DNA of 64,000 bases from Latilactobacillus sakei subsp. sakei DSM 20017 = JCM 1157 (GTDB lineage Bacteria; Bacillota; Bacilli; Lactobacillales; Lactobacillaceae): NCBI RefSeq assembly GCF_002370355.1, contig NZ_AP017929.1, positions 1,550,001 through 1,614,000 on the forward strand, written 5' to 3'. The notes beneath the pieces are model-generated. The model did not search any database and was not told the origin of the DNA. It worked only from the letters and a program-made list of their open reading frames with translations. Positions 1-64,000 of the stretch are shown here, in pieces; position 1 is the stretch's first letter, and every line of letters begins with the position of its first letter. A program made the position numbers and the translations under genes.

Positions 1-2
1 GG

Positions 3-440
3 CTAGCGCGGCGTCACGAACGGGCTCTATCACGAACCGTCACGATTGACGATGCAACCCGCGAACGTTTTGAAGAATGCTTTTACCAAATCGAAGCTGC
101 TTGGACCACCAATGATCTTAGTTTGGTCGCACCGCTCATGACCCCTCATTTCCAACGGCAGCAACAACGTATTTTAAATCGTTATCAACGCCAACATAAA
201 CATAATCAGCTGGAAAGTCTGACCATCATCTCAGAGGAACTGATCCTATCGGACAATCCAAACGTCCGTAAAGTCCTTGTAACGGCCCAAATGCGCGATT
301 ATTTCACTAATGACCGCTCATCAGACGAAGATAATGAAAAACGCCGTGAAGCAACTTATATCGAACGTTTCAGCGAAATCTGGGAATTCAAACAGGTTGA
401 CGGACAATATCTCGTCAACCATATCGATCAATCTCTTTAA
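3..440 (+). CDS. Tim44-like domain protein, C-terminal part (cut by window start)
   Basis: The reading frame is open from base 3 to a stop at 440, so the start lies upstream of the window. The visible 145 codons begin with a basic stretch, followed by a segment resembling the Tim44-like fold of small bacterial membrane-anchored proteins: FYQIEAAWTTNDLS, then MTPHFQRQQQ, a charged strand region and AQMRDYFTN. Bacterial members usually have one or two N-terminal membrane segments, which would be in the missing part. An internal TTG at 123 could serve as a start on paper, but coding similarity continues upstream of it. It ends 17 bases before aroD and may share its transcript. The function of this family in lactobacilli is unknown to me. 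Confidence 0.65.
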   Translation, partial: LARRHERALSRTVTIDDATRERFEECFYQIEAAWTTNDLSLVAPLMTPHFQRQQQRILNRYQRQHKHNQLESLTIISEELILSDNPNVRKVLVTAQMRDYFTNDRSSDEDNEKRREATYIERFSEIWEFKQVDGQYLVNHIDQSL

Positions 441-457
441 GAAAGTGAGTTTTTGAA

Positions 458-1180
458 ATGCACCTCGAGTTTACTACCGGTCAAACCCAAACGGCAGTTT
501 CCCTAATGCCACGCCATTTGGACGACTGTTTGCACGAACTAATCCTCATCAATCAAAAAAAAGACGCCATCGATATTCTCGAATGGCGCCTTGATTATTG
601 GCAAGCTCCTGCACAACTATTGACCGCTGCTGAAAAAATAGCCGCGCTTGATTTGCCCTTAATTTTAACGGTTAGAACCACTAACGATGGTGGCTTAGCA
701 TCAGCTCAAGACTACCTCACCTACTACGCTCCCTTGATCAAAGCCCATATTGGTCAAGCAATCGATTTAGAGTGGTCACTAGCAGCCGAGCAACGTCATC
801 AATTGGTTGAATTAGCCCATCAACAGCATTACCAAGTGCTTTTGAGTCATCATGATACCGTTCAAACACCGGATAATGATACCTTGCGCACGCAATTATT
901 AGCCATGCAAGCCGACCCTGATGCGGACCTCTTGAAATTAGCGACGACGGCCCAATCACCAGCAGATACAACCCGCTTGTTAGCAGCCACTCAAAGTTTT
1001 ACGCATCAATTCGATAAACCATTGACGACAATGGCAATGTCTGAATTTGGTGTCGCCTCGCGAATCTTTGGCGGTCAATTTGGCTCAGTTATCAGTTTTG
1101 GCTATCTCGAAACACCTAGCGCGCCCGGCCAACTACCAATTGAGCAACTAAAAGGTTTACTGACAACTAATCAAGCTTAA
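458..1180 (+). CDS. aroD: Type I 3-dehydroquinate dehydratase
   Basis: This 240-residue protein matches the class I AroD family, which removes water from 3-dehydroquinate through a Schiff base in the shikimate pathway. Visible active-site features are the substrate-binding ILEWRLDYW (E42, R44), the catalytic His pair LLSHHDT (H131/H132) and the Schiff-base lysine in LLKLATTAQ (K160). The C-terminal MAMSEFGVASRIFGGQFGS is the family's phosphate-binding loop. The length is close to other Gram-positive AroD proteins (about 250). The ATG at 458 follows a GAAAGTGAG ribosome site. No other shikimate gene is adjacent, so this copy stands alone behind the Tim44-like gene. Confidence 0.93.
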   Translation: MHLEFTTGQTQTAVSLMPRHLDDCLHELILINQKKDAIDILEWRLDYWQAPAQLLTAAEKIAALDLPLILTVRTTNDGGLASAQDYLTYYAPLIKAHIGQAIDLEWSLAAEQRHQLVELAHQQHYQVLLSHHDTVQTPDNDTLRTQLLAMQADPDADLLKLATTAQSPADTTRLLAATQSFTHQFDKPLTTMAMSEFGVASRIFGGQFGSVISFGYLETPSAPGQLPIEQLKGLLTTNQA

Positions 1181-1189
1181 ATTAAGCAT

Positions 1190-1229
1190 AAAAAGAGCCC
1201 AACAAATTGAATTGTTGGACTCTTTTTTA
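1190..1229. terminator. Bidirectional terminator between aroD and pepT
   Basis: AGAGCCCAACAA and TTGTTGGACTCT form a 12-base stem with one mismatch, flanked by A-run on the left and T-run on the right, so it can stop both convergent genes. Confidence 0.85.
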
Positions 1230-1234
1230 TATCT

Positions 1235-2476
1235 TTAGTTTCTTTCAACGTTTAATTCGTTCATCTTAATCATTGTATCGACCGCTTTTTCCATCGTTTG
1301 AACTGAAACGAATTCGTAGCGACCATGCATATTTTCAGCACCGGCAAAGATATTTGGTGTTGGAATTCCCATGAATGAAATCTTAGAACCATCTGTCCCA
1401 CCACGAACGGGTTCGATTAATGGTTTGATATCGATTGCTTCCATAGCGTCCTTAGCCAAATCAACAACATCCATATGATCTTTTAAGACTTCTGCCATGT
1501 TGTAATATTGATCTTTAATGGTTGCTTTAACGCGACCTTCACCGTATTTAGCATTCATGTCTTCAGCCACTTTAGCAGCAAATGCTTTACGTGTTTCTAA
1601 ACCATCGCGATCAAAATCACGGATGATATAGGCCATGTGTGCTTCATCAACAGTACCGTCTAAGCTCAATAAGTGATAGAAACCTTGACGGCCATCTGTT
1701 TTTTCAGGTACTTCATCGCGTGGGAAAGCATCTTGGAAATCAACAGCAACTTGTAAAGCGTTAATCATGATGTCTTTAGCTTCACTAGGATGCACGTTTT
1801 TACCTTGAATATCAACTTTCATTGCAGCTGCATTAAATGTTTCATATTCAAGTTGACCAATTGGGCCGCCATCCATTGTATAAGCGAAGTCTGTTGCAAA
1901 ATCTTCAGCGTCGAAGCGATCAGCACCTGTGCCGATTTCTTCATCTGGTCCTAAACCAATCTTGATGTCGCCATGTTTGATTTCAGGATGTTGGATGAAG
2001 TAATCCATCGCTGTGATAATTTCAGCAACCCCAGATTTATCATCTGAACCTAATAATGTTGAGCCGTCTGTTGTAATTAATGTTTGGCCCTTATAGTTTT
2101 TCATGTTAGGGAATTCTTTAGGATCTAAAACAAATTGACCAGCTTCGTCTAATTTGATAATTGATTCGCCATCATAATTTTCAATTGTTTGGGGATTAAC
2201 ACCCTTGGCATTGAAATCTGCTGTATCAACGTGAGATAAAAAGCCCATTGTTGGCACTTTTTTATCGATATTACTTGGTAATAACGCTGTAACATAGCCG
2301 TTTTTTTCGTTATACTTAACGTCGCTTAAGCCGATTTCTTTCAAGTCATCCATCAATTTGTGTAAGAAAACCACTTGTGTTTGTGTTGATGGAATCGTCG
2401 TCGCATTTTCGTCTGAACGAGTTTCTGTTGTGATATATTCTAGAAAACGCGGAATTAATTTTTCATATTTAGCCAT
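1235..2476 (-). CDS. pepT: Peptidase T (tripeptidase, M20B)
   Basis: A 413-residue cytosolic zinc aminotripeptidase that cleaves the N-terminal residue of tripeptides. This is part of the peptide-use machinery on which lactic acid bacteria depend. The dinuclear metal motifs of M20 are complete: [30 protein letters not shown] with the catalytic glutamate, YTMDGGPIG, and the C-terminal [13 protein letters not shown] and [10 protein letters not shown]. The start is the ATG at 2476 behind AGGAGGC. It is a single gene with a shared terminator against aroD. Nothing is missing or unusual. Confidence 0.96.
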
Positions 2477-2520
2477 GGTGAAGCCTCCTAGATATTATTT
2501 AATACTAATTCTATTCTAAC

Positions 2521-3654
2521 CTACTTCGCATTAAAAATAAATGTAAACGGATCAGTTTTTTGCTGAGATTTAATAAAAGTAACTTGCCAATCGTTTATTT
2601 GACGCCATTCTTCAAATAACGCAGTCATCTTAGTCTTCACAATGCTTTCAATATGATGACCAGGATCGATAACGGATAATCCGGCCGCTAACATGTCATG
2701 ACCCGTATGATAATAAACGTCACCAGTAATATACAAATCAGCCTTGGCTTGCAGAGCAGCGGGGAAGAACTTACCACCATCACCGCCAACTACTGCAACT
2801 GTTTCAACTAATTTATCAGGTTCATTTGAAATCAAGCGGAGACCGGTTAAATCAAACGTTTCGCAAACAAATTGGGCGTAGTCCCGGACTGTCATTGGTT
2901 GATCAACTTGACCAATGCGCCCGATCCCGATAGGTTGTTGTTGATTAGCCAATGGGATTAAATCATACGCTGGTTCTTCGTAAGGATGTACAGCAAGCAT
3001 CGCTTTTAACACGCGGTTCTTTTTAGCTGCTGGTAAAATAACCTCTATTTTAACTTCAGCAACCGCTTCTGCCTGACCCGCTTGTCCAATAAACGGATCA
3101 GCCGCAGCTTGCGGTTCAAAACGACCGGTGCCTTCAGCGCTAAAACTGCAGTTTTGATAGTTTCCTAATTCACCGGCACCAGCTTGCCCTAACGCTTGGC
3201 GTACCACATCCGCATGTGTTTCAGGTACGAAAACAGCCAATTTCATTAATGCTTCATAATCAGTCACGTTGAACGGTTGCACATTTTTAAGTGCTAACGC
3301 TGCTGCCAACCAATCATTCATCCCACCTTGCGCCTTATCGAGATTGGTATGGGCTGCATAGACCGTCATATCATGCGTCAGTATATCAGCGTACATCTTA
3401 TTTTGCGGATCACTTAGATCAAGATTGCGTGCAGGTCGGAACATCACTGGGTGGTGGGCAAAAATAAAATCGATCTCGTTATCAATCGCTTCTTGGACCA
3501 CTTCCGGCCGAACATCTAATGTGACGAGTACTTTCTTAACCACCTTATCACGGCGACCAATTTGAAAACCTGTTGGATCATTACCCTCTCTAAGCGCTAA
3601 TGGCGCATACTCTTCAATCGCCGCAATCAAGTCACTCGCGATTAATTGTCCCAT
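2521..3654 (-). CDS. Nif3-like dinuclear metal centre protein (YqfO type)
   Basis: At 377 residues this is the long Gram-positive form of the Nif3/YbgI family, with an inserted PII-like domain in the middle (about residues 125-235). Metal-binding signatures are FAHHPVMF near residue 68, AAHTNLD near 101, and the C-terminal GDVYYHTGHD and DPGHHIE. The family forms toroidal hexamers with two metal ions. It has been linked to GTP cyclohydrolase I-type chemistry by name, but its true role is unsettled. Its start overlaps the end of trmK by 13 bases, an arrangement conserved in Firmicutes downstream of rpoD, which points to coupled translation. Confidence 0.88.
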   Translation of the reverse strand: MGQLIASDLIAAIEEYAPLALREGNDPTGFQIGRRDKVVKKVLVTLDVRPEVVQEAIDNEIDFIFAHHPVMFRPARNLDLSDPQNKMYADILTHDMTVYAAHTNLDKAQGGMNDWLAAALALKNVQPFNVTDYEALMKLAVFVPETHADVVRQALGQAGAGELGNYQNCSFSAEGTGRFEPQAAADPFIGQAGQAEAVAEVKIEVILPAAKKNRVLKAMLAVHPYEEPAYDLIPLANQQQPIGIGRIGQVDQPMTVRDYAQFVCETFDLTGLRLISNEPDKLVETVAVVGGDGGKFFPAALQAKADLYITGDVYYHTGHDMLAAGLSVIDPGHHIESIVKTKMTALFEEWRQINDWQVTFIKSQQKTDPFTFIFNAK

Positions 3655-4349
3655 GTTTGAACCTCCTCAATTAATTGAATTTCATGTTGCACTGTAGCAA
3701 TTTTTTCAGTTGGCGTGACCTGAGCACCTTGAAGTTGCACCAATAAATGACGTTTCTTATTTAATAAAGTTGACCATTTCAATTGGAAATCTGCCGGTTG
3801 ACAGCGTCGTAAAACTGGGCCGAATACTAAGTCAGCTTCGTCGAGTTCAACAGTCTCAGTTCTTGGTTCACCAACGATGACTTCGTAAATATGACCGTCT
3901 TCAGCAACGATTGCTTCTTCTACAATGGCGTAGTGGTGCTTCATTAACCATTCCCGGACGGTGGGTTCCATAATATTAGGTTGTAGGACTAATCGTTCGT
4001 GCCCGTTTAGATGTGCTAAGCCACGTTCCAATATTTCAGTAATCAATAGACCACCCATCCCCGCAATCACAATACAGGTGACTTGGTCTTCTTCGGGGTT
4101 AAGCACTTCGACACCATCACCTAACCGGACTTGAATTTGGTCCTCTAAGTGCCATTGGATCACATGTGTTTGGGTTGATTCAAAAGGTCCAGCAACCACT
4201 TCACCCGCGATGGCCCCCTTTAATCGTTTTTGCTCTGTGAGCCAGATTGGTAAATAAGCATGATCTGAGCCGATATCAGCAACGATGCTATCTTGTGGGA
4301 CGAACTGCGCAACTGCAGCTAAACGTTTCGATAAATTAATTGGTGACAA
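3642..4349 (-). CDS. trmK: tRNA (adenine-22-N1)-methyltransferase
   Basis: A 235-residue SAM-dependent methyltransferase of the TrmK/YqfN family, which makes m1A at position 22 of tRNA. The Rossmann motif I is VADIGSDHAYLPIWL. The family-specific VIAGMGGLLITEIL and LVLQPN segments follow, and a helical C-terminal domain closes the protein. I place the start at a TTG (4347-4349) because GGAG lies 9 bases upstream and the protein then begins with SPINLSKRL, as family members do. It is followed by the Nif3-like gene in the same transcript. B. subtilis keeps the same neighbourhood (rpoD, trmK, yqfO). Confidence 0.9.
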   Translation of the reverse strand: MSPINLSKRLAAVAQFVPQDSIVADIGSDHAYLPIWLTEQKRLKGAIAGEVVAGPFESTQTHVIQWHLEDQIQVRLGDGVEVLNPEEDQVTCIVIAGMGGLLITEILERGLAHLNGHERLVLQPNIMEPTVREWLMKHHYAIVEEAIVAEDGHIYEVIVGEPRTETVELDEADLVFGPVLRRCQPADFQLKWSTLLNKKRHLLVQLQGAQVTPTEKIATVQHEIQLIEEVQTWDN

Positions 4350-4471
4350 AAATAAAACTCCATTCTAGAAACTTTGATTGTTACAGTTAGTATACCAAAT
4401 TTTGAGCGTCAAAGCAGACTAAGCTCGCATCAAACAATCGTCTCATTATGAATATTGATTGTCGTTAAAGG

Positions 4472-4500
4472 TTGCATAATCATCCTCGCCGTTCTATACT
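4472..4500 (+). promoter_or_regulatory. Promoter for the small membrane protein gene
   Basis: TTGCAT (4472-4477), a 17-base spacer and TATACT (4495-4500) give a near-consensus vegetative promoter about 50 bases before the start codon. Confidence 0.65.
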
Positions 4501-4513
4501 CTAGTTAAATAAA

Positions 4514-4527
4514 AGAAAGCGTTTTAA
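4514..4527 (+). promoter_or_regulatory. Possible CcpA (cre-like) site
   Basis: AGAAAGCGTTTTAA fits the loose cre consensus TGWAANCGNTNWCA with two mismatches. It lies about 8-20 bases after the predicted transcription start, a position where bound CcpA blocks elongation. The match alone is weak evidence. Confidence 0.35.
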
Positions 4528-4549
4528 ATAATGATTTGGAGGTTGTCCT

Positions 4550-4744
4550 ATGTCTATCTTCTTAAGTGTTGTCCTTTTAATGCTCGGTCTCTATCAGGTT
4601 TACGCAACTTTAAATACTTTCAAGTATTTAAAAACAGAGGCCAATCGCAACGTTTCGTACTTCATGCCAATTGCCCTGTACTCAGGGGGCTTAATGGCAC
4701 TCATGATGATTGGCTTTGGGTTATGGGGCATTTTCAATCTTTAG
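4550..4744 (+). CDS. Small two-helix membrane protein, unknown function
   Basis: This 64-residue protein is translated from an ATG at 4550 behind GGAGGTTG. It has two predicted membrane helices: about residues 2-20 (ILSVVLLMLGLYQVYAT region) and 38-60 (MPIALYSGGLMALMMIGF). A short basic and polar loop containing KTEANRN lies between them. A good promoter, a ribosome site and a downstream terminator argue that it is a real gene even though it is short. I do not recognise the family. The larger frame overlapping it (4531-4791) lacks a ribosome site and is not membrane-like, so this is the better choice. Confidence 0.7.
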   Translation: MSIFLSVVLLMLGLYQVYATLNTFKYLKTEANRNVSYFMPIALYSGGLMALMMIGFGLWGIFNL

Positions 4745-4825
4745 CAAACGCTCTATCAGTGTCTTTAGTGTTGAAAGATACATCTAGTTGACATAAGATT
4801 TATTATTTGAAGTATTGTCCAAATT

Positions 4826-4859
4826 AAAAACGGCCATCTTTTTAGATGACCGTTTTTTG
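4826..4859. terminator. Bidirectional terminator, small membrane gene / rpoD
   Basis: AAAACGGCCATCT and AGATGACCGTTTTTT form an A/T-flanked hairpin between convergent genes and can end both transcripts. Confidence 0.85.
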
Positions 4860-4862
4860 AAT

Positions 4863-5972
4863 TTATTCTAAGAAATCTTTTAATTGTTTTGAACGCGATG
4901 GGTGGCGTAGTTTCCGCAATGCTTTGGCTTCGATTTGACGAATCCGTTCGCGGGTTACACCGAATACTTTACCCACTTCTTCTAACGTCCGTGTCCGACC
5001 ATCATCAAGACCGAAACGTAAACGTAAGACGTTTTCTTCACGATCTGTTAAGGTGTCTAGGACACTTTCTAATTGTTCTTTCAACAATTCATAAGAAGCA
5101 TGTTCTTCAGGACTAGTTGCATCTTGATCTTCGATAAAATCGCCTAAGTGTGAGTCGTCCTCTTCACCGATTGGGGTTTCAAGGGAAACTGGTTCTTGAG
5201 CAATCTTCAAGATTTCACGAACTTTATCCGTGTTCATATCCATTTCAGCCCCAATTTCTTCAGGCGTTGGTTCGCGCCCTAAATCTTGGAGTAATTGACG
5301 TTGAATCCGGATTAACTTGTTAACCGTTTCAACCATGTGAACTGGAATCCGAATTGTCCGAGCTTGATCGGCAATCGCACGCGTAATCGCTTGACGAATC
5401 CACCATGTGGCGTAAGTTGAGAACTTGAACCCTTTACGATGATCAAATTTTTCAACAGCCTTCATTAAGCCCATGTTCCCTTCTTGGATTAAATCCAAGA
5501 ATTGCATGCCACGGCCGACGTACCGTTTAGCGATTGAGACCACCAAACGTAAGTTAGCTTCGGCAAGACGTTGTTTAGCTTCTTGATCACCTTGTTCGAT
5601 TCTCAAGGCCAAGTCAACTTCTTGTTGCGCATTTAAAAGAGAAACACGTCCGATTTCCTTAAGATACATCTGAACAGGATCATTGATTTTGATCCCAGTT
5701 GGTGCAGACATATCTTTTAATTCTTTAGCAGAAACTTTTTCTTTTTTTAATGTGGCAGCACTTGGATTCCCGTCTTCATCGACGATCCCAATCCCGTGAT
5801 CTTCCACTTGTTGCATTAATTCGTTGATTTCATCTGCTTCAAGTGCAAATGGTTTAACGATTTTTGCCACTAATTCATCATTGGTGATTTCTTTTTTGGG
5901 TTTGTATTCCTTAATTAAGGCCTTAACCGCAGTGTCTAATTTCTTCGTATCAGCTTTTTTATTGTCAGCCAT
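4863..5972 (-). CDS. rpoD: Primary sigma factor RpoD (SigA)
   Basis: The 369-residue housekeeping sigma factor directs RNA polymerase to -35/-10 promoters. Seen in order: region 1.1 (residues 1-80), region 1.2 ([12 protein letters not shown]), region 2 with the core-binding and -10-melting segment ([19 protein letters not shown]), region 3, and region 4 with the -35-binding helix-turn-helix ([20 protein letters not shown]). The short spacing between 1.2 and 2 is the Gram-positive form. It follows dnaG by 23 bases behind AGGAGGT, as in the classical macromolecular-synthesis operon. Confidence 0.98.
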
Positions 5973-5995
5973 TCAGAAACCTCCTAGTTAATATC

Positions 5996-7879
5996 TCATT
6001 TCATTTGCGAAACAAGTTGTATCACTTCATTAGTTAACCGTAGTTCCTCACTATGATTGCCTAATTTAGTTGCCTCTTTTAAGGCGATTTTTGCTTCTTT
6101 TAAACGTTCCTGAATCGAATTTTGCCCGATGACCGCCAAACAATCGTTCAACGCTTCTTGATTAGCCTCTTCAGGTAAATCAAGAAGATCAATCTGAACG
6201 ACTAGTTCCTGCAAGTCATCTGGAATATAACTCGTGAAACCCGCTATATCAGCCGGTTGCCCTTCTGCGATGAAGGACCGCCATAACTCATATAAGAGTT
6301 GATACGGGGTGTGCACAAAGCTAAAGTCTGCATTATTTTCGAGTTGTAAACGCACATCTTCGTTATGAATCAGCATGTGCAAAATTTCTTGCTCAGCATG
6401 CTCAATCCGCGTTAACCGTTTAGGTTGTCGCTTGGGCGCAATCGTCCGTGGATCGCCAAAAGCCCCAGCCATTTCTTCTGGCGGTAGCGGTGGCGCCTGA
6501 AAATCATTAAAGTATGGCGGTGCTTCCGGTTGTCCCACCTGATTGATGGGGACTTGCGTGGCATGTTTAACCCGCACCGTTTGTAACTGCCGCTTCAATG
6601 TATCCAGCGTAATCCCGCTATCGGCTTCGACCTGTTTCAAGTAAACTTCGATTGCTAAAGGCGACTCAACACGCGCCACAACTTCTAATGCTTGTTGTAC
6701 GTAATCAAGCTGGTCCTTCTCGTTATCGAGGTTTAACCCTTGTTTCAAGTAACGCAATTCAAACGCAATGGGCGTTTCCGTTCCATTTTGCAAGGTTTCC
6801 TTAAATTGCGGACCACCATATTGACGGACGTACTCATCCGGATCGACGCCGCCTGGTAAGACGACGACGCTCAATTCAAGTGTCGTATGCTGTTGCAATA
6901 GGTTAATCGCCCGTTTCATCGCTTCAATCCCGGGTTGATCCCCATCATAACACACCACTAATTCCTGCGCTTGTTGTGCCAATAGGTTCAACTGCTCGGT
7001 GGTCAAACTCGTCCCCATTGACGCGACACCGTTGACGACATCCGCCGAATAGGCCGCAATCACATCCATAAAGCCTTCAAAAAGATAAACTTTTTTGGAT
7101 TGATGAATGGTTTGTTTAGCCAAATCATAGTTAAACAGTACTTTCCGCTTATTAAAAATCACGGTTTCAGGGCTATTTAAATATTTTGGTTGATCCGGCT
7201 GTTTGGTTAAAACCCGCCCGGAAAAGGCGATGACCTCACCCTGCGCATTTCGAATTGGGAACATTACCCGCCCAGAAAAACGATCGTGTAACTTACCCGT
7301 TTGTGTTTCAATAAACAATCCGGATTGGCGCAATACCTGATAAGGAATATCCTTATTCTGGAAAAACGTCAACAATAGATCCGATTGATCCGGTAAATAA
7401 CCAATACTAAAGGTCTCAATTAACGCATCGGTCATCTGTCGTTCGTGTAAATAATCAAGCGCTAGTTGCCCAGCCACCGTACTAGTTAAAATATGTTTAA
7501 ACAGTTCGTTGGCTTGTTGATAGAGTTGCTTAAACTGCGTAACCTCGCTTGATTCGCGATGAACAGCAGTTGGCTTATAACTATCCGCCAATGTCACTCC
7601 AGCAAAATCTGCGACCTTCGTCAGTGCTTCTGGAAAACTAATTTGTTCCAATTCCATCAAGAACTTGAAGACGTTCCCCCCGCGACCGCAAGAAAAACAA
7701 TGGAAAATCTGTTTCTCTTCACTCACAGAAAATGATGGTGTCTTCTCATCATGAAAAGGACAAACCCCAAATAAGTTCTTGCCGGCTTTCTTGAGTTGAA
7801 CGTATTGACCAACAACATCAACAATATTAGTCTGGCTCCGAATCTCATCGATGACTTCGTTCGGAATCTTACCCGCCAT
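5996..7879 (-). CDS. dnaG: DNA primase
   Basis: DnaG makes the RNA primers for the replisome. The N-terminal zinc ribbon is complete (CPFH near residue 35, CFSCGRGG near 56). The TOPRIM core follows (VYLFEGFMDVIAA, then VCYDGDQPGIEA). The C-terminal helicase-interaction region (about residues 450-627) is less conserved. The open frame extends to a GTG at 7900. I prefer the ATG at 7879 because GAGGTGAG lies just upstream and MAGKIPNEVIDEIR is the normal N-terminus, giving 627 residues. It is co-transcribed with rpoD. Confidence 0.95.
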   Translation of the reverse strand: MAGKIPNEVIDEIRSQTNIVDVVGQYVQLKKAGKNLFGVCPFHDEKTPSFSVSEEKQIFHCFSCGRGGNVFKFLMELEQISFPEALTKVADFAGVTLADSYKPTAVHRESSEVTQFKQLYQQANELFKHILTSTVAGQLALDYLHERQMTDALIETFSIGYLPDQSDLLLTFFQNKDIPYQVLRQSGLFIETQTGKLHDRFSGRVMFPIRNAQGEVIAFSGRVLTKQPDQPKYLNSPETVIFNKRKVLFNYDLAKQTIHQSKKVYLFEGFMDVIAAYSADVVNGVASMGTSLTTEQLNLLAQQAQELVVCYDGDQPGIEAMKRAINLLQQHTTLELSVVVLPGGVDPDEYVRQYGGPQFKETLQNGTETPIAFELRYLKQGLNLDNEKDQLDYVQQALEVVARVESPLAIEVYLKQVEADSGITLDTLKRQLQTVRVKHATQVPINQVGQPEAPPYFNDFQAPPLPPEEMAGAFGDPRTIAPKRQPKRLTRIEHAEQEILHMLIHNEDVRLQLENNADFSFVHTPYQLLYELWRSFIAEGQPADIAGFTSYIPDDLQELVVQIDLLDLPEEANQEALNDCLAVIGQNSIQERLKEAKIALKEATKLGNHSEELRLTNEVIQLVSQMK

Positions 7880-7920
7880 TGGTCTCACCTCACAATTCAC
7901 TTCAATTTGTACTAAGACTG

Positions 7921-7951
7921 TAAAAGCCGCACCTCACAATGAAATGCGACT
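7921..7951 (-). terminator. Weak hairpin with short T-run in the dnaG leader
   Basis: On the minus strand AGTCGCA pairs with TGCGGCT across a 13-base loop and is followed by TTTTA. It may end readthrough from the DUF488 gene, or act in the leader of dnaG-rpoD, because a good promoter lies upstream of it. Confidence 0.4.
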
Positions 7952-7983
7952 CTTAGGATTATCAGCACAAAAATACACTATAT

Positions 7984-8012
7984 ATCATAGCACCATTTAG
8001 GTGTAGTTGCAA
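7984..8012 (-). promoter_or_regulatory. Promoter of dnaG-rpoD
   Basis: On the minus strand TTGCAA (8007-8012), a 17-base spacer and TATGAT (7984-7989). A second candidate starts at TTGACA (8038-8043, inside the DUF488 stop region) with TTATAT 17 bases on. Both lie in the 155 bases before dnaG. Confidence 0.65.
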
Positions 8013-8034
8013 ATAAATATAACAAACATTTTTA

Positions 8035-8397
8035 TTACTTGTCAAGCGTCTTTTTTAAAAGTGCCATTAAAATCACAACATGGTTATATTGCGGATCTTT
8101 AGCCGCATAGACGAGCGTCACATCACCAAGCGCTAATTGATGCTGCACTAAGTGACAGAATTCTGGCCAATCCGGGTTGGTAGCAATTTCAGCAAGATAC
8201 TTTTCTTTAAAAACGGGAAACTTAGCTGGTTCATGACCAAACCACTTCCGTAAGTCAGTGGTGGGTGTAATTTCTTTAGCCCACGTCTCAATTTCGGCGC
8301 GTTCTTTTGAAATCCCCCGTGGCCAAATTCGATCAACCAAGATCCGATAACCGTCAGAATCGGCGGCTGCTTCATAAACCCGTTTCATTTGTAACAT
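8035..8397 (-). CDS. DUF488 family protein (YeaO-like)
   Basis: At 120 residues it has the size and motifs of the DUF488/YeaO family: RILVDRIWPRGISKERA near residue 19, WAKEITPTTDLRKWFGH, and a C-terminal VTLVYAAKDPQYNHVVIL. The invariant arginines and tryptophan are kept. The biochemical role of this family is not established, so no function is assigned. The ATG at 8397 has AAAGGGGA upstream. It sits 24 bases after glyS and is probably at the tail of the glyQS transcript, although a functional link is not obvious. Confidence 0.85.
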   Translation of the reverse strand: MLQMKRVYEAAADSDGYRILVDRIWPRGISKERAEIETWAKEITPTTDLRKWFGHEPAKFPVFKEKYLAEIATNPDWPEFCHLVQHQLALGDVTLVYAAKDPQYNHVVILMALLKKTLDK

Positions 8398-8421
8398 GTT
8401 TATTATCCCCTTTTGAATTGC

Positions 8422-10503
8422 TTATTTAACAATCAATTCGTTTAAATCGCCTAAGCTAAGCGCGATTTGAGCGATAATCATGAGTTGTGTCAAACGATTA
8501 CGACGAACGGCTTCATCTTCAGCCATTACCATTGTGGCATCGAAGTAAGCTTCAATTAATAGTCGTAGTGTTTGTAACGCGGCATAATTTTCAGCTAACG
8601 TATTTGTCGCTGTTGCGCCACGTAAGTCTTCGACTGCTGTATAAAGTGCTTTTTCAGCATCGTTTTCAAATAACGATGGATTAACCGTTAAATCAGTTGT
8701 TTCAAAGTCAACTTTTTCAGCTAAACGTAAGACACGCGTGATCGCTTCAATTGTTGCTTTGAAATCAGCATCATCTTGATGTGCTGAGAGCACTTTAGCG
8801 GCTTCAAACATCACAACTGGGTCTTGCCCTCGGTTTTTCAAGACAGCGTCGACGATGTCTCGACGAACCTTAGGACGCATCCCGTTAAAGCGTTGACGAA
8901 CACGATCCGTTAAGAAATCGCTGATGGCAGCTGCATTGGCTGACCAATCTAGATCGAAATTAGCTTGTTGTTTAACAATGTCGCTCATAGCTGCTTGGAA
9001 ATCAGCCATTGGGAAGTGCCAGTCTTGGTTTTCTAAAATCCGGACAATCCCGTAAGCTTGACGACGCAATGCGTATGGATCGTTTGAACCACTTGGAATC
9101 ATCCCAACAGCGAAGAAATCAGCCATACTATCGAACTTATCAGCAATTGCTAAAACAGCACCGACTTTCGTTGCAGGTAAGGCGCCTTCTGCACTGATTG
9201 GCATGTAATGTTCACGAACAGCAGTCGCAACAGCAGGTGTTTCGCCTTGTAATAGCGCGTATTTTTCACCCATCACACCTTGTAATTCAGCAAATTCGCC
9301 GACCATGCCGGTTACTAAATCGAATTTATAGATGTCGCTAGCACGTTGTAAATCAACTAATTCAGCTTCAGATAAACCGAATTTTTGACCTAAGAATTGA
9401 GCGATTAAACCAACACGGGTCATCTTTTCAGCAAGGCTCCCAATTTTATCGTGGAAAGAAACGTTTTGTAACTTAGCGACGTTTTCAGCGATGGTTACTT
9501 TTTGATCTTCATGGTAGAAGAAATCAGCATCTTCTAAACGCGCTGTGAGGACTTTTTCGTTCCCTGCGATCACGTTTTCCATGAAAGCGTCGTTCCCATT
9601 ACGAACGCCGATAAAGACTGGTAATAAATCACCAGCTTGGCTCCGTGCATAGAAGTAACGTTGGTTATCCTTCATTGAAGTAATGAGCACTTCTTCTGGA
9701 ATTTCAAGGTATTTAGCATCAAATTGACCGTAAAAAGCGGTTGGCCATTCAACTAAGTTCGTCACTTCTTCTAATAAGTTAGCATCTAAATCAACTTGCC
9801 AGTCGTTTTCTTGCGCCATTTTTTCAATTTGCGTTTGAATTAAGTTTTGGCGTTTAGCTTCATCAGCAATCACGAATTGGGCTTCAAGGGCTGCTTCATA
9901 GTCAGTTGCTTTAGCCAAAGTCACTTCTTGGCCTAAGAAACGGTGCCCTTGCGTTGTGCGGCCAGTTGTGACGTTTAGAATACTAAAGTCGATAACTTCA
10001 TCATCTAATAGCGCAATAATCCAGTGAATTGGGCGAATATATTCGAAATCGTAATCAGCCCAGTGCATCCGTGTTGGGAAGGTCATCGCCATAATGACAG
10101 CTTTTAACTCCGGTAAAATGGCTTCAACGGGTTTGCCGATAATTGATTTTTCAACATAGACGTATTCAACGCCTTTTAATTCTTTAAAAGTAATATCATC
10201 TGTTGTTAAGCCTTGACCCCGAACGAAACCTTGGGCTGCTTTACTCCAGTTGCCTTCAGCATCGAGGGCAATCTTTTTAGCAGGACCCTTTGCTTCTTCG
10301 TGAATGTCGGCTTGCTTGTCAGCTAGGTCTTCAATCAAGATTGCAAGACGCCGTGGTGTGGCATAAGTTTTTAATTGACCAAATTCAAGATGTTGTTCTT
10401 CTAAGAAGTCACGCACCCGTTTTTCTAATTGTTGGATACTTGGCATCACAACGTGGGCTGGCATTTCTTCCAAGCCAATTTCTAATAAGAATGGTTTAGT
10501 CAT
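8422..10503 (-). CDS. glyS: Glycyl-tRNA synthetase beta subunit
   Basis: The 693-residue beta subunit of the bacterial alpha2-beta2 glycyl-tRNA synthetase recognises tRNA-Gly and is needed for charging. The N-terminus [15 protein letters not shown], the HD-like central region and the C-terminal anticodon-binding DALR-like domain (from about residue 580) are all present. Its first codons overlap the end of glyQ by 8 bases, so the subunits are translationally coupled. Expression is governed by the glycine T-box upstream of glyQ. Length is normal for the family. Confidence 0.97.
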
Positions 10504-11413
10504 GATCTACGACCTCCGTTTTTGCTTCTTGTGCATGTTTTAATAGTGGGAATCCGCGTTTTTCACGTTCAGCGACGAATGCTTGTGCGATTGAATGTGC
10601 CATCCGACGAATGCGTGACAAGTAGCCGGCCCGTTCTGTAACGGAAACAGCACCGTGTGCATCCAATAAGTTAAAGGTATGGCTACATTTCAAGACGTAA
10701 TCGTAAGCTGGGTGAACAAGACCTAAATCGATTAAACGTTTGGCCTCTGTTTCGTATTCATCAAAGAATTTCAAAAGCATTTCTTGATTACTATCTTCAA
10801 AGGCGTATTTTGAGTGTTCATATTCTGGTTCTTTGAAAATATCGCCATATAAAACGCCGTTACCCCATTCAAGATCAAAAACATTATCAACATCTTGAAT
10901 GTAAGAAGCGAGACGTTCAACACCGTATGTGATTTCGCTCGTGACAGGGTCACATTGCAAACCACCAACTTGTTGGAAGTATGTGAATTGTGTGACTTCC
11001 ATTCCGTCTAACCAAACTTCCCAACCAACACCGGCACAGCCCATTGATGGGTTTTCCCAGTTATCTTCAACAAAACGGATATCATGTTCTAAAGGATCGA
11101 TTCCTAAGGCCCGTAAACTATCCAAATAAAATTCTTGAATATTTAAAGGCGCTGGTTTCATGATCACTTGGAATTGGTGATGTTGGAATAAACGGTTAGG
11201 GTTTTCACCATAACGGCCATCGGCTGGACGCCGTGAAGGTTCCACGTAAGCGGCGTTCCAAGGTTCTGGTCCAATTGCCCGTAAGAACGTGTAAGGGCTC
11301 ATTGTGCCGGCCCCTTTTTCTGTATCATAAGATTGCATCAACATACAGCCTTTTTCAGACCAAAAACGCTGTAAGGTTAAAATCATTTCTTGAACATTCA
11401 ACTTTTTAACCAT
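10496..11413 (-). CDS. glyQ: Glycyl-tRNA synthetase alpha subunit
   Basis: The 305-residue catalytic alpha subunit forms glycyl-adenylate. It carries the class II core with the typical opening [19 protein letters not shown] and motif 2 region ([24 protein letters not shown]). The glycine-binding segment contains [21 protein letters not shown]. The stop is at 10496 and overlaps glyS. The leader between 11414 and 11640 is a T-box, so transcription into the gene depends on uncharged tRNA-Gly. Confidence 0.97.
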
Positions 11414-11442
11414 TTCAATTCCTCTTTTCCGTTATTTGCGCA

Positions 11443-11640
11443 TAAAAAAAGCCTATGCGACAGTTAGTCACATAGGGACGATTTCTCGCGGTTCCACCCT
11501 ACTTCAGCTCAAAGCGAGCTGCTGCTTCATTGGTATGACTCCGAAATGCCAATCCACTTAAAACTTGTTCTAGTTCTCACTCACCTAGAATCACTGTCTG
11601 ACCGTTTCAAGGGACCCTTTTCTTCAACGTCTATTAAGTT
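11443..11640 (-). promoter_or_regulatory. T-box leader of glyQS (glycine)
   Basis: On the minus strand the T-box AGGGTGGAACCGCG (around 11488-11502) precedes a terminator CCTATG...CATAGG followed by seven T. The Stem I apex shows TTCTAGGTG...AGAACTAGAA (GNTG motif). About 20 bases later GGC (11548-11550) followed by A sits where the specifier is expected, reading glycine. Uncharged tRNA-Gly should favour the antiterminator. Confidence 0.9.
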
Positions 11641-11647
11641 GATTACT

Positions 11648-11676
11648 ATTTTAGTCGTCTTTTGGTGTGCTGTCAA
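11648..11676 (-). promoter_or_regulatory. Promoter of glyQS
   Basis: TTGACA (11671-11676), 17-base spacer, TAAAAT (11648-11653) on the minus strand. The -35 box lies inside the last codons of recO. Confidence 0.75.
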
Positions 11677-12469
11677 TTTCTGACGGCACTTTTTTTAATT
11701 GTGGTAATTGACTATCGAAACTGTACATCTTATCGATGAATTGCTTACTCTTCAATGACAGGCCTACAGTATCTTGATAGAGTCGGTCAATAATCATTTT
11801 GAGTTCGACCTGAGTGGCTTCCTTCACGTTCACCGATTGAATCTTAAACAGATCAATCACGGAAAACAACCGAAGGTAATAGATTGCCCGCTGACTACTG
11901 TGGAAACGATTGGGATCTAAATGCCAATGACGTTGGCACAAAAGCCCCCCGTAACTCTCAGAGTAATCAAACGCTAAATCAGTTCGGCCACAAACGGCAC
12001 ATCCTTGTAATTGCGGTTGGACGCCAAACACCTGTAGTAATTGAATTTCAATAATATGGGTAATCATCGCGGCATCAAAACCTTCATCAATCAGATTTAA
12101 CGCCTGTTCAACCTTATCATACCAGATACCTAATGGTTCACTGTCCGGAAAGCCGACATCAATTAAGTTCAGGATATAAGTCGCATAAGCATTTAAAAAT
12201 AAATCCTGACTGATCGTTTGAAATTGCGTGGCTGACTTCACATTATTCAAAAATGATAAGCCATCATCGCGAATATCGCCACCATATTCGGCCTGCGTAA
12301 ACGGCAAAATAGCCGCACTTAGACGAAATTTAGGCTTATTGGCCCCACGCAAGTAAAACATCTTTTTACCAAAACGATCGGTTAAAATCTTAACCAACAT
12401 ATCTTTTTCTTTGTAATTCTTTCGATACATCACTAGACCGTTAAAGTCTTCAAATCGATGTTCCGCCAT
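11651..12469 (-). CDS. recO: DNA repair protein RecO
   Basis: RecO (272 residues) loads RecA onto SSB-coated DNA together with RecR and anneals single strands. An N-terminal OB-fold (FNGLVMYRKNYKEKDMLVKIL) is followed by a helical domain. The zinc-binding module CAVCGRTDLAF...GLLCQRH is intact. It follows era by 9 bases, the normal Firmicute gene order (phoH-ybeY-dgkA-era-recO). The glyQS promoter is embedded in its 3' end. Confidence 0.93.
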   Translation of the reverse strand: MAEHRFEDFNGLVMYRKNYKEKDMLVKILTDRFGKKMFYLRGANKPKFRLSAAILPFTQAEYGGDIRDDGLSFLNNVKSATQFQTISQDLFLNAYATYILNLIDVGFPDSEPLGIWYDKVEQALNLIDEGFDAAMITHIIEIQLLQVFGVQPQLQGCAVCGRTDLAFDYSESYGGLLCQRHWHLDPNRFHSSQRAIYYLRLFSVIDLFKIQSVNVKEATQVELKMIIDRLYQDTVGLSLKSKQFIDKMYSFDSQLPQLKKVPSEIDSTPKDD

Positions 12470-12478
12470 CTTTAAAGC

Positions 12479-13381
12479 CTACAATCTCTTTTTATTGTAA
12501 CCAAATTCACGGAGATATTGGTTATTATCACGCCAGTTCTTTTGAATCTTGACCCAGAGCTTCAAGTTAACCTTTTCGCCTAAAAGAGCTTCGATTTCGC
12601 GACGTGAACGAATCCCGATTTCTTTGATAATTGAGCCTTTTTGACCGATAATAATCCGTTTTTGACCATCACGTTCAACAATGATGTTGGCTTCAATTTG
12701 AAGTTTGCCATTGACGCGGTCTTTCATTCGTTCGACCACAACGGCTACTGAATGTGGCACTTCTTCGTGGGTTAATTCAAGAATTTTTTCGCGGATTAAT
12801 TCACCAACAACGAAATATTCTGGGTGATCTGTTAATTGATCTTCAGGATAGTATTGTGGGCCTTCTGGCAATGTTAATTCAAGTTCTTTTAACATTTCTG
12901 GCACATTATTGCCTTCCAATGCTGAAATTGGGTAAACAGCCTTGAAGTCCAATTCATGACGATATTGTTCGATCATTGGTAATAAATCGTCTGGGTGAAT
13001 GGCATCAATTTTGTTAACAACCAAATAAACAGGCTTTTTAACATTCTTAAGTTGGTCCATGATGTATTGATCACCAGGGCCCTTCTTATCAACACCACTA
13101 ATCATGAATAAAATCGCATCGACTTCATTAAATGTTGAAAGAGCTGCTTGATCCATGTATTCGTCTAATTCGTTATGTGGTTTATGAATCCCAGGTGTAT
13201 CAACGAACACGATTTGTGCGTTGTCATCTGTATAAATCCCTTGAATCTTGTTCCGAGTTGTTTGTGCCTTTGATGACATGATGGCAATTTTTTCACCGAT
13301 CATTCGATTCATAAATGTTGATTTCCCAACGTTTGGTCGGCCAACAATGGCCACAAAGCCTGAGCGATAAGTATCTGACAT
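12479..13381 (-). CDS. era: GTPase Era
   Basis: Era (300 residues) is an essential GTPase that binds the 3' end of 16S rRNA and assists 30S maturation. G motifs are GRPNVGKST (G1), DTPGIHKP (G3) and NKID (G4). The C-terminal KH domain carries [14 protein letters not shown] and ends with [14 protein letters not shown]. It lies between dgkA and recO. No unusual features. Confidence 0.97.
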
Positions 13382-13416
13382 AATAGTCCCCTTTTTTAAA
13401 TCTTAATTAATCTCTT

Positions 13417-13818
13417 TTAAAAATAATAAAGCACCGCGTGTCCAAAAACGACACAACCAATAATCACGGCTAAACACGCGCCAATTAAAACACTACCAGC
13501 ACTGATATCCTTAATCTTCTTCGCCAGTGGATGAAACTGCCGATCAACCAATAAGTCGACAAAGTGTTCCATCACGGTATTCCAAAATTCAGCCAGCAAC
13601 ACCATAAAAATCGCTAAAATCAAAAATAGCCAATCTAGATAGTGTAATCGGGCCAAATAACCGGCTACTAGCACGACCATCGCAATCACAAAATCACGTC
13701 TCAGATTAGCTTCTTCCTTAAAAGCAGTGATAATCCCATCTAAAGCGTGATGTGTCGATTGATTAAAATTACGATTTTTATCCGTCTGCGTCTTTTTAGC
13801 GTTTGAGTCCGAATTCAT
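13417..13818 (-). CDS. dgkA: Undecaprenol/diacylglycerol kinase family protein
   Basis: A 133-residue integral membrane kinase of the DgkA fold. In Gram-positives these act mainly on undecaprenol, recycling the lipid carrier for wall synthesis. Three membrane helices (about residues 42-62, 65-84, 103-128) follow a charged N-terminus. Signatures are ALDGIITAFKEEANLRRDF and the active-site AEFWNTVMEHFVDLL with its conserved Glu and Asn. The ATG at 13818 is preceded by GGAGAC and lies inside the end of ybeY, overlapping by 23 bases. Confidence 0.9.
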   Translation of the reverse strand: MNSDSNAKKTQTDKNRNFNQSTHHALDGIITAFKEEANLRRDFVIAMVVLVAGYLARLHYLDWLFLILAIFMVLLAEFWNTVMEHFVDLLVDRQFHPLAKKIKDISAGSVLIGACLAVIIGCVVFGHAVLYYF

Positions 13819-14272
13819 CTAAGATAGTCTCCTGTAAAGGAATCATTTTAACTTCATCTTCGGTGTGGATGTGGTCATAGCTATTCAAATGAAGGAAACC
13901 ATGAACCATCGTATACCCTAATTCACGTTCAAATGAATGTCCGTAAGTTTCTGCTTGTTCAGCGGCTTTTTCTAATGAAACAAATAGGTCGCCAATATTC
14001 TTAGGAATATCAAACAATTCTTCAAAGTTGGCAGGTAAGCCTTCTTCTTCAGGATCCTCTTCAATTGCAAAACTGATAACATCAGTCGCACGATCCGTAT
14101 TACGGTATTCTTGATTAATTTGACGAATGCGTTCGTTGGTTACAAATGTTACTGACATTTCTGTATCTTCAGCTAATTCAAGCTTTTGACCAGCAAACTC
14201 TAATACATCTTCCACCAATTTAATTTGTGCTTCTGGTACAATTTTTGTTTCATCGATGATTTGAATATCCAT
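13796..14272 (-). CDS. ybeY: rRNA maturation endoribonuclease YbeY
   Basis: At 158 residues this is YbeY, the zinc endonuclease active in 16S rRNA 3'-end processing and 70S quality control. The metal-binding motif is HGFLHLNSYDH near residue 124, in which the usual Gly before Tyr is Ser. The upstream segment NTDRATDVISFAIEED is also conserved. It sits between phoH and dgkA in one transcript, adjacent to Era, which works on the same rRNA end. Confidence 0.94.
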   Translation of the reverse strand: MDIQIIDETKIVPEAQIKLVEDVLEFAGQKLELAEDTEMSVTFVTNERIRQINQEYRNTDRATDVISFAIEEDPEEEGLPANFEELFDIPKNIGDLFVSLEKAAEQAETYGHSFERELGYTMVHGFLHLNSYDHIHTEDEVKMIPLQETILDEFGLKR

Positions 14273-14281
14273 TCATTCGTC

Positions 14282-15250
14282 CTACTTTCTCGTCTTATCC
14301 ATTGCCGCATAGGCATTAATAATTCTCGCGACAACTGGGTGCCGAACAACATCTTCCGCACTAAATTGCACAAAGCTAATTTTAGGAATGTCGCGCAAAA
14401 TTTGTTCCGCTTGTACTAACCCACTCTGGGTTTTATTAGGTAAATCAATTTGGCTGATATCACCATTAACAATCATTTTAGAATTAAAACCTAACCGCGT
14501 TAAAAACATCTTCATCTGAGCAGGTGTCGTATTTTGGGCCTCATCTAAAATAACGAAAGCTTCTTCCAGCGTCCGGCCCCGCATATACGCAAGTGGCGCA
14601 ATTTCAATGACCCCACGGTCCATTAGTCGTTCCGTATATTCCTTACCCAATACCGCATAAAGCGCGTCGTAAATGGGCCGTAAATAAGGATCGACCTTTT
14701 CTTTTAGATCACCTGGTAAAAAGCCGAGACTTTCACCAGCTTCAACAGCTGGGCGTGTTAAAATAATGCGTTCAACCGTTCCTTTTTTCAAAGCAGCAAT
14801 CGCCATGACGACTGCTAAGAACGTTTTACCGGTTCCGGCAGGCCCAATCCCAAACGTCACATCATTGTGGCGAATTGCATCGATATATTGCCGTTGTCCA
14901 AACGTCTTAACACGAATTGGTTGGCCTTTGCGGTCATTGATGAGCGGTTCAGTATAAAGGGCCTCAAATTGATTTAACGTCCCTTTGAGCGCCATTTTCG
15001 TCGCACTGACCACGTCTGTCTCCTTGAGGATCACACCGTGTTGTAATAACGCGACTAAACTCTCTAAAACCGCGGTTGCTTGTCTTAACCCCGGCTGAGT
15101 CCCCCGAATCGTAATATGATCATCAAACGCAATCAATTCAACGGTTAGACTTTCTTCAATGATTTTTAAAAAGTGATCGTGTGCACCCATTAAAGCAGCC
15201 GCCAAATTAGGCGTTGCTAATTGAAATAAACGCTCTTCTACCTCAACCAA
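14282..15250 (-). CDS. phoH: PhoH-like ATPase
   Basis: This 322-residue protein has an N-terminal KH-like segment and a P-loop ATPase domain with Walker A GPAGTGKTFLAV (near residue 128) and Walker B EAFVILDEAQNT. PhoH/YbeZ proteins work with YbeY in RNA metabolism, which fits the adjoining ybeY. The start appears to be TTG at 15250, with AGAGGGG 8 bases upstream. No nearer ATG fits the family N-terminus. It opens the phoH-ybeY-dgkA-era-recO transcript. Confidence 0.92.
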   Translation of the reverse strand: MVEVEERLFQLATPNLAAALMGAHDHFLKIIEESLTVELIAFDDHITIRGTQPGLRQATAVLESLVALLQHGVILKETDVVSATKMALKGTLNQFEALYTEPLINDRKGQPIRVKTFGQRQYIDAIRHNDVTFGIGPAGTGKTFLAVVMAIAALKKGTVERIILTRPAVEAGESLGFLPGDLKEKVDPYLRPIYDALYAVLGKEYTERLMDRGVIEIAPLAYMRGRTLEEAFVILDEAQNTTPAQMKMFLTRLGFNSKMIVNGDISQIDLPNKTQSGLVQAEQILRDIPKISFVQFSAEDVVRHPVVARIINAYAAMDKTRK

Positions 15251-15267
15251 AAAGTAAACCCCTCTCA

Positions 15268-15345
15268 GAATGTTTAGGTGAGCTTATTCATCTAAACACA
15301 TTTCAAAATCAAACTACCTTGAAAGTGTGAAAAGCAACTTTCAAT
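15268..15345 (-). promoter_or_regulatory. Structured phoH leader: two hairpins
   Basis: TGTTTAGGTGA (15271-15281) and TCATCTAAACA (15288-15298) make an 11-base stem. TTGAAAGT (15319-15326) and ACTTTCAA (15337-15344) make a second stem. Neither is followed by a T-run in the direction of phoH, so they are leader structures and not terminators. Role unknown. Confidence 0.5.
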
Positions 15346-15381
15346 AGCACGATTCATCCTTTCAAGATGAAAACTACATTC

Positions 15382-15410
15382 ATTCTATCACAATCAAGCC
15401 CGGTTTTAAA
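15382..15410 (-). promoter_or_regulatory. Promoter of the phoH operon
   Basis: TTTAAA (15405-15410), 17-base spacer, TAGAAT (15382-15387) on the minus strand, giving a leader of about 125 bases. Confidence 0.55.
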
Positions 15411-15506
15411 AGCAGACAACCGCGCTATTTCTTCAATTATAGCGGCTTTATAATCACAAAGGGGAAAAATTAACTGATTTCCTTGTTTAAGCCCGTCTTT
15501 GCCACA

Positions 15507-15540
15507 AAAAAAGTAGGACCTCCCGCGGGAAGTCCTACCA
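15507..15540 (-). terminator. Terminator of rpsU-yqeY
   Basis: GGTAGGACTTCCCGC and GCGGGAGGTCCTACT form a strong stem followed by seven T on the minus strand. Confidence 0.9.
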
Positions 15541-15544
15541 AAAA

Positions 15545-15988
15545 TTAACTCAATTTTGATTTAACGACTTGATTGACCATTGCGCCATCAGCTCGTCCTT
15601 TGACCTTAGGCATTACATATTGCATCACCTTACCAAAGTCAGCCTTGCCTGTCGCTCCTGTTGCCTGCATTGCTTCATCAACAATTACAATCACAGCGGC
15701 TTCATCCAGCTGTTCTGGTAAATAAGCTTGTACGATTTCAATTTCTGCTTTTGTTTGTTCAGCGAGATCTGCACGATCGCCCTTTTCAAACTCAGCTAAA
15801 GAATCCTTACGTTGCTTAACTTGTGATGATAATACACTTAGTTCTTCGTCAGAAGATAAGTCTTGCCCTGCACTAATTTTTGCGTTAGTTAAAGCGGTCT
15901 TTAAACTCCGAATAACTGTTAGTCGCAACTTATCCTTGGCCTTCATCGCCGTTTTCAAATCAGAACTTAATTGTTCAAGTAAACTCAT
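15545..15988 (-). CDS. yqeY: GatB/YqeY domain protein
   Basis: A 147-residue protein of the YqeY family, which resembles the C-terminal tRNA-binding tail of GatB. It opens with LLEQLSSDLKTAMKAKDKLRLTVIR and ends with VMPKVKGRADGAMVNQVVK, the helical tail domain. A role in tRNA amidation has been suggested by resemblance only and is unproven. It follows rpsU by 24 bases and shares its promoter and terminator, the usual Firmicute pairing. Confidence 0.92.
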   Translation of the reverse strand: MSLLEQLSSDLKTAMKAKDKLRLTVIRSLKTALTNAKISAGQDLSSDEELSVLSSQVKQRKDSLAEFEKGDRADLAEQTKAEIEIVQAYLPEQLDEAAVIVIVDEAMQATGATGKADFGKVMQYVMPKVKGRADGAMVNQVVKSKLS

Positions 15989-16012
15989 TCAATCATTTCC
16001 TTTATGAAGAAA

Positions 16013-16189
16013 TTAGAATTTCTTACGTTTTCTTGCTGCTTCTGATTTCAACTTACGTTTTACACTTGGTTTCTCGTAAAATTCACGTTTACGATATTCT
16101 TGTATTGTACCAGCTTTTGATACGGAACGCTTGAAGCGACGAAGAGCATCATCTAGAGATTCGTTACTGCGAACGACTGTCTTGCCCAT
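16013..16189 (-). CDS. rpsU: 30S ribosomal protein S21
   Basis: Translating the minus strand from ATG at 16189 gives 58 residues beginning [19 protein letters not shown] and ending in the basic tail [10 protein letters not shown], with TAA at 16013-16015. Length and sequence match bacterial S21, which binds the 30S platform near the anti-Shine-Dalgarno. The ribosome site GAGGGGAGGG lies about 10 bases upstream. It opens the rpsU-yqeY transcript. Confidence 0.97.
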
Positions 16190-16269
16190 ATGATATCCCT
16201 CCCCTCGCGTGCTAAGTATAACCGTTTATGCGCGCCCAAAAATTGGTTTCACATAAACTGTTCTTTGCT

Positions 16270-16298
16270 ATTATAGCGAATGTTGAAAATACGGTCAA
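16270..16298 (-). promoter_or_regulatory. Promoter of rpsU-yqeY
   Basis: TTGACC (16293-16298), 17-base spacer, TATAAT (16270-16275) on the minus strand: an almost perfect vegetative promoter. Confidence 0.8.
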
Positions 16299-16397
16299 TA
16301 ACCCACGGGCAATTAATTAAAACTTTTTTTAAATATCGCCGCTTTTTGCCCAAATATGATATGATAGCGCTATAAAAGTGCAAAAAGGAGTTTTATT

Positions 16398-17240
16398 ATG
16401 TCACAGTCTACCCCCTTAACGGTTTTTGTCCTCTCAGATTCAGTTGGCCAAACCGCTTTACAACTTGCGCAAGCAGCCTTAGCGCAATATCCAAACATTA
16501 AACCCGATATTATTCGTTTTCCATTTGTGCATTCCGTTGATAAATTAACTGACGTTTTAAGCAAGGCTGTTCCGGGAGAAACAATTGTTGTGCATACATT
16601 AGCCACAACAGGCCTTTCAGAAATTGCTCAAAATTATTGTGACGCTAAAAAAATTGCGTCATTTGATATGATGAGCCCACTTTCTAAATTAATTACGGCT
16701 CAAACAGGTTTGGCCCCATCAGGTGAAGCCGGCGCACTCCATCATTTAAACGAGCGCTACTTTGACCGGATTTCAGCAATGGAATTTGCTGTAATGTACG
16801 ATGATGGTAAAGATTCCCATGGCTTCTTAGAGGCAGACATCGTCTTATTAGGGGTCTCTCGGACCTCTAAAACGCCACTGTCGCTGTTTTTAGCAAACCG
16901 GAACATCAAGGTTGCCAATTTGCCAATCGTGCCACAGGCGCACATTCCAGACGAAATATGGCATGTTGATCCTAAGAAGATTATCGGCTTAATGAATACA
17001 CCGGAAGTTTTAAATAATATTCGTCGTGAACGGATGATTGCCTATGGCTTAAATCCTGACACAACCTATTCCGATATGGATGAAATTAAAGCCGAATTAG
17101 ACTTCGCACAAGATTTATATGACAAAATTGGTTGCCAAGTCATCAACGTCGCCAACCGCTCAATCGAAGAAACAGCGGCTATCATTCTCGAACAAACTGG
17201 CTTAGATTTTGCAAGTAGCTCGACAGATCACGTTAATTAA
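16398..17240 (+). CDS. DUF299 regulatory kinase/phosphorylase (PEP synthase or PPDK regulator)
   Basis: A 280-residue member of the family that both phosphorylates (with ADP) and dephosphorylates a threonine of pyruvate phosphate dikinase or PEP synthase. It opens with VFVLSDSVGQTALQLAQAAL. The nucleotide-binding loop GVSRTSKTPLSLFLAN is near residue 153, and the C-terminal VANRSIEETAAIIL is typical. AAAAAGGAG precedes the ATG. No dikinase gene is in the window, so the target cannot be read from context. The sequence around 16355-16365 contains TATGAT repeats that could be -10 boxes, but no good -35. Confidence 0.88.
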   Translation: MSQSTPLTVFVLSDSVGQTALQLAQAALAQYPNIKPDIIRFPFVHSVDKLTDVLSKAVPGETIVVHTLATTGLSEIAQNYCDAKKIASFDMMSPLSKLITAQTGLAPSGEAGALHHLNERYFDRISAMEFAVMYDDGKDSHGFLEADIVLLGVSRTSKTPLSLFLANRNIKVANLPIVPQAHIPDEIWHVDPKKIIGLMNTPEVLNNIRRERMIAYGLNPDTTYSDMDEIKAELDFAQDLYDKIGCQVINVANRSIEETAAIILEQTGLDFASSSTDHVN

Positions 17241-17248
17241 TCCCAATT

Positions 17249-17291
17249 AAAAGCCCTCGAACAAAATTCAATTTGTCCGAGGGCTTTTTTA
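17249..17291. terminator. Bidirectional terminator, DUF299 gene / nitroreductase
   Basis: AAGCCCTCGAACAAA and ATTTGTCCGAGGGCTTTTTT form a long hairpin. It overlaps the stop codon of the convergent nitroreductase. Confidence 0.88.
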
Positions 17292-17942
17292 ATGTTTAAT
17301 CGTCAAGAAATGATCCAGTGGGCTTCGTTTAGCGTGGAATTGGTTAATCATCCCGTCGCTGCGATAACCCATCGCAATGCCGCCAATAATTACTTCATTG
17401 TCTGGAATACCCACGATTTTGCGAATTGCATCCGGATATTTAGCTGTTTCGTAAGCCGGAATTGTGTCTACCTGTTCATTAGCCGCCGCCAGTAAAATCG
17501 ACTGGCTAAAAGCGCCCATGTCATAAATCATCCACGGTGAAACTTTGCGTTCAACCGTCAAATAGATAACGGCCGGTGCGTTAAAAAGATGCATTTGTAA
17601 ATCGCTAAATGCTGCCAAACCTTCTTCGCCCAAATAATCACTGATTTCAGCATTCCATACCCGACTATTTTCAGCCATCGCCTGACCCCAATCAACACGA
17701 TGAATCACTGCTAAATCAGAATTGCCCTTAACCTTATTTTGCGTCCGTTCAAGGTGATCTGCTTTGATACTAGCAAGTGTTCCACCAGTTGCCACGTAAA
17801 CTCGCCAAGGTTGTGAATTCGTCCATGATGGTGTGCGTTGTGCTGAGGTAATGATTTTTTTAATTAATTCATCTGATACTGTTTTGTGAGGATCAAACGA
17901 GCGGATTGACTTTCTGTTATTAATAACATCGTTGAATTCCAT
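17289..17942 (-). CDS. Nitroreductase family protein (FMN-dependent)
   Basis: A 217-residue oxidoreductase of the nitroreductase fold. FMN-contacting features are NNRKSIRSFDPHKTVS near residue 8 and TPSWTNSQPWRVYVA near 38. The C-terminal segment EVIIGGIAMGYR is also typical. Such enzymes reduce nitro compounds, quinones or flavins with NAD(P)H, and the physiological substrate cannot be told from sequence. It is a single gene. A second nitroreductase of another subgroup, now broken, lies at 56.9 kb. Confidence 0.88.
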   Translation of the reverse strand: MEFNDVINNRKSIRSFDPHKTVSDELIKKIITSAQRTPSWTNSQPWRVYVATGGTLASIKADHLERTQNKVKGNSDLAVIHRVDWGQAMAENSRVWNAEISDYLGEEGLAAFSDLQMHLFNAPAVIYLTVERKVSPWMIYDMGAFSQSILLAAANEQVDTIPAYETAKYPDAIRKIVGIPDNEVIIGGIAMGYRSDGMINQFHAKRSPLDHFLTIKH

Positions 17943-18042
17943 GTTGGTGCCTCCCTTATTTTAAACCGGTATCACTTATACTTTGTATTTTGTTCCATAT
18001 AGTCATACCACGTTTAACGGGAATATCATAATCATTTGTTTG

Positions 18043-19908
18043 CTAGAATGTACCACCGCCGGAACCGCCACCAAAACCACCTGATGAACCTCCGGAGAAT
18101 CCGCCAGAGCCACCACTGACACTGGTTGGATTAGCAGCACTCACCGCACTATTCACACTACTACTAAGGGCACTTGTAAAGGATTGACCAATATTGAGAC
18201 CGCCAGTATAGCCGTAGTAATAATAATAACCTAATGGCATTGTTTGGAGTTGCTCAGGAGTCAATTTAATCTTCAACGCTTTAAACACTTTATCGGCTAC
18301 TCCGAATGCCGTTGCAAAACTCAGATAACGATCCCACAACATGACATCCGGCACATTGGCCATATCGAGCGTCGAAATATCTTTCAACATCTGTTTAAAG
18401 CCTAACCACTCGCCCCGTTTTTCATAACCGTGTTGCGTCCATAATTGCAATCGTAGCCTCTGCCAGCCCGTTAGGAGAAAGACTATCAACATTGGTAAAA
18501 TCGTCCACCAAGCGACGACTTCGATTAACGCTGCTAACATTAAAATCACGGTTAGTGTACCAAGTCCTATCAACCAGTAATTTAAACTGGTTGCAACGGC
18601 AAAAACACGGTCCCGTAGCCAACCACTTTGGTTCGCTTCATCTTCAACCGCCATTTGCCAACCGCGATAATGTTGATTAAAGACTTTTTTGCTATGACGT
18701 TTCGGATATTTTTCAATTTCAAAAAGGCTAACCTGTTGTCCGTTACCAATGACATCGAATAACCAGGTCACTAATTTTTGCTCAGAACGTGATAATCGAT
18801 TGCGATTTAATAAAGTTAACGTAAATTGTGGTTTTGCTTTTCTAAAAACCTGTTTTTCAGGTGTTTGGACCTCGATTGTCAGGTTTTTACGGGCTACCAA
18901 ATCTAAAATGGTAGCTGATAAGCTTTCTTCCTTTGCTTTTTCCGTCATTGGTAGTGCTAATAGATAACGAATAACGGCTGGACCATTATCATCTGGTAGG
19001 TCGTAGACGTGTTCTGGCGCATGACCCTGATAATGCATTCGTGGTAATGCCCGTTTAACCCGATACCAAACCACTAACAATAAGACTGGCGCTAAGACCA
19101 CTGCAATCACCGAAAGTACCCAATACCGCCGTTGTTGCGCCTGACGTGCTTGATTGGCTTCTTCAGCCCGTTTCGCTTCTTGCGCGATAATGGTTGCCCG
19201 TTGCTTTTTAGCCACCCGATTGGGGTTAGTTGGGGTAACTGAAGTTGGGAAAATAAGATGGGATTCAACAAATTGATTGGCCGGATTATTCGTCATTTCG
19301 ATGGTAACCCGCCCTTTTGCCGGATCAACAATCTGTTGCCCATCTAAATCGCCGTGTGTCCACGACTTTAATTCAGATTGTTTCAGGGTTGTTGGTAATT
19401 GAATCGTGACTTGAACATCGCCCAAACTGCTGTCCCAGGCATCCCCAATTACTTTCCAGTTTAATTCCGCAGTATCTTGATAATTAATAATCAGATTTTG
19501 TAACTGATATTTCAAAGTGACTGCTAACCGATCATCTTCTGTCGCTGGTTGGTAGAGCTTGAAACGATACTTTAGATCATCATCTGTTAGCGAATACGTC
19601 CCCGCCGTCTCGGATTGACTCGCTTGGAAAGTCCGGCCATTAACGGCCACTTGTGGCTGCACCAACTTTTTAGGCTCACCAACGGTTGTTTGTAAATTTT
19701 GATTGAGATAAATACCGTTGATATCATCTTGAATATCAAAATTCATTTTTTGTTCTACTAGTGCGCTACCGTCTTTTTGGACGTTAACCTGAACGTGATA
19801 GCGACTAATATCATACGTATCGGCTGCTTGCACCGGTTTGACCAGCAATAACAATACTGGTAAAACCATTAGCGCTAGCCAAAGATAGCGAGAACGTTTC
19901 AATCTCAT
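18043..19908 (-). CDS. DUF2207 membrane protein with Gly/Ser-rich tail
   Basis: This 621-residue protein has a signal sequence (residues 1-28, [20 protein letters not shown]), an extracellular beta-rich DUF2207 domain (about 30-240), a membrane helix (about 262-284), and a cytosolic region. A paired helix near 438-480 ([20 protein letters not shown]) follows, and a glycine/serine-rich C-terminus ends in GGGSGGGTF. The family is common in Firmicutes and has no assigned function. The low-complexity tail is usual for it. Its ATG overlaps the nfo stop (ATGA), so the two are co-translated, but I see no reason for a functional link. Confidence 0.85.
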
Positions 19909-20807
19909 AATCGACCTTCATTCTGCTCAATCTTCGTTAATAATTCTGGGTCAAATTCGCCCTTTTTGAGCATCGCAATTTCGTATGCATATGGTGCAAA
20001 ATTATGTTTCTTATCCTCACCAACGTATGGTGTTTCCATAATTTTAGGGACATCAACAAGCTGTGGATGGGTCACAACACCGTGTAAGGCATCAAAACCA
20101 ATTTCGCCAAATCCGATATTGGCATGTCGATCTTTATGCGCCCCTTGTGGATTCTTAGAGTCGTTCAAATGGATCACCTTAAGTCGGTCCAAACCGATAA
20201 TATGATCAAATTCGTTTAAAACGCCGTCAAAATCCTCGCGAATATTGTAACCCGCATCACTGGTATGACAAGTATCAAACGTCACGGACAACTTATCATT
20301 CAACGTTACGCCGTCAATCATCTGAGCGATTTCTTCAAAACGACGGCCAACTTCTGTTCCTTTGCCAGCCATTGTTTCCAAGGCAATTTGAGCCGTTTGA
20401 TCTGGTCGTAAAACTTCATTTAACCCTTTAATAATTTGTTGAATACCAGCGTCTGCGCCTGCACCAACATGTGCACCCGGATGTAAAACGATTTGGCTTG
20501 CGCCTAGCGCTTCAGCTCGAATGACTTCTTGTTGTAAAAATTCAATTGCGAATTTAAAGTTTTCTGGTTTCACTGTATTGCCTAAGTTAACAATATAAGG
20601 CGCATGCACGACAATCGGGCCTAAGTTTTTGGCTGCAATTAATTTTTGTGCTGCTTGAATATTCAACTCTTCAATTGGTTTACGCCGGGTATTTTGAGGT
20701 GCCCCGGTATAAATCATGAATGTGTTTGCCCCAAACTCAGCCGCCTGTTGCGCTGAACCTAACAGCATTTCTTTGCCCTTCATACTAACGTGACTACCTA
20801 ATAACAT
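19905..20807 (-). CDS. nfo: Endonuclease IV (AP endonuclease)
   Basis: A 300-residue zinc TIM-barrel nuclease that cuts 5' to abasic sites in base-excision repair. Metal-ligand motifs are [78 protein letters not shown]. The frame extends to 20867, but the ATG at 20807 has TGGAGGT upstream and gives the standard [12 protein letters not shown] start. It is followed without gap by the DUF2207 gene. Confidence 0.95.
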
Positions 20808-20915
20808 CGCGTGACCTCCAACTATCATAATTACTTCGATTGTCACAGATACCAGAATAAAAAGCAAGCGAAAAAGAGCGCGGTTATTAGCTGATAAACG
20901 CCTGTTCAGAAAATA

Positions 20916-20947
20916 AAAGAGCCGTCAATTTAATATTGACGGCTCCG
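20916..20947 (-). terminator. Terminator of the yitT-type gene
   Basis: GAGCCGTCAAT and ATTGACGGCTC form a perfect stem followed by TTTTA on the minus strand. Confidence 0.85.
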
Positions 20948-20954
20948 TTGATAG

Positions 20955-21833
20955 TTATTTAATTTTCGGTTCGTAGAAATGTCCCAGAATCTTGACCGCT
21001 TCTGTAATGCTGACAAAAGCGTGATCATCGGCTTCTTTCATGACCATCTCAAGGTCATGCATTTCAAAGCGTGAGATAACGGTGAATAACATCGTTTTTT
21101 CTTCGCGGTTATAAGCCCCTTCAACGTCGTGCACAATCGTAATCCCGCGACGCATCTCGTCTTGAATCATTTGAATCACGACTTTAGGATTGTCCGTAAT
21201 GATCATCACTTGCATCTTTTGTTGACGCGTATAGACCATATCGATGACCTTACCATTGACGAAGATGCTCAAGATACTATATAAAGCATGTTCCCAGCCA
21301 AAGATAAAGCCAGCCGCAAAGACTAACGCAACGTTGAAAATAATATTGATGGTCCCAACAGAACGCCCGGTCTTCTTCCGAAGAACAATTCCGATAATAT
21401 CTAACCCACCGGTTGAGATATCATTTTTCAAGGCCATCCCGGTCCCAAAACCGTTAATAACGGCCCCAAAAATCGCACAGATAATTGGATTGTCCGTCAA
21501 TTGGGTCAGCGGCATAATTTGGACCATTAAACTTGAAAAAATAACAGCGATAAACGTATAAATTGTAAAGTGATGCCCAATTTTAAACCAAGCTAAAACA
21601 AAAAGCGGTACGTTTAGCAAGAATAACATCAAGGAAGTTGATAATGGGAATGGTAGAAACGGCATAAACTTCGCCGTCACGGTATGAATAAATTGCGCGA
21701 ACCCGGTAATGCCCGAGGCGTACACGCCGCCTTCTTCCCAGAAAAAGTTCAATGCAATTGACACACAAATCCCATATAAGATAGCCGCCGAAACTTTGGC
21801 CATATTCTGATGTTTTCGCGCTAGATCGTCCAC
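20955..21833 (-). CDS. YitT family membrane protein (DUF161/DUF2179)
   Basis: This 292-residue protein has five or six membrane helices in the first 200 residues: KVSAAILYGICVSIALNFF, PLSTSLMLFLLNVPLFVLAW and others. The cytosolic C-terminal DUF2179 domain (about 215-285) contains MQVMIITDNPKVV and TMLFTVISRFEM. GLDIIGIVLRKKTGRSVG matches the family loop. Members are widespread in Firmicutes and their transport or signalling role is not known. It is a single gene with its own terminator. Confidence 0.9.
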   Translation of the reverse strand: MDDLARKHQNMAKVSAAILYGICVSIALNFFWEEGGVYASGITGFAQFIHTVTAKFMPFLPFPLSTSLMLFLLNVPLFVLAWFKIGHHFTIYTFIAVIFSSLMVQIMPLTQLTDNPIICAIFGAVINGFGTGMALKNDISTGGLDIIGIVLRKKTGRSVGTINIIFNVALVFAAGFIFGWEHALYSILSIFVNGKVIDMVYTRQQKMQVMIITDNPKVVIQMIQDEMRRGITIVHDVEGAYNREEKTMLFTVISRFEMHDLEMVMKEADDHAFVSITEAVKILGHFYEPKIK

Positions 21834-21910
21834 TTAATAATCACCTATCATTCGTTTTAATGTCTTTCATTCTAGCACACAACCCCTTAATACTAAAGGT
21901 TATTTTAGAA

Positions 21911-22429
21911 TTAATCCGACCATTTTGCTCGAATGAAGGCTTTTCGCTTGACTTCTCCTAATTCTGCTCGCCAGGGTTCCTTTTTATAGAAATCTTGATG
22001 GTACTCTTCAGCAGGATAAAATGGTTTAGCTGCTTCGATTTGTGTCACGATTGGTTCATTAAATCGACCGCTAGCAATCAATTTTTCTTTGGATGCTTCG
22101 GCAATTGCCCGTTGTTGATCTGAATTAACAAAAATCACTGGCCGATAACTATCGCCTCGGTCTTGGAATTGCCCCATCGCATCTGTTGGATCTGTTTGGC
22201 GCCAATAGATTTCGACTAGTTCAGCATACGAAATCACTGCGGGATCAAACGTAATCTCAACCGCTTCTGTATGCCCGGTTGTATGGGAACAAACTTGTTC
22301 GTAGGTTGGATTAGCGACGTGCCCGCCAGTGTAGCCAGAGACCACTTTAATAATCCCTGGTTGTTGATCGAACGGATGGACCATACACCAGAAACACCCA
22401 CCTGCAAAAATTGCTGTTTCAGTTGCCAT
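21911..22429 (-). CDS. msrA: Peptide methionine sulfoxide reductase MsrA
   Basis: MsrA (172 residues) reduces the S epimer of methionine sulfoxide with thioredoxin. The catalytic cysteine lies in [13 protein letters not shown], with the [29 protein letters not shown] and YHQDFYKK segments in place. The Glu often found two residues after the catalytic motif is replaced by Val here. That form is seen in other lactic acid bacteria and is probably not disabling. The start overlaps the msrB stop by one base (TAATG), so both are made together. Confidence 0.95.
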
Positions 22430-22860
22430 TATTGACCCTCCTTTTCAAATAACGCGAGATATTCGCCATACCCTGCAGCTTTTAAGTCATCTTTGGAAAT
22501 AAACTTTAAGGCTGCTGAATTAATACAATAGCGCAAACCACCTTGTTCTTGCGGACCGTCCGTAAAAACGTGACCTAAATGCGAATCGGCGTTTTGACTA
22601 CGAACTTCAACACGTTCCATCCCGTGTGTTTGATCTCGTTTTTCATTTAACTTAACAATGGGTCGCGTAAATGAGGGCCAACCACATCCAGCGTCATATT
22701 TATCTAAGGAACTAAATAGCGGCTCATGACTGACAACATCAACGTAGATACCTGGTTGATCAAATTCATCGTACTCGCCACTAAATGGCATCTCAGTTGC
22801 ATTCTCCTGTGTCACCGCATACTGCTCTGGTGTTAACTGTTGTCGTAAATCATCGCTCAT
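22429..22860 (-). CDS. msrB: Peptide methionine sulfoxide reductase MsrB
   Basis: MsrB (143 residues) reduces the R epimer of methionine sulfoxide. [16 protein letters not shown] and [12 protein letters not shown] are the family signatures, and the catalytic cysteine is in [11 protein letters not shown]. The two CXXC zinc pairs of some MsrB proteins are absent, as is common in Gram-positives. It precedes msrA with stop and start fused, so S and R forms are repaired together. A GAF-type reductase for free methionine sulfoxide is at 59.5 kb. Confidence 0.95.
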
Positions 22861-22925
22861 TATCCATCACTCCTTCATGGTTATTATTATAGTCAGATGT
22901 CCGCAATTAGCGATTAATATGCTCA

Positions 22926-22966
22926 CAAAAAAGGACTCCCCATTTGGAGAGCCCTTTTTATTGAGT
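22926..22966 (-). terminator. Terminator of hisS-aspS
   Basis: On the minus strand AAGGGCTCTCC and GGGGAGTCCTTTTTT pair into a hairpin with a T-run a few bases after the aspS stop. Confidence 0.85.
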
Positions 22967-22972
22967 ATTTAA

Positions 22973-24745
22973 TTAATCCTTTTCAACCTCTGGTTCAACT
23001 TCTAAGCCGAGTTCATCTAATTGTGCTGGTGCAACACGACTAGGTGCATTCGTCATTGGTTCTGAAGCATGTGAGTTTTTAGGGAAGGCAATTACGTCAC
23101 GAATGTTATCGCGGCCTGCGAGTAACATTGCAAAACGATCAAGGCCAATGGCAAAGCCACCATGTGGTGGGAAACCATAATCCATGGCACTTAATAAGTG
23201 ACCAAATTGTTCTTCATAAGTTTCTGGACTGATACCAAGTGCTTTGAACATTCTTTCTTGGATATCACGTCGGTAGATACGGAGTGAACCGCCACCTAAT
23301 TCGTAACCATTTAAGATAATGTCATATGATTGCGCATGTGCTTTATGAGGATCAGTTTCCAATAAATCAACATCGCTATCGTTTGGACGTGTGAATGGAT
23401 GATGTGCTGCAATCCAACGACCAAAGCCTTCATCATATTCAAATAATGGCCAATCAACAACCCAAAGGTAAGCAAATTGTGATTCATCCACTAAGCCCAT
23501 GTCATGTGCAAAGTGTTTCCGTAAGTAGCCTAAGCTATCGCAGACTACTTGGAACTTATCAGCTACAAAGAGCACTAAATCGCCATCTTTTGCTGATAGG
23601 GCACTAAGCAATTCAGCTTCTTGTTCTTTTAAGAATTTGGCAGCTGGTCCTGTTAATTCGCCATCAACAACTTTGACCCAGGCCATCCCTTTAGCACCGT
23701 AACGTTTGATATATTCTGTTTGTTCGTCCAACATCTTCCGTGAGTACTTAGCAGCACCTTCTGGGACCACAATTGCACGAACCAGATTGCCACTATTGGC
23801 AGTGTCACTGAAGACCTTAAAAGAGCTTGTTTTCATCATTTCAGTTAAGTCTTGGATTTCAAGATCAAAACGGATATCAGGTTTATCTGAACCGTAACGA
23901 TCCATTGCTTCTTGCCATTTCATTCGTTTGAATGGTGTTGGGACATCAATATGCATGACATCTTTCATCACTTGTTTGATAATACCTTCTGCTTGGTCTT
24001 GAATTTCTTCGGCACTCATAAATGATGTTTCAACATCGATTTGTGTAAATTCTGGTTGACGATCGCCACGTAAATCTTCATCACGGAAACAACGGGCCAT
24101 TTGGTAGTAACGATCAAAGCCAGCATCCATCAAAAGTTGTTTGAAGACTTGTGGTGATTGTGGCAAGGCATAGAAACTACCAGGATAAACACGAGATGGC
24201 ACTAAGTAATCACGAGCGCCTTCTGGTGTTGAACGTGTTAAATCAGGTGTTTCAATGTTTAAGAAACCATTATTGTCTAAATATTTGTGGGCTGCTTGTG
24301 TAATTTGTGAACGGCGAATAATTGCTTGTTGCATTTCTGGCCGACGTAAATCAAGGTAGCGATACTTTAATTTTGTTTCTTCAGAAGTTGTGATGCCATC
24401 TTTGATTTCAAAAGGTAAGTTTTTAGCTTCGTTTAAAATCGTTAATTCACTCACGATGACTTCTACTTTACCAGTCTTCATATCTGGGTTAATAGCCGCT
24501 TCATCACGGGCTTGCACCGTCCCAGTCACTTCAATAACGTATTCGTTACGTAAAGTGTTAGCAAGCGTTAAGATATCAGCATTATCTTGGTTAAAGACTA
24601 ATTGCACTAAGCCTTCACGATCACGTAAATCAACGAAGATTAAATTACCTAAACTCCGGCGTTTTTGAACCCAGCCATGTAATGTGACTGTTTGACCAAC
24701 AAATGTTTCATCAACTAAACCACTGTAAGTTGTTCTTGTTTTCAT
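22973..24745 (-). CDS. aspS: Aspartyl-tRNA synthetase
   Basis: AspS (590 residues) is a class II synthetase of the bacterial type. The N-terminal OB-fold anticodon domain includes [26 protein letters not shown], split here by position near residue 20-45. Motif 2 ([18 protein letters not shown]), the bacterial GAD insertion (about 300-420) and motif 3 ([23 protein letters not shown]) follow. Its ATG overlaps the hisS stop by one base. It depends on the T-box in front of hisS, a common pairing in Firmicutes. Both Asp and Asn forms may be charged by some bacterial AspRS, which cannot be judged here. Confidence 0.97.
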
Positions 24746-26049
24746 TATGCATTCTCCTCTTGTGCTTTTAGTTCATTTTTAACTGCTGCAAAATCGGCTT
24801 CTAGCATCGTCAATGGCACTGTGATTTCAACACCACTGGTCATATCCTTCACGTGGGCCGTCTTATCAGCTAATTCTGATTCACCAATTGTCACCACAAA
24901 TTGGGCGTTTAACTTATTGGCTGTCTTAAATTGGGCTTTTGGTTTCCGATCTAAATAATCACGATCAGCTGTCAACCCAGCTTCCCGCAAGCTTTCAACC
25001 AAGTGGAGCGTTGTTGCACTCGTTTCAGCACCGATGCCAACCACGTAGGCGTCTAACACAGGTGCCGCTACTAAGTCACTATTTTGAGCGTTCATCAATA
25101 ATAATAAGCGCTCAACACCAAGGCCAAAACCAACCCCTGGCATGTCAGGACCACCTAATTGTTCAACTAAGCCATTGTAACGACCACCGGCTAAGACCGT
25201 TGTATAGCCGCGACCCAAGACTTTATTGTTCGTCATGATTTCAAAGATGGTGTGGTTATAATAATCCAAACCACGAACCATTTCAGTATCAACTTCGTAT
25301 GGAATATTTAATGATTCTAATAAAGTCTTCACTGTATTGAAATGCACTTTGGCTTCATCCGTTAAATAATCAAGAATGACTGGTGCATCTTTGACAATTT
25401 CTTGATCTTTCGCATCTTTACTATCAAGAACCCGCAATGGATTCTTGTGTAGACGAACTTTAGAGTCATCACTCAGTTCATCAAAATGTGGTTCTAAGTA
25501 ATTAACTAAGGCTTCATGATAAGCAGCCCGACTAGCAGCATCACCCAGTGTATTAATCGCTAATTTCAAATCAGTGATTTTAAATTCACGTAACAGACGC
25601 ATTGCCATGCTGATGACTTCAACATCAACTGCTGGGCTTTCAGAACCAAATGATTCCACGCCGATTTGGTGGAATTGACGTTGCCGACCTGATTGTGGCC
25701 GTTCATAACGGAACATAGGACCCATGTAATACACTTTGTAAGGTTTTTGATGTTCAGGACCATATAATTTGTTTTCAACAAAGGCGCGGACAACACCGGC
25801 TGTGCCTTCTGGGCGCAACGCAATGTGCCGATCCCCTTTATCCATGAAATCATACATTTCTTTGCTGACAATATCAGATGTATCGCCTGAGCTTCGTGAA
25901 AAGACATCGTAGCTTTCGAATAATGGTGTTCTGATTTCCTTAAATTGATAACGCGCAAAAACGTCGCGCGCTGTTTTTTCAACAAGTTGCCATTGATCTG
26001 ATTCTCCTGGCAAAATATCGGCTGTGCCTTTTGGCTTTTGATAACCCAT
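24745..26049 (-). CDS. hisS: Histidyl-tRNA synthetase
   Basis: HisS is a class II synthetase. Motif 1 region, motif 2 ([17 protein letters not shown]), the histidine-specific HisA motif [11 protein letters not shown] and C-terminal anticodon domain are all present. The frame reaches 26118, but the ATG at 26049 follows GGAGGAATGGAAC and yields the standard [15 protein letters not shown] start (434 residues). The longer frame would run into the T-box terminator. It is the first gene of hisS-aspS. Confidence 0.97.
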
Positions 26050-26075
26050 GTTCCATTCCTCCAATAGATACCCAA

Positions 26076-26290
26076 TAAAAAAACACCCCTGTCGTTGAAC
26101 AAGGGTGCTTGAATGCACGGTACCACCTTAATTTTTGCTTAAGCATAACGTTGTTAGCCAACGGCGTGTTAGACACGCAGACCTCAAAAGCAGTCAGGTG
26201 GACACCGCCAATTTCTTTCAGCTCTGAAATCGTCTCTGTTAAGTGGTGCGTTTACCATACTTTATCACTGGTCATCTCATATTCTCGTTG
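26076..26290 (-). promoter_or_regulatory. T-box leader of hisS-aspS
   Basis: On the minus strand AAGGTGGTACCGTG (T-box) is followed by the terminator GCACCCTTGTT...AGGGGTG and seven T. The Stem I apex has GAGCTGAAAGAAAT (GNTG motif). Downstream in the expected specifier stretch both CAC (His) and GAC (Asp) occur within ten bases, and I cannot decide which is read. Confidence 0.88.
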
Positions 26291-26295
26291 CTATT

Positions 26296-26324
26296 AGATT
26301 AACGTTATTTGAAAAAAAAGTCAA
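26296..26324 (-). promoter_or_regulatory. Promoter of hisS-aspS
   Basis: TTGACT (26319-26324), 17-base spacer, TAATCT (26296-26301) on the minus strand. Confidence 0.7.
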
Positions 26325-26363
26325 TAATTCCTGAATTTTTTCTAATTTTTAAGGGTCAACCCC

Positions 26364-26391
26364 TTTAGATATCCACTATCTTTGCTATAAT
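26364..26391 (+). promoter_or_regulatory. Promoter of the SH3b amidase gene
   Basis: TTTAGA (26364-26369), 16-base spacer, TATAAT (26386-26391), about 45 bases before the ATG. Confidence 0.6.
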
Positions 26392-26437
26392 GAACCATAT
26401 GAAGCTCTTATAAATAAATGACAAAGGTGTTGAAGAT

Positions 26438-27760
26438 ATGCAAAAACCTTTGAACTGGATAAAACGGTATCCTGCCGTTCTCATATTATTCATTCTAGTT
26501 GGTGTCGGTCTCTTCGCGACACACGTCCTTGCAACGTACCAACAAATTACCATTAAAGCAAACGTCGTTAATGTGCGCCAAGGACCCGGTCTTTCCTACG
26601 ATACAATGGGCCAGGCAAGCAAAGGCGAAGTGATGAACGTCATTTCACAAAAGAATAACTGGTATCAAGTCCGCTTAAGTGGCGATAAAATTGGCTGGGT
26701 TGCCAGTTGGTTGGTCAATAATACGGAAGTCAGCGCAACCTCTAACCGGGTCGCAACTGTCACCAATGATTTTGCAAACGTCCGCCAAAGCAGCAATGCC
26801 AGCAGCCCCCTGTTAGGAAAAGTCAATAAAGGCGACAAGTTAACAGTTCTCTACCAACAAAACGGTTGGAGCCAAGTTAAATATAATTCAGCTGTGGGGT
26901 GGGTCCAAAGTGACCTGATTAGTATTTCTAACGAAGCACCAACAGCTGTTCAAACGGATACGAAAACAGATGATAGTAGCAGTCAATCCACTTCTGATAT
27001 TAAATCCGTCACAACGCAACTGGATAATACTAAGTTGCGAAGCGGTCCTGGTGTCAACTACGCCTATTCTCAAGTCTATTCCGCCAACACGAAGCTAACG
27101 TATCTCGATAAGAAAGACACTTGGTACAAAGTTAAAGACGCGGACGGTAATACGGGTTATGTCGCCAGTTGGGTCGTCACCCCTTCTGCTAAGAACGAAG
27201 TCGTTAAAACAAGTGCTACCTCCCTTTCTGAGGCAACCATTGTTTTAGATGCCAGTCACGGTGGTAACGATGTTGGGGCGCTATCAAATAGTAATAAATA
27301 CGAAAAGACTTATACGCTTAAGACCGTCGATGCGATTGCTAAGAAGTTAAAAGCCGCCGGCGCCAACGTTGTCTTAACCCGTTCGTCTGATAAATTCGTT
27401 GATTTAGCACCTCGGCCTGCACTTTCTAATAAATTACGTGCAGATGCCTTTATCAGTATTCATTTTGATTCCAGTGCGCAATCTAACCAAGCGAGTGGCA
27501 CAACTACTTATTATTACTCAAATAGTAAGGACACTAGCTTAGCCAACGCGCTTAATAATCAGATTAAATCATTACCACTAACTAATCGTGGTGTTGAATA
27601 CGGTAATTATCAAGTACTTCGTGATAACGAACGCCCTTCTGTTCTATTGGAAATGGGTTATATCAATTCTGATCAAGACTTTAATTACATCAGTAGTAGT
27701 AGTTATCAAGAAAAAGTGGCGGATGCCGTTTACGCTGGTTTACAAAACTATTTCAAATAA
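26438..27760 (+). CDS. N-acetylmuramoyl-L-alanine amidase with SH3b repeats
   Basis: This 440-residue wall hydrolase cleaves the bond between muramic acid and the stem peptide. A signal/anchor helix (residues 14-31, VLILFILVGVGLFATHVL) leads to three SH3b modules (about 36-92, 101-158, 188-245), each with a NVRQGPG/NVRQSSN/KLRSGPG start and a GWV or GYVASWV end. These modules bind wall peptides. The C-terminal Amidase_3 domain (about 260-440) has the zinc ligands DASHGGNDVGA, Glu in YEKTYTLK and SIHFDSS, plus the catalytic Glu in LLEMGYINSDQD. Single gene with its own promoter and terminator. Confidence 0.94.
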   Translation: MQKPLNWIKRYPAVLILFILVGVGLFATHVLATYQQITIKANVVNVRQGPGLSYDTMGQASKGEVMNVISQKNNWYQVRLSGDKIGWVASWLVNNTEVSATSNRVATVTNDFANVRQSSNASSPLLGKVNKGDKLTVLYQQNGWSQVKYNSAVGWVQSDLISISNEAPTAVQTDTKTDDSSSQSTSDIKSVTTQLDNTKLRSGPGVNYAYSQVYSANTKLTYLDKKDTWYKVKDADGNTGYVASWVVTPSAKNEVVKTSATSLSEATIVLDASHGGNDVGALSNSNKYEKTYTLKTVDAIAKKLKAAGANVVLTRSSDKFVDLAPRPALSNKLRADAFISIHFDSSAQSNQASGTTTYYYSNSKDTSLANALNNQIKSLPLTNRGVEYGNYQVLRDNERPSVLLEMGYINSDQDFNYISSSSYQEKVADAVYAGLQNYFK

Positions 27761-27765
27761 TCACT

Positions 27766-27805
27766 ATCAAAAAAGGCCCTCGAAATTTTTCGAGGGCCTT
27801 TTTGT
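27766..27805. terminator. Bidirectional terminator, amidase / cls-like gene
   Basis: AAAAAGGCCCTCGAAA and TTTCGAGGGCCTTTTT form a perfect stem between convergent genes. Confidence 0.92.
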
Positions 27806-27813
27806 AACTACTT

Positions 27814-29250
27814 TTATAAAATGGGCGCCAACAGTCGCGCTAAATCTTGCGAGAGTCGCTGATTTGTTGTTTGTGCATTTAACTGTTGTTTAGTCAGCGG
27901 TACACTTGCTTTTAAATCCCTTTGAAAGGTCAATTCTAACGTATTGGTCAATGCAGGATCATATAAAAAGCTGGTCGTTTCAAAATTAAGTTTAAAACTA
28001 CGAATATCTAAATTAGCCGTTCCCACAGCTGATAACTGACCATCGACCATCATCGTCCGTGCTCTAAAAGCACTCGCTTTATATAGATAAATCTGTCCGC
28101 CCGCTTTAACAATCTGCCTAGCATAGTAGAGATTAGCATGTTGGACTAAACTATGTTTCGCTTTTTCGGGAATCATAATTTTAACCGTTACCCCAGAATT
28201 AATGGCAAGTATTAATGCTGCCAAAACGGAATCGTCCGGAATAAAAAATGGGGTTTGAATCCATAACCGTTTTTTAGCGGCCGCAATTAACTTTAAAAAA
28301 CCAAGCTTAATTTCAGGTAAATCGCGATCAGGGCCACCCGAAACAAGTTGCATGCTAGTTTGTCCATGTTCGACAGAAGTCGGGAAATAATGCTGACTGT
28401 AATAAACCTTCTGGCGTTGTGTTGCCGCGTTCCAATCCATAAAAAAACGTGATTGAAACGATAAAACACCGTCGCCACTAATTCGTAAGCGCGTGTCTCG
28501 AACTGGCAAATGCGTATCAACACTATGTTGGTTAAAGTTCCCAAGATAGGCCGTGTTACCATCGATCACGACTAATTGGCGGTGGTTTCTAAAATTCAAC
28601 CGAAAATTAATCAAACGAAACCGCGAACTGAAAAAGGGCGTTACTTGCCCACCCGCTTCTTCTAATGGTTTAAAAAAAGAGCGTGGAATCTTTTGCGAAC
28701 CAAAGCCGTCATAAATGACGCGGACTTTAACCCCTTGATATGCCTTATAGGCGAGCGTTTTAATTAAGATGTGCCCGAAAGGATCATCGAAAAACGCATA
28801 GTATTCTAAATGGATGTGATCGCGAGCACGGCTCATATCGGCCAGTAGTCGCTCTTGGGCAGTGGTTGTGTCCGTTAAGACCGATACCTTATTTTCTTGC
28901 GTCAAAACGGCTGTATTAGACACTAGGAAGAGATTAATTAAGCTTTGAATCTCCGGCGTTGTAGAATGGTGATTTTGCTTCCGTCGTTGCCGTAATTCCG
29001 CTTTTTGTTGCGTCACGCGTTCATCAATGCCTAATTTGGCCTGTGTCCGTAAATCATAAAGGTGCTCTGCTGATAATTTCTTACCAAAAAAGAGATAAAA
29101 ACCAAACCCGATCACTGGCAATAAAATTAAAACGAGTAGCCAGGCCCAAGTCGCCGCAATATCTCTTGATTGTCGAAAAACGGTAATGATCGCACCGATT
29201 GTATTAATTACTAATATGAGACTAAGAATTATGATAATAATCGTCGTCAT
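27814..29250 (-). CDS. Cardiolipin-synthase-like protein with altered HKD motifs
   Basis: At 478 residues, with two N-terminal membrane helices (residues 2-22, 33-53) and a PLD-type double domain, it has the full layout of ClsA, which joins two phosphatidylglycerols. Both HKD motifs (HxKxxxxD) are altered. The first reads NHRQLVVID (Lys to Gln). The second reads FRARTMMVD (His to Arg, Lys to Arg). The surrounding family blocks (GTANLDIRSFKLNFE, DTRLRISGDGV) are well kept and the frame is open, so it is not a decaying pseudogene. It may be a non-catalytic paralogue or have a shifted activity. It follows the transporter genes by 12 bases and is probably in their transcript. Confidence 0.85.
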   Translation of the reverse strand: MTTIIIIILSLILVINTIGAIITVFRQSRDIAATWAWLLVLILLPVIGFGFYLFFGKKLSAEHLYDLRTQAKLGIDERVTQQKAELRQRRKQNHHSTTPEIQSLINLFLVSNTAVLTQENKVSVLTDTTTAQERLLADMSRARDHIHLEYYAFFDDPFGHILIKTLAYKAYQGVKVRVIYDGFGSQKIPRSFFKPLEEAGGQVTPFFSSRFRLINFRLNFRNHRQLVVIDGNTAYLGNFNQHSVDTHLPVRDTRLRISGDGVLSFQSRFFMDWNAATQRQKVYYSQHYFPTSVEHGQTSMQLVSGGPDRDLPEIKLGFLKLIAAAKKRLWIQTPFFIPDDSVLAALILAINSGVTVKIMIPEKAKHSLVQHANLYYARQIVKAGGQIYLYKASAFRARTMMVDGQLSAVGTANLDIRSFKLNFETTSFLYDPALTNTLELTFQRDLKASVPLTKQQLNAQTTNQRLSQDLARLLAPIL

Positions 29251-29262
29251 CTCTGTCGCGTC

Positions 29263-30066
29263 CTATTCTTTAAACCACTTGGCTTGAATCTTCGCTAATT
29301 GTCCATTTTGTTTGAGGACTTGATACCGGCGATTAATAAAGCGTCGTAATTTTTGATCTTCTGGGCGCATGCCAACCGCAAACTTCTCAGCCGCAAAAGG
29401 ACTTTCAATCGCTTGAAAATCTTGCCCATTTGCCCGCGCTTTAATCTCAAAGTTAGCATAAACTTGATCAATTAAGATCCCTTTAATCCGCTTAGCCTGT
29501 AAATCGATAAAAGCATTGTTATAGGTATCATATAGGATTGGCGTTTGATTGGCAATTTTTTGTTTTAAAACAGCTGGTTTTCGATCCAACTGGGCCATGC
29601 CGGATGAACCCGTTTGAACACCTAAGTTTTGGCCCTTCAAATCAGCTAAGCGATTAACAGGATCCTTTTTCATCGAGACAATCATCTGGTGATTCGTAAG
29701 ATAAGGTTGACTGAAGGCCACTCGTTTGGCCCGTTCTTCGGTCTTAGAATAACCACTCCAAATTAAATCAATCGTCTGATTGTTCAATTCGGTTTCTTTC
29801 ATATCCCAATCGATCGATTGAAAATCAACCTGGATGCCACTACCTTTAAAAATCGCCTTGGCTAACTCGACGTCAAAGCCGGTTAATTGCCCGTTTTTTT
29901 CACGATAAGTCATCGGTACAAAGCTATCATCGATGCCAATCACTACTTTTTGGCGGCGTTCAATCGTTGCCCAACTATCGGTCTTTTGGCGGCTATGGCA
30001 GCCCGCTAGACTGACTAATAGGCCTAATAATAAACCAGCTGTTGCTAATCTCTTTAATCTCATCAT
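29263..30066 (-). CDS. Amino-acid ABC transporter, substrate-binding lipoprotein
   Basis: This 267-residue lipoprotein has a lipobox LAGC at about residue 23 after a hydrophobic signal. It then has the type II periplasmic-binding fold of polar amino-acid receptors: FVPMTYREKNGQLTGFDVELAKAI, IDLIWSGYSKTEERAKRVAFSQPY with the carboxylate-binding Arg, and NLGVQTGSSGM. It is the receptor for the ATPase and permease encoded just upstream. Fold alone suggests glutamine, histidine or arginine. The T-box specifier in the leader points to histidine, but this is inference. Its first ATG overlaps the ATPase stop. Confidence 0.9.
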   Translation of the reverse strand: MMRLKRLATAGLLLGLLVSLAGCHSRQKTDSWATIERRQKVVIGIDDSFVPMTYREKNGQLTGFDVELAKAIFKGSGIQVDFQSIDWDMKETELNNQTIDLIWSGYSKTEERAKRVAFSQPYLTNHQMIVSMKKDPVNRLADLKGQNLGVQTGSSGMAQLDRKPAVLKQKIANQTPILYDTYNNAFIDLQAKRIKGILIDQVYANFEIKARANGQDFQAIESPFAAEKFAVGMRPEDQKLRRFINRRYQVLKQNGQLAKIQAKWFKE

Positions 30067-30704
30067 TGGTTGGCCTCGTTTGGTTGTAATTCAAAAACTT
30101 GATCGGCAATTTTATTCGCAAATTGAATATCATGAGTGACAACAATTTGGGTCATGCCGTCTTCCTTAAGGCTTAAAATCAATTCTGCCACACTAGCGAC
30201 TAACGATGGATCTAAGGCACTGGTTGGTTCGTCATAGCACAAAATATCCGGCTGCATCGCTAACGCGCGCGCAATCGCAACCCGTTGTCGTTGACCACCT
30301 GATAATTGAAACGGATAGGCCGCCTCTTGTGCACTTAATCCTAATTGGCGTAATAATTGCTGACCTAATGCATTCGCTTTGTCCTTAGCCAATTGCTTCA
30401 CCATCTTAGGCGCTAACGTGACGTTTTCTAACACTGATAAATGCGGGAATAAGCGGAAATCTTGGAAGACAACACCTATCCGGCCCCCTTTTTCAGCGGC
30501 ACTTGGGACATAGGTTTCACCGTCAATCACGAACCGGCCACTGTCTGGTTGATCCAACCCACTGATTAAGCGGAGCAAGGTCGATTTACCGGCGCCACTA
30601 GGACCCACGATTGCTAAAATACTGCCCGTTTCAACTTCTAAATTTAAATCATTCAAAATTTGGCGACCCTTGAATGACTGATTAATATTTTCTAATTTAA
30701 ACAT
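30063..30704 (-). CDS. Amino-acid ABC transporter, ATP-binding protein
   Basis: A 213-residue ATPase of the polar amino-acid uptake family. Walker A is GPSGAGKSTLLRLI (near residue 34), the Q-loop VFQDFRLFPHLSVLENV, signature LSGGQRQRVAIARAL, Walker B ILCYDEPTSALDP, H-loop VVTHD. At 213 residues it is slightly short of the usual 240, ending soon after the H-loop, but all catalytic parts are present. It lies between permease and receptor, overlapping the receptor start. Confidence 0.94.
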   Translation of the reverse strand: MFKLENINQSFKGRQILNDLNLEVETGSILAIVGPSGAGKSTLLRLISGLDQPDSGRFVIDGETYVPSAAEKGGRIGVVFQDFRLFPHLSVLENVTLAPKMVKQLAKDKANALGQQLLRQLGLSAQEAAYPFQLSGGQRQRVAIARALAMQPDILCYDEPTSALDPSLVASVAELILSLKEDGMTQIVVTHDIQFANKIADQVFELQPNEANQ

Positions 30705-30716
30705 CGATAAGTCCTC

Positions 30717-31358
30717 CTAACGGTAATAACGATAATATTGTTCTAATCGGCCTAACAACCATGTACAAATGGCGGTTAATGCGAGATAAATCACACCCAC
30801 TAACAGCAATGGCACTAAATTAACGTCACGCGCGCTGGCAACGTTTCCTGCCCGTAATAAATCGCCAATCCCAATCACATAAACTAATGATGAATCCTTG
30901 ATCAAATTAATGACTTCATTACCGACAGACGGTAAAACGATTTTAACCGTTTGGGGCACGATAATTTTTAAAATGGTTTGGGGATAGGTTAATCCTAAAA
31001 CTGATGCGGCTTCGATTTGACCATCATCAACCGCTTGAAAGCCCCCTCTGAAGATTTCAGCGAAGTAAGCGGCGTAATTCAAGATAAATGCAATTAATGC
31101 GGCGTCGAAACGATTAAAGACAATCCCAATCACCGGTAAGCCGTAAAAGACAAAGATCAATTGTAATAGCAATGGCGTTCCCCGCATTAGCCAAACATAC
31201 AGGTTAAGCAAATAATGCAGTGGCTTGAATTTAGATAATAACCCAAGGCTCAATAATAACCCCAGGGGAATGGCACCAATCACGGTTAAACTAAAAATGG
31301 CTAACGTCATTTTAGCGCCACTCAAAAGCGCTGGTAAAATCGATAAACTATATTGCAT
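30717..31358 (-). CDS. Amino-acid ABC transporter, permease
   Basis: This 213-residue membrane protein has about five helices. It carries the polar amino-acid permease signature: YVWLMRGTPLLLQLIFVFYGLP and the EAA loop FRGGFQAVDDGQIEAASVLGLT. It is the first gene after the double-module T-box, so the whole uptake system depends on an uncharged tRNA signal. A single permease gene suggests a homodimeric channel. Confidence 0.93.
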   Translation of the reverse strand: MQYSLSILPALLSGAKMTLAIFSLTVIGAIPLGLLLSLGLLSKFKPLHYLLNLYVWLMRGTPLLLQLIFVFYGLPVIGIVFNRFDAALIAFILNYAAYFAEIFRGGFQAVDDGQIEAASVLGLTYPQTILKIIVPQTVKIVLPSVGNEVINLIKDSSLVYVIGIGDLLRAGNVASARDVNLVPLLLVGVIYLALTAICTWLLGRLEQYYRYYR

Positions 31359-31414
31359 GATAAAATCTCCCTTATATAAACATATCCTTCAAAGCGTGTT
31401 AGCTAAACATTGCC

Positions 31415-31777
31415 ACAAAAAAAGCCCTCTTCACGTTTACACGTCAAGAGGGCGATCAATCGCGGTTCCACCTCAGTTTTTTTGTTTACTTCACAGCAAA
31501 CAACTCTACTAGTTTTAGACCAATAAAAAAAGTCCCCTCGGATTACTCCAAGAGGACGAATATTATCGCGGTTCCACCTCAGTTTAATAAACAACTCACA
31601 TTGCTTAAACTTATGTAGTTTCTAAAACTACAGCGATAACGGGCTAACGGATTATCTTACTTCGTTCAGATAATCAACTCACGGATGTGCCACTAGTTTC
31701 GAAGGGCTGATTTACACCATACCTCAGCTCTCTGTGCCTTAAAAACTAATTTGGTCCGTTCAACGTTTTAAGTATTG
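31415..31777 (-). promoter_or_regulatory. T-box leader with two antiterminator/terminator modules, before the amino-acid transporter
   Basis: Read on the minus strand, one Stem I (AGAGAGCTGAGGTATGGTG apex) is followed by T-box copy 1 (CTGAGGTGGAACCGCG, 31567-31582) and terminator 1 (stem 31532-31557 plus T-run). Then comes a second, identical 16-base T-box (31461-31476) and terminator 2 (stem 31424-31453 plus seven T). Only about 46 bases separate terminator 1 from T-box 2, too few for another Stem I. The base CAC at 31687-31689, followed by A and a TCCGT/ACGGA helix, fits a histidine specifier. Confidence 0.88.
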
Positions 31778-31782
31778 ACATT

Positions 31783-31811
31783 ATTCTAGTGATTCTCACT
31801 TGAAAAGTCAA
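31783..31811 (-). promoter_or_regulatory. Promoter of the T-box transporter operon
   Basis: TTGACT (31806-31811), 17-base spacer, TAGAAT (31783-31788) on the minus strand, starting directly after the minD stop codon. Confidence 0.75.
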
Positions 31812-32606
31812 CTATTTTTTACCAAAGAGTCGACCCCAAAAACCGATTTTCTTTTCTTTCAACGTCATTAATGGCACTGTTTCACCTAATAGGCGCCGGG
31901 CAATATTGCGATAACCTTGGCTGGCCGAGTTTTTAGGATCTAAGACAATCGGTTCACCAGCATTGGATGTCTTGATAACGGCGTCGTCATCAAAAACAAT
32001 CCCCAACAATGATACTGAGAGATGTTTCGTAATCTCATCGACGTCCATTGTTTCACCATCGTTCATCATATGACGACGAATGCGATTGATGACCAAACGT
32101 GGTGCGATTTGCATTTCAGTTTCTTCAAGCAAACCAACAACACGATCAGCATCGCTTACTGATGAAATCTCAGGCGTTGCGACTACAATCGCACCATCTG
32201 CGCCGGCAATCGCGTTCTTAAAGCCTGATTCAATTCCGGCTGGGCAATCAATGATGACAAAATCAAATTCTTCTTTTAAAGCCGTCACAATCGCTGTAAC
32301 ATCTTCTGGTACGAGTGCTTCTTTATCCGTGTTTTGTGCGGCTGGTAATAAATAGAGTTTTTCATCAAAGCGTTTATCTTTAATCAACGCTTGATGTAAT
32401 TTGGCACGGCCTTTGGCAACATCCACGATATCATAGATGATTCGATTGCTTAATCCCAATACGACGTCTAAATTTCTTAAACCGATATCTAAATCAAGCA
32501 AACAAACTTTTTTATCCAAAAGCGCAAGCGCCGTTCCAATATTAGCGCTCGAGGTTGTTTTACCAACACCGCCTTTACCGGATGTGATGACCAAAGCTGT
32601 TCCCAT
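31812..32606 (-). CDS. minD: Septum-site ATPase MinD
   Basis: MinD (264 residues) is the membrane-bound ATPase that recruits MinC to prevent polar division. It has the deviant Walker A SGKGGVGKTTSSANIG, the switch FVIIDCPAGIESG, and a C-terminal amphipathic membrane helix (LKEKKIGFWGRLFGKK). It follows minC directly. No MinE or DivIVA is in the window. It ends the mreBCD-minCD run. Confidence 0.96.
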   Translation of the reverse strand: MGTALVITSGKGGVGKTTSSANIGTALALLDKKVCLLDLDIGLRNLDVVLGLSNRIIYDIVDVAKGRAKLHQALIKDKRFDEKLYLLPAAQNTDKEALVPEDVTAIVTALKEEFDFVIIDCPAGIESGFKNAIAGADGAIVVATPEISSVSDADRVVGLLEETEMQIAPRLVINRIRRHMMNDGETMDVDEITKHLSVSLLGIVFDDDAVIKTSNAGEPIVLDPKNSASQGYRNIARRLLGETVPLMTLKEKKIGFWGRLFGKK

Positions 32607-32607
32607 T

Positions 32608-33279
32608 TTATTGCTCCTCCATTTTACGATATAGTTTAGGATTAATTTGTTTTAAATCCGTTATCTCACCGTAATCGATGACGTGTAAATCGTTAATATA
32701 ACTGATACTTTGTGAATTAAAGGGCGTTTTCTTTGGATCGATAATTTCAACCGCATCTGCAATTCTAAGTTGGACAGCTTTCGTCAGGTTCCCAGCAACG
32801 ATTGCATCTGCATTATCTGGAAAACCAGCATGCACAATCCCTGCAACAGACCCTAGAATGAAAATACTCCCCGTCGCTTTGATGACAGCCCCTTGGTGTA
32901 AATTACCAACAAATAAAACATCACCGACATAGTTAACTTCTTGTCCACTCCGAATAACATTCGGTTCAACATGAATACTATTTTCTTGCCGTTCAATTTG
33001 GGCTTGCTCAATCGTCATTACCGAAGACTGAATACTCATAATATCAAACTCAGGGAATGGTTCTAGTGTTTGATATAGCGCCTTTTTTTGTTGTTCACTT
33101 AATAAACGCATCCCAGTTGTTAACTCAAGTTCAATCTTATCATTACCCAACTTAGGTTGTTCTGAGCGAATTTTACTCAATAATGCGACAATTGAATCTA
33201 ATGCTTGATCAAAATCGGCACCAGCATCAATGTTTAATTCGAATCCTTCTTTGCGTCCTCTTAACGTGACTGCATCCAT
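32608..33279 (-). CDS. minC: Septum-site inhibitor MinC
   Basis: MinC (223 residues) blocks FtsZ assembly away from midcell. The N-terminal FtsZ-binding domain (about 1-105) is followed by the right-handed beta-helix that binds MinD: VLFVGNLHQGAVIKATGSIFILG and VHAGFPDNADAIVAGNL. GAGGGG precedes the ATG. It is placed between mreD and minD, the arrangement known from B. subtilis. Confidence 0.94.
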   Translation of the reverse strand: MDAVTLRGRKEGFELNIDAGADFDQALDSIVALLSKIRSEQPKLGNDKIELELTTGMRLLSEQQKKALYQTLEPFPEFDIMSIQSSVMTIEQAQIERQENSIHVEPNVIRSGQEVNYVGDVLFVGNLHQGAVIKATGSIFILGSVAGIVHAGFPDNADAIVAGNLTKAVQLRIADAVEIIDPKKTPFNSQSISYINDLHVIDYGEITDLKQINPKLYRKMEEQ

Positions 33280-33295
33280 AAAAAAATCAAACCCC

Positions 33296-33826
33296 TCATC
33301 GTTCTGATTTTAATTTTAGCAATAATTTCTTTAAAGGCAAATACAAAAAGATAAAAAAGACTAAGTTTAATGCAATTGTCGGTGCTAAAACGTTACTAAT
33401 GAAATCAACTGGTGTCATACTCGTTAAATTAACGAGCCGATTCATAATATAAATTGAGGCCTCCAACAACGTTAAACAAATAACGTCGACTAACCCAATA
33501 AAGAATGGTGAATCTGGAATGTATTGTTTTAAGTAACGCACGATATAAATAATCAGTGGCAATACAAAAAGATACATGCCAATCATCCCCGTATAATATA
33601 AATCATACAAAAGACCAATCCCCACTGCATACCATGATAAATTCGTCTCTTCAGGCAGAACAAACGCAACCATGATAAACATTAACATGAATAACCGACT
33701 AATTAGGGTATGATCTGGCGTATATAGCCATTGTTCCCCTAATGAACTAATCGCACCATCCAGGTAAAAAGCGACTAGTAAGTAAATTGGGATTAAATAG
33801 CGATGTTTCAAGCGAAATGTCCCCAT
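33296..33826 (-). CDS. mreD: Rod-shape protein MreD
   Basis: A 176-residue membrane protein with five or six helices, part of the elongasome with MreB and MreC. The frame opens at 33841, but AAGGTGAG places the start at the ATG at 33826, two bases beyond the mreC stop. Sequence conservation of MreD is low. Assignment rests on helix pattern (RYLIPIYLLVAFYLDG, YAVGIGLLYDLYYTGMIGMY) and on its place between mreC and minC. Confidence 0.9.
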   Translation of the reverse strand: MGTFRLKHRYLIPIYLLVAFYLDGAISSLGEQWLYTPDHTLISRLFMLMFIMVAFVLPEETNLSWYAVGIGLLYDLYYTGMIGMYLFVLPLIIYIVRYLKQYIPDSPFFIGLVDVICLTLLEASIYIMNRLVNLTSMTPVDFISNVLAPTIALNLVFFIFLYLPLKKLLLKLKSER

Positions 33827-33827
33827 A

Positions 33828-34688
33828 TTACTCACCTTCAATCGAACGTTTGATAACCGTTACAACTGTTAAGTTATTCAGATCAGCAGCTGGCGTAACA
33901 TACACGGTTAATGCCAAACCATAGTCGTCCTTTTTAACTGAAGCTACTTTACCTAAATAAAGTCCCTTAGGTGTTAAACCACCCAAGCCAGAAGTAACAA
34001 CTTTATCGCCTTTAGCAATCGCTGTATCGGTTTTAATTTGACCTAATTTCAATTGTTTTTTATCTGAATTATAGCCCGTCATAATACCGTTAACTTGTTT
34101 ACCATCTTTGGTATTAACCACTGCGGCAAAACCATTACTGTTACGACCAGTGCTTGAAACGAGTTCCACCTTAGCATTGGTCTTATTAACTTCTGAAATA
34201 CGCCCGATAATGCCTGATTCAGACATCACTGGCATATTCTTCTTAAGGCCTGCTAGAGCACCCTTATTGATCACCAGTGAATTCTGCCAATTATCCGGAT
34301 TTCGTGACAACACGGAAGCATTGAGCGTCGTATAGTCTGTTAAAGTCCCTGCTAAGTTTAATTCTTTTTTCAAGTTCTTGTTTTCTTCTTTTAAAGTTTG
34401 TGCTTGGACCTTAGTTTGTGCTAAATCATCTAATTGCGCTTTTAAGGCTTTATTTTCTTGATAAGTATTAATTAAGTCTGTCAGTGCATCGACACCTTTA
34501 CCAATCCCATTAGCAGGCACACTAACAACTTGGTTTGTAATGCCTGTCACATCGTTTCCGAATTGACGGATAAAACTTGGACTCTTCTTACTATTACGCA
34601 AGCCAACTGACATTGCGATAAAGCCCATGCAGACGATTAATGTCACCAATAAAATGATTAACTTTTTATTTGAAAAGAATTTTTGCAT
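33828..34688 (-). CDS. mreC: Rod-shape protein MreC
   Basis: MreC (286 residues) has one N-terminal membrane helix (residues 9-27), a coiled coil (about 68-105, with ENKALKAQLDDLAQ) and two beta-barrel domains with the family patterns NPDNWQNSLVINKGALAGLKKNMPV (near 130-155) and KGDKVVTSGLGG. It links the MreB filament to outer wall enzymes. It follows mreB after an unusual imperfect palindrome. Confidence 0.94.
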   Translation of the reverse strand: MQKFFSNKKLIILLVTLIVCMGFIAMSVGLRNSKKSPSFIRQFGNDVTGITNQVVSVPANGIGKGVDALTDLINTYQENKALKAQLDDLAQTKVQAQTLKEENKNLKKELNLAGTLTDYTTLNASVLSRNPDNWQNSLVINKGALAGLKKNMPVMSESGIIGRISEVNKTNAKVELVSSTGRNSNGFAAVVNTKDGKQVNGIMTGYNSDKKQLKLGQIKTDTAIAKGDKVVTSGLGGLTPKGLYLGKVASVKKDDYGLALTVYVTPAADLNNLTVVTVIKRSIEGE

Positions 34689-34725
34689 GGTTTATTCGCC
34701 ACCATCCATCTTTAATATCGTAAAT

Positions 34726-34831
34726 ATGGGACAAAAACCGGTTATTAAGGGCCTTGTGCGATTGATTCAAAAAAACCTGAATCAATCACTAATTTAGGCC
34801 TACTTAAACGCTAACCGCTCTTTGTCCCACT
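34726..34831. repeat. Long imperfect palindrome between mreB and mreC
   Basis: The outer arms ATGGGACAAAAACCGGTTA and (reversed) GTGGGACAAAGAGCGGTTA agree at 16 of 19 bases. The inner arms GATTGATTCA (34760-34769) and TGAATCAATC (34778-34787) are perfect. One end overlaps the mreB stop codon. No T-run follows it in the mreC direction. Similar end sequences occur at 45045-45097. Confidence 0.7.
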
Positions 34832-35849
34832 ATTTTACGCTAATCTTAATTTTTTTCATGACTTCGATATTCTTCAATGATTCACCAGTACCGACTGCAA
34901 CACAGTCCAATGGATCTTGGGCAATGAAGACAGGTACTTTAGTAGCATCAGAGATAACTTCTGGTAAATGTTTCAATAAAGCACCACCACCAGTTAAAAC
35001 AATCCCGTGATCAATCACATCGGCTGCAATTTCAGGAGATGTTTCTTCAAGCGTTTCTTTGATAGCATCGATAATTGCTGTCACAATTTCCTTAATTGCT
35101 TCGGCAATATCACTTGCTTTAATATCAACAGTCTTTGGTAGACCAGTGACTAAATCACGGCCACGAACACTCATTGATTCAACTTCTTTAGCACGTTCTG
35201 GTGAAGCTGAAGCAATCGCTAATTTGATTTGTTCAGCTGTCCGTTCACCAATTAATAGGTTACTGTTTTGACGGATGTAAGAAATAATTGCGTCGTCAAA
35301 CTTATCGCCAGCCATTCGAATTGAACGACTTGAGACAATCCCACCTAATGAAATGGTAGCAACATCTGTTGTACCACCACCGATATCAACAACCATGCTA
35401 CCAGTTGGATCCATTACAGGAAGTCCTGCACCAATTGCGGCTGCGAAAGGTTCTTCAATTACATAAGCATCACGCGCACCGGCAACTTTAGTGGCATCGA
35501 TAACGGCGCGTTTTTCAACTTCTGTAACACCACTAGGCACACAAACCATTACAAATGGTTTACTTGATGAATGGCCGATTGTTTTTTCGATAAAATATTT
35601 AAGCATTGCTGCAGTTGTATCATAATCTGCAATAACGCCGTCTTTCATAGGACGAATCGCTACAATATTACCAGGTGTCCGGCCGATCATGTCGCGTGCT
35701 TCGGAACCGACAGCGATGACTTCGCCTGTTTGTGTATTTTTGGCGACAACAGAGGGTTCTCTTAAGACAATGTCTTTCCCGTCCATATATACAAGTGTGT
35801 TTGCGGTACCTAAGTCGATACCAATATTTCTAGTCCCTAATCCGAACAC
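34830..35849 (-). CDS. mreB: Rod-shape actin MreB
   Basis: MreB forms membrane-attached actin-like filaments that guide lateral wall synthesis. Phosphate 1 ([15 protein letters not shown]), connect and phosphate 2 ([19 protein letters not shown]) and adenosine ([16 protein letters not shown]) motifs are present. The frame runs to a TTG at 35867, but GGAGAG precedes the GTG at 35849, giving [14 protein letters not shown], the standard family start (339 residues). First gene of mreBCD-minCD. Confidence 0.95.
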
Positions 35850-36012
35850 TATTTTTCTCTCCTTCAATAACCAAACGTTTTTATAGTCATTGGCATTATA
35901 TCATAATTTTTAATAATAAAAAACGCAATGTAGCTTCATGGTACCTGATTTTCAGGAGAATTTTCAAGTCTACCTTAAAATTAATAGATTCTTAACAAGA
36001 TTCAAAACACCT

Positions 36013-36687
36013 TTAATCGACTAGATACCCTTCTTCACGTAGGCTTAAGTACTGTGAGCTACCAATGATTAAATGATCCAAACAAGTAATCCCCATCAAC
36101 TGTCCGCAATTAACAATTCTTTTTGTAAAGTTAATATCTTGCGTTGATGGTGCCAATTGACCGCTCGGGTGATTATGGACCAAGATAAACTTAGCCGCTG
36201 AATACTGAACCGCCCATTTAAAGACTTCCCGCGGATGTGCAACAGAACTATTAAGTGTACCCAGATAGAGTTGCTTAATCTGAATAATCTGATTTTTAAC
36301 ATCTAAATAGACCGCTAATAGCTGTTCTTGTGTCTCTCCCGCTAAGGATTCAATCATCCGTTGGCCTACCATCTGACTAGAAGCCACTACACCAAAACGT
36401 AATGTCCGCTGATTTTGAATGCGCCGACTTAACTCACAAATCGCTTGGAGTTCAATCGCTTTAACCGGTCCAATACCTTCGATTTGACGTAATTGTACTA
36501 AGTCCGCTTGTTCAAGATCTTGAAAGTCGGGATAGCGTTGCAATAATCGTTGTGCAACGACTTCAACGGGTAAATGTTGGGTGCCTGAACGTAAAATTAC
36601 GGTTGCTAATTGTTCATCACTTAGACTGGCCGCACCATACAGTGCGACTTGCTCTCTGGGTTGTAACTTTGATTGACTCGTTAACAT
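36013..36687 (-). CDS. radC: RadC family JAB-domain protein
   Basis: A 224-residue protein with an N-terminal helix-hairpin-helix part (QIEGIGPVKAIELQA) and a C-terminal JAB/MPN metalloprotease-like domain. The metal motif VHNHPSGQLAPSTQD and the upstream Glu region are kept. The old DNA-repair role is doubted and the actual function is unsettled. The frame reaches 36705, but AGGAGG is only two bases from the first internal ATG and eight from the ATG at 36687, which I prefer. It lies next to mreB, as in many Firmicutes. Confidence 0.9.
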   Translation of the reverse strand: MLTSQSKLQPREQVALYGAASLSDEQLATVILRSGTQHLPVEVVAQRLLQRYPDFQDLEQADLVQLRQIEGIGPVKAIELQAICELSRRIQNQRTLRFGVVASSQMVGQRMIESLAGETQEQLLAVYLDVKNQIIQIKQLYLGTLNSSVAHPREVFKWAVQYSAAKFILVHNHPSGQLAPSTQDINFTKRIVNCGQLMGITCLDHLIIGSSQYLSLREEGYLVD

Positions 36688-36760
36688 CGTCATAGCCTCC
36701 TGCAAAAGGCATTTTTAATCGCCTTTTCGATTCATTTAACTATACGTGTTAACTGGTCCT

Positions 36761-37411
36761 TTATTTTTCTAAAAACGGAATAACGGCTGCTAAATTATCA
36801 ACCGTTGCCAATGTTTGTTGGTTAGTAATGGCAGTTGGGGCAATCAAATCTGGCACCATAATCACTGGAATGTCAGCCTTGCTAGCCGCTAAAATCCCAT
36901 TTGGTGAATCTTCGAGTACTAAAGCGCTAGGGGCTGGAATGGCAAGTTTATCTAAAGCCTTTAAAAAGATTTCTGGATGAGGTTTACCGTGTGTCACTTC
37001 ATCGCCCGAGACAATCTGGTTGAAACGGGGCTTTAACCCTGTGCTTTGCATGAAATCTTCGACCATTGTTCTAAAATTACTAGAAGCAATCACCCGATTA
37101 ATCCCGTGATTGTCACAGTAGTCCAATAATTCTACTAACCCCGGTTTAATGGCTACCCCTTGGTCTTGAATAATTTCATCAACTGTTCTATAAGACAAAT
37201 CAATAAACTGCTTCACTAATTCCGGTGAGCCTAATTTCTGTAAGAAATATTGGCGTAAATAAGTATCTGTCGTCCCCAGAATGGCTTGATGGTCTTCTGC
37301 CGTCACCTCAAAGCCCATTTTTTGCGCCGCTAATTGGTTAGCTTGATAATAAACTTTTTCTGAATCGACTAATAAGCCGTCCATGTCAAAAATAATCCCT
37401 CTAGTTTGCAT
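36761..37411 (-). CDS. HAD-family phosphatase, beta-phosphoglucomutase-like
   Basis: This 216-residue HAD hydrolase has motif I FDMDGLLVDSE with the nucleophilic Asp, motif II ASSNF, the lysine in THGKPHPEIF and motif III LEDSPNG. A helical cap (about 18-85) places it with sugar-phosphate phosphatases or mutases. The substrate cannot be inferred. The ATG directly abuts the folC stop, so it is translated with folC. Confidence 0.88.
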   Translation of the reverse strand: MQTRGIIFDMDGLLVDSEKVYYQANQLAAQKMGFEVTAEDHQAILGTTDTYLRQYFLQKLGSPELVKQFIDLSYRTVDEIIQDQGVAIKPGLVELLDYCDNHGINRVIASSNFRTMVEDFMQSTGLKPRFNQIVSGDEVTHGKPHPEIFLKALDKLAIPAPSALVLEDSPNGILAASKADIPVIMVPDLIAPTAITNQQTLATVDNLAAVIPFLEK

Positions 37412-38716
37412 CTATGACACTCCTTTAAAATAACTACGAATGGTACTAATTAGGTACAAGGAACCGGTCACCAATAAAACATCATCGGCCGATAATTCAC
37501 TGATCATTGTGGTTAATGCCACGGGCCAACCCGCTTCAAATGGAATCGTGTTATCAACTGCCGCGTACTGCACCTGGGTAGCAGCTCGCGGATTGTCCGG
37601 CACCGTCGTTAATACTAAGTGGGTTGCTAACTGATTAAGTTGAGGCAACATCCCAGCCAGTGATTTATCACCCAAAGCACCGAATAAAATATAAATATCT
37701 TGATGTTTAAATTGATGCTTAGCTGTTTTAACCAACTGCTCAACACCGGCTGGATTATGCGCCCCATCCAAAATAATCAACGGTTCATCATTTACTTTTT
37801 CAAAGCGGCCCGGCCAACTCACGTGAGCCAAGCCCCGCTTAAGCGTCTTAATATCAAGTGGCTGCTGCGTCAACGCTAGATACTGACAAAAGGTTTCTAA
37901 CGCTACTGCAGCATTTTCAATCTGATAATCGCCCATCAATGGTATTTGAAGTTGCTTAAGTGTCACCGTTTGATTCTGAAAGTTTAACTGTTGCCCCCAA
38001 GTTGGTAAGGTTTTAACCGCTGTTGTCGAAAAGTCGACCCCACTAATTGCTAGTGGACTTGCTAATCGTTTGGCTGTTTCAACAATCACGGTTTGTGCTT
38101 CCGCTGGTAATTTGCCAATCACTACAGGGTGTTGCGCTTTGATAATGCCGGCTTTTTGGGTGGCAATCGCTGCCAACGTATCGCCCAGCAAGGCTTGATG
38201 ATCTAGCCCAACCGAAGTAATTACCGAAATCAATGGTGTTAGGACGTTAGTAGAATCGTATAAGCCGCCAATGCCAACTTCAATGACCGCAATATCAACT
38301 GCTTGCTGCTTGAAATAGGTGAACATAATTGCAGTAATCAGTTCGAATTCCGTCACTTCAAAGTCCGCGTCTGTTTGTTGGACTGTTTCAATTGTCTGTT
38401 GAACATGTTGCGTAACTGCGACCAGATCGTCATCCGCAATTGGTTGTTGATCAATCGCAATGCGTTCATTGAAACGGGTAATAAATGGCGATGTGTAGCG
38501 ACCAACTTTTAAACCCAATTCGACCAGCAAGCTACTGACCATATTGACCACTGAGCCTTTCCCATTGGTGCCTGTCACATGAATAAACTGTTGTCCCTGA
38601 TGTGGATTACCCAGTGCCGCTAATAACTGGGTCATTCGGTTTAAATTTGCTTCTTTATGTAATCTTGGCCGTGAATGAATATATGCCAAAGCTGTTTCGT
38701 AATCTGTCACCAACAT
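37412..38716 (-). CDS. folC: Folylpolyglutamate / dihydrofolate synthase
   Basis: FolC (434 residues) adds glutamate to folates. The Mur-ligase type P-loop HVTGTNGKGSVVNMVSSLL lies near residue 44. The YTSPFITRFNERI, FELITAIMF and IEVGIGGLYDSTNVL motifs and the C-terminal IILDGAHNPAGV are typical. It lies between valS and the HAD gene, the usual Firmicute order. Whether it also has dihydrofolate synthase activity cannot be judged. Confidence 0.95.
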   Translation of the reverse strand: MLVTDYETALAYIHSRPRLHKEANLNRMTQLLAALGNPHQGQQFIHVTGTNGKGSVVNMVSSLLVELGLKVGRYTSPFITRFNERIAIDQQPIADDDLVAVTQHVQQTIETVQQTDADFEVTEFELITAIMFTYFKQQAVDIAVIEVGIGGLYDSTNVLTPLISVITSVGLDHQALLGDTLAAIATQKAGIIKAQHPVVIGKLPAEAQTVIVETAKRLASPLAISGVDFSTTAVKTLPTWGQQLNFQNQTVTLKQLQIPLMGDYQIENAAVALETFCQYLALTQQPLDIKTLKRGLAHVSWPGRFEKVNDEPLIILDGAHNPAGVEQLVKTAKHQFKHQDIYILFGALGDKSLAGMLPQLNQLATHLVLTTVPDNPRAATQVQYAAVDNTIPFEAGWPVALTTMISELSADDVLLVTGSLYLISTIRSYFKGVS

Positions 38717-38794
38717 TGCTCAATCCCCTTTAACATGCTCCTTCCATTTTAGCATAGATTGACCGCTAATCGGTTGCCAAAAACTGATGGCATA

Positions 38795-38828
38795 CAAAAA
38801 CGCCACCTTAAAATAAGGTGGCGTTTTG
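38795..38828 (-). terminator. Terminator of valS
   Basis: AAACGCCACCTTA and TAAGGTGGCGTTTT form a perfect stem immediately after the valS stop on the minus strand. Confidence 0.88.
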
Positions 38829-38837
38829 AGATGTGCT

Positions 38838-41486
38838 TTAACGAGCTGCTTTTAGTTCTGCAAGCCGTTTTTCAACTGATTGATATTGTTGTTCATAATC
38901 AGCTTGTTTATCGCGTTCTTCTTGGACGACTTTTTCAGGAGCGCGGTCAGTGAAGCCTTTATTGGCTAACTTACCTTGTGCGCGTTTGATTTCGCCGTTT
39001 AGACGTTTCAATTCGCCTTCTAGGCGCGTAATTTCTTCGTCTAAGTCCAATAGTTCTGCCAATGGCACGTAAACTTCAGCGCCACTGATAATGGCTGTCT
39101 TAGCTAATGCAGGGGCTGTTAGGCCTTCTGCAATTTCAAGTGACTTAGGATGAACGAAACGTTCGATAAAGTCTTGATTTTGCTTAAAGATGGCCATCAA
39201 CGGTGTATCTTGGATGTTGATTAAGATATCGATTGGCTTACTTAATGGGGCATTTGCCTCTGAACGGATATTCCGAACACTTCTAATTAAATCGATCAAA
39301 GCGTTCATTTGAGTTGTTGCTTCTTGATCATCTAATTCAGCATGTACTTCAGGATAGCTAGCGGTCATGATTGATTCGCCAGTATGTGGCATACTTTGCC
39401 AGATTTCTTCCGTTACAAATGGCATTACTGGGTGTAATAGACGCAATGTTTGGTCCAATACGTAAGCTAAGTTATAGCGTTTATTGGCAATCGCTTCTTG
39501 ATCATCACCATAAAGCACTTCCTTAGCCATTTCAATATACCAATCACAGAAATCATTCCAGATAAAGTTATACAATGTCCGACCAGCTTCACCAAATTCA
39601 AAGCCTTCGTATAAACGGGTCACGTCAGCAACGGTTTGGTTTAATTGACTTAAGATCCATTTATCCGTTAAATCGAGGTTAGCAGCTTCTGGAACCTTAG
39701 TTGGTGCCGGTGTATCTTCAAGATTCATGATAACGAAACGACTCGCGTTCCAAATCTTATTAATGAAGTTCCAGGCAGCATCCATCTTCGTGTAACTGAA
39801 ACGCACATCTTGACCAGGTGTTGAACCACTTGTTAAGAACCAACGTAATGCATCAGCGCCGTATTTTTCAATGACTTCCATTGGGTCAATCCCGTTACCA
39901 AGTGATTTACTCATCTTACGGCCTTGTTCGTCACGGATTAAACCGTGGATAAGGACGTGTTCGAATGGGCGTTGTTCCGTGAATTCCAAACTTTGGAAGA
40001 TCATTCGTGATACCCAGAAGAAGATGATGTCATAACCAGTTACCAACGTATTTGTTGGGAAATAGCGTTTGAAATCAGGTGCTTCTGTGTTAGGCCAACC
40101 CATTGTTGAAAATGGCCATAACGCACTACTGAACCATGTATCTAAGACATCAGTATCTTGTGTCCAGTTTTCGATATCTTCTGGCGCTTCTTCACCAACG
40201 TACATTTCACCAGTTTGTTTATGGTACCAAGCTGGGATTTGGTGACCCCACCATAATTGACGTGAAATAACCCAATCATGAACGTTTTCCATCCATTGTG
40301 TGAAGGTATTTTCGAATCGTTCTGGCACAAAGTTAACCTTTTGATCTGTTTCTTGATTCTTCAAAGCCATTTCAGCAAGTGGTTTCATCTTAACAAACCA
40401 TTGAGTTGAAAGGCGGGCTTCAACTTGAACACCAGTCCGTTCTGAATGACCAACACTATGCGTCATTGGGTCGACTTTAATTAAGAAACCTTGTTCTTTT
40501 AAGTCGGCAACAATTGCTTTACGTGCTTCAAAACGATCCATACCGTTATACTTACCGGCACTTTCGTTCATGCTTGCATCTTCATTCATCACGTTAATCC
40601 GTGGTAAGTCATGACGGTTACCAACTTCAAAATCGTTAGGGTCATGCGCTGGTGTAATCTTAAGCGCCCCTGTTCCAAAATCCTTATCAACATAGTGATC
40701 GGCGATAATTGGAATTTCACGATTCATTAATGGCAATGTGACCGTCTTGCCAACAAGATCAGCGTAACGTTCATCATCTGGGTGAACGGCAATTGCTGTA
40801 TCACCAGGTAATGTTTCGGGACGCGTTGTGGCAATTTCAATGCTGCCAGAACCGTCTGTCAATGGATAACTAACATGATAGAAGGCCCCTTCATCATCTT
40901 GATGAAGCACTTCGATATCTGATAAAGCAGTCCGCGCTTTTGGATCCCAGTTGATGATGTATTCGCCACGATAGATCAGTCCTTTGTTGTATAAGTTAAC
41001 AAAGACTTTACGAACAGCGTCTGATAAACCATCGTCTAATGTGAAACGTTCACGTGAATAATCAAGTGATAAGCCCATTTTAGCCCATTGATCATGAATT
41101 GTTGCGGCATATTCATCTTTCCATTCCCAAACTTGATCGATGAATTTTTCGCGGCCAAGGTCATAACGTGAAATCCCTTGTTCTGCTAATTTTGCTTCAA
41201 CTTTGGCTTGGGTTGCGATGCCGGCGTGATCCATTCCTGGTAGCCATAACACATCGTAACCTTGCATCCGTTTTTGGCGAATTAACATATCTTGTAAAGT
41301 GGTATCCCAAGCATGGCCTAAATGTAGTTTACCTGTAACATTGGGCGGTGGAATAACAATTGAATATGGTTTTGCATCTGGATTGGCATTTGGTTTAAAT
41401 AAATCTTCTTTTAACCAATCTTGATAACGACCGTCTTCGACTTGATTAGGATCGTATTTGGTTGACATTTCTTTGTGATCAGTCAT
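38838..41486 (-). CDS. valS: Valyl-tRNA synthetase
   Basis: ValS (882 residues) is a class I synthetase. HIGH signature is [18 protein letters not shown] and KMSKS is [14 protein letters not shown]. The editing domain that removes mischarged Thr carries [21 protein letters not shown]-terminal coiled coil (about 815-882) contacts tRNA. The frame begins at a GTG at 41495 inside the ribosome site, and the ATG at 41486 has AAAAGGAG at the right distance. Controlled by the valine T-box. Confidence 0.97.
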
Positions 41487-41524
41487 CTGCTTCACTCCTT
41501 TTGAATATTGCGTTTAATGGCAAA

Positions 41525-41756
41525 CAAAAAAGCATTCCTCACAATAGGACGAATGCTTTTTCGCGGTACCACCTAAATTAGGACTAGACTAGTCCCCAAC
41601 TCATGATTTGTTAACGAACGAAATGGTCCGGTTAGCCCTACTAAATTTCAGGTTAACAGCTCACAAGCTACCGATTAATTGGTCATTGGAAGACGTCTCA
41701 GCCATGCATCTTCTCTCTAAACTAGTCCAATATTAATCGCTCTTGTTCAACGCGTT
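41525..41756 (-). promoter_or_regulatory. T-box leader of valS (valine)
   Basis: On the minus strand TTAGGTGGTACCGCG (T-box) precedes the terminator AAGCATTCGTCC...GAGGAATGCTTTTTT. Stem I shows the ATTAAT/ATTAAT helix, GGCTG apex and lower helix ACAAG/CTTGT. The bases GTA (41669-41671) followed by G lie exactly in the specifier loop and read valine. Confidence 0.92.
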
Positions 41757-41762
41757 GTTAAT

Positions 41763-41791
41763 AGTTTAGCTGAGTCGACGCCAAAGGTCAA
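41763..41791 (-). promoter_or_regulatory. Promoter of valS
   Basis: TTGACC (41786-41791), 17-base spacer, TAAACT (41763-41768) on the minus strand, just after the rex stop codon. Confidence 0.7.
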
Positions 41792-41804
41792 TAGGCTAGG
41801 GCCT

Positions 41805-42431
41805 TCATTCCTCAAATAATAATAAAGTTTGAAGTTCCGCCGTTAAATCTAGATAACGCACATTGATATGCCGTGGCACTTGCAGACGCGTCGGTGCAAA
41901 ATTTAAAATTGATGTAATCCCAACATCAATCAGCTGTTCAGCTGACCGTTGCGAGGCTTCACTAGGCACGGTCGAAATCGCCGTTGTGATCCCAGCAGCG
42001 GGAATAACGGTCGCCAGTTGATCAATGGCGTAGATTGGTACGCCATTTAAAATTTGACCGACTAATGCGGGGTTCGTATCAAAAGCACATGTAATCTGTA
42101 AGTTGTCATTTCTTCTAAAGTTGTTTTCAATTAGGGCGCGGCCCAAGTTACCAACCCCGATAACGGCCATTTTAGTTAGAATATCGGCTTTTAAAACAGC
42201 TGAAAAAATTTGAATTAAGTGACTCACTTCATAACCGTAACCGCTCCGGCCTAAGTCACCAATATAAGAAAAGTCGCGGCGAATCGTCGCCGAAGGAATG
42301 GCAACCAATTTTGCCAATTGTTCCGATTTAATCCGCTCGATACCATCTGTTTCGAGTAGTTTAAAGTAACGATAATAAATTGGAATCCGTTTAGCAACTG
42401 CTTCTGGTAAATCATGCTTTGGCGTTCTCAT
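41805..42431 (-). CDS. rex: Redox-sensing repressor Rex
   Basis: Rex (208 residues) senses the NADH/NAD ratio and represses fermentation genes when NADH is low. An N-terminal winged helix (SEQLAKLVAIPSATIRRDFSY region) is followed by a Rossmann domain with VIGVGNLGRALIENN and AFDTNPALVG. A likely Rex operator lies at its own promoter, suggesting autoregulation. Confidence 0.96.
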   Translation of the reverse strand: MRTPKHDLPEAVAKRIPIYYRYFKLLETDGIERIKSEQLAKLVAIPSATIRRDFSYIGDLGRSGYGYEVSHLIQIFSAVLKADILTKMAVIGVGNLGRALIENNFRRNDNLQITCAFDTNPALVGQILNGVPIYAIDQLATVIPAAGITTAISTVPSEASQRSAEQLIDVGITSILNFAPTRLQVPRHINVRYLDLTAELQTLLLFEE

Positions 42432-42490
42432 TTTGCTAACCTCACTTTATTAATCCTGATAAATTTATCATAACATAAGCGCTTTCGTTT

Positions 42491-42508
42491 TTGTGAAATA
42501 TTTCATAT
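42491..42508. promoter_or_regulatory. Rex operator upstream of rex
   Basis: TTGTGAAATATTTCATAT is very close to the Rex consensus TTGTGAAWWWWTTCACAA and contains the perfect palindrome TGAAATATTTCA. It lies 60 bases before the rex start, next to a TATGAT -10-like box. Confidence 0.7.
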
Positions 42509-42518
42509 TCTTTTAAAA

Positions 42519-42553
42519 ACAAAAAAGCCCAACCATTTCTGGTTGGACCGTTT
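42519..42553 (-). terminator. Terminator of the iscS-thiI transcript
   Basis: GGTCCAACCA and TGGTTGGGCTTTTTTG pair on the minus strand right after the thiI stop. Confidence 0.85.
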
Positions 42554-42557
42554 GATG

Positions 42558-43775
42558 CTATAAAAATTCGGCAATGATCTCTTCGTCTTGATTTAAGAAT
42601 TGATCACCTGCTTTGATTTCTGTTACCTTAACACCAGCAAGTGAACGTTCGATTAAAGCGTCGACATCGATCCGTTGTTCGTAAAAACGTGTTTTATCCA
42701 AATTAGGACGCGTCTTTGGTGCTGGTGGTGCAAAAATCGTACAACAATCTTCAAATGGCATGATTGATAAATCATACGTATCGATATCTTTAGCGATTTC
42801 GATGATTTCATTCTTATCCATCGTTGCTACCGGGCGGACAATTGGCGTTGTTGTAACGTCATTGATTGCCATCATGCTTTCAAGCGTTTGTGAAGCCACT
42901 TGGCCAACTGATTCGCCATTAAAGATGGCTAACCCTTGACGTTTAGCACGAATTTGATCCGTTAAACGTAGCATCATCCGTCGTTGAATCGTCATCAAGT
43001 AGCCTTCTGGTACAGAATGTTTCACTTCTTCTTGAATTTCAGTGAATGGGACCTCGATAAACTTAATTCCACCAACGTATGGCACCAATTTAGCCGTTAA
43101 TTCTTTCGCTTTGTTTAGAGCATTATCACTTGTGTATGGTGGGCTAAAGAAATGCACCATTTCAATATCCACGCCCCGTTTAAGCGTTAAGTAGCCAGCA
43201 ACTGGTGAATCAATCCCACCAGATAACATCAACATCCCTTTACCGGCTGAACCAACTGGTAAACCACCGGCACCTTGGATCACTTGATTTGTTAAATAAA
43301 TCGCATCTTGGCGAATTTCAACGCGCAATGTGATATCAGGTTTTTTCATTTGAACTTCTAATTCTGGTAATTCGTCTGATAAGTAACCGCCCAATTCACG
43401 GTTCATATCATTGGTATCCAAGAAGAAGTTATGATCAGAACGACGTGTATTAACTTTGAAGGTCATACCGGGCTTACCGATTTCTTTCATCATCGCCAAA
43501 GCTGTTTCTTTAACAGAATCTAAATCGCGATTAACTTCAATACTTGGTGAAAAGTTTTGAATTCCGAAAACGTGGCGCAAACGTTCGATAACCCCTTCAG
43601 CATCGTCGCCATTTAAAATAATGTGCATCCGATCGCGTTTTGGATGAATTCTTAATTGCTTGTATTCGTGAAGTGCTTTTGTCACGTTACCGTTCAAACG
43701 ACCGATAAAATCGTTACGGTTTTTACCCTTTGTTGAAAGCTCGCCGTAGCGAACCATAATTTCAGTGTATTGCAT
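42558..43775 (-). CDS. thiI: tRNA 4-thiouridylation / thiamine sulfurtransferase ThiI
   Basis: ThiI (405 residues) adenylates and thiolates U8 of tRNA and supports thiazole synthesis. Present are the N-terminal ferredoxin-like and THUMP domains (about 1-165) and the PP-loop [16 protein letters not shown] near residue 183. The C-terminal rhodanese domain of E. coli ThiI is absent, as in Gram-positives, where the partner desulfurase provides sulfur. That partner is the gene directly upstream, 24 bases away. Confidence 0.96.
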
Positions 43776-43799
43776 TAATATCTCCCTTAATGTTTAATT

Positions 43800-44948
43800 T
43801 TAAGAATTAATTTTCTTGAAACGGTGGTTAATTTGGTCAAAGGCTTTGATGAATTCATCCGCTTCAGCTAAAGTGTTATATTCGTCCAATGAAATCCGAA
43901 TGGCACTTGTCGCAATCTTTTCGTTAACGTGCATCGCTTTTAACGTACTTGATTCCATGCCCTTCTTAGAAGAACAAGCACTCGTCGTTGAAATATAGAT
44001 TTCGTGTTCTTCAAAAGCATGAACCGTCGTTTCACCCCGGACACCCTTGATTGCAAAACATAAGATATGCGGTGCAAAATCAGGTGTCAATTGTGAAAAC
44101 ATCACCGTTTTTTCAGCTTGGCTGACATGTTGGTAGATGCGTTCACGAATAGCTGCTTGTTTTTGAACCTTTTGTGCTTCATCAGTCAATAACAAACGAA
44201 GGGCCTTAGCCATAGCGGCAATTGCCGGAACGTTTTCGGTACCAGAACGCAAATCATGTTCTTGACCGCCACCTGTTAGTAGCGGCGCAAGATGACGATC
44301 TCGTTTTTTGTATAAAATTCCCGTGCCACGTGGGCCATGGAACTTATGCCCAGAGAGCGTTACAAAATCGACGCGATCGTTAAAGATTTCTTTTTGGATA
44401 CCTTTACCGATCCCCTGAACCGCATCAACGTGGAAATGGATATTAGGATAATCTTTTAAGATTTCTGCCGCTGCCATTAATGGTTGGCACGTCCCAATTT
44501 CATTATTAACGGCCATGATTGACACCAAAATGGTATCGGAACGAATCGCCGCTTTTAGATCAGCCGGATTAATCCGACCAAACTTATCAACTGGTAAGTA
44601 GGTCACTTCAAAGCCTAACTTTTCAAGTTGCTGCATTGATTTGATGATGGCTGGATGTTCGACTGACGTTGTGATTAGATGCTTGCCAAAAGCACTCTTT
44701 TCAATCGCAGTCCCCTTTAATACCCAGTTGTCACCTTCAGTCCCGCCACTGGTGAAGTAGATTTCATCGGATTGAACGTTCAATAAATCGGCGATTTGCT
44801 GCCGTGATTGTTCTAGAAGATGAAATGCTTTTTCGCCGACAACGTGTAAACTTGAGGGATTACCGTAAAACTGTTCGCTGACTGCCTGGTAAGTTTGTAG
44901 CGCGCCGGGCGCTATCTTGGTAGTCGCACTATTATCAAAATAAATCAT
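43800..44948 (-). CDS. Cysteine desulfurase (IscS/NifS type) paired with thiI
   Basis: A 382-residue PLP enzyme that takes sulfur from cysteine. The PLP lysine is in SGHKFHGPRGTGIL, the cofactor His in HVDAVQGIGK, and the catalytic Cys in STTSACSSKKGMESS. Its position next to thiI matches NifZ of B. subtilis, which serves tRNA thiolation. It is therefore likely to be dedicated to 4-thiouridine, and not to iron-sulfur cluster assembly (inference). Confidence 0.93.
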   Translation of the reverse strand: MIYFDNSATTKIAPGALQTYQAVSEQFYGNPSSLHVVGEKAFHLLEQSRQQIADLLNVQSDEIYFTSGGTEGDNWVLKGTAIEKSAFGKHLITTSVEHPAIIKSMQQLEKLGFEVTYLPVDKFGRINPADLKAAIRSDTILVSIMAVNNEIGTCQPLMAAAEILKDYPNIHFHVDAVQGIGKGIQKEIFNDRVDFVTLSGHKFHGPRGTGILYKKRDRHLAPLLTGGGQEHDLRSGTENVPAIAAMAKALRLLLTDEAQKVQKQAAIRERIYQHVSQAEKTVMFSQLTPDFAPHILCFAIKGVRGETTVHAFEEHEIYISTTSACSSKKGMESSTLKAMHVNEKIATSAIRISLDEYNTLAEADEFIKAFDQINHRFKKINS

Positions 44949-45044
44949 TATCGATCCTTCTTACTAAAAATTAGTATTTAAACTTTTTTAATTATAACAA
45001 ATTCTTTTATAAAGACCAGTGTTCTATCTTACATTAAACACAAG

Positions 45045-45102
45045 AGTGGGCCAAAAGACAACACCTGATTAATATCAGCGCTATCTTTTAGCCCACTTTT
45101 TT
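45045..45102 (+). repeat. Inverted repeat with plus-strand T-run between ezrA and iscS
   Basis: AGTGGGCCAAAAGA (45045-45058) and TCTTTTAGCCCACT (45084-45097) pair at 13 of 14 positions, with an inner CTGAT/ATCAG. The T-run follows on the plus strand, yet both flanking genes are on the minus strand. Arms resemble the palindrome after mreB. Confidence 0.7.
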
Positions 45103-45107
45103 AAAGA

Positions 45108-46820
45108 TTATAATGCATCAGTTTGTTTTTGACTATAGTAGTTCTTTTCAACCTGCGTATAAGCCCCTGGATCGATTCGTTCTAAGGCTGTTGCTAAAAT
45201 ATCAACTGATTTAGGATAATCAAACTCACGGTTAAAGACCGCTTGCGCTTCTTCACAAGCCGTTTGAATTTCAGGGAAATCAATTCGGTAACGGTTAGCA
45301 TATTGCAAGAGTTGTTCTGTAATCAACGCGCTATCGATCAAATTATTTGTTTTGACTTTCAACTTATCTAGATCATCTTGAATAAGTACCATTTGTTTGG
45401 CAATCTCGTCTAAATTAATCTTAATCTGACTTAAATCATGATCTAAGCGTTTAATTTCATCCGTTACGACAAAGAAGAAGTCAAGGTAACTATCCGCAAG
45501 ACCTGGTAAGTGTAATTTTTCGACGGTTCGTTTTAAATTTCGCAATTCTAATTCGAATTGTTGTAAATTCTCGTTAGCAACTGCTTCACCTTGATGTAAT
45601 CCAGAAACTTGTTCATGAATATCTCTTTGTTGTGTTTCAATCTCAGTAAGGCGCTCATCAATGGCCATTAAGTCATCCGCAATAACAGAATAAACGGCTT
45701 CATGATTGGCAATCTTACCTTGATGGCCTTCAAGCATCGCTTTTTGCTCATTAATTTGCTTCGTTAATTTTTTAGCAGTAACCAACTCATCATGCGTTAA
45801 GGCATAACTTTGGTTCAAATGATCAAGTTCTAATAGTAGTTCGCGATTTTGAGTTTGCGCGTGTGACACAATTGTCTCAGTCTTACCAATATGTTCCTCA
45901 ACTGTTTGGCGTGCATTTAATTCAACCTCTAAACTCGCGTAGAGTTGATCAATATTTTGCGCAATTTCAACATTATTGGCTTCAACAGATTCAATATCAA
46001 GAGCTTCCATTAAATCTAAACTCTTATCAACGCGTTCTGTCACTTGTGTGAGCTGCACTTCCAATTGATTATCGCCAAAATTATAATGTTCACGCAACAT
46101 GGCTTGATACGTTTCACTAATTTCGTCAATTTGTTCAGGGAACTCATTGGCTAACTCGCTATAACGCTTCGGAATACGTGCCATTTTATCTTCTAAATCA
46201 TCAGTTTGTTCAATTAATTTTTGTAACATCATCTTGGCACCTAAGTAATCACCGGCACCCGTTAATTCATTAGCTTGGTTAAAATCTTCTTCTAATTGAC
46301 CTAAAATGGCTTCTAATCCTTCTAGTCCTGGGCCAAATGAAAAGCTCTTCGTCAACAGACGTTTGCGCAGGCCTTGATACTTAACCCGCAGCGTTTCGAT
46401 TTGTTCGCGCGTATCAGCTTCGTTTGCTAATAGTTGATCCAGCGCATCTTTGACATCAACCAAATCTTGATCCGTTTCCTGTAGGTAGGCACGTAGTTGT
46501 TTTAAAATCCGCGCTACTAATAGGAATTGATACTTACCATTGGCTGTTTCCGCATCAAATAAATAAGCTTCAATCGCTTCGAAATTATGATTGGTAATGT
46601 CATTATATTGTTTTTCCCAACGATCAAAGTTTTGTTGGCTTTCACCCGTTAAACGTAGTGAGCGCAACTTCGTCAACTTTTCGGGAATCGGCAACGCCAT
46701 TAAAGCGCCCTTACGTTCTTCTAAACTCTTAATTTGTTTGGTGAAGTAACGCTGATAAAAAGCAACTCCTAAGTAGCCAATCAAAACGACGACTACGATT
46801 CCTATGAGAATGTAAAGCAT
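45108..46820 (-). CDS. ezrA: Septation ring regulator EzrA
   Basis: EzrA (570 residues) has one N-terminal membrane helix (residues 2-24, LYILIGIVVVVLIGYLGVAF). A long spectrin-like coiled-coil body follows, and its C-terminal YANRYRIDFPEIQTACEEA matches the conserved family patch. It binds FtsZ and tunes Z-ring assembly, and links to wall synthases in cocci and rods. Single gene. Confidence 0.95.
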   Translation of the reverse strand: MLYILIGIVVVVLIGYLGVAFYQRYFTKQIKSLEERKGALMALPIPEKLTKLRSLRLTGESQQNFDRWEKQYNDITNHNFEAIEAYLFDAETANGKYQFLLVARILKQLRAYLQETDQDLVDVKDALDQLLANEADTREQIETLRVKYQGLRKRLLTKSFSFGPGLEGLEAILGQLEEDFNQANELTGAGDYLGAKMMLQKLIEQTDDLEDKMARIPKRYSELANEFPEQIDEISETYQAMLREHYNFGDNQLEVQLTQVTERVDKSLDLMEALDIESVEANNVEIAQNIDQLYASLEVELNARQTVEEHIGKTETIVSHAQTQNRELLLELDHLNQSYALTHDELVTAKKLTKQINEQKAMLEGHQGKIANHEAVYSVIADDLMAIDERLTEIETQQRDIHEQVSGLHQGEAVANENLQQFELELRNLKRTVEKLHLPGLADSYLDFFFVVTDEIKRLDHDLSQIKINLDEIAKQMVLIQDDLDKLKVKTNNLIDSALITEQLLQYANRYRIDFPEIQTACEEAQAVFNREFDYPKSVDILATALERIDPGAYTQVEKNYYSQKQTDAL

Positions 46821-46979
46821 TCAAAGACCCACCCTTTTGCGATTTAACTCAGATTTTTAAATAGTTAACCGATTTCTTTATTACAAACTAATCTTGATTA
46901 TAGCATGAATAAGCCGTTGATACAGCAATATTTGCCGATAAATTGTATAAAAATTAAACCAAGCAACTATTAAAATAGC

Positions 46980-47008
46980 TTGCGTTGTCCAAATGAATAA
47001 GCTATACT
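46980..47008 (+). promoter_or_regulatory. Promoter of rpsD
   Basis: TTGCGT (46980-46985), 17-base spacer, TATACT (47003-47008). It gives a leader of about 175 bases. Confidence 0.7.
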
Positions 47009-47014
47009 AGCCAT

Positions 47015-47192
47015 TGTGTAAAATAATGCAGCAGTAAACGGTAAAGCCGTCAACAGTTCATTTGCCCAGAGTTTTGGTTCAATTGTGTAACCTTGCGGCT
47101 GCAAAGGTGAAGATTGTTAATAAGTGAACTGAACGATTACTAAGTTTACATCGGATTATTTTACTCCAAAACAATTATTGGAGGATTTTTTT
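47015..47192 (+). promoter_or_regulatory. Long rpsD leader, possible S4 autoregulatory RNA
   Basis: The stretch between promoter and rpsD start holds no gene. It has complementary pieces, for example TTACTAAG and near matches to the AGTTCA/TGAACT pair (47056 and 47125 regions). In B. subtilis the S4 leader is a translational autoregulator, so a similar element is possible. I did not find a convincing match to that structure. Confidence 0.35.
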
Positions 47193-47798
47193 ATGTCACG
47201 TTATACAGGTCCAAAGTGGAAACTTTCACGTCGTTTAGGAATTTCATTATCAGGTACAGGTAAAGAACTTGCCCGTCGCCCATACGCTCCTGGTCAACAT
47301 GGTAACGACCGTCGCGGTAAGATTTCAGAATATGGTATGCAATTAAGCGAAAAGCAAAAACTACGTTTAATGTATGGTTTAACAGAACGCCAATTCCGGA
47401 ACTTATTTGCTCGCGCTGGTAAGATTCGCGAAGGTAAACATGGTGTTAACTTGATGATCTTACTAGAACAACGTTTAGACAACATTGTTTATCGTTTAGG
47501 TTTAGCAAGCACTCGTGCACAAGCACGTCAATTAGTTAACCATGGTCACGTTACCGTTGATGGCAAACGTGTTGATATTCCTTCATACGAAGTAAAACCT
47601 GGTCAAGAAATTTCAATCCGTGAAAAATCTAAGAACCTTGTTATCATCAAAGACGCTATCGAAGGCACTGTTGGTCGTCCTTCATTCGTTGAATTTGACG
47701 CTGACAACTTAAAAGGTTCACTTGTTCGTTTACCAGAACGTTCAGAATTAGAACCAGAAATCGACGAAGCCTTAATCGTTGAATTCTACAACAGATAA
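47193..47798 (+). CDS. rpsD: 30S ribosomal protein S4
   Basis: S4 (201 residues) nucleates 30S assembly. It begins [21 protein letters not shown] at the ATG at 47193 behind TTGGAGG. The S4 RNA-binding domain ([30 protein letters not shown], split here in text only) lies near 89-118. The N-terminal zinc cysteines of some S4 forms are absent. It stands alone, as in B. subtilis. Confidence 0.98.
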
Positions 47799-47813
47799 GC
47801 TGTTATCTGTTAA

Positions 47814-47849
47814 ACAAAAAGAGTCAGACTTCGGTCTGGCTCTTTTTTT
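47814..47849 (+). terminator. Terminator of rpsD
   Basis: AAGAGTCAGACTT and GGTCTGGCTCTTTTTTT pair into a stem closely following the stop codon. Confidence 0.9.
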
Positions 47850-47854
47850 GTCAT

Positions 47855-47892
47855 CAAAAAAGGCGTTGCTAAAATTTAGCAGCGCCTTTTGG
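47855..47892 (-). terminator. Terminator of the UPF0637 gene
   Basis: AAAAGGCGCTGCTAAA and TTTAGCAACGCCTTTTTT form the hairpin on the minus strand. Confidence 0.8.
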
Positions 47893-47893
47893 T

Positions 47894-48499
47894 TTATTTA
47901 GCATTTATTAATTCGTAAAGTGGCACCATCTTTAATAATGTGGCCTGGATATCGGCCATTAGTGCTTCAGGGTGGTCAAACAAAGGATTGTCCTTCAGAT
48001 AGACCTTTCCGAGCAACCACTCCCCTTTTTTGGTCTTAGCAAACTTGTCTTGGATCAACTGTAAGTTATCCGGTGACATCGGAAATTTTTGTTTCGTCAT
48101 GTGATCATAACTTAAATCACAATCAGTAAAATCACTTAAGAGTTTTTCTGATTGGCTCGCCAATAGTGGTGCATAATCCGTCTTGTCTGGCATTTCGGCC
48201 ATTAGGGCAAACCAAACGAAAATTCGGTCATCCCAAAAGCCAACTTCAAAGTGCGGCATCATCTTGTAACCACGTGAACTCTCGCTAAGCGCCATCCAAG
48301 TATTCATTGGTGGATTTTTGAAGCGGCGTAAATGTTTGGCAATATGCAGCGTAAATTCGCGGTTAGTAGCTACAGCTAGTTCATTTTGTAATTGTGCCCC
48401 AAATACTTCAAATTTGGGATCAAGTTCCGTATAAATTTTATTTAAACGCCCCTTTAGAGTCGGGTCATCAAAAATTTCAAAATCAGCACGTGTAAACAT
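47894..48499 (-). CDS. UPF0637/DUF1054 family protein (YktB-like)
   Basis: At 201 residues it has the motifs of this small Firmicute family: FTRADFEIFDDPTLKGRL, HIAKHLRRFKNPPMNTWMA, and HFEVGFWDDRIFVWFALMAE. No function is known to me. The frame continues to 48568, but GGAGG lies just before the ATG at 48499 and the family start is MFTRADFEIF. It diverges from the YueI-like gene. Confidence 0.87.
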   Translation of the reverse strand: MFTRADFEIFDDPTLKGRLNKIYTELDPKFEVFGAQLQNELAVATNREFTLHIAKHLRRFKNPPMNTWMALSESSRGYKMMPHFEVGFWDDRIFVWFALMAEMPDKTDYAPLLASQSEKLLSDFTDCDLSYDHMTKQKFPMSPDNLQLIQDKFAKTKKGEWLLGKVYLKDNPLFDHPEALMADIQATLLKMVPLYELINAK

Positions 48500-48569
48500 C
48501 TTTTTCCTCCAACATGTTATACTTAGGTTTAGTTCTAATATAGCACAAATTAGAAATGAGGTGACCATT

Positions 48570-49013
48570 TTGTCAGAGAACGATCAATTGCAACAACATC
48601 TAGATAGTGCGATCCATGGCGCGCCCCAAACCAATCCTGATGAACGCCGTCGGTATTTAGGCTCTCTGCGCGAACGCGTCTTACTCAGCATCACCAATGC
48701 TGAATTAAGCCAACCTGCAATTCAAGCGACATTTGAAAGCCATCTACCCGATTTCAAGGCTTACCATATTCTCTTGAATGGTAAAAATGACGCGGCCACT
48801 AATTATCTCGCGGCAATTACCAAACACCAAGTTGAATTTACTTTGGTCAATAACGAAACTGCGCAAACTGCACCAGAAGCAATCGGCTTACTAGTCGTTG
48901 CCAAAGACGCGATTAATTGCGAAACTGTCGCAATTAGCGCTAAATATCCATCAGCAGCACCGACTCCGGAAAAGCCTAAAAAAGAAGGGCTTTTCGGTCG
49001 TCTATTCGATTAA
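48570..49013 (+). CDS. DUF1694 / YueI family protein
   Basis: A 147-residue protein beginning at a TTG (48570) placed five bases after GAGGTGA. A GTG at 48561 lies inside that ribosome site and is less likely. Features are LRERVLLSITNAEL near the N-terminus and a short charged tail ending KKEGLFGRLFD, the family layout of YueI. The family fold is thought to resemble L7Ae/ribosomal modules, but its role is unknown. Confidence 0.8.
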   Translation: MSENDQLQQHLDSAIHGAPQTNPDERRRYLGSLRERVLLSITNAELSQPAIQATFESHLPDFKAYHILLNGKNDAATNYLAAITKHQVEFTLVNNETAQTAPEAIGLLVVAKDAINCETVAISAKYPSAAPTPEKPKKEGLFGRLFD

Positions 49014-49017
49014 CCAC

Positions 49018-49056
49018 ACAAAAAAGCCGTTGGCAATGCCAACGGCTTTTTTGGTA
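49018..49056. terminator. Bidirectional terminator, yueI-like / gshF
   Basis: AAAAAAGCCGTTGGCA and TGCCAACGGCTTTTTT form a perfect stem. Confidence 0.92.
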
Positions 49057-49067
49057 TTCTTTTTAAA

Positions 49068-51347
49068 TTAATCCATTTCAGGGAACAACATCGTTAACAT
49101 TTTAGTTGTCACACGGCGCTGTTGCCCCATCATTGGGAAAAGATGCATCAACATCGCTGGATTGTAGTTAGCTTCTAAGACAACCGCCATTTCAGGATGT
49201 TCAGGATCATACGGTTGATATAAATTAGGAATAATGATATCAACACCGGTAACGTTCAGATTAAGAATTTCCGCAACCTTTTCAGCAATTGCAAAATAGC
49301 TCTTATCGATATCATCCGTCACATCAACGGAATCCCCACCATTTGAAATATTGGAATTTTGTAATAAGAAGACCTGCGACCCACGCATTGGCACATCATC
49401 GACTTGGTAACCTTGTTGTTTCAAAATCAATTGTTCACGAGCCCCTAAGCGAATATTTTGGAGCGGTGTGCGGTGATCCTCACCACGTAACTCATTCCGA
49501 TTTTTCTTAGCGACTAATTGCGTAATTGTTGAACGGCCATCGCCAACAACATTGGCAGGCACGCGTTCCAAGACGGCTTGCACCTGATGATCCATGACTA
49601 AGAAACGGTATTCTGAACCGGCGATATACTCTTCAACTAACACCTGTTGGTCGTATTGTTGCGCGAGTTTAAAGGCTGTAACAAAATCAGTTTCTGATGG
49701 CCGTGTTAAAAAGGTCGTAATACCGGCCCCCATGTTACTAGTCTTGGGCTTAATCACCAACGCCCGTTGCCCAAAGGCCGCTTGGTAGTCGCGCTTAGCA
49801 ACTTCTAAATCCGCATATTCAGCACCGGCTGGCACGCGAATACCTTGGTTGGCCAAGACAATCTTGGTAACAACTTTGTTATCCACCAACGGCCAACTAA
49901 TTAGACGGTCGAGACTGGTCATATTGCCATTTTTCACCAACTCATGATGTTGTTGGTAGGTCAATTCGACAAATTGATCACTGCGATCTAATACGGCAAC
50001 GTGGAGCCCTTTTTGAAAGGCATCTAGCATTAACATTTGCGTTGATAATTCCATATCCGTATAGCCTTGTAATTGGAATGGTTTCTCGGTTAATTCGCGT
50101 TTAAATTGCCGTGCTTGCTGCATGGCAAAAGCGGTTAGAGAATCGTCTTGGACTTCTTGGGCTAGTCGATAACTCAATGTCTGTTTGAAATCATTAACTC
50201 GTTCATTCATAACTGTCCACGCATCAATAAATCGTTGATCCAATTGATAAGTCGTGATAAATTGACGGATATTAGTCATCAATATTTGCATATTAGCTTG
50301 TTGTGCCGATGCTTTCGTCGCATCTTCAAGCGCAATCGCCTCATTTAGTTGTTGCCCTTCCGCCATGCGAGCCGTTAAACTTTCAACAGCCTTAGGTAAC
50401 GATAATAAGTACGTAAAGAACAGATGTAAGAAATCAAGTTGTTCTTGTGTCACACCACTTGCAGCGAATGGATTCAAATCAAAACCGCGGAATTCAAGAT
50501 AATCAACACCGTCTTGGGCGAGATGGCCGTGACTACGTAACCGAACACTGCCGTAATATTCACGTTCTGAAATCAATTGTTTCTTACTAATTGCCTGTTC
50601 CAATGAATCGTGATACGCAGCAACCGATTCAAACGAGACTACCAAGTCATGATTGGCATAACCAAAGAGTTGACTTGAACGTAAACTGCGGACTGCATAA
50701 TCTGGCAAGTTCGTCGTATCTGTTTGAAAAAGTGCTTCAGTAATCGGACTAGCACCAAATAAATAAGTTAATAAATACCGGTATTGGCTATAATTCTGTG
50801 CGATTTGTAAGTACAACATATCGCTAAAATCTTTCACCGTTGCAAATTGATCATGATAGACCTCATCGTATAAGCGCGCGATTAAGGCTGGGGCCAGGCT
50901 AAAATTAAAGTGAACGCCAGAAATCATCTGTAGCCGACGACCATACCGCTTGGCTAAGTAATCACGGTAAGCACGCGCATCTGGTGCGACGTCTGCAATT
51001 GGAATCGTCGTTTCATCGCTTGGTAATACAGGTGGCATACTGAGGGGCCAAATCAATTCATCGTCGGCTAGATTCATCTCAAGTACTTCTGATAAGGCAC
51101 CTAGCTGTTGCATGATTTCGTCGGTATTATCGAAGGTATCGCTAACCAACTCCGTCTGCATTTCGGCAAAATCAGTTTTAATGTACGGATGAAAATCACG
51201 AGAACCCAAACTCGCTGGATGACTTAGCGGACTTAATTGTCCAACGGCTGTCACCCGGTGCCCTTCTTTTTCAATCCCGAAGGCCCCCCAATTTAAAAGT
51301 GGGGCTAAATGTAATTGTTGAATTTGTTCAAATAGTTGATTGGACAT
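49068..51347 (-). CDS. gshF: Bifunctional glutamate-cysteine ligase / glutathione synthetase
   Basis: GshF (759 residues) makes glutathione in two steps on one chain. The N-terminal GshA-like ligase (about 1-460) includes FGIEKEGHRVTAVGQLS, KTDFAEMQTELVS and MISGVHFNFSLAP. The C-terminal ATP-grasp domain (about 490-759) has VIKPKTSNMGAGITTF, QVLVEEYIAGSEYRFLVMD and VLEANYNPAMLMH. The ATG at 51347 behind AGAGGCC gives the usual start. The earlier frame start at 51389 has no ribosome site. Many lactic acid bacteria lack this gene, so its presence predicts glutathione synthesis. Confidence 0.95.
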   Translation of the reverse strand: MSNQLFEQIQQLHLAPLLNWGAFGIEKEGHRVTAVGQLSPLSHPASLGSRDFHPYIKTDFAEMQTELVSDTFDNTDEIMQQLGALSEVLEMNLADDELIWPLSMPPVLPSDETTIPIADVAPDARAYRDYLAKRYGRRLQMISGVHFNFSLAPALIARLYDEVYHDQFATVKDFSDMLYLQIAQNYSQYRYLLTYLFGASPITEALFQTDTTNLPDYAVRSLRSSQLFGYANHDLVVSFESVAAYHDSLEQAISKKQLISEREYYGSVRLRSHGHLAQDGVDYLEFRGFDLNPFAASGVTQEQLDFLHLFFTYLLSLPKAVESLTARMAEGQQLNEAIALEDATKASAQQANMQILMTNIRQFITTYQLDQRFIDAWTVMNERVNDFKQTLSYRLAQEVQDDSLTAFAMQQARQFKRELTEKPFQLQGYTDMELSTQMLMLDAFQKGLHVAVLDRSDQFVELTYQQHHELVKNGNMTSLDRLISWPLVDNKVVTKIVLANQGIRVPAGAEYADLEVAKRDYQAAFGQRALVIKPKTSNMGAGITTFLTRPSETDFVTAFKLAQQYDQQVLVEEYIAGSEYRFLVMDHQVQAVLERVPANVVGDGRSTITQLVAKKNRNELRGEDHRTPLQNIRLGAREQLILKQQGYQVDDVPMRGSQVFLLQNSNISNGGDSVDVTDDIDKSYFAIAEKVAEILNLNVTGVDIIIPNLYQPYDPEHPEMAVVLEANYNPAMLMHLFPMMGQQRRVTTKMLTMLFPEMD

Positions 51348-51479
51348 ATCGAGGCCTCTTTTATTCAAAGTTGTATCCCCATTATACACATCCCCACCGT
51401 TTTTTAAAACGCTTGTTCGTCGTTAAATTTTTGACACGTGTTATACTAATGGTAAACATTATTTTAAAGGATGACAGCT

Positions 51480-52760
51480 ATGCAACAACCACTCGCATAT
51501 CGTATGCGCCCCACAAATATCGATGAAATTGTGGGTCAAACACACTTAGTGGGTCCGCAAAAAATCATTCGACGAATGGTTGATGCCAAATTACTCTCGT
51601 CAATGATTCTTTATGGCCCACCTGGCACCGGAAAAACCAGTATTGCCAGCGCCATTGCTGGTAGTACGCAATACGCCTTTCGGATGCTGAATGCCGCAAC
51701 AGATAGTAAAAAGGATCTTCAAATTGTCGCTGAAGAAGCTAAAATGAGTGGCACTGTTATTTTATTACTCGATGAAATTCATCGGCTCGATAAAACAAAA
51801 CAGGATTTCTTACTGCCCCATCTCGAAAGCGGTCGGATTGTTCTAATTGGCGCTACTACCGAAAATCCCTACATCACGATCAACCCCGCCATTCGGAGTC
51901 GGACCCAGATATTTGAAGTTCACCCACTTAATGAAGCCGATATTCACGTCGCCATCCAGCGGGCCTTAACCGACCCGCAAAAAGGCTTGGGCGATGAACC
52001 CGTTAACCTCGATGAAACGGCTGAAAAATACCTCGCACAAGTCACCAATGGTGATCTTCGAAGTGCCTTAAACGCGCTAGAATTAGCCGTCCGCTCGACA
52101 CCTAAAAACCCAGAAACTGGTTTAATCGACATTGATATTGCTGTCATTGAGGAATGCGTTCAAAGAAAGGCCATTACCCATGATAAAGATGGCGATGCGC
52201 ACTATGACGTCATCTCGGCTTTTCAAAAATCTGTTCGCGGTAGCGACGTTGACGCCGCTTTACATTATATGGGCCGCTTAATTGAAGCCGGTGATCTGCC
52301 TTCCATTAGTCGCCGTTTGATGACGATGGCTTATGAAGACGTTGGTTTAGCTAATCCGCAAGCCTGCGCTCGAACCGTTGAAGCAGTAACAGCCGCCAAG
52401 CAATTAGGTTTCCCCGAAGCACGGATTCCATTGGCAGTTGCCGTGATTGATCTCTGTCTCTCACCAAAATCAAACTCCGCTATCACAGCAATCGATAATG
52501 CGTTAGGCGACATTCGCGCCGGTAAGGCCGGTGAAGTGCCCGCGCATTTAAAAGACGCCCATTACGCCGGTGCTGCTAAGCTTGGTCATGGTGTAGACTA
52601 CAAGTATCCACACAACTATCCCAATGATTGGGTCGCACAAGATTACCTCCCGACAAAACTTTTAGGGAGTCATTACTACGAAGCCAAAGCAACTGGTAAA
52701 TACGAGCAAGTTTTAAAACAACAACTTGAACGGCTGAGACAAGCAAGCCGCCACAAGTGA
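51480..52760 (+). CDS. rarA: Replication-associated recombination protein RarA
   Basis: RarA/MgsA (426 residues) is an AAA+ ATPase acting at stalled forks with SSB and RecA. Walker A LYGPPGTGKTSIASAI, Walker B VILLLDEIHRLDK, sensor 1 IGATTENPYI, and the C-terminal tetramerisation region (LPSISRRLMTMAYEDVGLANP) are present. The ATG at 51480 has AAAGGATG upstream at the right spacing. The ATG at 51471 lies too close. A 6S RNA gene follows. Confidence 0.95.
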   Translation: MQQPLAYRMRPTNIDEIVGQTHLVGPQKIIRRMVDAKLLSSMILYGPPGTGKTSIASAIAGSTQYAFRMLNAATDSKKDLQIVAEEAKMSGTVILLLDEIHRLDKTKQDFLLPHLESGRIVLIGATTENPYITINPAIRSRTQIFEVHPLNEADIHVAIQRALTDPQKGLGDEPVNLDETAEKYLAQVTNGDLRSALNALELAVRSTPKNPETGLIDIDIAVIEECVQRKAITHDKDGDAHYDVISAFQKSVRGSDVDAALHYMGRLIEAGDLPSISRRLMTMAYEDVGLANPQACARTVEAVTAAKQLGFPEARIPLAVAVIDLCLSPKSNSAITAIDNALGDIRAGKAGEVPAHLKDAHYAGAAKLGHGVDYKYPHNYPNDWVAQDYLPTKLLGSHYYEAKATGKYEQVLKQQLERLRQASRHK

Positions 52761-52811
52761 ACGGTTACAAAAAAGTTGCACCAATCCCATAAGCGTGCTA
52801 CTATAATAGTA

Positions 52812-53000
52812 GGATTTCTAAGGTATGCGCGTCTTCCCACCTTATGTTGACCGATCAAGTAATTCGTTAATGGGATGGACGAGTTGTTAGCAAGTGTATA
52901 CTTTTTCATGAAGGAACCAAGTCTAACAATAGTCTGACCCACCTGCATATTAAAGCGGGCTCAACTATCGGGAAGCTTCTACGGTACCACTAGATTTCCC
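52812..53000 (+). ncRNA. ssrS: 6S RNA (probable)
   Basis: The region 3' of rarA begins after a TATAAT (52802-52807) and folds as a long interrupted rod. CTAAGGTA...CTTCCC at the 5' side pairs with GGGAAG...TACCACTAG near the 3' side (52970-52993), and GTTGTTAG pairs with CTAACAAT at the apex. A rod closed by its own ends, of about 185 nucleotides and next to rarA, fits 6S RNA, which binds sigma-A polymerase in stationary phase. No protein frame fits here. Exact ends are uncertain. Confidence 0.72.
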
Positions 53001-53018
53001 AAAGTCCAATGACTTTGA

Positions 53019-53048
53019 CAGGGCTAACGTTTGCGTTGGCCCTTTTTT
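53019..53048 (+). terminator. Terminator of the 6S RNA
   Basis: GGGCTAACG and CGTTGGCCC pair around a short loop, followed by TTTTTT. Confidence 0.9.
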
Positions 53049-53074
53049 GTTGACAATTTTTAGGAGGTTTTCTT

Positions 53075-53350
53075 TTGATTTCTTTTGTCCTTATTTTATT
53101 TTTGGTAGTCATCGCTCTATTAGGCGGTGTACTTTGTTACTACCAAAATAAATCATTTTTACTTTTCAACCTCGCTGAGAATCGTCGCTTAGGTCGTCGC
53201 GTGCTAGTTGCCGGTTGGTTACTCTTATTAATTGCTGTGTTGGGCCTCGTTATTTTTATAACACTGCCCCTCACATGGAATCTAATCACCGTAATTGCCG
53301 CTAGTTTAGTCACTGGATTTGTTGCATTATCTTTTGCTGGTAGTCTTTAA
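53075..53350 (+). CDS. Small membrane protein, unknown (three helices)
   Basis: A 91-residue protein starting at TTG (53075) behind AGGAGG. It has three membrane helices: about 2-22 (SFVLILFLVVIALLGGVLCY), 45-67 (LVAGWLLLLIAVLGLVIFI) and 70-90. A short basic loop, LAENRRLGRR, lies between the first two. Length and layout recall small DUF3899-type proteins, but I cannot confirm the family. It lies between the 6S RNA and the universal stress gene with its own ribosome site. Confidence 0.72.
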   Translation: MISFVLILFLVVIALLGGVLCYYQNKSFLLFNLAENRRLGRRVLVAGWLLLLIAVLGLVIFITLPLTWNLITVIAASLVTGFVALSFAGSL

Positions 53351-53352
53351 GT

Positions 53353-53382
53353 TTTACTTTTGTTCTTGAATTAGCGTACAAT
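53353..53382 (+). promoter_or_regulatory. Possible promoter of the universal stress gene
   Basis: TTTACT (53353-53358), 18-base spacer, TACAAT (53377-53382), 30 bases before the start codon. Confidence 0.5.
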
Positions 53383-53412
53383 AAGCTTGTAAATCTAAAT
53401 GAGGTGATGACT

Positions 53413-53907
53413 ATGTTACAACAATATAAACATATTTTGGTCGCAATTGATGGTTCTTATGAAGCTGAACTTGCTTTTAGAAAAGCAGTTGAAGTAGCCC
53501 TTAGAAACAACGGTCAATTACATTTGATTCACGTTATCGATACACGCGCTTTCCAAAACATTTCAAGTTTCGATTCAGCAATGGTCGAACAAGTAACTGA
53601 AACAGCTAAGAAAACAATGGACGAATATATCGTTACTGCCAATGACCTCGGCTTAACCGACGTTGATTACAGTATCGAATATGGGGCACCTAAGAGTCTT
53701 ATCGCTCGCGAAGTCCCTGAGAAAAAAGACATCGATCTCATCATGATTGGTGCGACAGGTCTAAATGCGGTTGAACGATTATTAATCGGTTCAGTAACGG
53801 AATACGTTACTCGGACAGCTGTTTGCGACGTTTTAGTGGTTAGAACAGATCTCGACAATAAACATGCACTCAATAAGAAGAAAAGTAGTATTGGCCAAGA
53901 TATTTAA
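53413..53907 (+). CDS. Universal stress protein UspA family
   Basis: A 164-residue single-domain Usp. The start HILVAIDGSYEAELAFRKAV and the ATP-loop type motif GATGLNAVERLLIGSVTEYV (G-x2-G-x9-G-S) are intact, so ATP binding is likely. These proteins dimerise and aid stress survival by unknown means. AGGTGA precedes the ATG at 53413. The GTG at 53404 lies within that site. Confidence 0.92.
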   Translation: MLQQYKHILVAIDGSYEAELAFRKAVEVALRNNGQLHLIHVIDTRAFQNISSFDSAMVEQVTETAKKTMDEYIVTANDLGLTDVDYSIEYGAPKSLIAREVPEKKDIDLIMIGATGLNAVERLLIGSVTEYVTRTAVCDVLVVRTDLDNKHALNKKKSSIGQDI

Positions 53908-53912
53908 TGGCA

Positions 53913-53950
53913 CTAAAAAAAGCTGAGGATTTAAATCCTCAGCTTTTTTT
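53913..53950. terminator. Bidirectional terminator, usp / HTH regulator
   Basis: AAAAAAAGCTGAGGATTT and AAATCCTCAGCTTTTTTT form a perfect stem. Confidence 0.92.
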
Positions 53951-54824
53951 ATGCTAATTTTTGAATTTGTGCGTTGGCTTGCGTCAAAATTAAAGGATGC
54001 TTTCTAATTTGCGCAAGTGTTTGGGCAACGTGAAAATGTTGCAATGCTTTTTGGTCGTTTTCGCGTTGAACTTCAATTTGGCCTAAAACGAAGTAGAGAT
54101 AATCCAATAGATACAAACTATGTTTATCGAGTGCATCTTGGATAGCTTCTTTGACATAACGTCGTGCTGTCGGATAAGCGCCTAATGCACAGAAAATTTC
54201 AGCAATGGTGCCGTAAATGCGCAAATGATTCGGAAAATCAATCATCATTAAGCCCGGTTCACTATCCATAATTCGGATTGCTTTATCGACTTGCTTTTGC
54301 GCGCGGTCTAATTGACCCTTCTTCACATTGGCCAAACTCATACCAATAATACATAAAACACCATACGTATCCGTTCGTGACGTCACATATTGTTCATAAG
54401 CCCGGTGGAAGAAAAAGAGTGCATCATCCGGACTATCTTGTAATAATAAGCTAATCTGCCCCTGATAATAGTAGTAACGTTTAAAATCTTCAGGTTCGGC
54501 TAACTCATTACTATGAATCTGTTGAATAATGTGATGCGCCTGTTCAAACTCATCATCATTCGCTAAATCTTGTAGTTTACGCATTAAAACGTGTAATTGA
54601 TCTTCTTCTTGGACGATAATTTTATCGACCGAGACTTCCAAGCGTTGACAAAGCTGCATTAAGATTTTCGTACTCGGCACCTGATTACGACGTTCGACGA
54701 GACTAACCGTCGCTTGCGTACAAATACCATGCGCTAAATCAGCTTGCGTGAATCCTTTTGACTTACGGATTCGTTTAAAGTTTTCCCCTAATATCTTCAT
54801 CATCTTCAAATTCCCCAGTGACAT
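53949..54824 (-). CDS. HTH-TPR transcriptional regulator (Rgg/PlcR-like)
   Basis: This 291-residue protein has an N-terminal XRE helix-turn-helix (about residues 12-66: ILGENFKRIRKSKGFTQADL, GICTQATVSLVERRNQVPS). About 200 residues of TPR-like helical repeats follow (YRYYYQGQISLLLQDSPDDA region, LGQIEVQRENDQKALQHF). This is the architecture of peptide-sensing RRNPP/Rgg-type regulators. No pheromone gene was recognised next to it. The start is uncertain, since the ATG at 54803 is also possible. A 10-base perfect dyad surrounds its -10 box, suggesting autoregulation. Confidence 0.85.
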   Translation of the reverse strand: MSLGNLKMMKILGENFKRIRKSKGFTQADLAHGICTQATVSLVERRNQVPSTKILMQLCQRLEVSVDKIIVQEEDQLHVLMRKLQDLANDDEFEQAHHIIQQIHSNELAEPEDFKRYYYYQGQISLLLQDSPDDALFFFHRAYEQYVTSRTDTYGVLCIIGMSLANVKKGQLDRAQKQVDKAIRIMDSEPGLMMIDFPNHLRIYGTIAEIFCALGAYPTARRYVKEAIQDALDKHSLYLLDYLYFVLGQIEVQRENDQKALQHFHVAQTLAQIRKHPLILTQANAQIQKLA

Positions 54825-54846
54825 TCTTATTTAATCCCGTTGACAC

Positions 54847-54887
54847 TTAATACCTGCCTACCATTATATACGATAAACAGGTATTAA
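54847..54887. promoter_or_regulatory. Dyad operator around the regulator's promoter
   Basis: TTAATACCTG (54847-54856) and CAGGTATTAA (54878-54887) are perfect inverted repeats 21 bases apart. The minus-strand -10 box TATAAT (54863-54868) of the HTH-TPR gene lies between them. Confidence 0.65.
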
Positions 54888-54942
54888 TATACGTTATTTA
54901 GCCAATTAACTAAAAAATAATCTCGGGTTCAAGATTATACTT

Positions 54943-55593
54943 TTATGATAATTGTGCCAGAATAGCCGGTACCTCGGTTAAAGATTCAACACGGTAGTCA
55001 GCCTCTTCTTGGTTAATTTTAAATTGACTGTCAAGCGGTTTTAAAGCAATGACGGTTAATCCCGCCGCCTTACCAGCCTTAATGCCAAACTCAGAATCTT
55101 CGATGGCCACTGCTTCATCACTTTTTAACCCCAATTGTGCAATTGCAGTTGTATAAACATCCGGTGCCGGTTTATTGTGAGCCGTCTCCGCACCACTGAC
55201 AATTGTTTCAAAATAAGGCGTTAGTTTAGTTTCAGCAAGCATTTGATTAATAATTTGACGTTCACCAGCTGAGGCCAACCCGATTTGATATTTCGGTGCA
55301 ATCTCGGCTAACAGCGTCTGCGCATCCTGATTTAAAATTTTATCAAAGCGAATCGGATGTTTACGCTTATAAGAGCGATAGCCCTCTTTAATCATCGCAT
55401 AGTCATTCATAGTTCTACCCGGATAAACCTGTTTTAAAACGGCATTCATGTTAGAGCCAATTTGGCGTCGACTTTCTTCAACGGTTAACTTTGCCCCAAT
55501 TGCATTTAAAAATGTTAAGCGTTGTTCAAAATAATATGGTTCACTGTTGACTAAGATCCCATCAACATCAAAAATTACACCTTTTACTGTCAT
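54943..55593 (-). CDS. HAD hydrolase, beta-phosphoglucomutase-like
   Basis: A 216-residue HAD phosphatase. Motif I is FDVDGILVNSE with the nucleophile, motif II LASAGE, the lysine AHNKPAPDVY and motif III IEDSEFG. A helical cap lies at about 18-90. It resembles the HAD at 37 kb in architecture but is not a close copy. The frame extends to a GTG at 55611. I prefer the ATG at 55593, which yields the standard MTVKGVIFDVDG start, though its ribosome site is weak. Substrate unknown. Confidence 0.85.
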   Translation of the reverse strand: MTVKGVIFDVDGILVNSEPYYFEQRLTFLNAIGAKLTVEESRRQIGSNMNAVLKQVYPGRTMNDYAMIKEGYRSYKRKHPIRFDKILNQDAQTLLAEIAPKYQIGLASAGERQIINQMLAETKLTPYFETIVSGAETAHNKPAPDVYTTAIAQLGLKSDEAVAIEDSEFGIKAGKAAGLTVIALKPLDSQFKINQEEADYRVESLTEVPAILAQLS

Positions 55594-55619
55594 CCTTGTT
55601 TCAATCCTCACTAATAGTC

Positions 55620-56594
55620 TTAAAATAAATCAGAAATTTTACGTAAATAATCCGCAATTTTTTCTGGTAATTCTGGCTGTACCAGCAATGATTGTAAAAA
55701 TCGATTCCGGTTATACCAACGATTCCAAAACGCCACGTTTTCTTCCGGCGCAATGGTTAACATCGCTTGTTGCCATTCTTGCAGCACGATTAAAAAGTAA
55801 TCGATGTATAACCGATTCTTCTTCATTAAATTGATAATCACGTTGGTTAAATGACTGTCTTCACCATACGCTAATGCATTATCAGAGAAGCGATAAGCTT
55901 GCATCACAACCACTAGCATTAATAATTTATCCGCCCGTTGTAATTCGGTCGTTTCGTTTAGTTCAGACCAGACGTTAATAATATGCGTCATTGCGTGCGC
56001 CCAGCCCTTGTTTTCAACATACCCTCTTGAATCCAATTCAATGACCGTATACGCCATAATGCGCATTTCAATCGCCACTAACTCGGCTTCTGTTAATACA
56101 TGATAGAACGTCCGGTTAGCGTATAAAACACCAGCCAGAAACATCGCGCTAAATGAGCGCAAGAAAACACCATCGTTTTCAGGTTCAAAAATATGGGCGA
56201 ATAAATAGTCATCGCTTAACAAACGATCTTTAACCCATAATAATTGTTCTTTCGTTAAAACGGTTTGGCGTAATAACCGATTAAAGAGATAAAAGACACC
56301 CTTATCTCTCACACGTGCATCTGGACTAGCCATATGCCGTAATAAATCATCCAACGCTTCATCCGATATCTGCGCTGCTTTACCATCGGTTTTGATTTGT
56401 TGGTCAATTGCAGCAATTCGTGCCAAAGCGGCATCCGCATCATCCGGAATTGCAATGTGCGTGCGCCGTGTTTTGTATTGAACACCGTCCATGACGGCTA
56501 ATACTTTTTCTGGTACAGATTGATAAATTTCACCATTCATTAGTGCTGTTCTAATTTCTGTAAGTTGCTGAATAACATTTTGAACTTGTTTCAA
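55620..56594 (-). CDS. DUF2785 family protein
   Basis: A 324-residue, mainly helical cytosolic protein of the DUF2785 family. Recognisable blocks are RDKGVFYLFNRLL, FLRSFSAMFLAGVLYANR, and DSRGYVENKGWAHAMTHI, the last with the conserved Gly-Trp-His pattern. No signal or membrane segment is seen. Function is unknown. It is a single gene, 26 bases ahead of the HAD gene on the same strand, and may be co-transcribed with it. Confidence 0.8.
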   Translation of the reverse strand: MKQVQNVIQQLTEIRTALMNGEIYQSVPEKVLAVMDGVQYKTRRTHIAIPDDADAALARIAAIDQQIKTDGKAAQISDEALDDLLRHMASPDARVRDKGVFYLFNRLLRQTVLTKEQLLWVKDRLLSDDYLFAHIFEPENDGVFLRSFSAMFLAGVLYANRTFYHVLTEAELVAIEMRIMAYTVIELDSRGYVENKGWAHAMTHIINVWSELNETTELQRADKLLMLVVVMQAYRFSDNALAYGEDSHLTNVIINLMKKNRLYIDYFLIVLQEWQQAMLTIAPEENVAFWNRWYNRNRFLQSLLVQPELPEKIADYLRKISDLF

Positions 56595-56834
56595 TTAATC
56601 GTCACCCTACTTTCTACAGACAACTGCTCATAGCTCCTTATTATAGAGTATTCTACCCCAGACATAAACCGTTAAGATTAATAAAACGCTTTCTGAAACT
56701 AATAATCCTAATCGCCAAAAAAATATTACTAAATTAAATATTAATCCCGCCATTTAGATATGCTATAAATAGCGCCATAACGGGTTTTAACAATTAAATT
56801 GCCAACAATCTATAAATTAGTTAACAAAAAAAGG
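56595..56834. other. Intergenic stretch with no recognised gene
   Basis: This AT-rich stretch between the divergent DUF2785 and nitroreductase genes holds no plausible frame. AAAACGCTTTCT near 56684 is a poor cre-like match (three mismatches). Nothing else stood out. Confidence 0.5.
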
Positions 56835-56865
56835 CTTACAAAACACTTTACTTATCTTTTGTAAG
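56835..56865. promoter_or_regulatory. Inverted repeat operator at the nitroreductase promoter
   Basis: CTTACAAAA (56835-56843) and TTTTGTAAG (56857-56865) are a perfect 9-base dyad with a 13-base spacer. It covers the -35 box of the promoter and is a likely repressor site. Confidence 0.6.
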
Positions 56866-56876
56866 TGTGATATAGT
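56847..56876 (+). promoter_or_regulatory. Promoter of the broken nitroreductase gene
   Basis: TTTACT (56847-56852), 18-base spacer, TATAGT (56871-56876), 46 bases before the start codon. Confidence 0.6.
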
Positions 56877-56921
56877 AATACCTGTTATCAATAAACTAAC
56901 TTCTAAAGGGGCATTTTAAAT

Positions 56922-57524
56922 ATGACAAACTTATTCGATTTACAACAACAACGCCGTTCAATCTACGCTTTAGGTCAAAACATCGACTTAACTGAAGCTG
57001 AAGTTTCAGAATTAATCTTCAAGACAATCAAAGAAACACCAAGTGCTTTCAACGGCCAAGGTTCACGTGCAGTTATTTTATTCGGTGAAGCCAACAATAC
57101 TTTGTGGAATGATATTACAGCAAGTGCCTTAAAACCATTAACACCCGCTGAATACTTCCCTAATACACAAGCTAAACTAGCATCATTTGCTGGTGGTGTC
57201 GGCACAATTCTGTTCTTCGAAGATCAAGATATTATCAAGGGCTTCCAAGAAAACGTGCCATTATATGCTGAAAACTTCCCAGTTTGGGCAGAACAATCAA
57301 ATGGTATGGCACAATACGCAACATGAATGGCACTTGCTGAACAAAATATCGGTGCTAACTTGCAACATTACAATCCAGTCATTGATGAAGCAGTTGCTGC
57401 TAAATGGAATATCCCATCAAACTGGAAACTTCGTGCTCAAATGCCATTTGGCTCAATCGAAAATCCAGCAGATGCTAAGGAATACGCAACTGTTGAAGAC
57501 CGTTTCACAACATACAATAAATAA
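56922..57524 (+). pseudogene. Nitroreductase family gene interrupted by one in-frame TGA
   Basis: The frame reads 134 codons from the ATG at 56922, meets TGA at 57324-57326 and continues in the same frame for 65 codons to 57524. Together they make a normal oxidoreductase of about 200 residues. RRSIYALGQNIDLTEAEV and SAFNGQGSRAVILFGE lie before the stop. After it come MALAEQNIGANLQHYN and WNIPSNWKLRAQMPFG. Family members have Trp at the stop position (QYATW-type), so a single TGG-to-TGA change explains it. Codons downstream look undamaged. Promoter, operator and terminator are still present. A sequencing error or readthrough cannot be excluded. Confidence 0.85.
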
Positions 57525-57548
57525 TCGCTTTTAATTAAGGCGTTTCAA

Positions 57549-57593
57549 AAAATAACCAGCCATTGATTTTTCAATCGACTGGTTATTTTTTTA
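57549..57593 (+). terminator. Terminator of the nitroreductase gene
   Basis: AATAACCAGCCATTGA and TCAATCGACTGGTTATTTTTTT form a long hairpin. Confidence 0.88.
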
Positions 57594-57605
57594 CGCAATT
57601 AGAAC

Positions 57606-57642
57606 AAAAAACACCTCATCGATTATCCGATGAGGTGTTTAT
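57606..57642 (-). terminator. Terminator of tRNA-Ser
   Basis: AAACACCTCATCGGA and TCGATGAGGTGTTTTTTG pair on the minus strand, 15 bases after the tRNA. Confidence 0.88.
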
Positions 57643-57656
57643 CTGTTATTCATTAA

Positions 57657-57746
57657 GGAGAATGAGAGATTCGAACTCTCGCGTGGGCAGAACCCACCTG
57701 ACGGTTTTCAAGACCGTTCCCTTCAGCCAGACTTGGGTAATTCTCC
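57657..57746 (-). tRNA. tRNA-Ser (anticodon UGA)
   Basis: On the minus strand GGAGAAT and ATTCTCC form the acceptor stem. The anticodon loop is CTTGAAA, with anticodon TGA read between ACGGT and ACCGT. A long variable arm (GGTGGGT...GCCCACG) marks the class II serine form. GAGAG-TTCGAAT-CTCTC is the T arm. CCA is not encoded. It reads UCA codons. Confidence 0.96.
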
Positions 57747-57771
57747 ATATCAATATCTTACAACGTTTATT

Positions 57772-57800
57772 ATAATACCAAGTCTGACAATTAATGTCAA
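57772..57800 (-). promoter_or_regulatory. Promoter of tRNA-Ser
   Basis: TTGACA (57795-57800), 17-base spacer, TATTAT (57772-57777) on the minus strand. Confidence 0.7.
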
Positions 57801-57852
57801 CTCAAATTTACTAAGTTATTTAATTTTTTTCAATCCGGCTTAAAACCCCCTA

Positions 57853-57881
57853 TTTACAGGACGCTATCAACACGTTATCAT
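57853..57881 (+). promoter_or_regulatory. Promoter of the preQ1-riboswitch operon
   Basis: TTTACA (57853-57858), 17-base spacer, TATCAT (57876-57881). Start of RNA is about 57888, ahead of a CAAGCG/CGCTTG hairpin (57901-57921). Confidence 0.6.
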
Positions 57882-57921
57882 GAAATGGTGCATTTGAAAT
57901 CAAGCGCCTAAGCCCCGCTTG

Positions 57922-57958
57922 GACTGGTTCGGAAACTTCCCAGAATAAAAAACTAAGG
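57922..57958 (+). promoter_or_regulatory. PreQ1-I riboswitch
   Basis: The P1 stem CTGG (57924-57927)/CCAG (57940-57943) encloses the loop TTCGGAAACTTC. It is followed by AATAAAAAACTAAGG, the nearly invariant A-rich tail of class I preQ1 aptamers, which folds back as an H-type pseudoknot (loop Cs with tail). The pattern GGTTC...AACTTCCC...AAAAAACTA is the class consensus. No terminator follows and the ribosome site AAGGAGG is 10 bases downstream, so control of translation is more likely. Confidence 0.85.
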
Positions 57959-57980
57959 ATCTCAAGGAGGTTAGAAATAA

Positions 57981-58955
57981 ATGCAAACTCGCAAAATTAT
58001 TATTGATTGCGATCCAGGCATCGATGACACTCTCGCGTTGAATTTGGCCATTCAATCGCCTGAAGTAGAAGTCGTTGCTTTAACGATTGTTTGCGGCAAC
58101 GTCCCCGTCGAAATTGGCGTCGACAATGCCTTTAAATGTCTAGAACGACTCGGTCGACTAGACATCCCGGTCTACGCTGGTGCGGCCCAGCCGCTCAAGA
58201 AGACCTTTGTTAGTGCTCAAGATACACATGGTATGGATGGTTTGGGCGATAGTCATATTCCCCGCCAAACGACTACCAAGGCCGCTGAGCAATCGGCAGC
58301 CGATTTTTTAGCGACGACTTTTAAGGCACCTTGTGATATTAGTATTATCGCACTCGGGCCACTGACCAACATTGCGACCGCGCTAACATTAAATCCCCAA
58401 TTGGGGGCCAATTGTGCGCGGTTCGTTTCGATGGGTGGCACCTATAAAAGTCATGGTAATTGCTCCCCAGTGGCGGAATTTAATTATTGGAGTGATCCGG
58501 AGGCTGCTTTGGCGGTCTATGAACACCTCAATCAGAAAATCGAAATGATTGGCTTAGATGTCACTCGTGAGATTGTCTTCACGCCCACCTTGTTAGCTTA
58601 TTGTCAGCGGATCAATCCTGAAGTTGGTGACTATTTAGCCGCTATTACGCAGTTTTATTTTGATTTCCACTGGCAATATGAACACATCATCGGCTGTGTC
58701 ATTAATGATCCGCTCGCAGTCGCCTATTTCATCGACCCGACACTTTGTCAGGGCTTTGAAAGCTACACCACTGTCGAAATAACCGGCATCAGTATTGACC
58801 AAACACTGGTGGACCGCTTCGACTTTTGGCACCGTCCTATTAATAGCCTCATTTTAACTGAGGTAGATACAAATCGTTTCTTTGAACAGTTTTTGACCGT
58901 CGTTTTAAATGCACAGGCTTCAATCATTAAAACGGACTTAAAAAAACTCAGATAG
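57981..58955 (+). CDS. Nucleoside hydrolase, riboswitch-linked (predicted queuosine-type salvage)
   Basis: A 324-residue member of the inosine-uridine nucleoside hydrolase superfamily, which splits the N-glycosidic bond. The calcium site DCDPGIDDTLAL is at residues 9-20, with the following VYAGAAQPL, HGMDGLG, ALGPLTNIA and the late NDPLAVAYFIDP. The second half lacks nothing obvious. The preQ1-I riboswitch just upstream and the ECF S-component just downstream suggest that its substrate is a 7-deazaguanine nucleoside such as queuosine, as for the QueK-type hydrolases described in clostridia. This substrate is inference. The fold alone would only say purine or pyrimidine nucleoside. AAGGAGG precedes the ATG. 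Confidence 0.85.
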   Translation: MQTRKIIIDCDPGIDDTLALNLAIQSPEVEVVALTIVCGNVPVEIGVDNAFKCLERLGRLDIPVYAGAAQPLKKTFVSAQDTHGMDGLGDSHIPRQTTTKAAEQSAADFLATTFKAPCDISIIALGPLTNIATALTLNPQLGANCARFVSMGGTYKSHGNCSPVAEFNYWSDPEAALAVYEHLNQKIEMIGLDVTREIVFTPTLLAYCQRINPEVGDYLAAITQFYFDFHWQYEHIIGCVINDPLAVAYFIDPTLCQGFESYTTVEITGISIDQTLVDRFDFWHRPINSLILTEVDTNRFFEQFLTVVLNAQASIIKTDLKKLR

Positions 58956-58967
58956 GAACAACCTTTA

Positions 58968-59513
58968 ATGAAAAAATTTAAAACGCGCCATCTAACAATT
59001 ATCACCTTAGCAATCGCCTTAAATTACGTTGGCAGTAACATTGCGCTCGTCTTACGGTTCCCAATTTACCTCGACAGTATTGGGACAATCCTTGCCGGTG
59101 CGTTACTGGGACCCTTAGCTGGCGCATTAACGGCGACTGCCAGTAGCGTTCTTAGTGGTATTACGACTGACTTATTCGCGCTATACTATTTACCAGATGG
59201 CCTTTTAACCGGCTTACTAGCAGGTTGTTTTTTATACCAACATCAACGTAGTAAACGCGAAATTCCGTTAGTTGCCATTGGCGTTGCTTTGCCCGGCACT
59301 GTCGTTAGTTCACTGATTACTTATTTCCTATTCCACGGTATTACGTCTTCAGGTTCCAGCATGATTGTTCAACTACTCAGTGGCCTCGGCCTCAATCAAT
59401 TCGCGAGCATCACGCTTGTCCAAGCTGGAACTGATTACTTGGACCGCTTGTTGGCAATTGTGATTGTGACCCAAGTTTGTTACCACCTCAAAAAACAAAT
59501 CGCCACACTCTAG
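58968..59513 (+). CDS. ECF transporter S-component, predicted for a queuosine precursor
   Basis: This 181-residue membrane protein has about six helices and the S-component layout. LDSIGTILAGALLGPLAGAL (near 27-46) is a known S-component block, with small-residue helix faces (AGALTATASSVL) that contact EcfT. The ligand-binding part is not diagnostic. It starts 12 bases after the nucleoside hydrolase and is under the same preQ1 riboswitch, so it probably imports preQ1, queuine or the nucleoside. The shared EcfA/EcfA'/EcfT module is not in the window. Confidence 0.85.
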   Translation: MKKFKTRHLTIITLAIALNYVGSNIALVLRFPIYLDSIGTILAGALLGPLAGALTATASSVLSGITTDLFALYYLPDGLLTGLLAGCFLYQHQRSKREIPLVAIGVALPGTVVSSLITYFLFHGITSSGSSMIVQLLSGLGLNQFASITLVQAGTDYLDRLLAIVIVTQVCYHLKKQIATL

Positions 59514-59518
59514 AAACT

Positions 59519-59554
59519 AAAAACAAGGCCCCTAAAAGGGACCTTGTTTTTTAT
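59519..59554. terminator. Bidirectional terminator, ECF gene / GAF gene
   Basis: AAAACAAGGCCCCT and AGGGACCTTGTTTTTT form the hairpin between convergent genes. Confidence 0.88.
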
Positions 59555-60018
59555 GCTTGCATTAATAACTGAACAAAACGTTCTAAGTATTCTTGATCAA
59601 CTGCATCATAAGCGCCGACTTCGCGGCTATCGAGATCTAAAACGCCGATCAATTGCGCGTCTTTCATCATTGGTACGACGATTTCAGAGCGAGCTGTTGA
59701 GTCGCAGGCGATGTAATTTTGATGTTTCGTCACATCCGTTACAATCACAGTCGCTTGTTCAGCAGCAGCTTCACCGCAGACGCCTTTGCCCATTGTAATA
59801 TGCATACATGAGACATTGCCTTGAAAAGGTCCTAAAACTAACTCATTATCTTGATACAAATAATAACCGGCAAAAACCGTTTCTGGTAACGTTTGGTTCA
59901 ACAAGGCCGAAGAATTAGCCAAATTAGCAATTAAATTTGTCTCGCCTTCTAATAATGCTGCTTGTTGCTTGAGTAACATTTCGTAAGCCGCTACCTTTTC
60001 ATCACGCGATTTAAACAT
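59551..60018 (-). CDS. Free methionine-(R)-sulfoxide reductase (GAF type)
   Basis: A 155-residue single GAF domain. The three cysteines of the fRMsr family are visible in [15 protein letters not shown] and [15 protein letters not shown], and the [14 protein letters not shown] end matches. It reduces free, not protein-bound, Met-R-sulfoxide. The frame starts at 60039, but GAGGAG is two bases from one ATG and eight from the ATG at 60018, which I choose. It complements MsrA and MsrB encoded at 22 kb. Confidence 0.9.
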
Positions 60019-60089
60019 CTCCATCACTCCTCTTTTCAAATTATTATAGAGGAAAGCAGAATCTTACGCAATTCCGGTGAATTTTTTAA

Positions 60090-61223
60090 TTATTCTTGAT
60101 TATGCTCATCATCAAATTTCGTATCTTTCATTGATAACGCCGCTGCCTTAGTTGGATATAAATGTTGACTAGGCCACATACCAGCCCCACCAGCAATCGT
60201 TAAAACAGGCATGGTTTCCCCATCGATATTACGGCTCTTAACACCGTAATAACTACCATCCCCGGCACTTTGATACCAACCACGAACATTGAGCCAGTGA
60301 CGGCCTTCGACATCAAACTCTTTAATAACACCCCAATTATCCATTTTATTTTTATCTATTTGATTTGGATCACCTTTACCACTCAATAGTTCGCGCTCTT
60401 GACTTGTTCGTTCACTATCTTGATGTAATTCAGTCGTTTCGCCATTCAGTGTCAGCTTATTTCCAGCTATTTCAAGCGTATCAATCTGCTCTGGCTGCTT
60501 ACTATACTCACTATAACCATACCAAGTCCCAACTAATTCTGACGGCACTTGATAGTTGGCAGTTGATGATGGCGTTTTGGTTGTATTAGCCGTTGTTGCC
60601 GAGCCACCACCGACAATTTGTGTAAAGTTTTGCTTCAAATCTGTATTGGCTGTTTCTTTGAAGTGCACAAGACCATCTGGCATGCCTTGATTTTGTTCTG
60701 TAATCAAGACCACCGGTTGGCCGTCATGAATCGTAAATAGATATAGATGAGCCGACATATCGTGCGCAGCCGCACTGTCTGAATAAATCCCCACGACATT
60801 GTAATCGCTGCTGCCAGTCCCGTCTGCTGACCAATCAGCTGTCACGTGTTGATCATCAACAGCTAGTTTGTCTTCTTTAAAGTAACTTGGATAGTTAAGC
60901 CCAAAGAAATGAGTTTCATTACCGGGTTGATAGTCCGCGTATTGTTGATTCATTGATTGACTAAAATTAGCCATATAGCTCTTCAAAGCTTGTGACTTGG
61001 CTGACGACCAGACTGCCTTATCTGAAGACGACGTTTGTGTTACTTGTTTGCGACTAACCTTTTTAGCTGAGCTAGTTGTTGTTTTCTTCGCCTTTTTTGA
61101 CGTTTTAACTTGTTGACTCGTACTGCTGCTTTTGGCTGTTGACTTAGGTCCTTCAACCTTTTGACTGCACCCTGCTAATAATAAGAGCGCCGCTGCACCA
61201 AATAATACCCCTTGCTTTTTCAT
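60090..61223 (-). CDS. Lipoprotein with DUF4767-like domain
   Basis: This 377-residue protein has a lipobox LLAGC near residue 19 after MKKQGVLFGAAALL. A Ser/Thr/Lys-rich linker (about 25-75) follows, then a domain starting VWSSAKSQALKSYMANFSQ with MNQQYADYQPG (DUF4767-like), and a second C-terminal domain (about 225-360) with LVGTWYGYSEY. The frame reaches 61301, but GGGGGAT before the ATG at 61223 and the clean signal decide the start. Function unknown. Surface anchoring is the only firm inference. Confidence 0.82.
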   Translation of the reverse strand: MKKQGVLFGAAALLLLAGCSQKVEGPKSTAKSSSTSQQVKTSKKAKKTTTSSAKKVSRKQVTQTSSSDKAVWSSAKSQALKSYMANFSQSMNQQYADYQPGNETHFFGLNYPSYFKEDKLAVDDQHVTADWSADGTGSSDYNVVGIYSDSAAAHDMSAHLYLFTIHDGQPVVLITEQNQGMPDGLVHFKETANTDLKQNFTQIVGGGSATTANTTKTPSSTANYQVPSELVGTWYGYSEYSKQPEQIDTLEIAGNKLTLNGETTELHQDSERTSQERELLSGKGDPNQIDKNKMDNWGVIKEFDVEGRHWLNVRGWYQSAGDGSYYGVKSRNIDGETMPVLTIAGGAGMWPSQHLYPTKAAALSMKDTKFDDEHNQE

Positions 61224-61300
61224 ATAATATCCCCCACTGTACTTGAATATGATAACGGTTTTATTATAGCATATTATGCAAATCTTGCTTTTTTTGACCA

Positions 61301-61331
61301 CAAAAAAAGTCGCCGAATAAGGCGACTTTCT
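61301..61331 (-). terminator. Terminator of the accA-fabI-birA-bioY transcript
   Basis: AAAGTCGCC and GGCGACTTTTTTTG pair on the minus strand, seven bases after the bioY stop. Confidence 0.9.
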
Positions 61332-61337
61332 TCATGA

Positions 61338-61871
61338 TTAACGGAACTGCTGAATGCGTTGTGGCAATCGTGCAATCACTGCCACAATCAGCCCACTTTT
61401 TAATATTTCAATTGGGACATAAGGTGCAAAACCAGTTAAGAAACTAGCTTGCCAGCCTAAATGAAGTGCTATTCTCAACCACAACGTGCCAATTAATAAC
61501 TGACAGAGGCTAGCGAGTAAATTAACACTAAACATCACGCGCCGTGAACGACCAAAATAATGCAAGCCATAATGCACGATGCCAATATAGATGATAAAGC
61601 CAAATAAATAACCACCTGTCGGTCCGACGATAACACTCGCCCCACCCGCAAAATTAGCGAAGACTGGTAATCCAACTAATCCTAGTAATAGATAAGCCGC
61701 AATTACCGCACTACTCAACTGTAATGGTAAGACGGTTGCAATCAGTCCAACAGCTAGTGTTTGAAGTGTAATCGGAACAATCCAAATCGGAATACTAATC
61801 TGGGCACAAACAATTAATAAGGCTAGACATACGCCGATATAGCTTAACCGGCGCGCAACTGATACTGACAT
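61338..61871 (-). CDS. bioY: Biotin transporter BioY
   Basis: BioY (177 residues) is the S-component for biotin uptake, with six helices and the family block GPTGGYLFGFIIYIG (near 85). It works alone or with the shared ECF module. Its placement after birA supplies biotin for acetyl-CoA carboxylase, whose alpha subunit starts the visible cluster. It is the last gene, 18 bases after birA. Confidence 0.94.
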   Translation of the reverse strand: MSVSVARRLSYIGVCLALLIVCAQISIPIWIVPITLQTLAVGLIATVLPLQLSSAVIAAYLLLGLVGLPVFANFAGGASVIVGPTGGYLFGFIIYIGIVHYGLHYFGRSRRVMFSVNLLASLCQLLIGTLWLRIALHLGWQASFLTGFAPYVPIEILKSGLIVAVIARLPQRIQQFR

Positions 61872-61889
61872 CGCAATTCCTCCTGCTCA

Positions 61890-62645
61890 TTAATCTGCAA
61901 ACCGGACTCGTTGTCCAATTCGCACGATTTGTTGATTACTTAAAATTAATGTACCATCTGGCTTGAGTGCACTAACACTTAGACCTTTAACCGGTTGTCC
62001 GGCAATCGATTGAAGCTTACGACCAACCAAAGGCGTCCAGCGCTGATAACGTCGTGTTAGTTCAAGGGCTGGTAATTGTAAGAGTGTATATAATCGATTG
62101 AGATACTGGGCACTAAATTGGTTAATCGTGACTTGCTGTGCCACTACTAGCGCCCGCAAGTTACCAATATGTTCAGTTTCAATCGTTGAGGCAAAGTTAA
62201 GCCCGACCCCTACCACGACACCACTTAAGCGACCGGTAACGTCCAGATAACCCTCTGTTAGAATACCTGCTAATTTTTGCCGCCGATTATAGACGTCATT
62301 GACCCATTTAAGCTGAACTTCATAATGCAACAAGGCTTGAATTGTTTCGGCAAGTGCAACGCCCGCTGCAGCTGTTTGTTGAAAGGCATTAAAACACGCA
62401 GGATCTCGAACGGGCATCAAAAGACTTAAATAAAGACCACCAATCGGCGATACAAATTGGTGGTCTCTTTGGCCGCGGCCCTGTGTTTGTTGTTGCGCTA
62501 CCACAACTGACCATTGCTGATCACGCATTGGCTGTTGCAACAAATAAGCGTTGGTTGATGGTAGGACTTGCTGAACTGAGAGGGTGAGCAAATCGCGTAG
62601 TTCCGGGGAAAGTACCCGCTGTATCTGCGCCGCCTCGATTGTCAT
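61890..62645 (-). CDS. birA: Biotin-[acetyl-CoA-carboxylase] ligase without repressor domain
   Basis: At 251 residues this is the catalytic form of biotin protein ligase. It attaches biotin to the biotin carboxyl carrier protein. The biotin-AMP loop is GRGQRDHQF, with the lysine-containing KWVNDVY and VVGVGLNFAS motifs and a small C-terminal beta domain. The N-terminal winged helix of bifunctional BirA is absent, so it should not act as a repressor. It sits between fabI and bioY. Confidence 0.93.
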   Translation of the reverse strand: MTIEAAQIQRVLSPELRDLLTLSVQQVLPSTNAYLLQQPMRDQQWSVVVAQQQTQGRGQRDHQFVSPIGGLYLSLLMPVRDPACFNAFQQTAAAGVALAETIQALLHYEVQLKWVNDVYNRRQKLAGILTEGYLDVTGRLSGVVVGVGLNFASTIETEHIGNLRALVVAQQVTINQFSAQYLNRLYTLLQLPALELTRRYQRWTPLVGRKLQSIAGQPVKGLSVSALKPDGTLILSNQQIVRIGQRVRFAD

Positions 62646-62650
62646 TAAGT

Positions 62651-63400
62651 CTATTGTAAATGAACGCCTTTGTCAACGTAGATAATGTCACCAGTCACAC
62701 CGGTTGCCATATCACTGAGTAAGAACCCAGCGACATTCCCAACTTCTTCAATCGTGACTGATTGACCATCAACAGTTCGTTTTTCTGATTCTTCTAATAA
62801 TGAACGGAAATCTTTAACCCCGGTCACTGCGAGTGTCTTGATGGCCCCTGCAGAAATGGCATTAACGCGAATTTGATCAGCGCCTAAATCTCGTGCTAAA
62901 TAGCGAACACTAGCTTCTAATGATGCTTTGGCGATACCCATCACGTTGTAGTTAGGAACAGCGCGTTCTGAACCAAAGTAAGTCATTGTCACAATGCTAC
63001 CATTTGGTTTTAAGAGGTCACGACCATATTTAGCGACGGCGATTAATGAATACGCACTGATTTCTTGGGCTAATAAGTAACCTGAACGAGATGTTTCATA
63101 AACCTTACCCTCTAACTCTTCACGGTTGGCATAGGCGATCGCATGAACAATCCCATCAATTTGACCCACTTTAGCTTTAATTTCAGCAAAAGTTTGTTCA
63201 ATTGCGGCATCATCGCTGACATCACATTCAACCAATAAGCTTGTTTCGGGGACAAATTTTGACAAACTATGTTTAATTCGGTCGTTTTGGTAGGTATAAA
63301 TAACCTCCCCACCAGCTTGTGTAATTGCTTGTGCACATCCCCACGCGATACTTCTTTGATTAGCAACGCCCATCACTAGGATTTTCTTTCCATTTAACAC
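62651..63400 (-). CDS. fabI: Enoyl-ACP reductase (NADH) FabI
   Basis: FabI (249 residues) carries out the last step of fatty-acid elongation. The Rossmann start is KKILVMGVANQRSIAWG. The catalytic pair is Y-x6-K in YNVMGIAKAS, and ISAGAIKTLAVTGV is the typical substrate loop. Triclosan acts on this form of reductase. It follows accA by 23 bases. No FabT site was seen since the cluster start is outside the window. Confidence 0.96.
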   Translation of the reverse strand: MLNGKKILVMGVANQRSIAWGCAQAITQAGGEVIYTYQNDRIKHSLSKFVPETSLLVECDVSDDAAIEQTFAEIKAKVGQIDGIVHAIAYANREELEGKVYETSRSGYLLAQEISAYSLIAVAKYGRDLLKPNGSIVTMTYFGSERAVPNYNVMGIAKASLEASVRYLARDLGADQIRVNAISAGAIKTLAVTGVKDFRSLLEESEKRTVDGQSVTIEEVGNVAGFLLSDMATGVTGDIIYVDKGVHLQ

Positions 63401-63423
63401 GTTTCTGACACTCCTTTTTTTCG

Positions 63424-64000
63424 TTAAAATTGCCTAAATCTGGCTTGTCGAGTGGCCAATAAAGTCTCGACAGGTAATTGTTGTAATTGATTTAATTGTT
63501 CGGTTAAGACGGTGGTTATATTTTGACAGAAAAGGTGTTCATCTGGTTCTTCTTGAATAATCCCTTCAATCACACCGGCATCTTGTAAAGATTGGGGTGT
63601 TAATTGCATGATTGCCGCCGCTTCATCAGCGCGCTGGCTATCTTTCCATAAAATTGAAGCAAACCCTTCTGGCGATAAAATGGAATACATACTCTCAGTG
63701 GTCATCCAAACTTGATCGCCACAGGCTAGTGCCAAGGCACCACCTGAGCCCCCTTCACCGAAGATTACGCTAATCATCGGTGTTTTCAGAGTACTGATTT
63801 CATATAAATTATTGGCAATCGCCATTCCCTGACCGGTCGCTTCAGCGTGCGCCCCGGGATAAGCTCCCGCGGTATTCACCAAAGTGATAATCGGACGTTT
63901 GAATTTCTCTGCTTCCTTCATTAACCGTAACGCTTTGCGATAACCGGCGGGTTCAGGACAACCAAAGTGACACGCCATACGTTCTTCAAGTGTTGTCCCT
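63424..64000 (-). CDS. accA: Acetyl-CoA carboxylase carboxyltransferase alpha subunit (cut by window end)
   Basis: The frame runs from the stop at 63424 to the window end, and its start is outside. Visible codons begin [20 protein letters not shown], followed by [35 protein letters not shown], and [17 protein letters not shown], all AccA signatures. An ATG at 63978 is internal. With AccD this subunit transfers the carboxyl group from biotin to acetyl-CoA. It is upstream of fabI-birA-bioY. Confidence 0.95.

Follow-up and report, generated by a model that had tools for sequence, protein, structure and literature searches.

Architecture of the locus

The window, the whole 64-kb stretch of Latilactobacillus DNA analysed here, carries a preQ1-I aptamer followed on the same strand by a nucleoside hydrolase gene and the gene of an ECF transporter S-component. 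The features are as follows.

57853-57881, plus strand: promoter-like hexamers, TTTACA-17-TATCAT, with 10 of 12 matches, at a density near chance
57918-57962, plus strand: preQ1-I aptamer, RF00522, 48.9 bits (gathering cut-off 39; E 6.7e-7 for the window times 4227 families)
57959-57971, plus strand: predicted Shine-Dalgarno-sequestering hairpin, AUCUC (57959-57963) with GAGGU (57967-57971), from folding
57964-57970, plus strand: Shine-Dalgarno sequence AAGGAGG, from the sequence
57981-58955, plus strand: nucleoside hydrolase, QueK-like, with Asn242 where group I enzymes have the leaving-group His; 324 aa, PF01156 297 bits (cut-off 34.2)
58968-59513, plus strand: ECF transporter S-component, QrtT-like; 181 aa, PF12822 44.7 bits (cut-off 30.7)
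31549-31772 and 41542-41759, minus strand: two T-box leaders elsewhere in the window, from an Rfam scan of the window

The initial annotation had placed a class I preQ1 aptamer ahead of a two-gene operon and had called for a covariance scan against the Rfam PreQ1 model; in that scan the element scored above the gathering cut-off (48.9 vs. 39 bits). It is one of two preQ1-I sites found with RF00522 in the 1.94-Mb genome, the other of which (C1:837607; locus L001) precedes a QueT gene (PF06177, 110.7 bits). The promoter proposed upstream of the aptamer fared less well: a hexamer pair is indeed present, but such pairs occur in the stretch at close to chance density (7 found vs. 4.0 expected, s.d. 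1.7).

Because the hydrolase start codon lies 19 bases 3′ of the aptamer, the window leader has no room for a terminator. Both computed alternative folds of this leader pair the Shine-Dalgarno sequence, and folding does not indicate an ON state. Of 91 leaders examined, 44 matched the short-leader pattern. An anti-Shine-Dalgarno 5-mer follows the aptamer in 40 of the 44 and pairs in 40/40; since the pattern itself favours pairing, this agreement is supportive only. One pair of the sequestering hairpin is exchanged among U-A, U-G and C-G in the short leaders. Three of the remaining four carry GUCUC, which by eye pairs with one G-U, and one (G007) does not fit. Streptococcal and many clostridial leaders appear longer by eye, and termination may be possible there.

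An intact hydrolase of the inosine-uridine type, as had been claimed, is borne out by the PF01156 score (297 bits) and the motif DCDPGIDD. The AlphaFold model has a mean pLDDT of 89, with low values around the loops at 81-90, 151-170 and 231-240, and solved nucleoside hydrolases match it with E down to 2e-28 in a Foldseek-type structure comparison. The calcium-site residues D9, D11, D16 and D243 are invariant among 16 hydrolase sequences. In a quick tree, the nearest neighbours of the window hydrolase are those of Latilactobacillus graminis and L. fragifolii.

The second protein was likewise correctly called an ECF S-component, both by PF12822 (44.7 bits) and by structure. Its AlphaFold model (mean pLDDT 89) consists of helices throughout, and the 22 top-ranking PDB entries are without exception ECF S-components (FolT, ThiT, RibU, PanT, BtuM and others), with TM scores of 0.49-0.68, Foldseek probabilities of 0.69-1.00 and a best E of 0.011, none reaching 0.001 or less. 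The protein does not reach the threshold of the NCBIfam CD3073 family (65 vs. 180 bits). The 64-kb window yielded a single EcfA-like ABC match and none to EcfT.

Conservation of the switch and the pair, with and without QueL

An operon of this kind, preQ1-queK-qrtT-queL, is known from Clostridioides difficile (Yuan et al. 2019, as described in PMC11477304 and PMC11570991), and a role in Q synthesis or salvage was suggested in 2013 for iunH, which occurs in the preQ1 regulons of many Firmicutes (PMC3766115, as accessible). The window shares with C. difficile a preQ1-I switch, a hydrolase and an ECF S-component in the same order, and the kind was known before the window was analysed.

We surveyed 121 Lactobacillaceae genomes, counting preQ1-I places at E ≤ 0.001. 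There are 69 such places in 55 genomes, and 46 of the places exceed the Rfam cut-off. QueT comes first behind 54 of the 69 (by BLAST to the L001 protein), a member of the window hydrolase clade behind 14 (12 over the Rfam cut-off), and one has no gene behind it. Hydrolase orthologues occur in 15 of the 121 genomes (at least 45% identity and at least 309 bits; the next best match has 169 bits), directly behind a preQ1 switch in 14; the S gene adjoins the hydrolase in 15/15, split over two frames in G007. By comparison, 0 of 267 other hydrolase matches stand behind any of the 69 places, a count uncorrected for genome relatedness. Clade membership, the conserved operon and the conserved riboswitch are direct observations.

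The fifteenth member (G016), which has no intact switch, was considered as an exception to the pattern and rejected as such, as a 43-kb prophage splits its aptamer. The two halves lie about 43 kb apart on contig C28 (approximately 92.93-136.1 kb; L082, L089), and the two junctions have a 17-bp word in common. The insertion carries an integrase gene (PF00589) at one end and, at the opposite end, a gene for a phage peptidoglycan hydrolase (PF05382). The 69th preQ1 place is the stranded other half of this aptamer, and the riboswitch has apparently been used as a phage attachment site.

QueT under preQ1-I control resembles the window locus in its switch, but it is a transporter without a hydrolase and a different S-component. 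An SDR-like ORF lies within 3 kb after 24 of the 54 preQ1-preceded QueT genes (e.g. L028, L088, L093, L096, L098, L103, L105); the underlying listing has 25 sites, one of which is the G007 hydrolase site overlapping that genome's QueT operon. A small MTFEE...GWGG gene also follows some preQ1-QueT operons in Lactobacillaceae.

A wider scan took in 84,980 species with a single genome per species, and the best 80 of 455 loci were examined; at least five of these (L210, L211, L249, L250, L263) had already appeared among the family genomes, and some species are repeated. Among these 80, the S gene is next to the hydrolase in every case, and 75 have a preQ1-like pattern upstream. Of 13 loci tested with Rfam at the curated cut-off, 11 agree, the exceptions being L275 and L279. 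Of the five loci without the pattern (L238, L271, L275, L279, L280), the last four were scanned with Rfam preQ1 and gave no match even at E 0.5; by eye, L271 and L275 resemble diverged aptamers, and L279 and L280 (Butyrivibrio) do so less clearly. G262, a clade member outside the best 80 (53% homologue), had no Rfam preQ1 match. Close homologues of the pair in Enterococcus, Streptococcus and Clostridia, again among the best 80 of 455 loci, contradict the earlier view of a salvage variant particular to lactobacilli. Two plasmids also carry a preQ1 switch with the pair (L306, L307): that of Lacticaseibacillus paracasei is conjugative, and that of Enterococcus faecalis was typed as non-mobilizable. 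The unit can thus move as a cassette.

What follows the pair differs between hosts. The third gene in the best 80 of 455 loci is QueL in 8, an SDR on the same strand in 10, an SDR on the opposite strand in 2 and neither in 55, with the contig too short in 5; QueL and SDR occur together in 0/80. We identified QueL from the third-gene protein of L261, which matches PDB 6p78, 'Queuine lyase', with E 1.6e-80; the downstream products in the 8 loci are 67-99.6% identical to the L261 protein (tblastn). These clostridial orthologues of the window pair, hosted by clostridia or represented by MAGs, have QueL as their third gene, as in C. difficile, so that the pair belongs to the QueK-QrtT kind. In contrast, neither QueL nor SDR lies within 2.5 kb in any of the 52 Lactobacillales loci that could be assessed among the best 80 of 455 (a further 3 had contigs that were too short), and the pair in the window has no QueL beside it either. 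We recognised no description of the QueL-less form in the literature searched, and we make no claim that it is unpublished.

Two other searches found no further example of the complete operon: phylum-wide, preQ1 matches occurred in 33 of 398 genomes (42 places listed), and the 29 loci read held no queK-qrtT-queL operon (L189 and L196 are partial and off register), while a plasmid survey found QueL in a single record, from Fusobacterium vincentii, where the surrounding 5 kb gave no hydrolase match. An early candidate for QueL was TIGR04100, a radical SAM family represented close to the hydrolase of G262; it was dropped because a 229-aa CX4CX2C protein from Lachnospirales matched 6p78 instead.

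The window hydrolase shares 57% identity with the QueL-adjacent hydrolase of Clostridium sp. chh4-2 (L261), and all 8 QueL-linked hydrolases fall in the same 78-row clade of the quick tree. They are scattered within it, and one (L258) is sister to the Streptococcus-Enterococcus-Latilactobacillus group (SH-aLRT only, no bootstrap), a position which suggests that QueL was lost from the line leading to that group.

An SDR at QueL's place in Clostridia is a candidate non-radical replacement. It is found on the same strand in L262, L265, L266, L269, L273, L277, L278, L283, L285 and L286, and on the opposite strand in L279, L280 and, outside the 80 loci, L151. We rejected the idea that the queT-operon SDR of Lactobacillaceae and the SDR of the clostridial hydrolase-S operons are one orthologue (24% identity), and partial matches of the SDRs (29-30% over 70-91 residues) to an enoyl-ACP-reductase-like ORF of the window (62651-63400, PF13561) were set aside as ordinary SDR kinship.

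Queuosine genes of the host

The initial annotation reported no radical SAM lyase and no synthesis genes nearby, and proposed a genome search for tgt, queA, queG and queL. The first part holds in that QueL is not adjacent, but the genome does have tgt (interrupted), queA and queG, together with the preQ1-preceded QueT; queH was not found at the family cut-off. QueL was not found either: the three radical SAM (PF04055) matches in the genome were identified as HemW, PflA and NrdG. The PF04055 model recovered only 2 of 3 QueL proteins tested, and we take QueL to be likely absent from the genome as judged from its sequence.

As assembled, tgt of the window strain is interrupted at codon 50 by a TAA in frame (L084:3862-3864; G000 C1:96861-96863), whereas four genus mates have an open frame. 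Given this interruption, the strain may not be running the Q pathway.

All 15 hydrolase-bearing Lactobacillaceae genomes contain tgt and queA, with queG in 7, queH in 1 and neither of the last two in 7. Across the 121 genomes, queA is present in 91, and over the cut-offs queG is present in only 20 and queH in 17; many Lactobacillaceae seem to be without a known epoxyqueuosine reductase.

The TGT pocket reads GGLSVGE in 15/15 hydrolase-bearing genomes, which is the preQ1 type. TGTs that use queuine (q) typically read GG[LS][AS]G, from which the preQ1 type differs, and the Bartonella TGT, with a preQ1-type GGLAVG pocket, uses q at high concentration (PMC11570991, as accessible). The pocket conflicts with the earlier proposal that the hydrolase releases the base for tRNA exchange, and it makes direct loading of queuine into tRNA doubtful, if conceivable in view of the Bartonella enzyme. 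The locus resembles Chlamydia-type direct salvage, which relies on a q-specific TGT, in that queuine would be used as such, but the pocket of the window type (GGLSVG) does not read as a q pocket.

The leaving-group position and the substrate

Across 8 QueL-linked, 13 SDR-linked and 52 Lactobacillales hydrolases, 58 positions are invariant, including the calcium site, N160, E166, N168 and N242. The QueL-linked and QueL-less hydrolases differ only at columns 33, 114 and 261 (at least 75% in each group), all of which lie outside the three active-site stretches compared. That the same active-site residues are invariant with and without QueL argues for the same substrate. By analogy with the clostridial system, from which both the substrate and the direction of control are taken, we consider the locus likely to be a queK-qrtT unit for queuosine salvage that is repressed by preQ1 and lacks queL.

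The same invariants weigh on a rival account, in which the pair of the Lactobacillales takes up preQ1 riboside and hydrolysis yields preQ1 in one step, making QueL needless. It would explain the preQ1-type TGT pocket (15/15) and the missing QueL match at once, and preQ1 is what the riboswitch senses. Nevertheless, we regard it as unlikely, as the active-site invariants are common to QueL-linked and QueL-less hydrolases and we know of no established use of free preQ1 riboside as a nutrient.

The position that sets the clade apart is the residue before the last calcium-site Asp. Group I hydrolases (RihA, YeiK, Crithidia fasciculata IU-NH) share with the window clade the fold, the calcium-site Asp residues, Asn160, Glu166, Asn168 and, nearly always, His83. 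Unlike them, the clade has Asn at position 242, where the leaving-group His would be expected and where RihA has it in the alignment, and a signature resembling FYxxFHWxxExxxGCVINDPLA. The Asn is found in 73/73 of the QueL-linked, SDR-linked and Lactobacillales sequences. Among 62 distinct hydrolases, which were best-scoring matches rather than a random draw, 19 have Asn at this site (the 15 from Lactobacillaceae, G262, G473 and two from clostridial hydrolase-S operons), while the other 43, including two paralogues from the same genome, keep His. G473 has an adjoining S gene as well.

According to the accessible parts of PMC8910321, the leaving-group His of group I hydrolases is involved in passing a proton to the departing base, and Gardnerella hydrolases are also without it. 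For a 7-deazapurine, which has no N7, an acid at this site would be useless, so that Asn fits such a substrate; the room of the lost His may be taken by the 7-substituent of 7-deazaguanine. Two clostridial hydrolase-S operons (L153, L156) have the same Asn with no preQ1 match and a uridine-phosphorylase-like gene alongside (229 of 280 bits in L153; by eye in L156), and Asn alone is therefore no proof of a deazapurine substrate. If the proposed role is correct, the change from His to Asn would serve as a sequence mark for 7-deazapurine nucleoside hydrolases in a family whose substrates are often unknown.

That the pair merely scavenges pyrimidine or purine nucleosides in general and stands under a preQ1 switch incidentally would suit its fold, one shared with YeiK and other ordinary group I hydrolases, and the related L153 operon, which has a pfkB-family sugar kinase besides its uridine-phosphorylase-like gene, but this is highly improbable given 14/15 clade members against 0/267 other hydrolase matches behind a preQ1 switch, the QueL carried by some operons and the loss of the leaving-group His, among the 62 compared, in the clade and its nearest S-linked kin only.

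Queuosine salvage is well supported as the role of the locus, in line with the earlier proposal of a preQ1-regulated salvage unit; the hydrolase resembles QueK and the S-component QrtT. In the mechanism we envisage, the aptamer would leave the ribosome-binding site open when preQ1 is scarce; the S-component would then dock on a shared ECF module and import a queuosine-type nucleoside, from which the hydrolase would cut the ribose off the 7-deazaguanine base. The unit thus probably imports queuosine and removes its sugar. Genera of the Lactobacillales such as Latilactobacillus, Lactiplantibacillus, Enterococcus and Streptococcus would, if this is true, take up finished queuosine and not only preQ1, and the step from queuine to tRNA in Lactobacillales would become a sharp question. 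One tentative answer, which we rate as possible rather than probable, is that queuosine reaches tRNA by a path bypassing QueL: the SDR would replace QueL in Lachnospirales and related Clostridia, and Lactobacillales would use an enzyme encoded elsewhere or a preQ1-type TGT that tolerates queuine.

Beside the unit in the window lies a nitroreductase gene (56922-57524) with an in-frame stop (57324-57326), whose counterpart in L210 and L211 encodes 200 aa.
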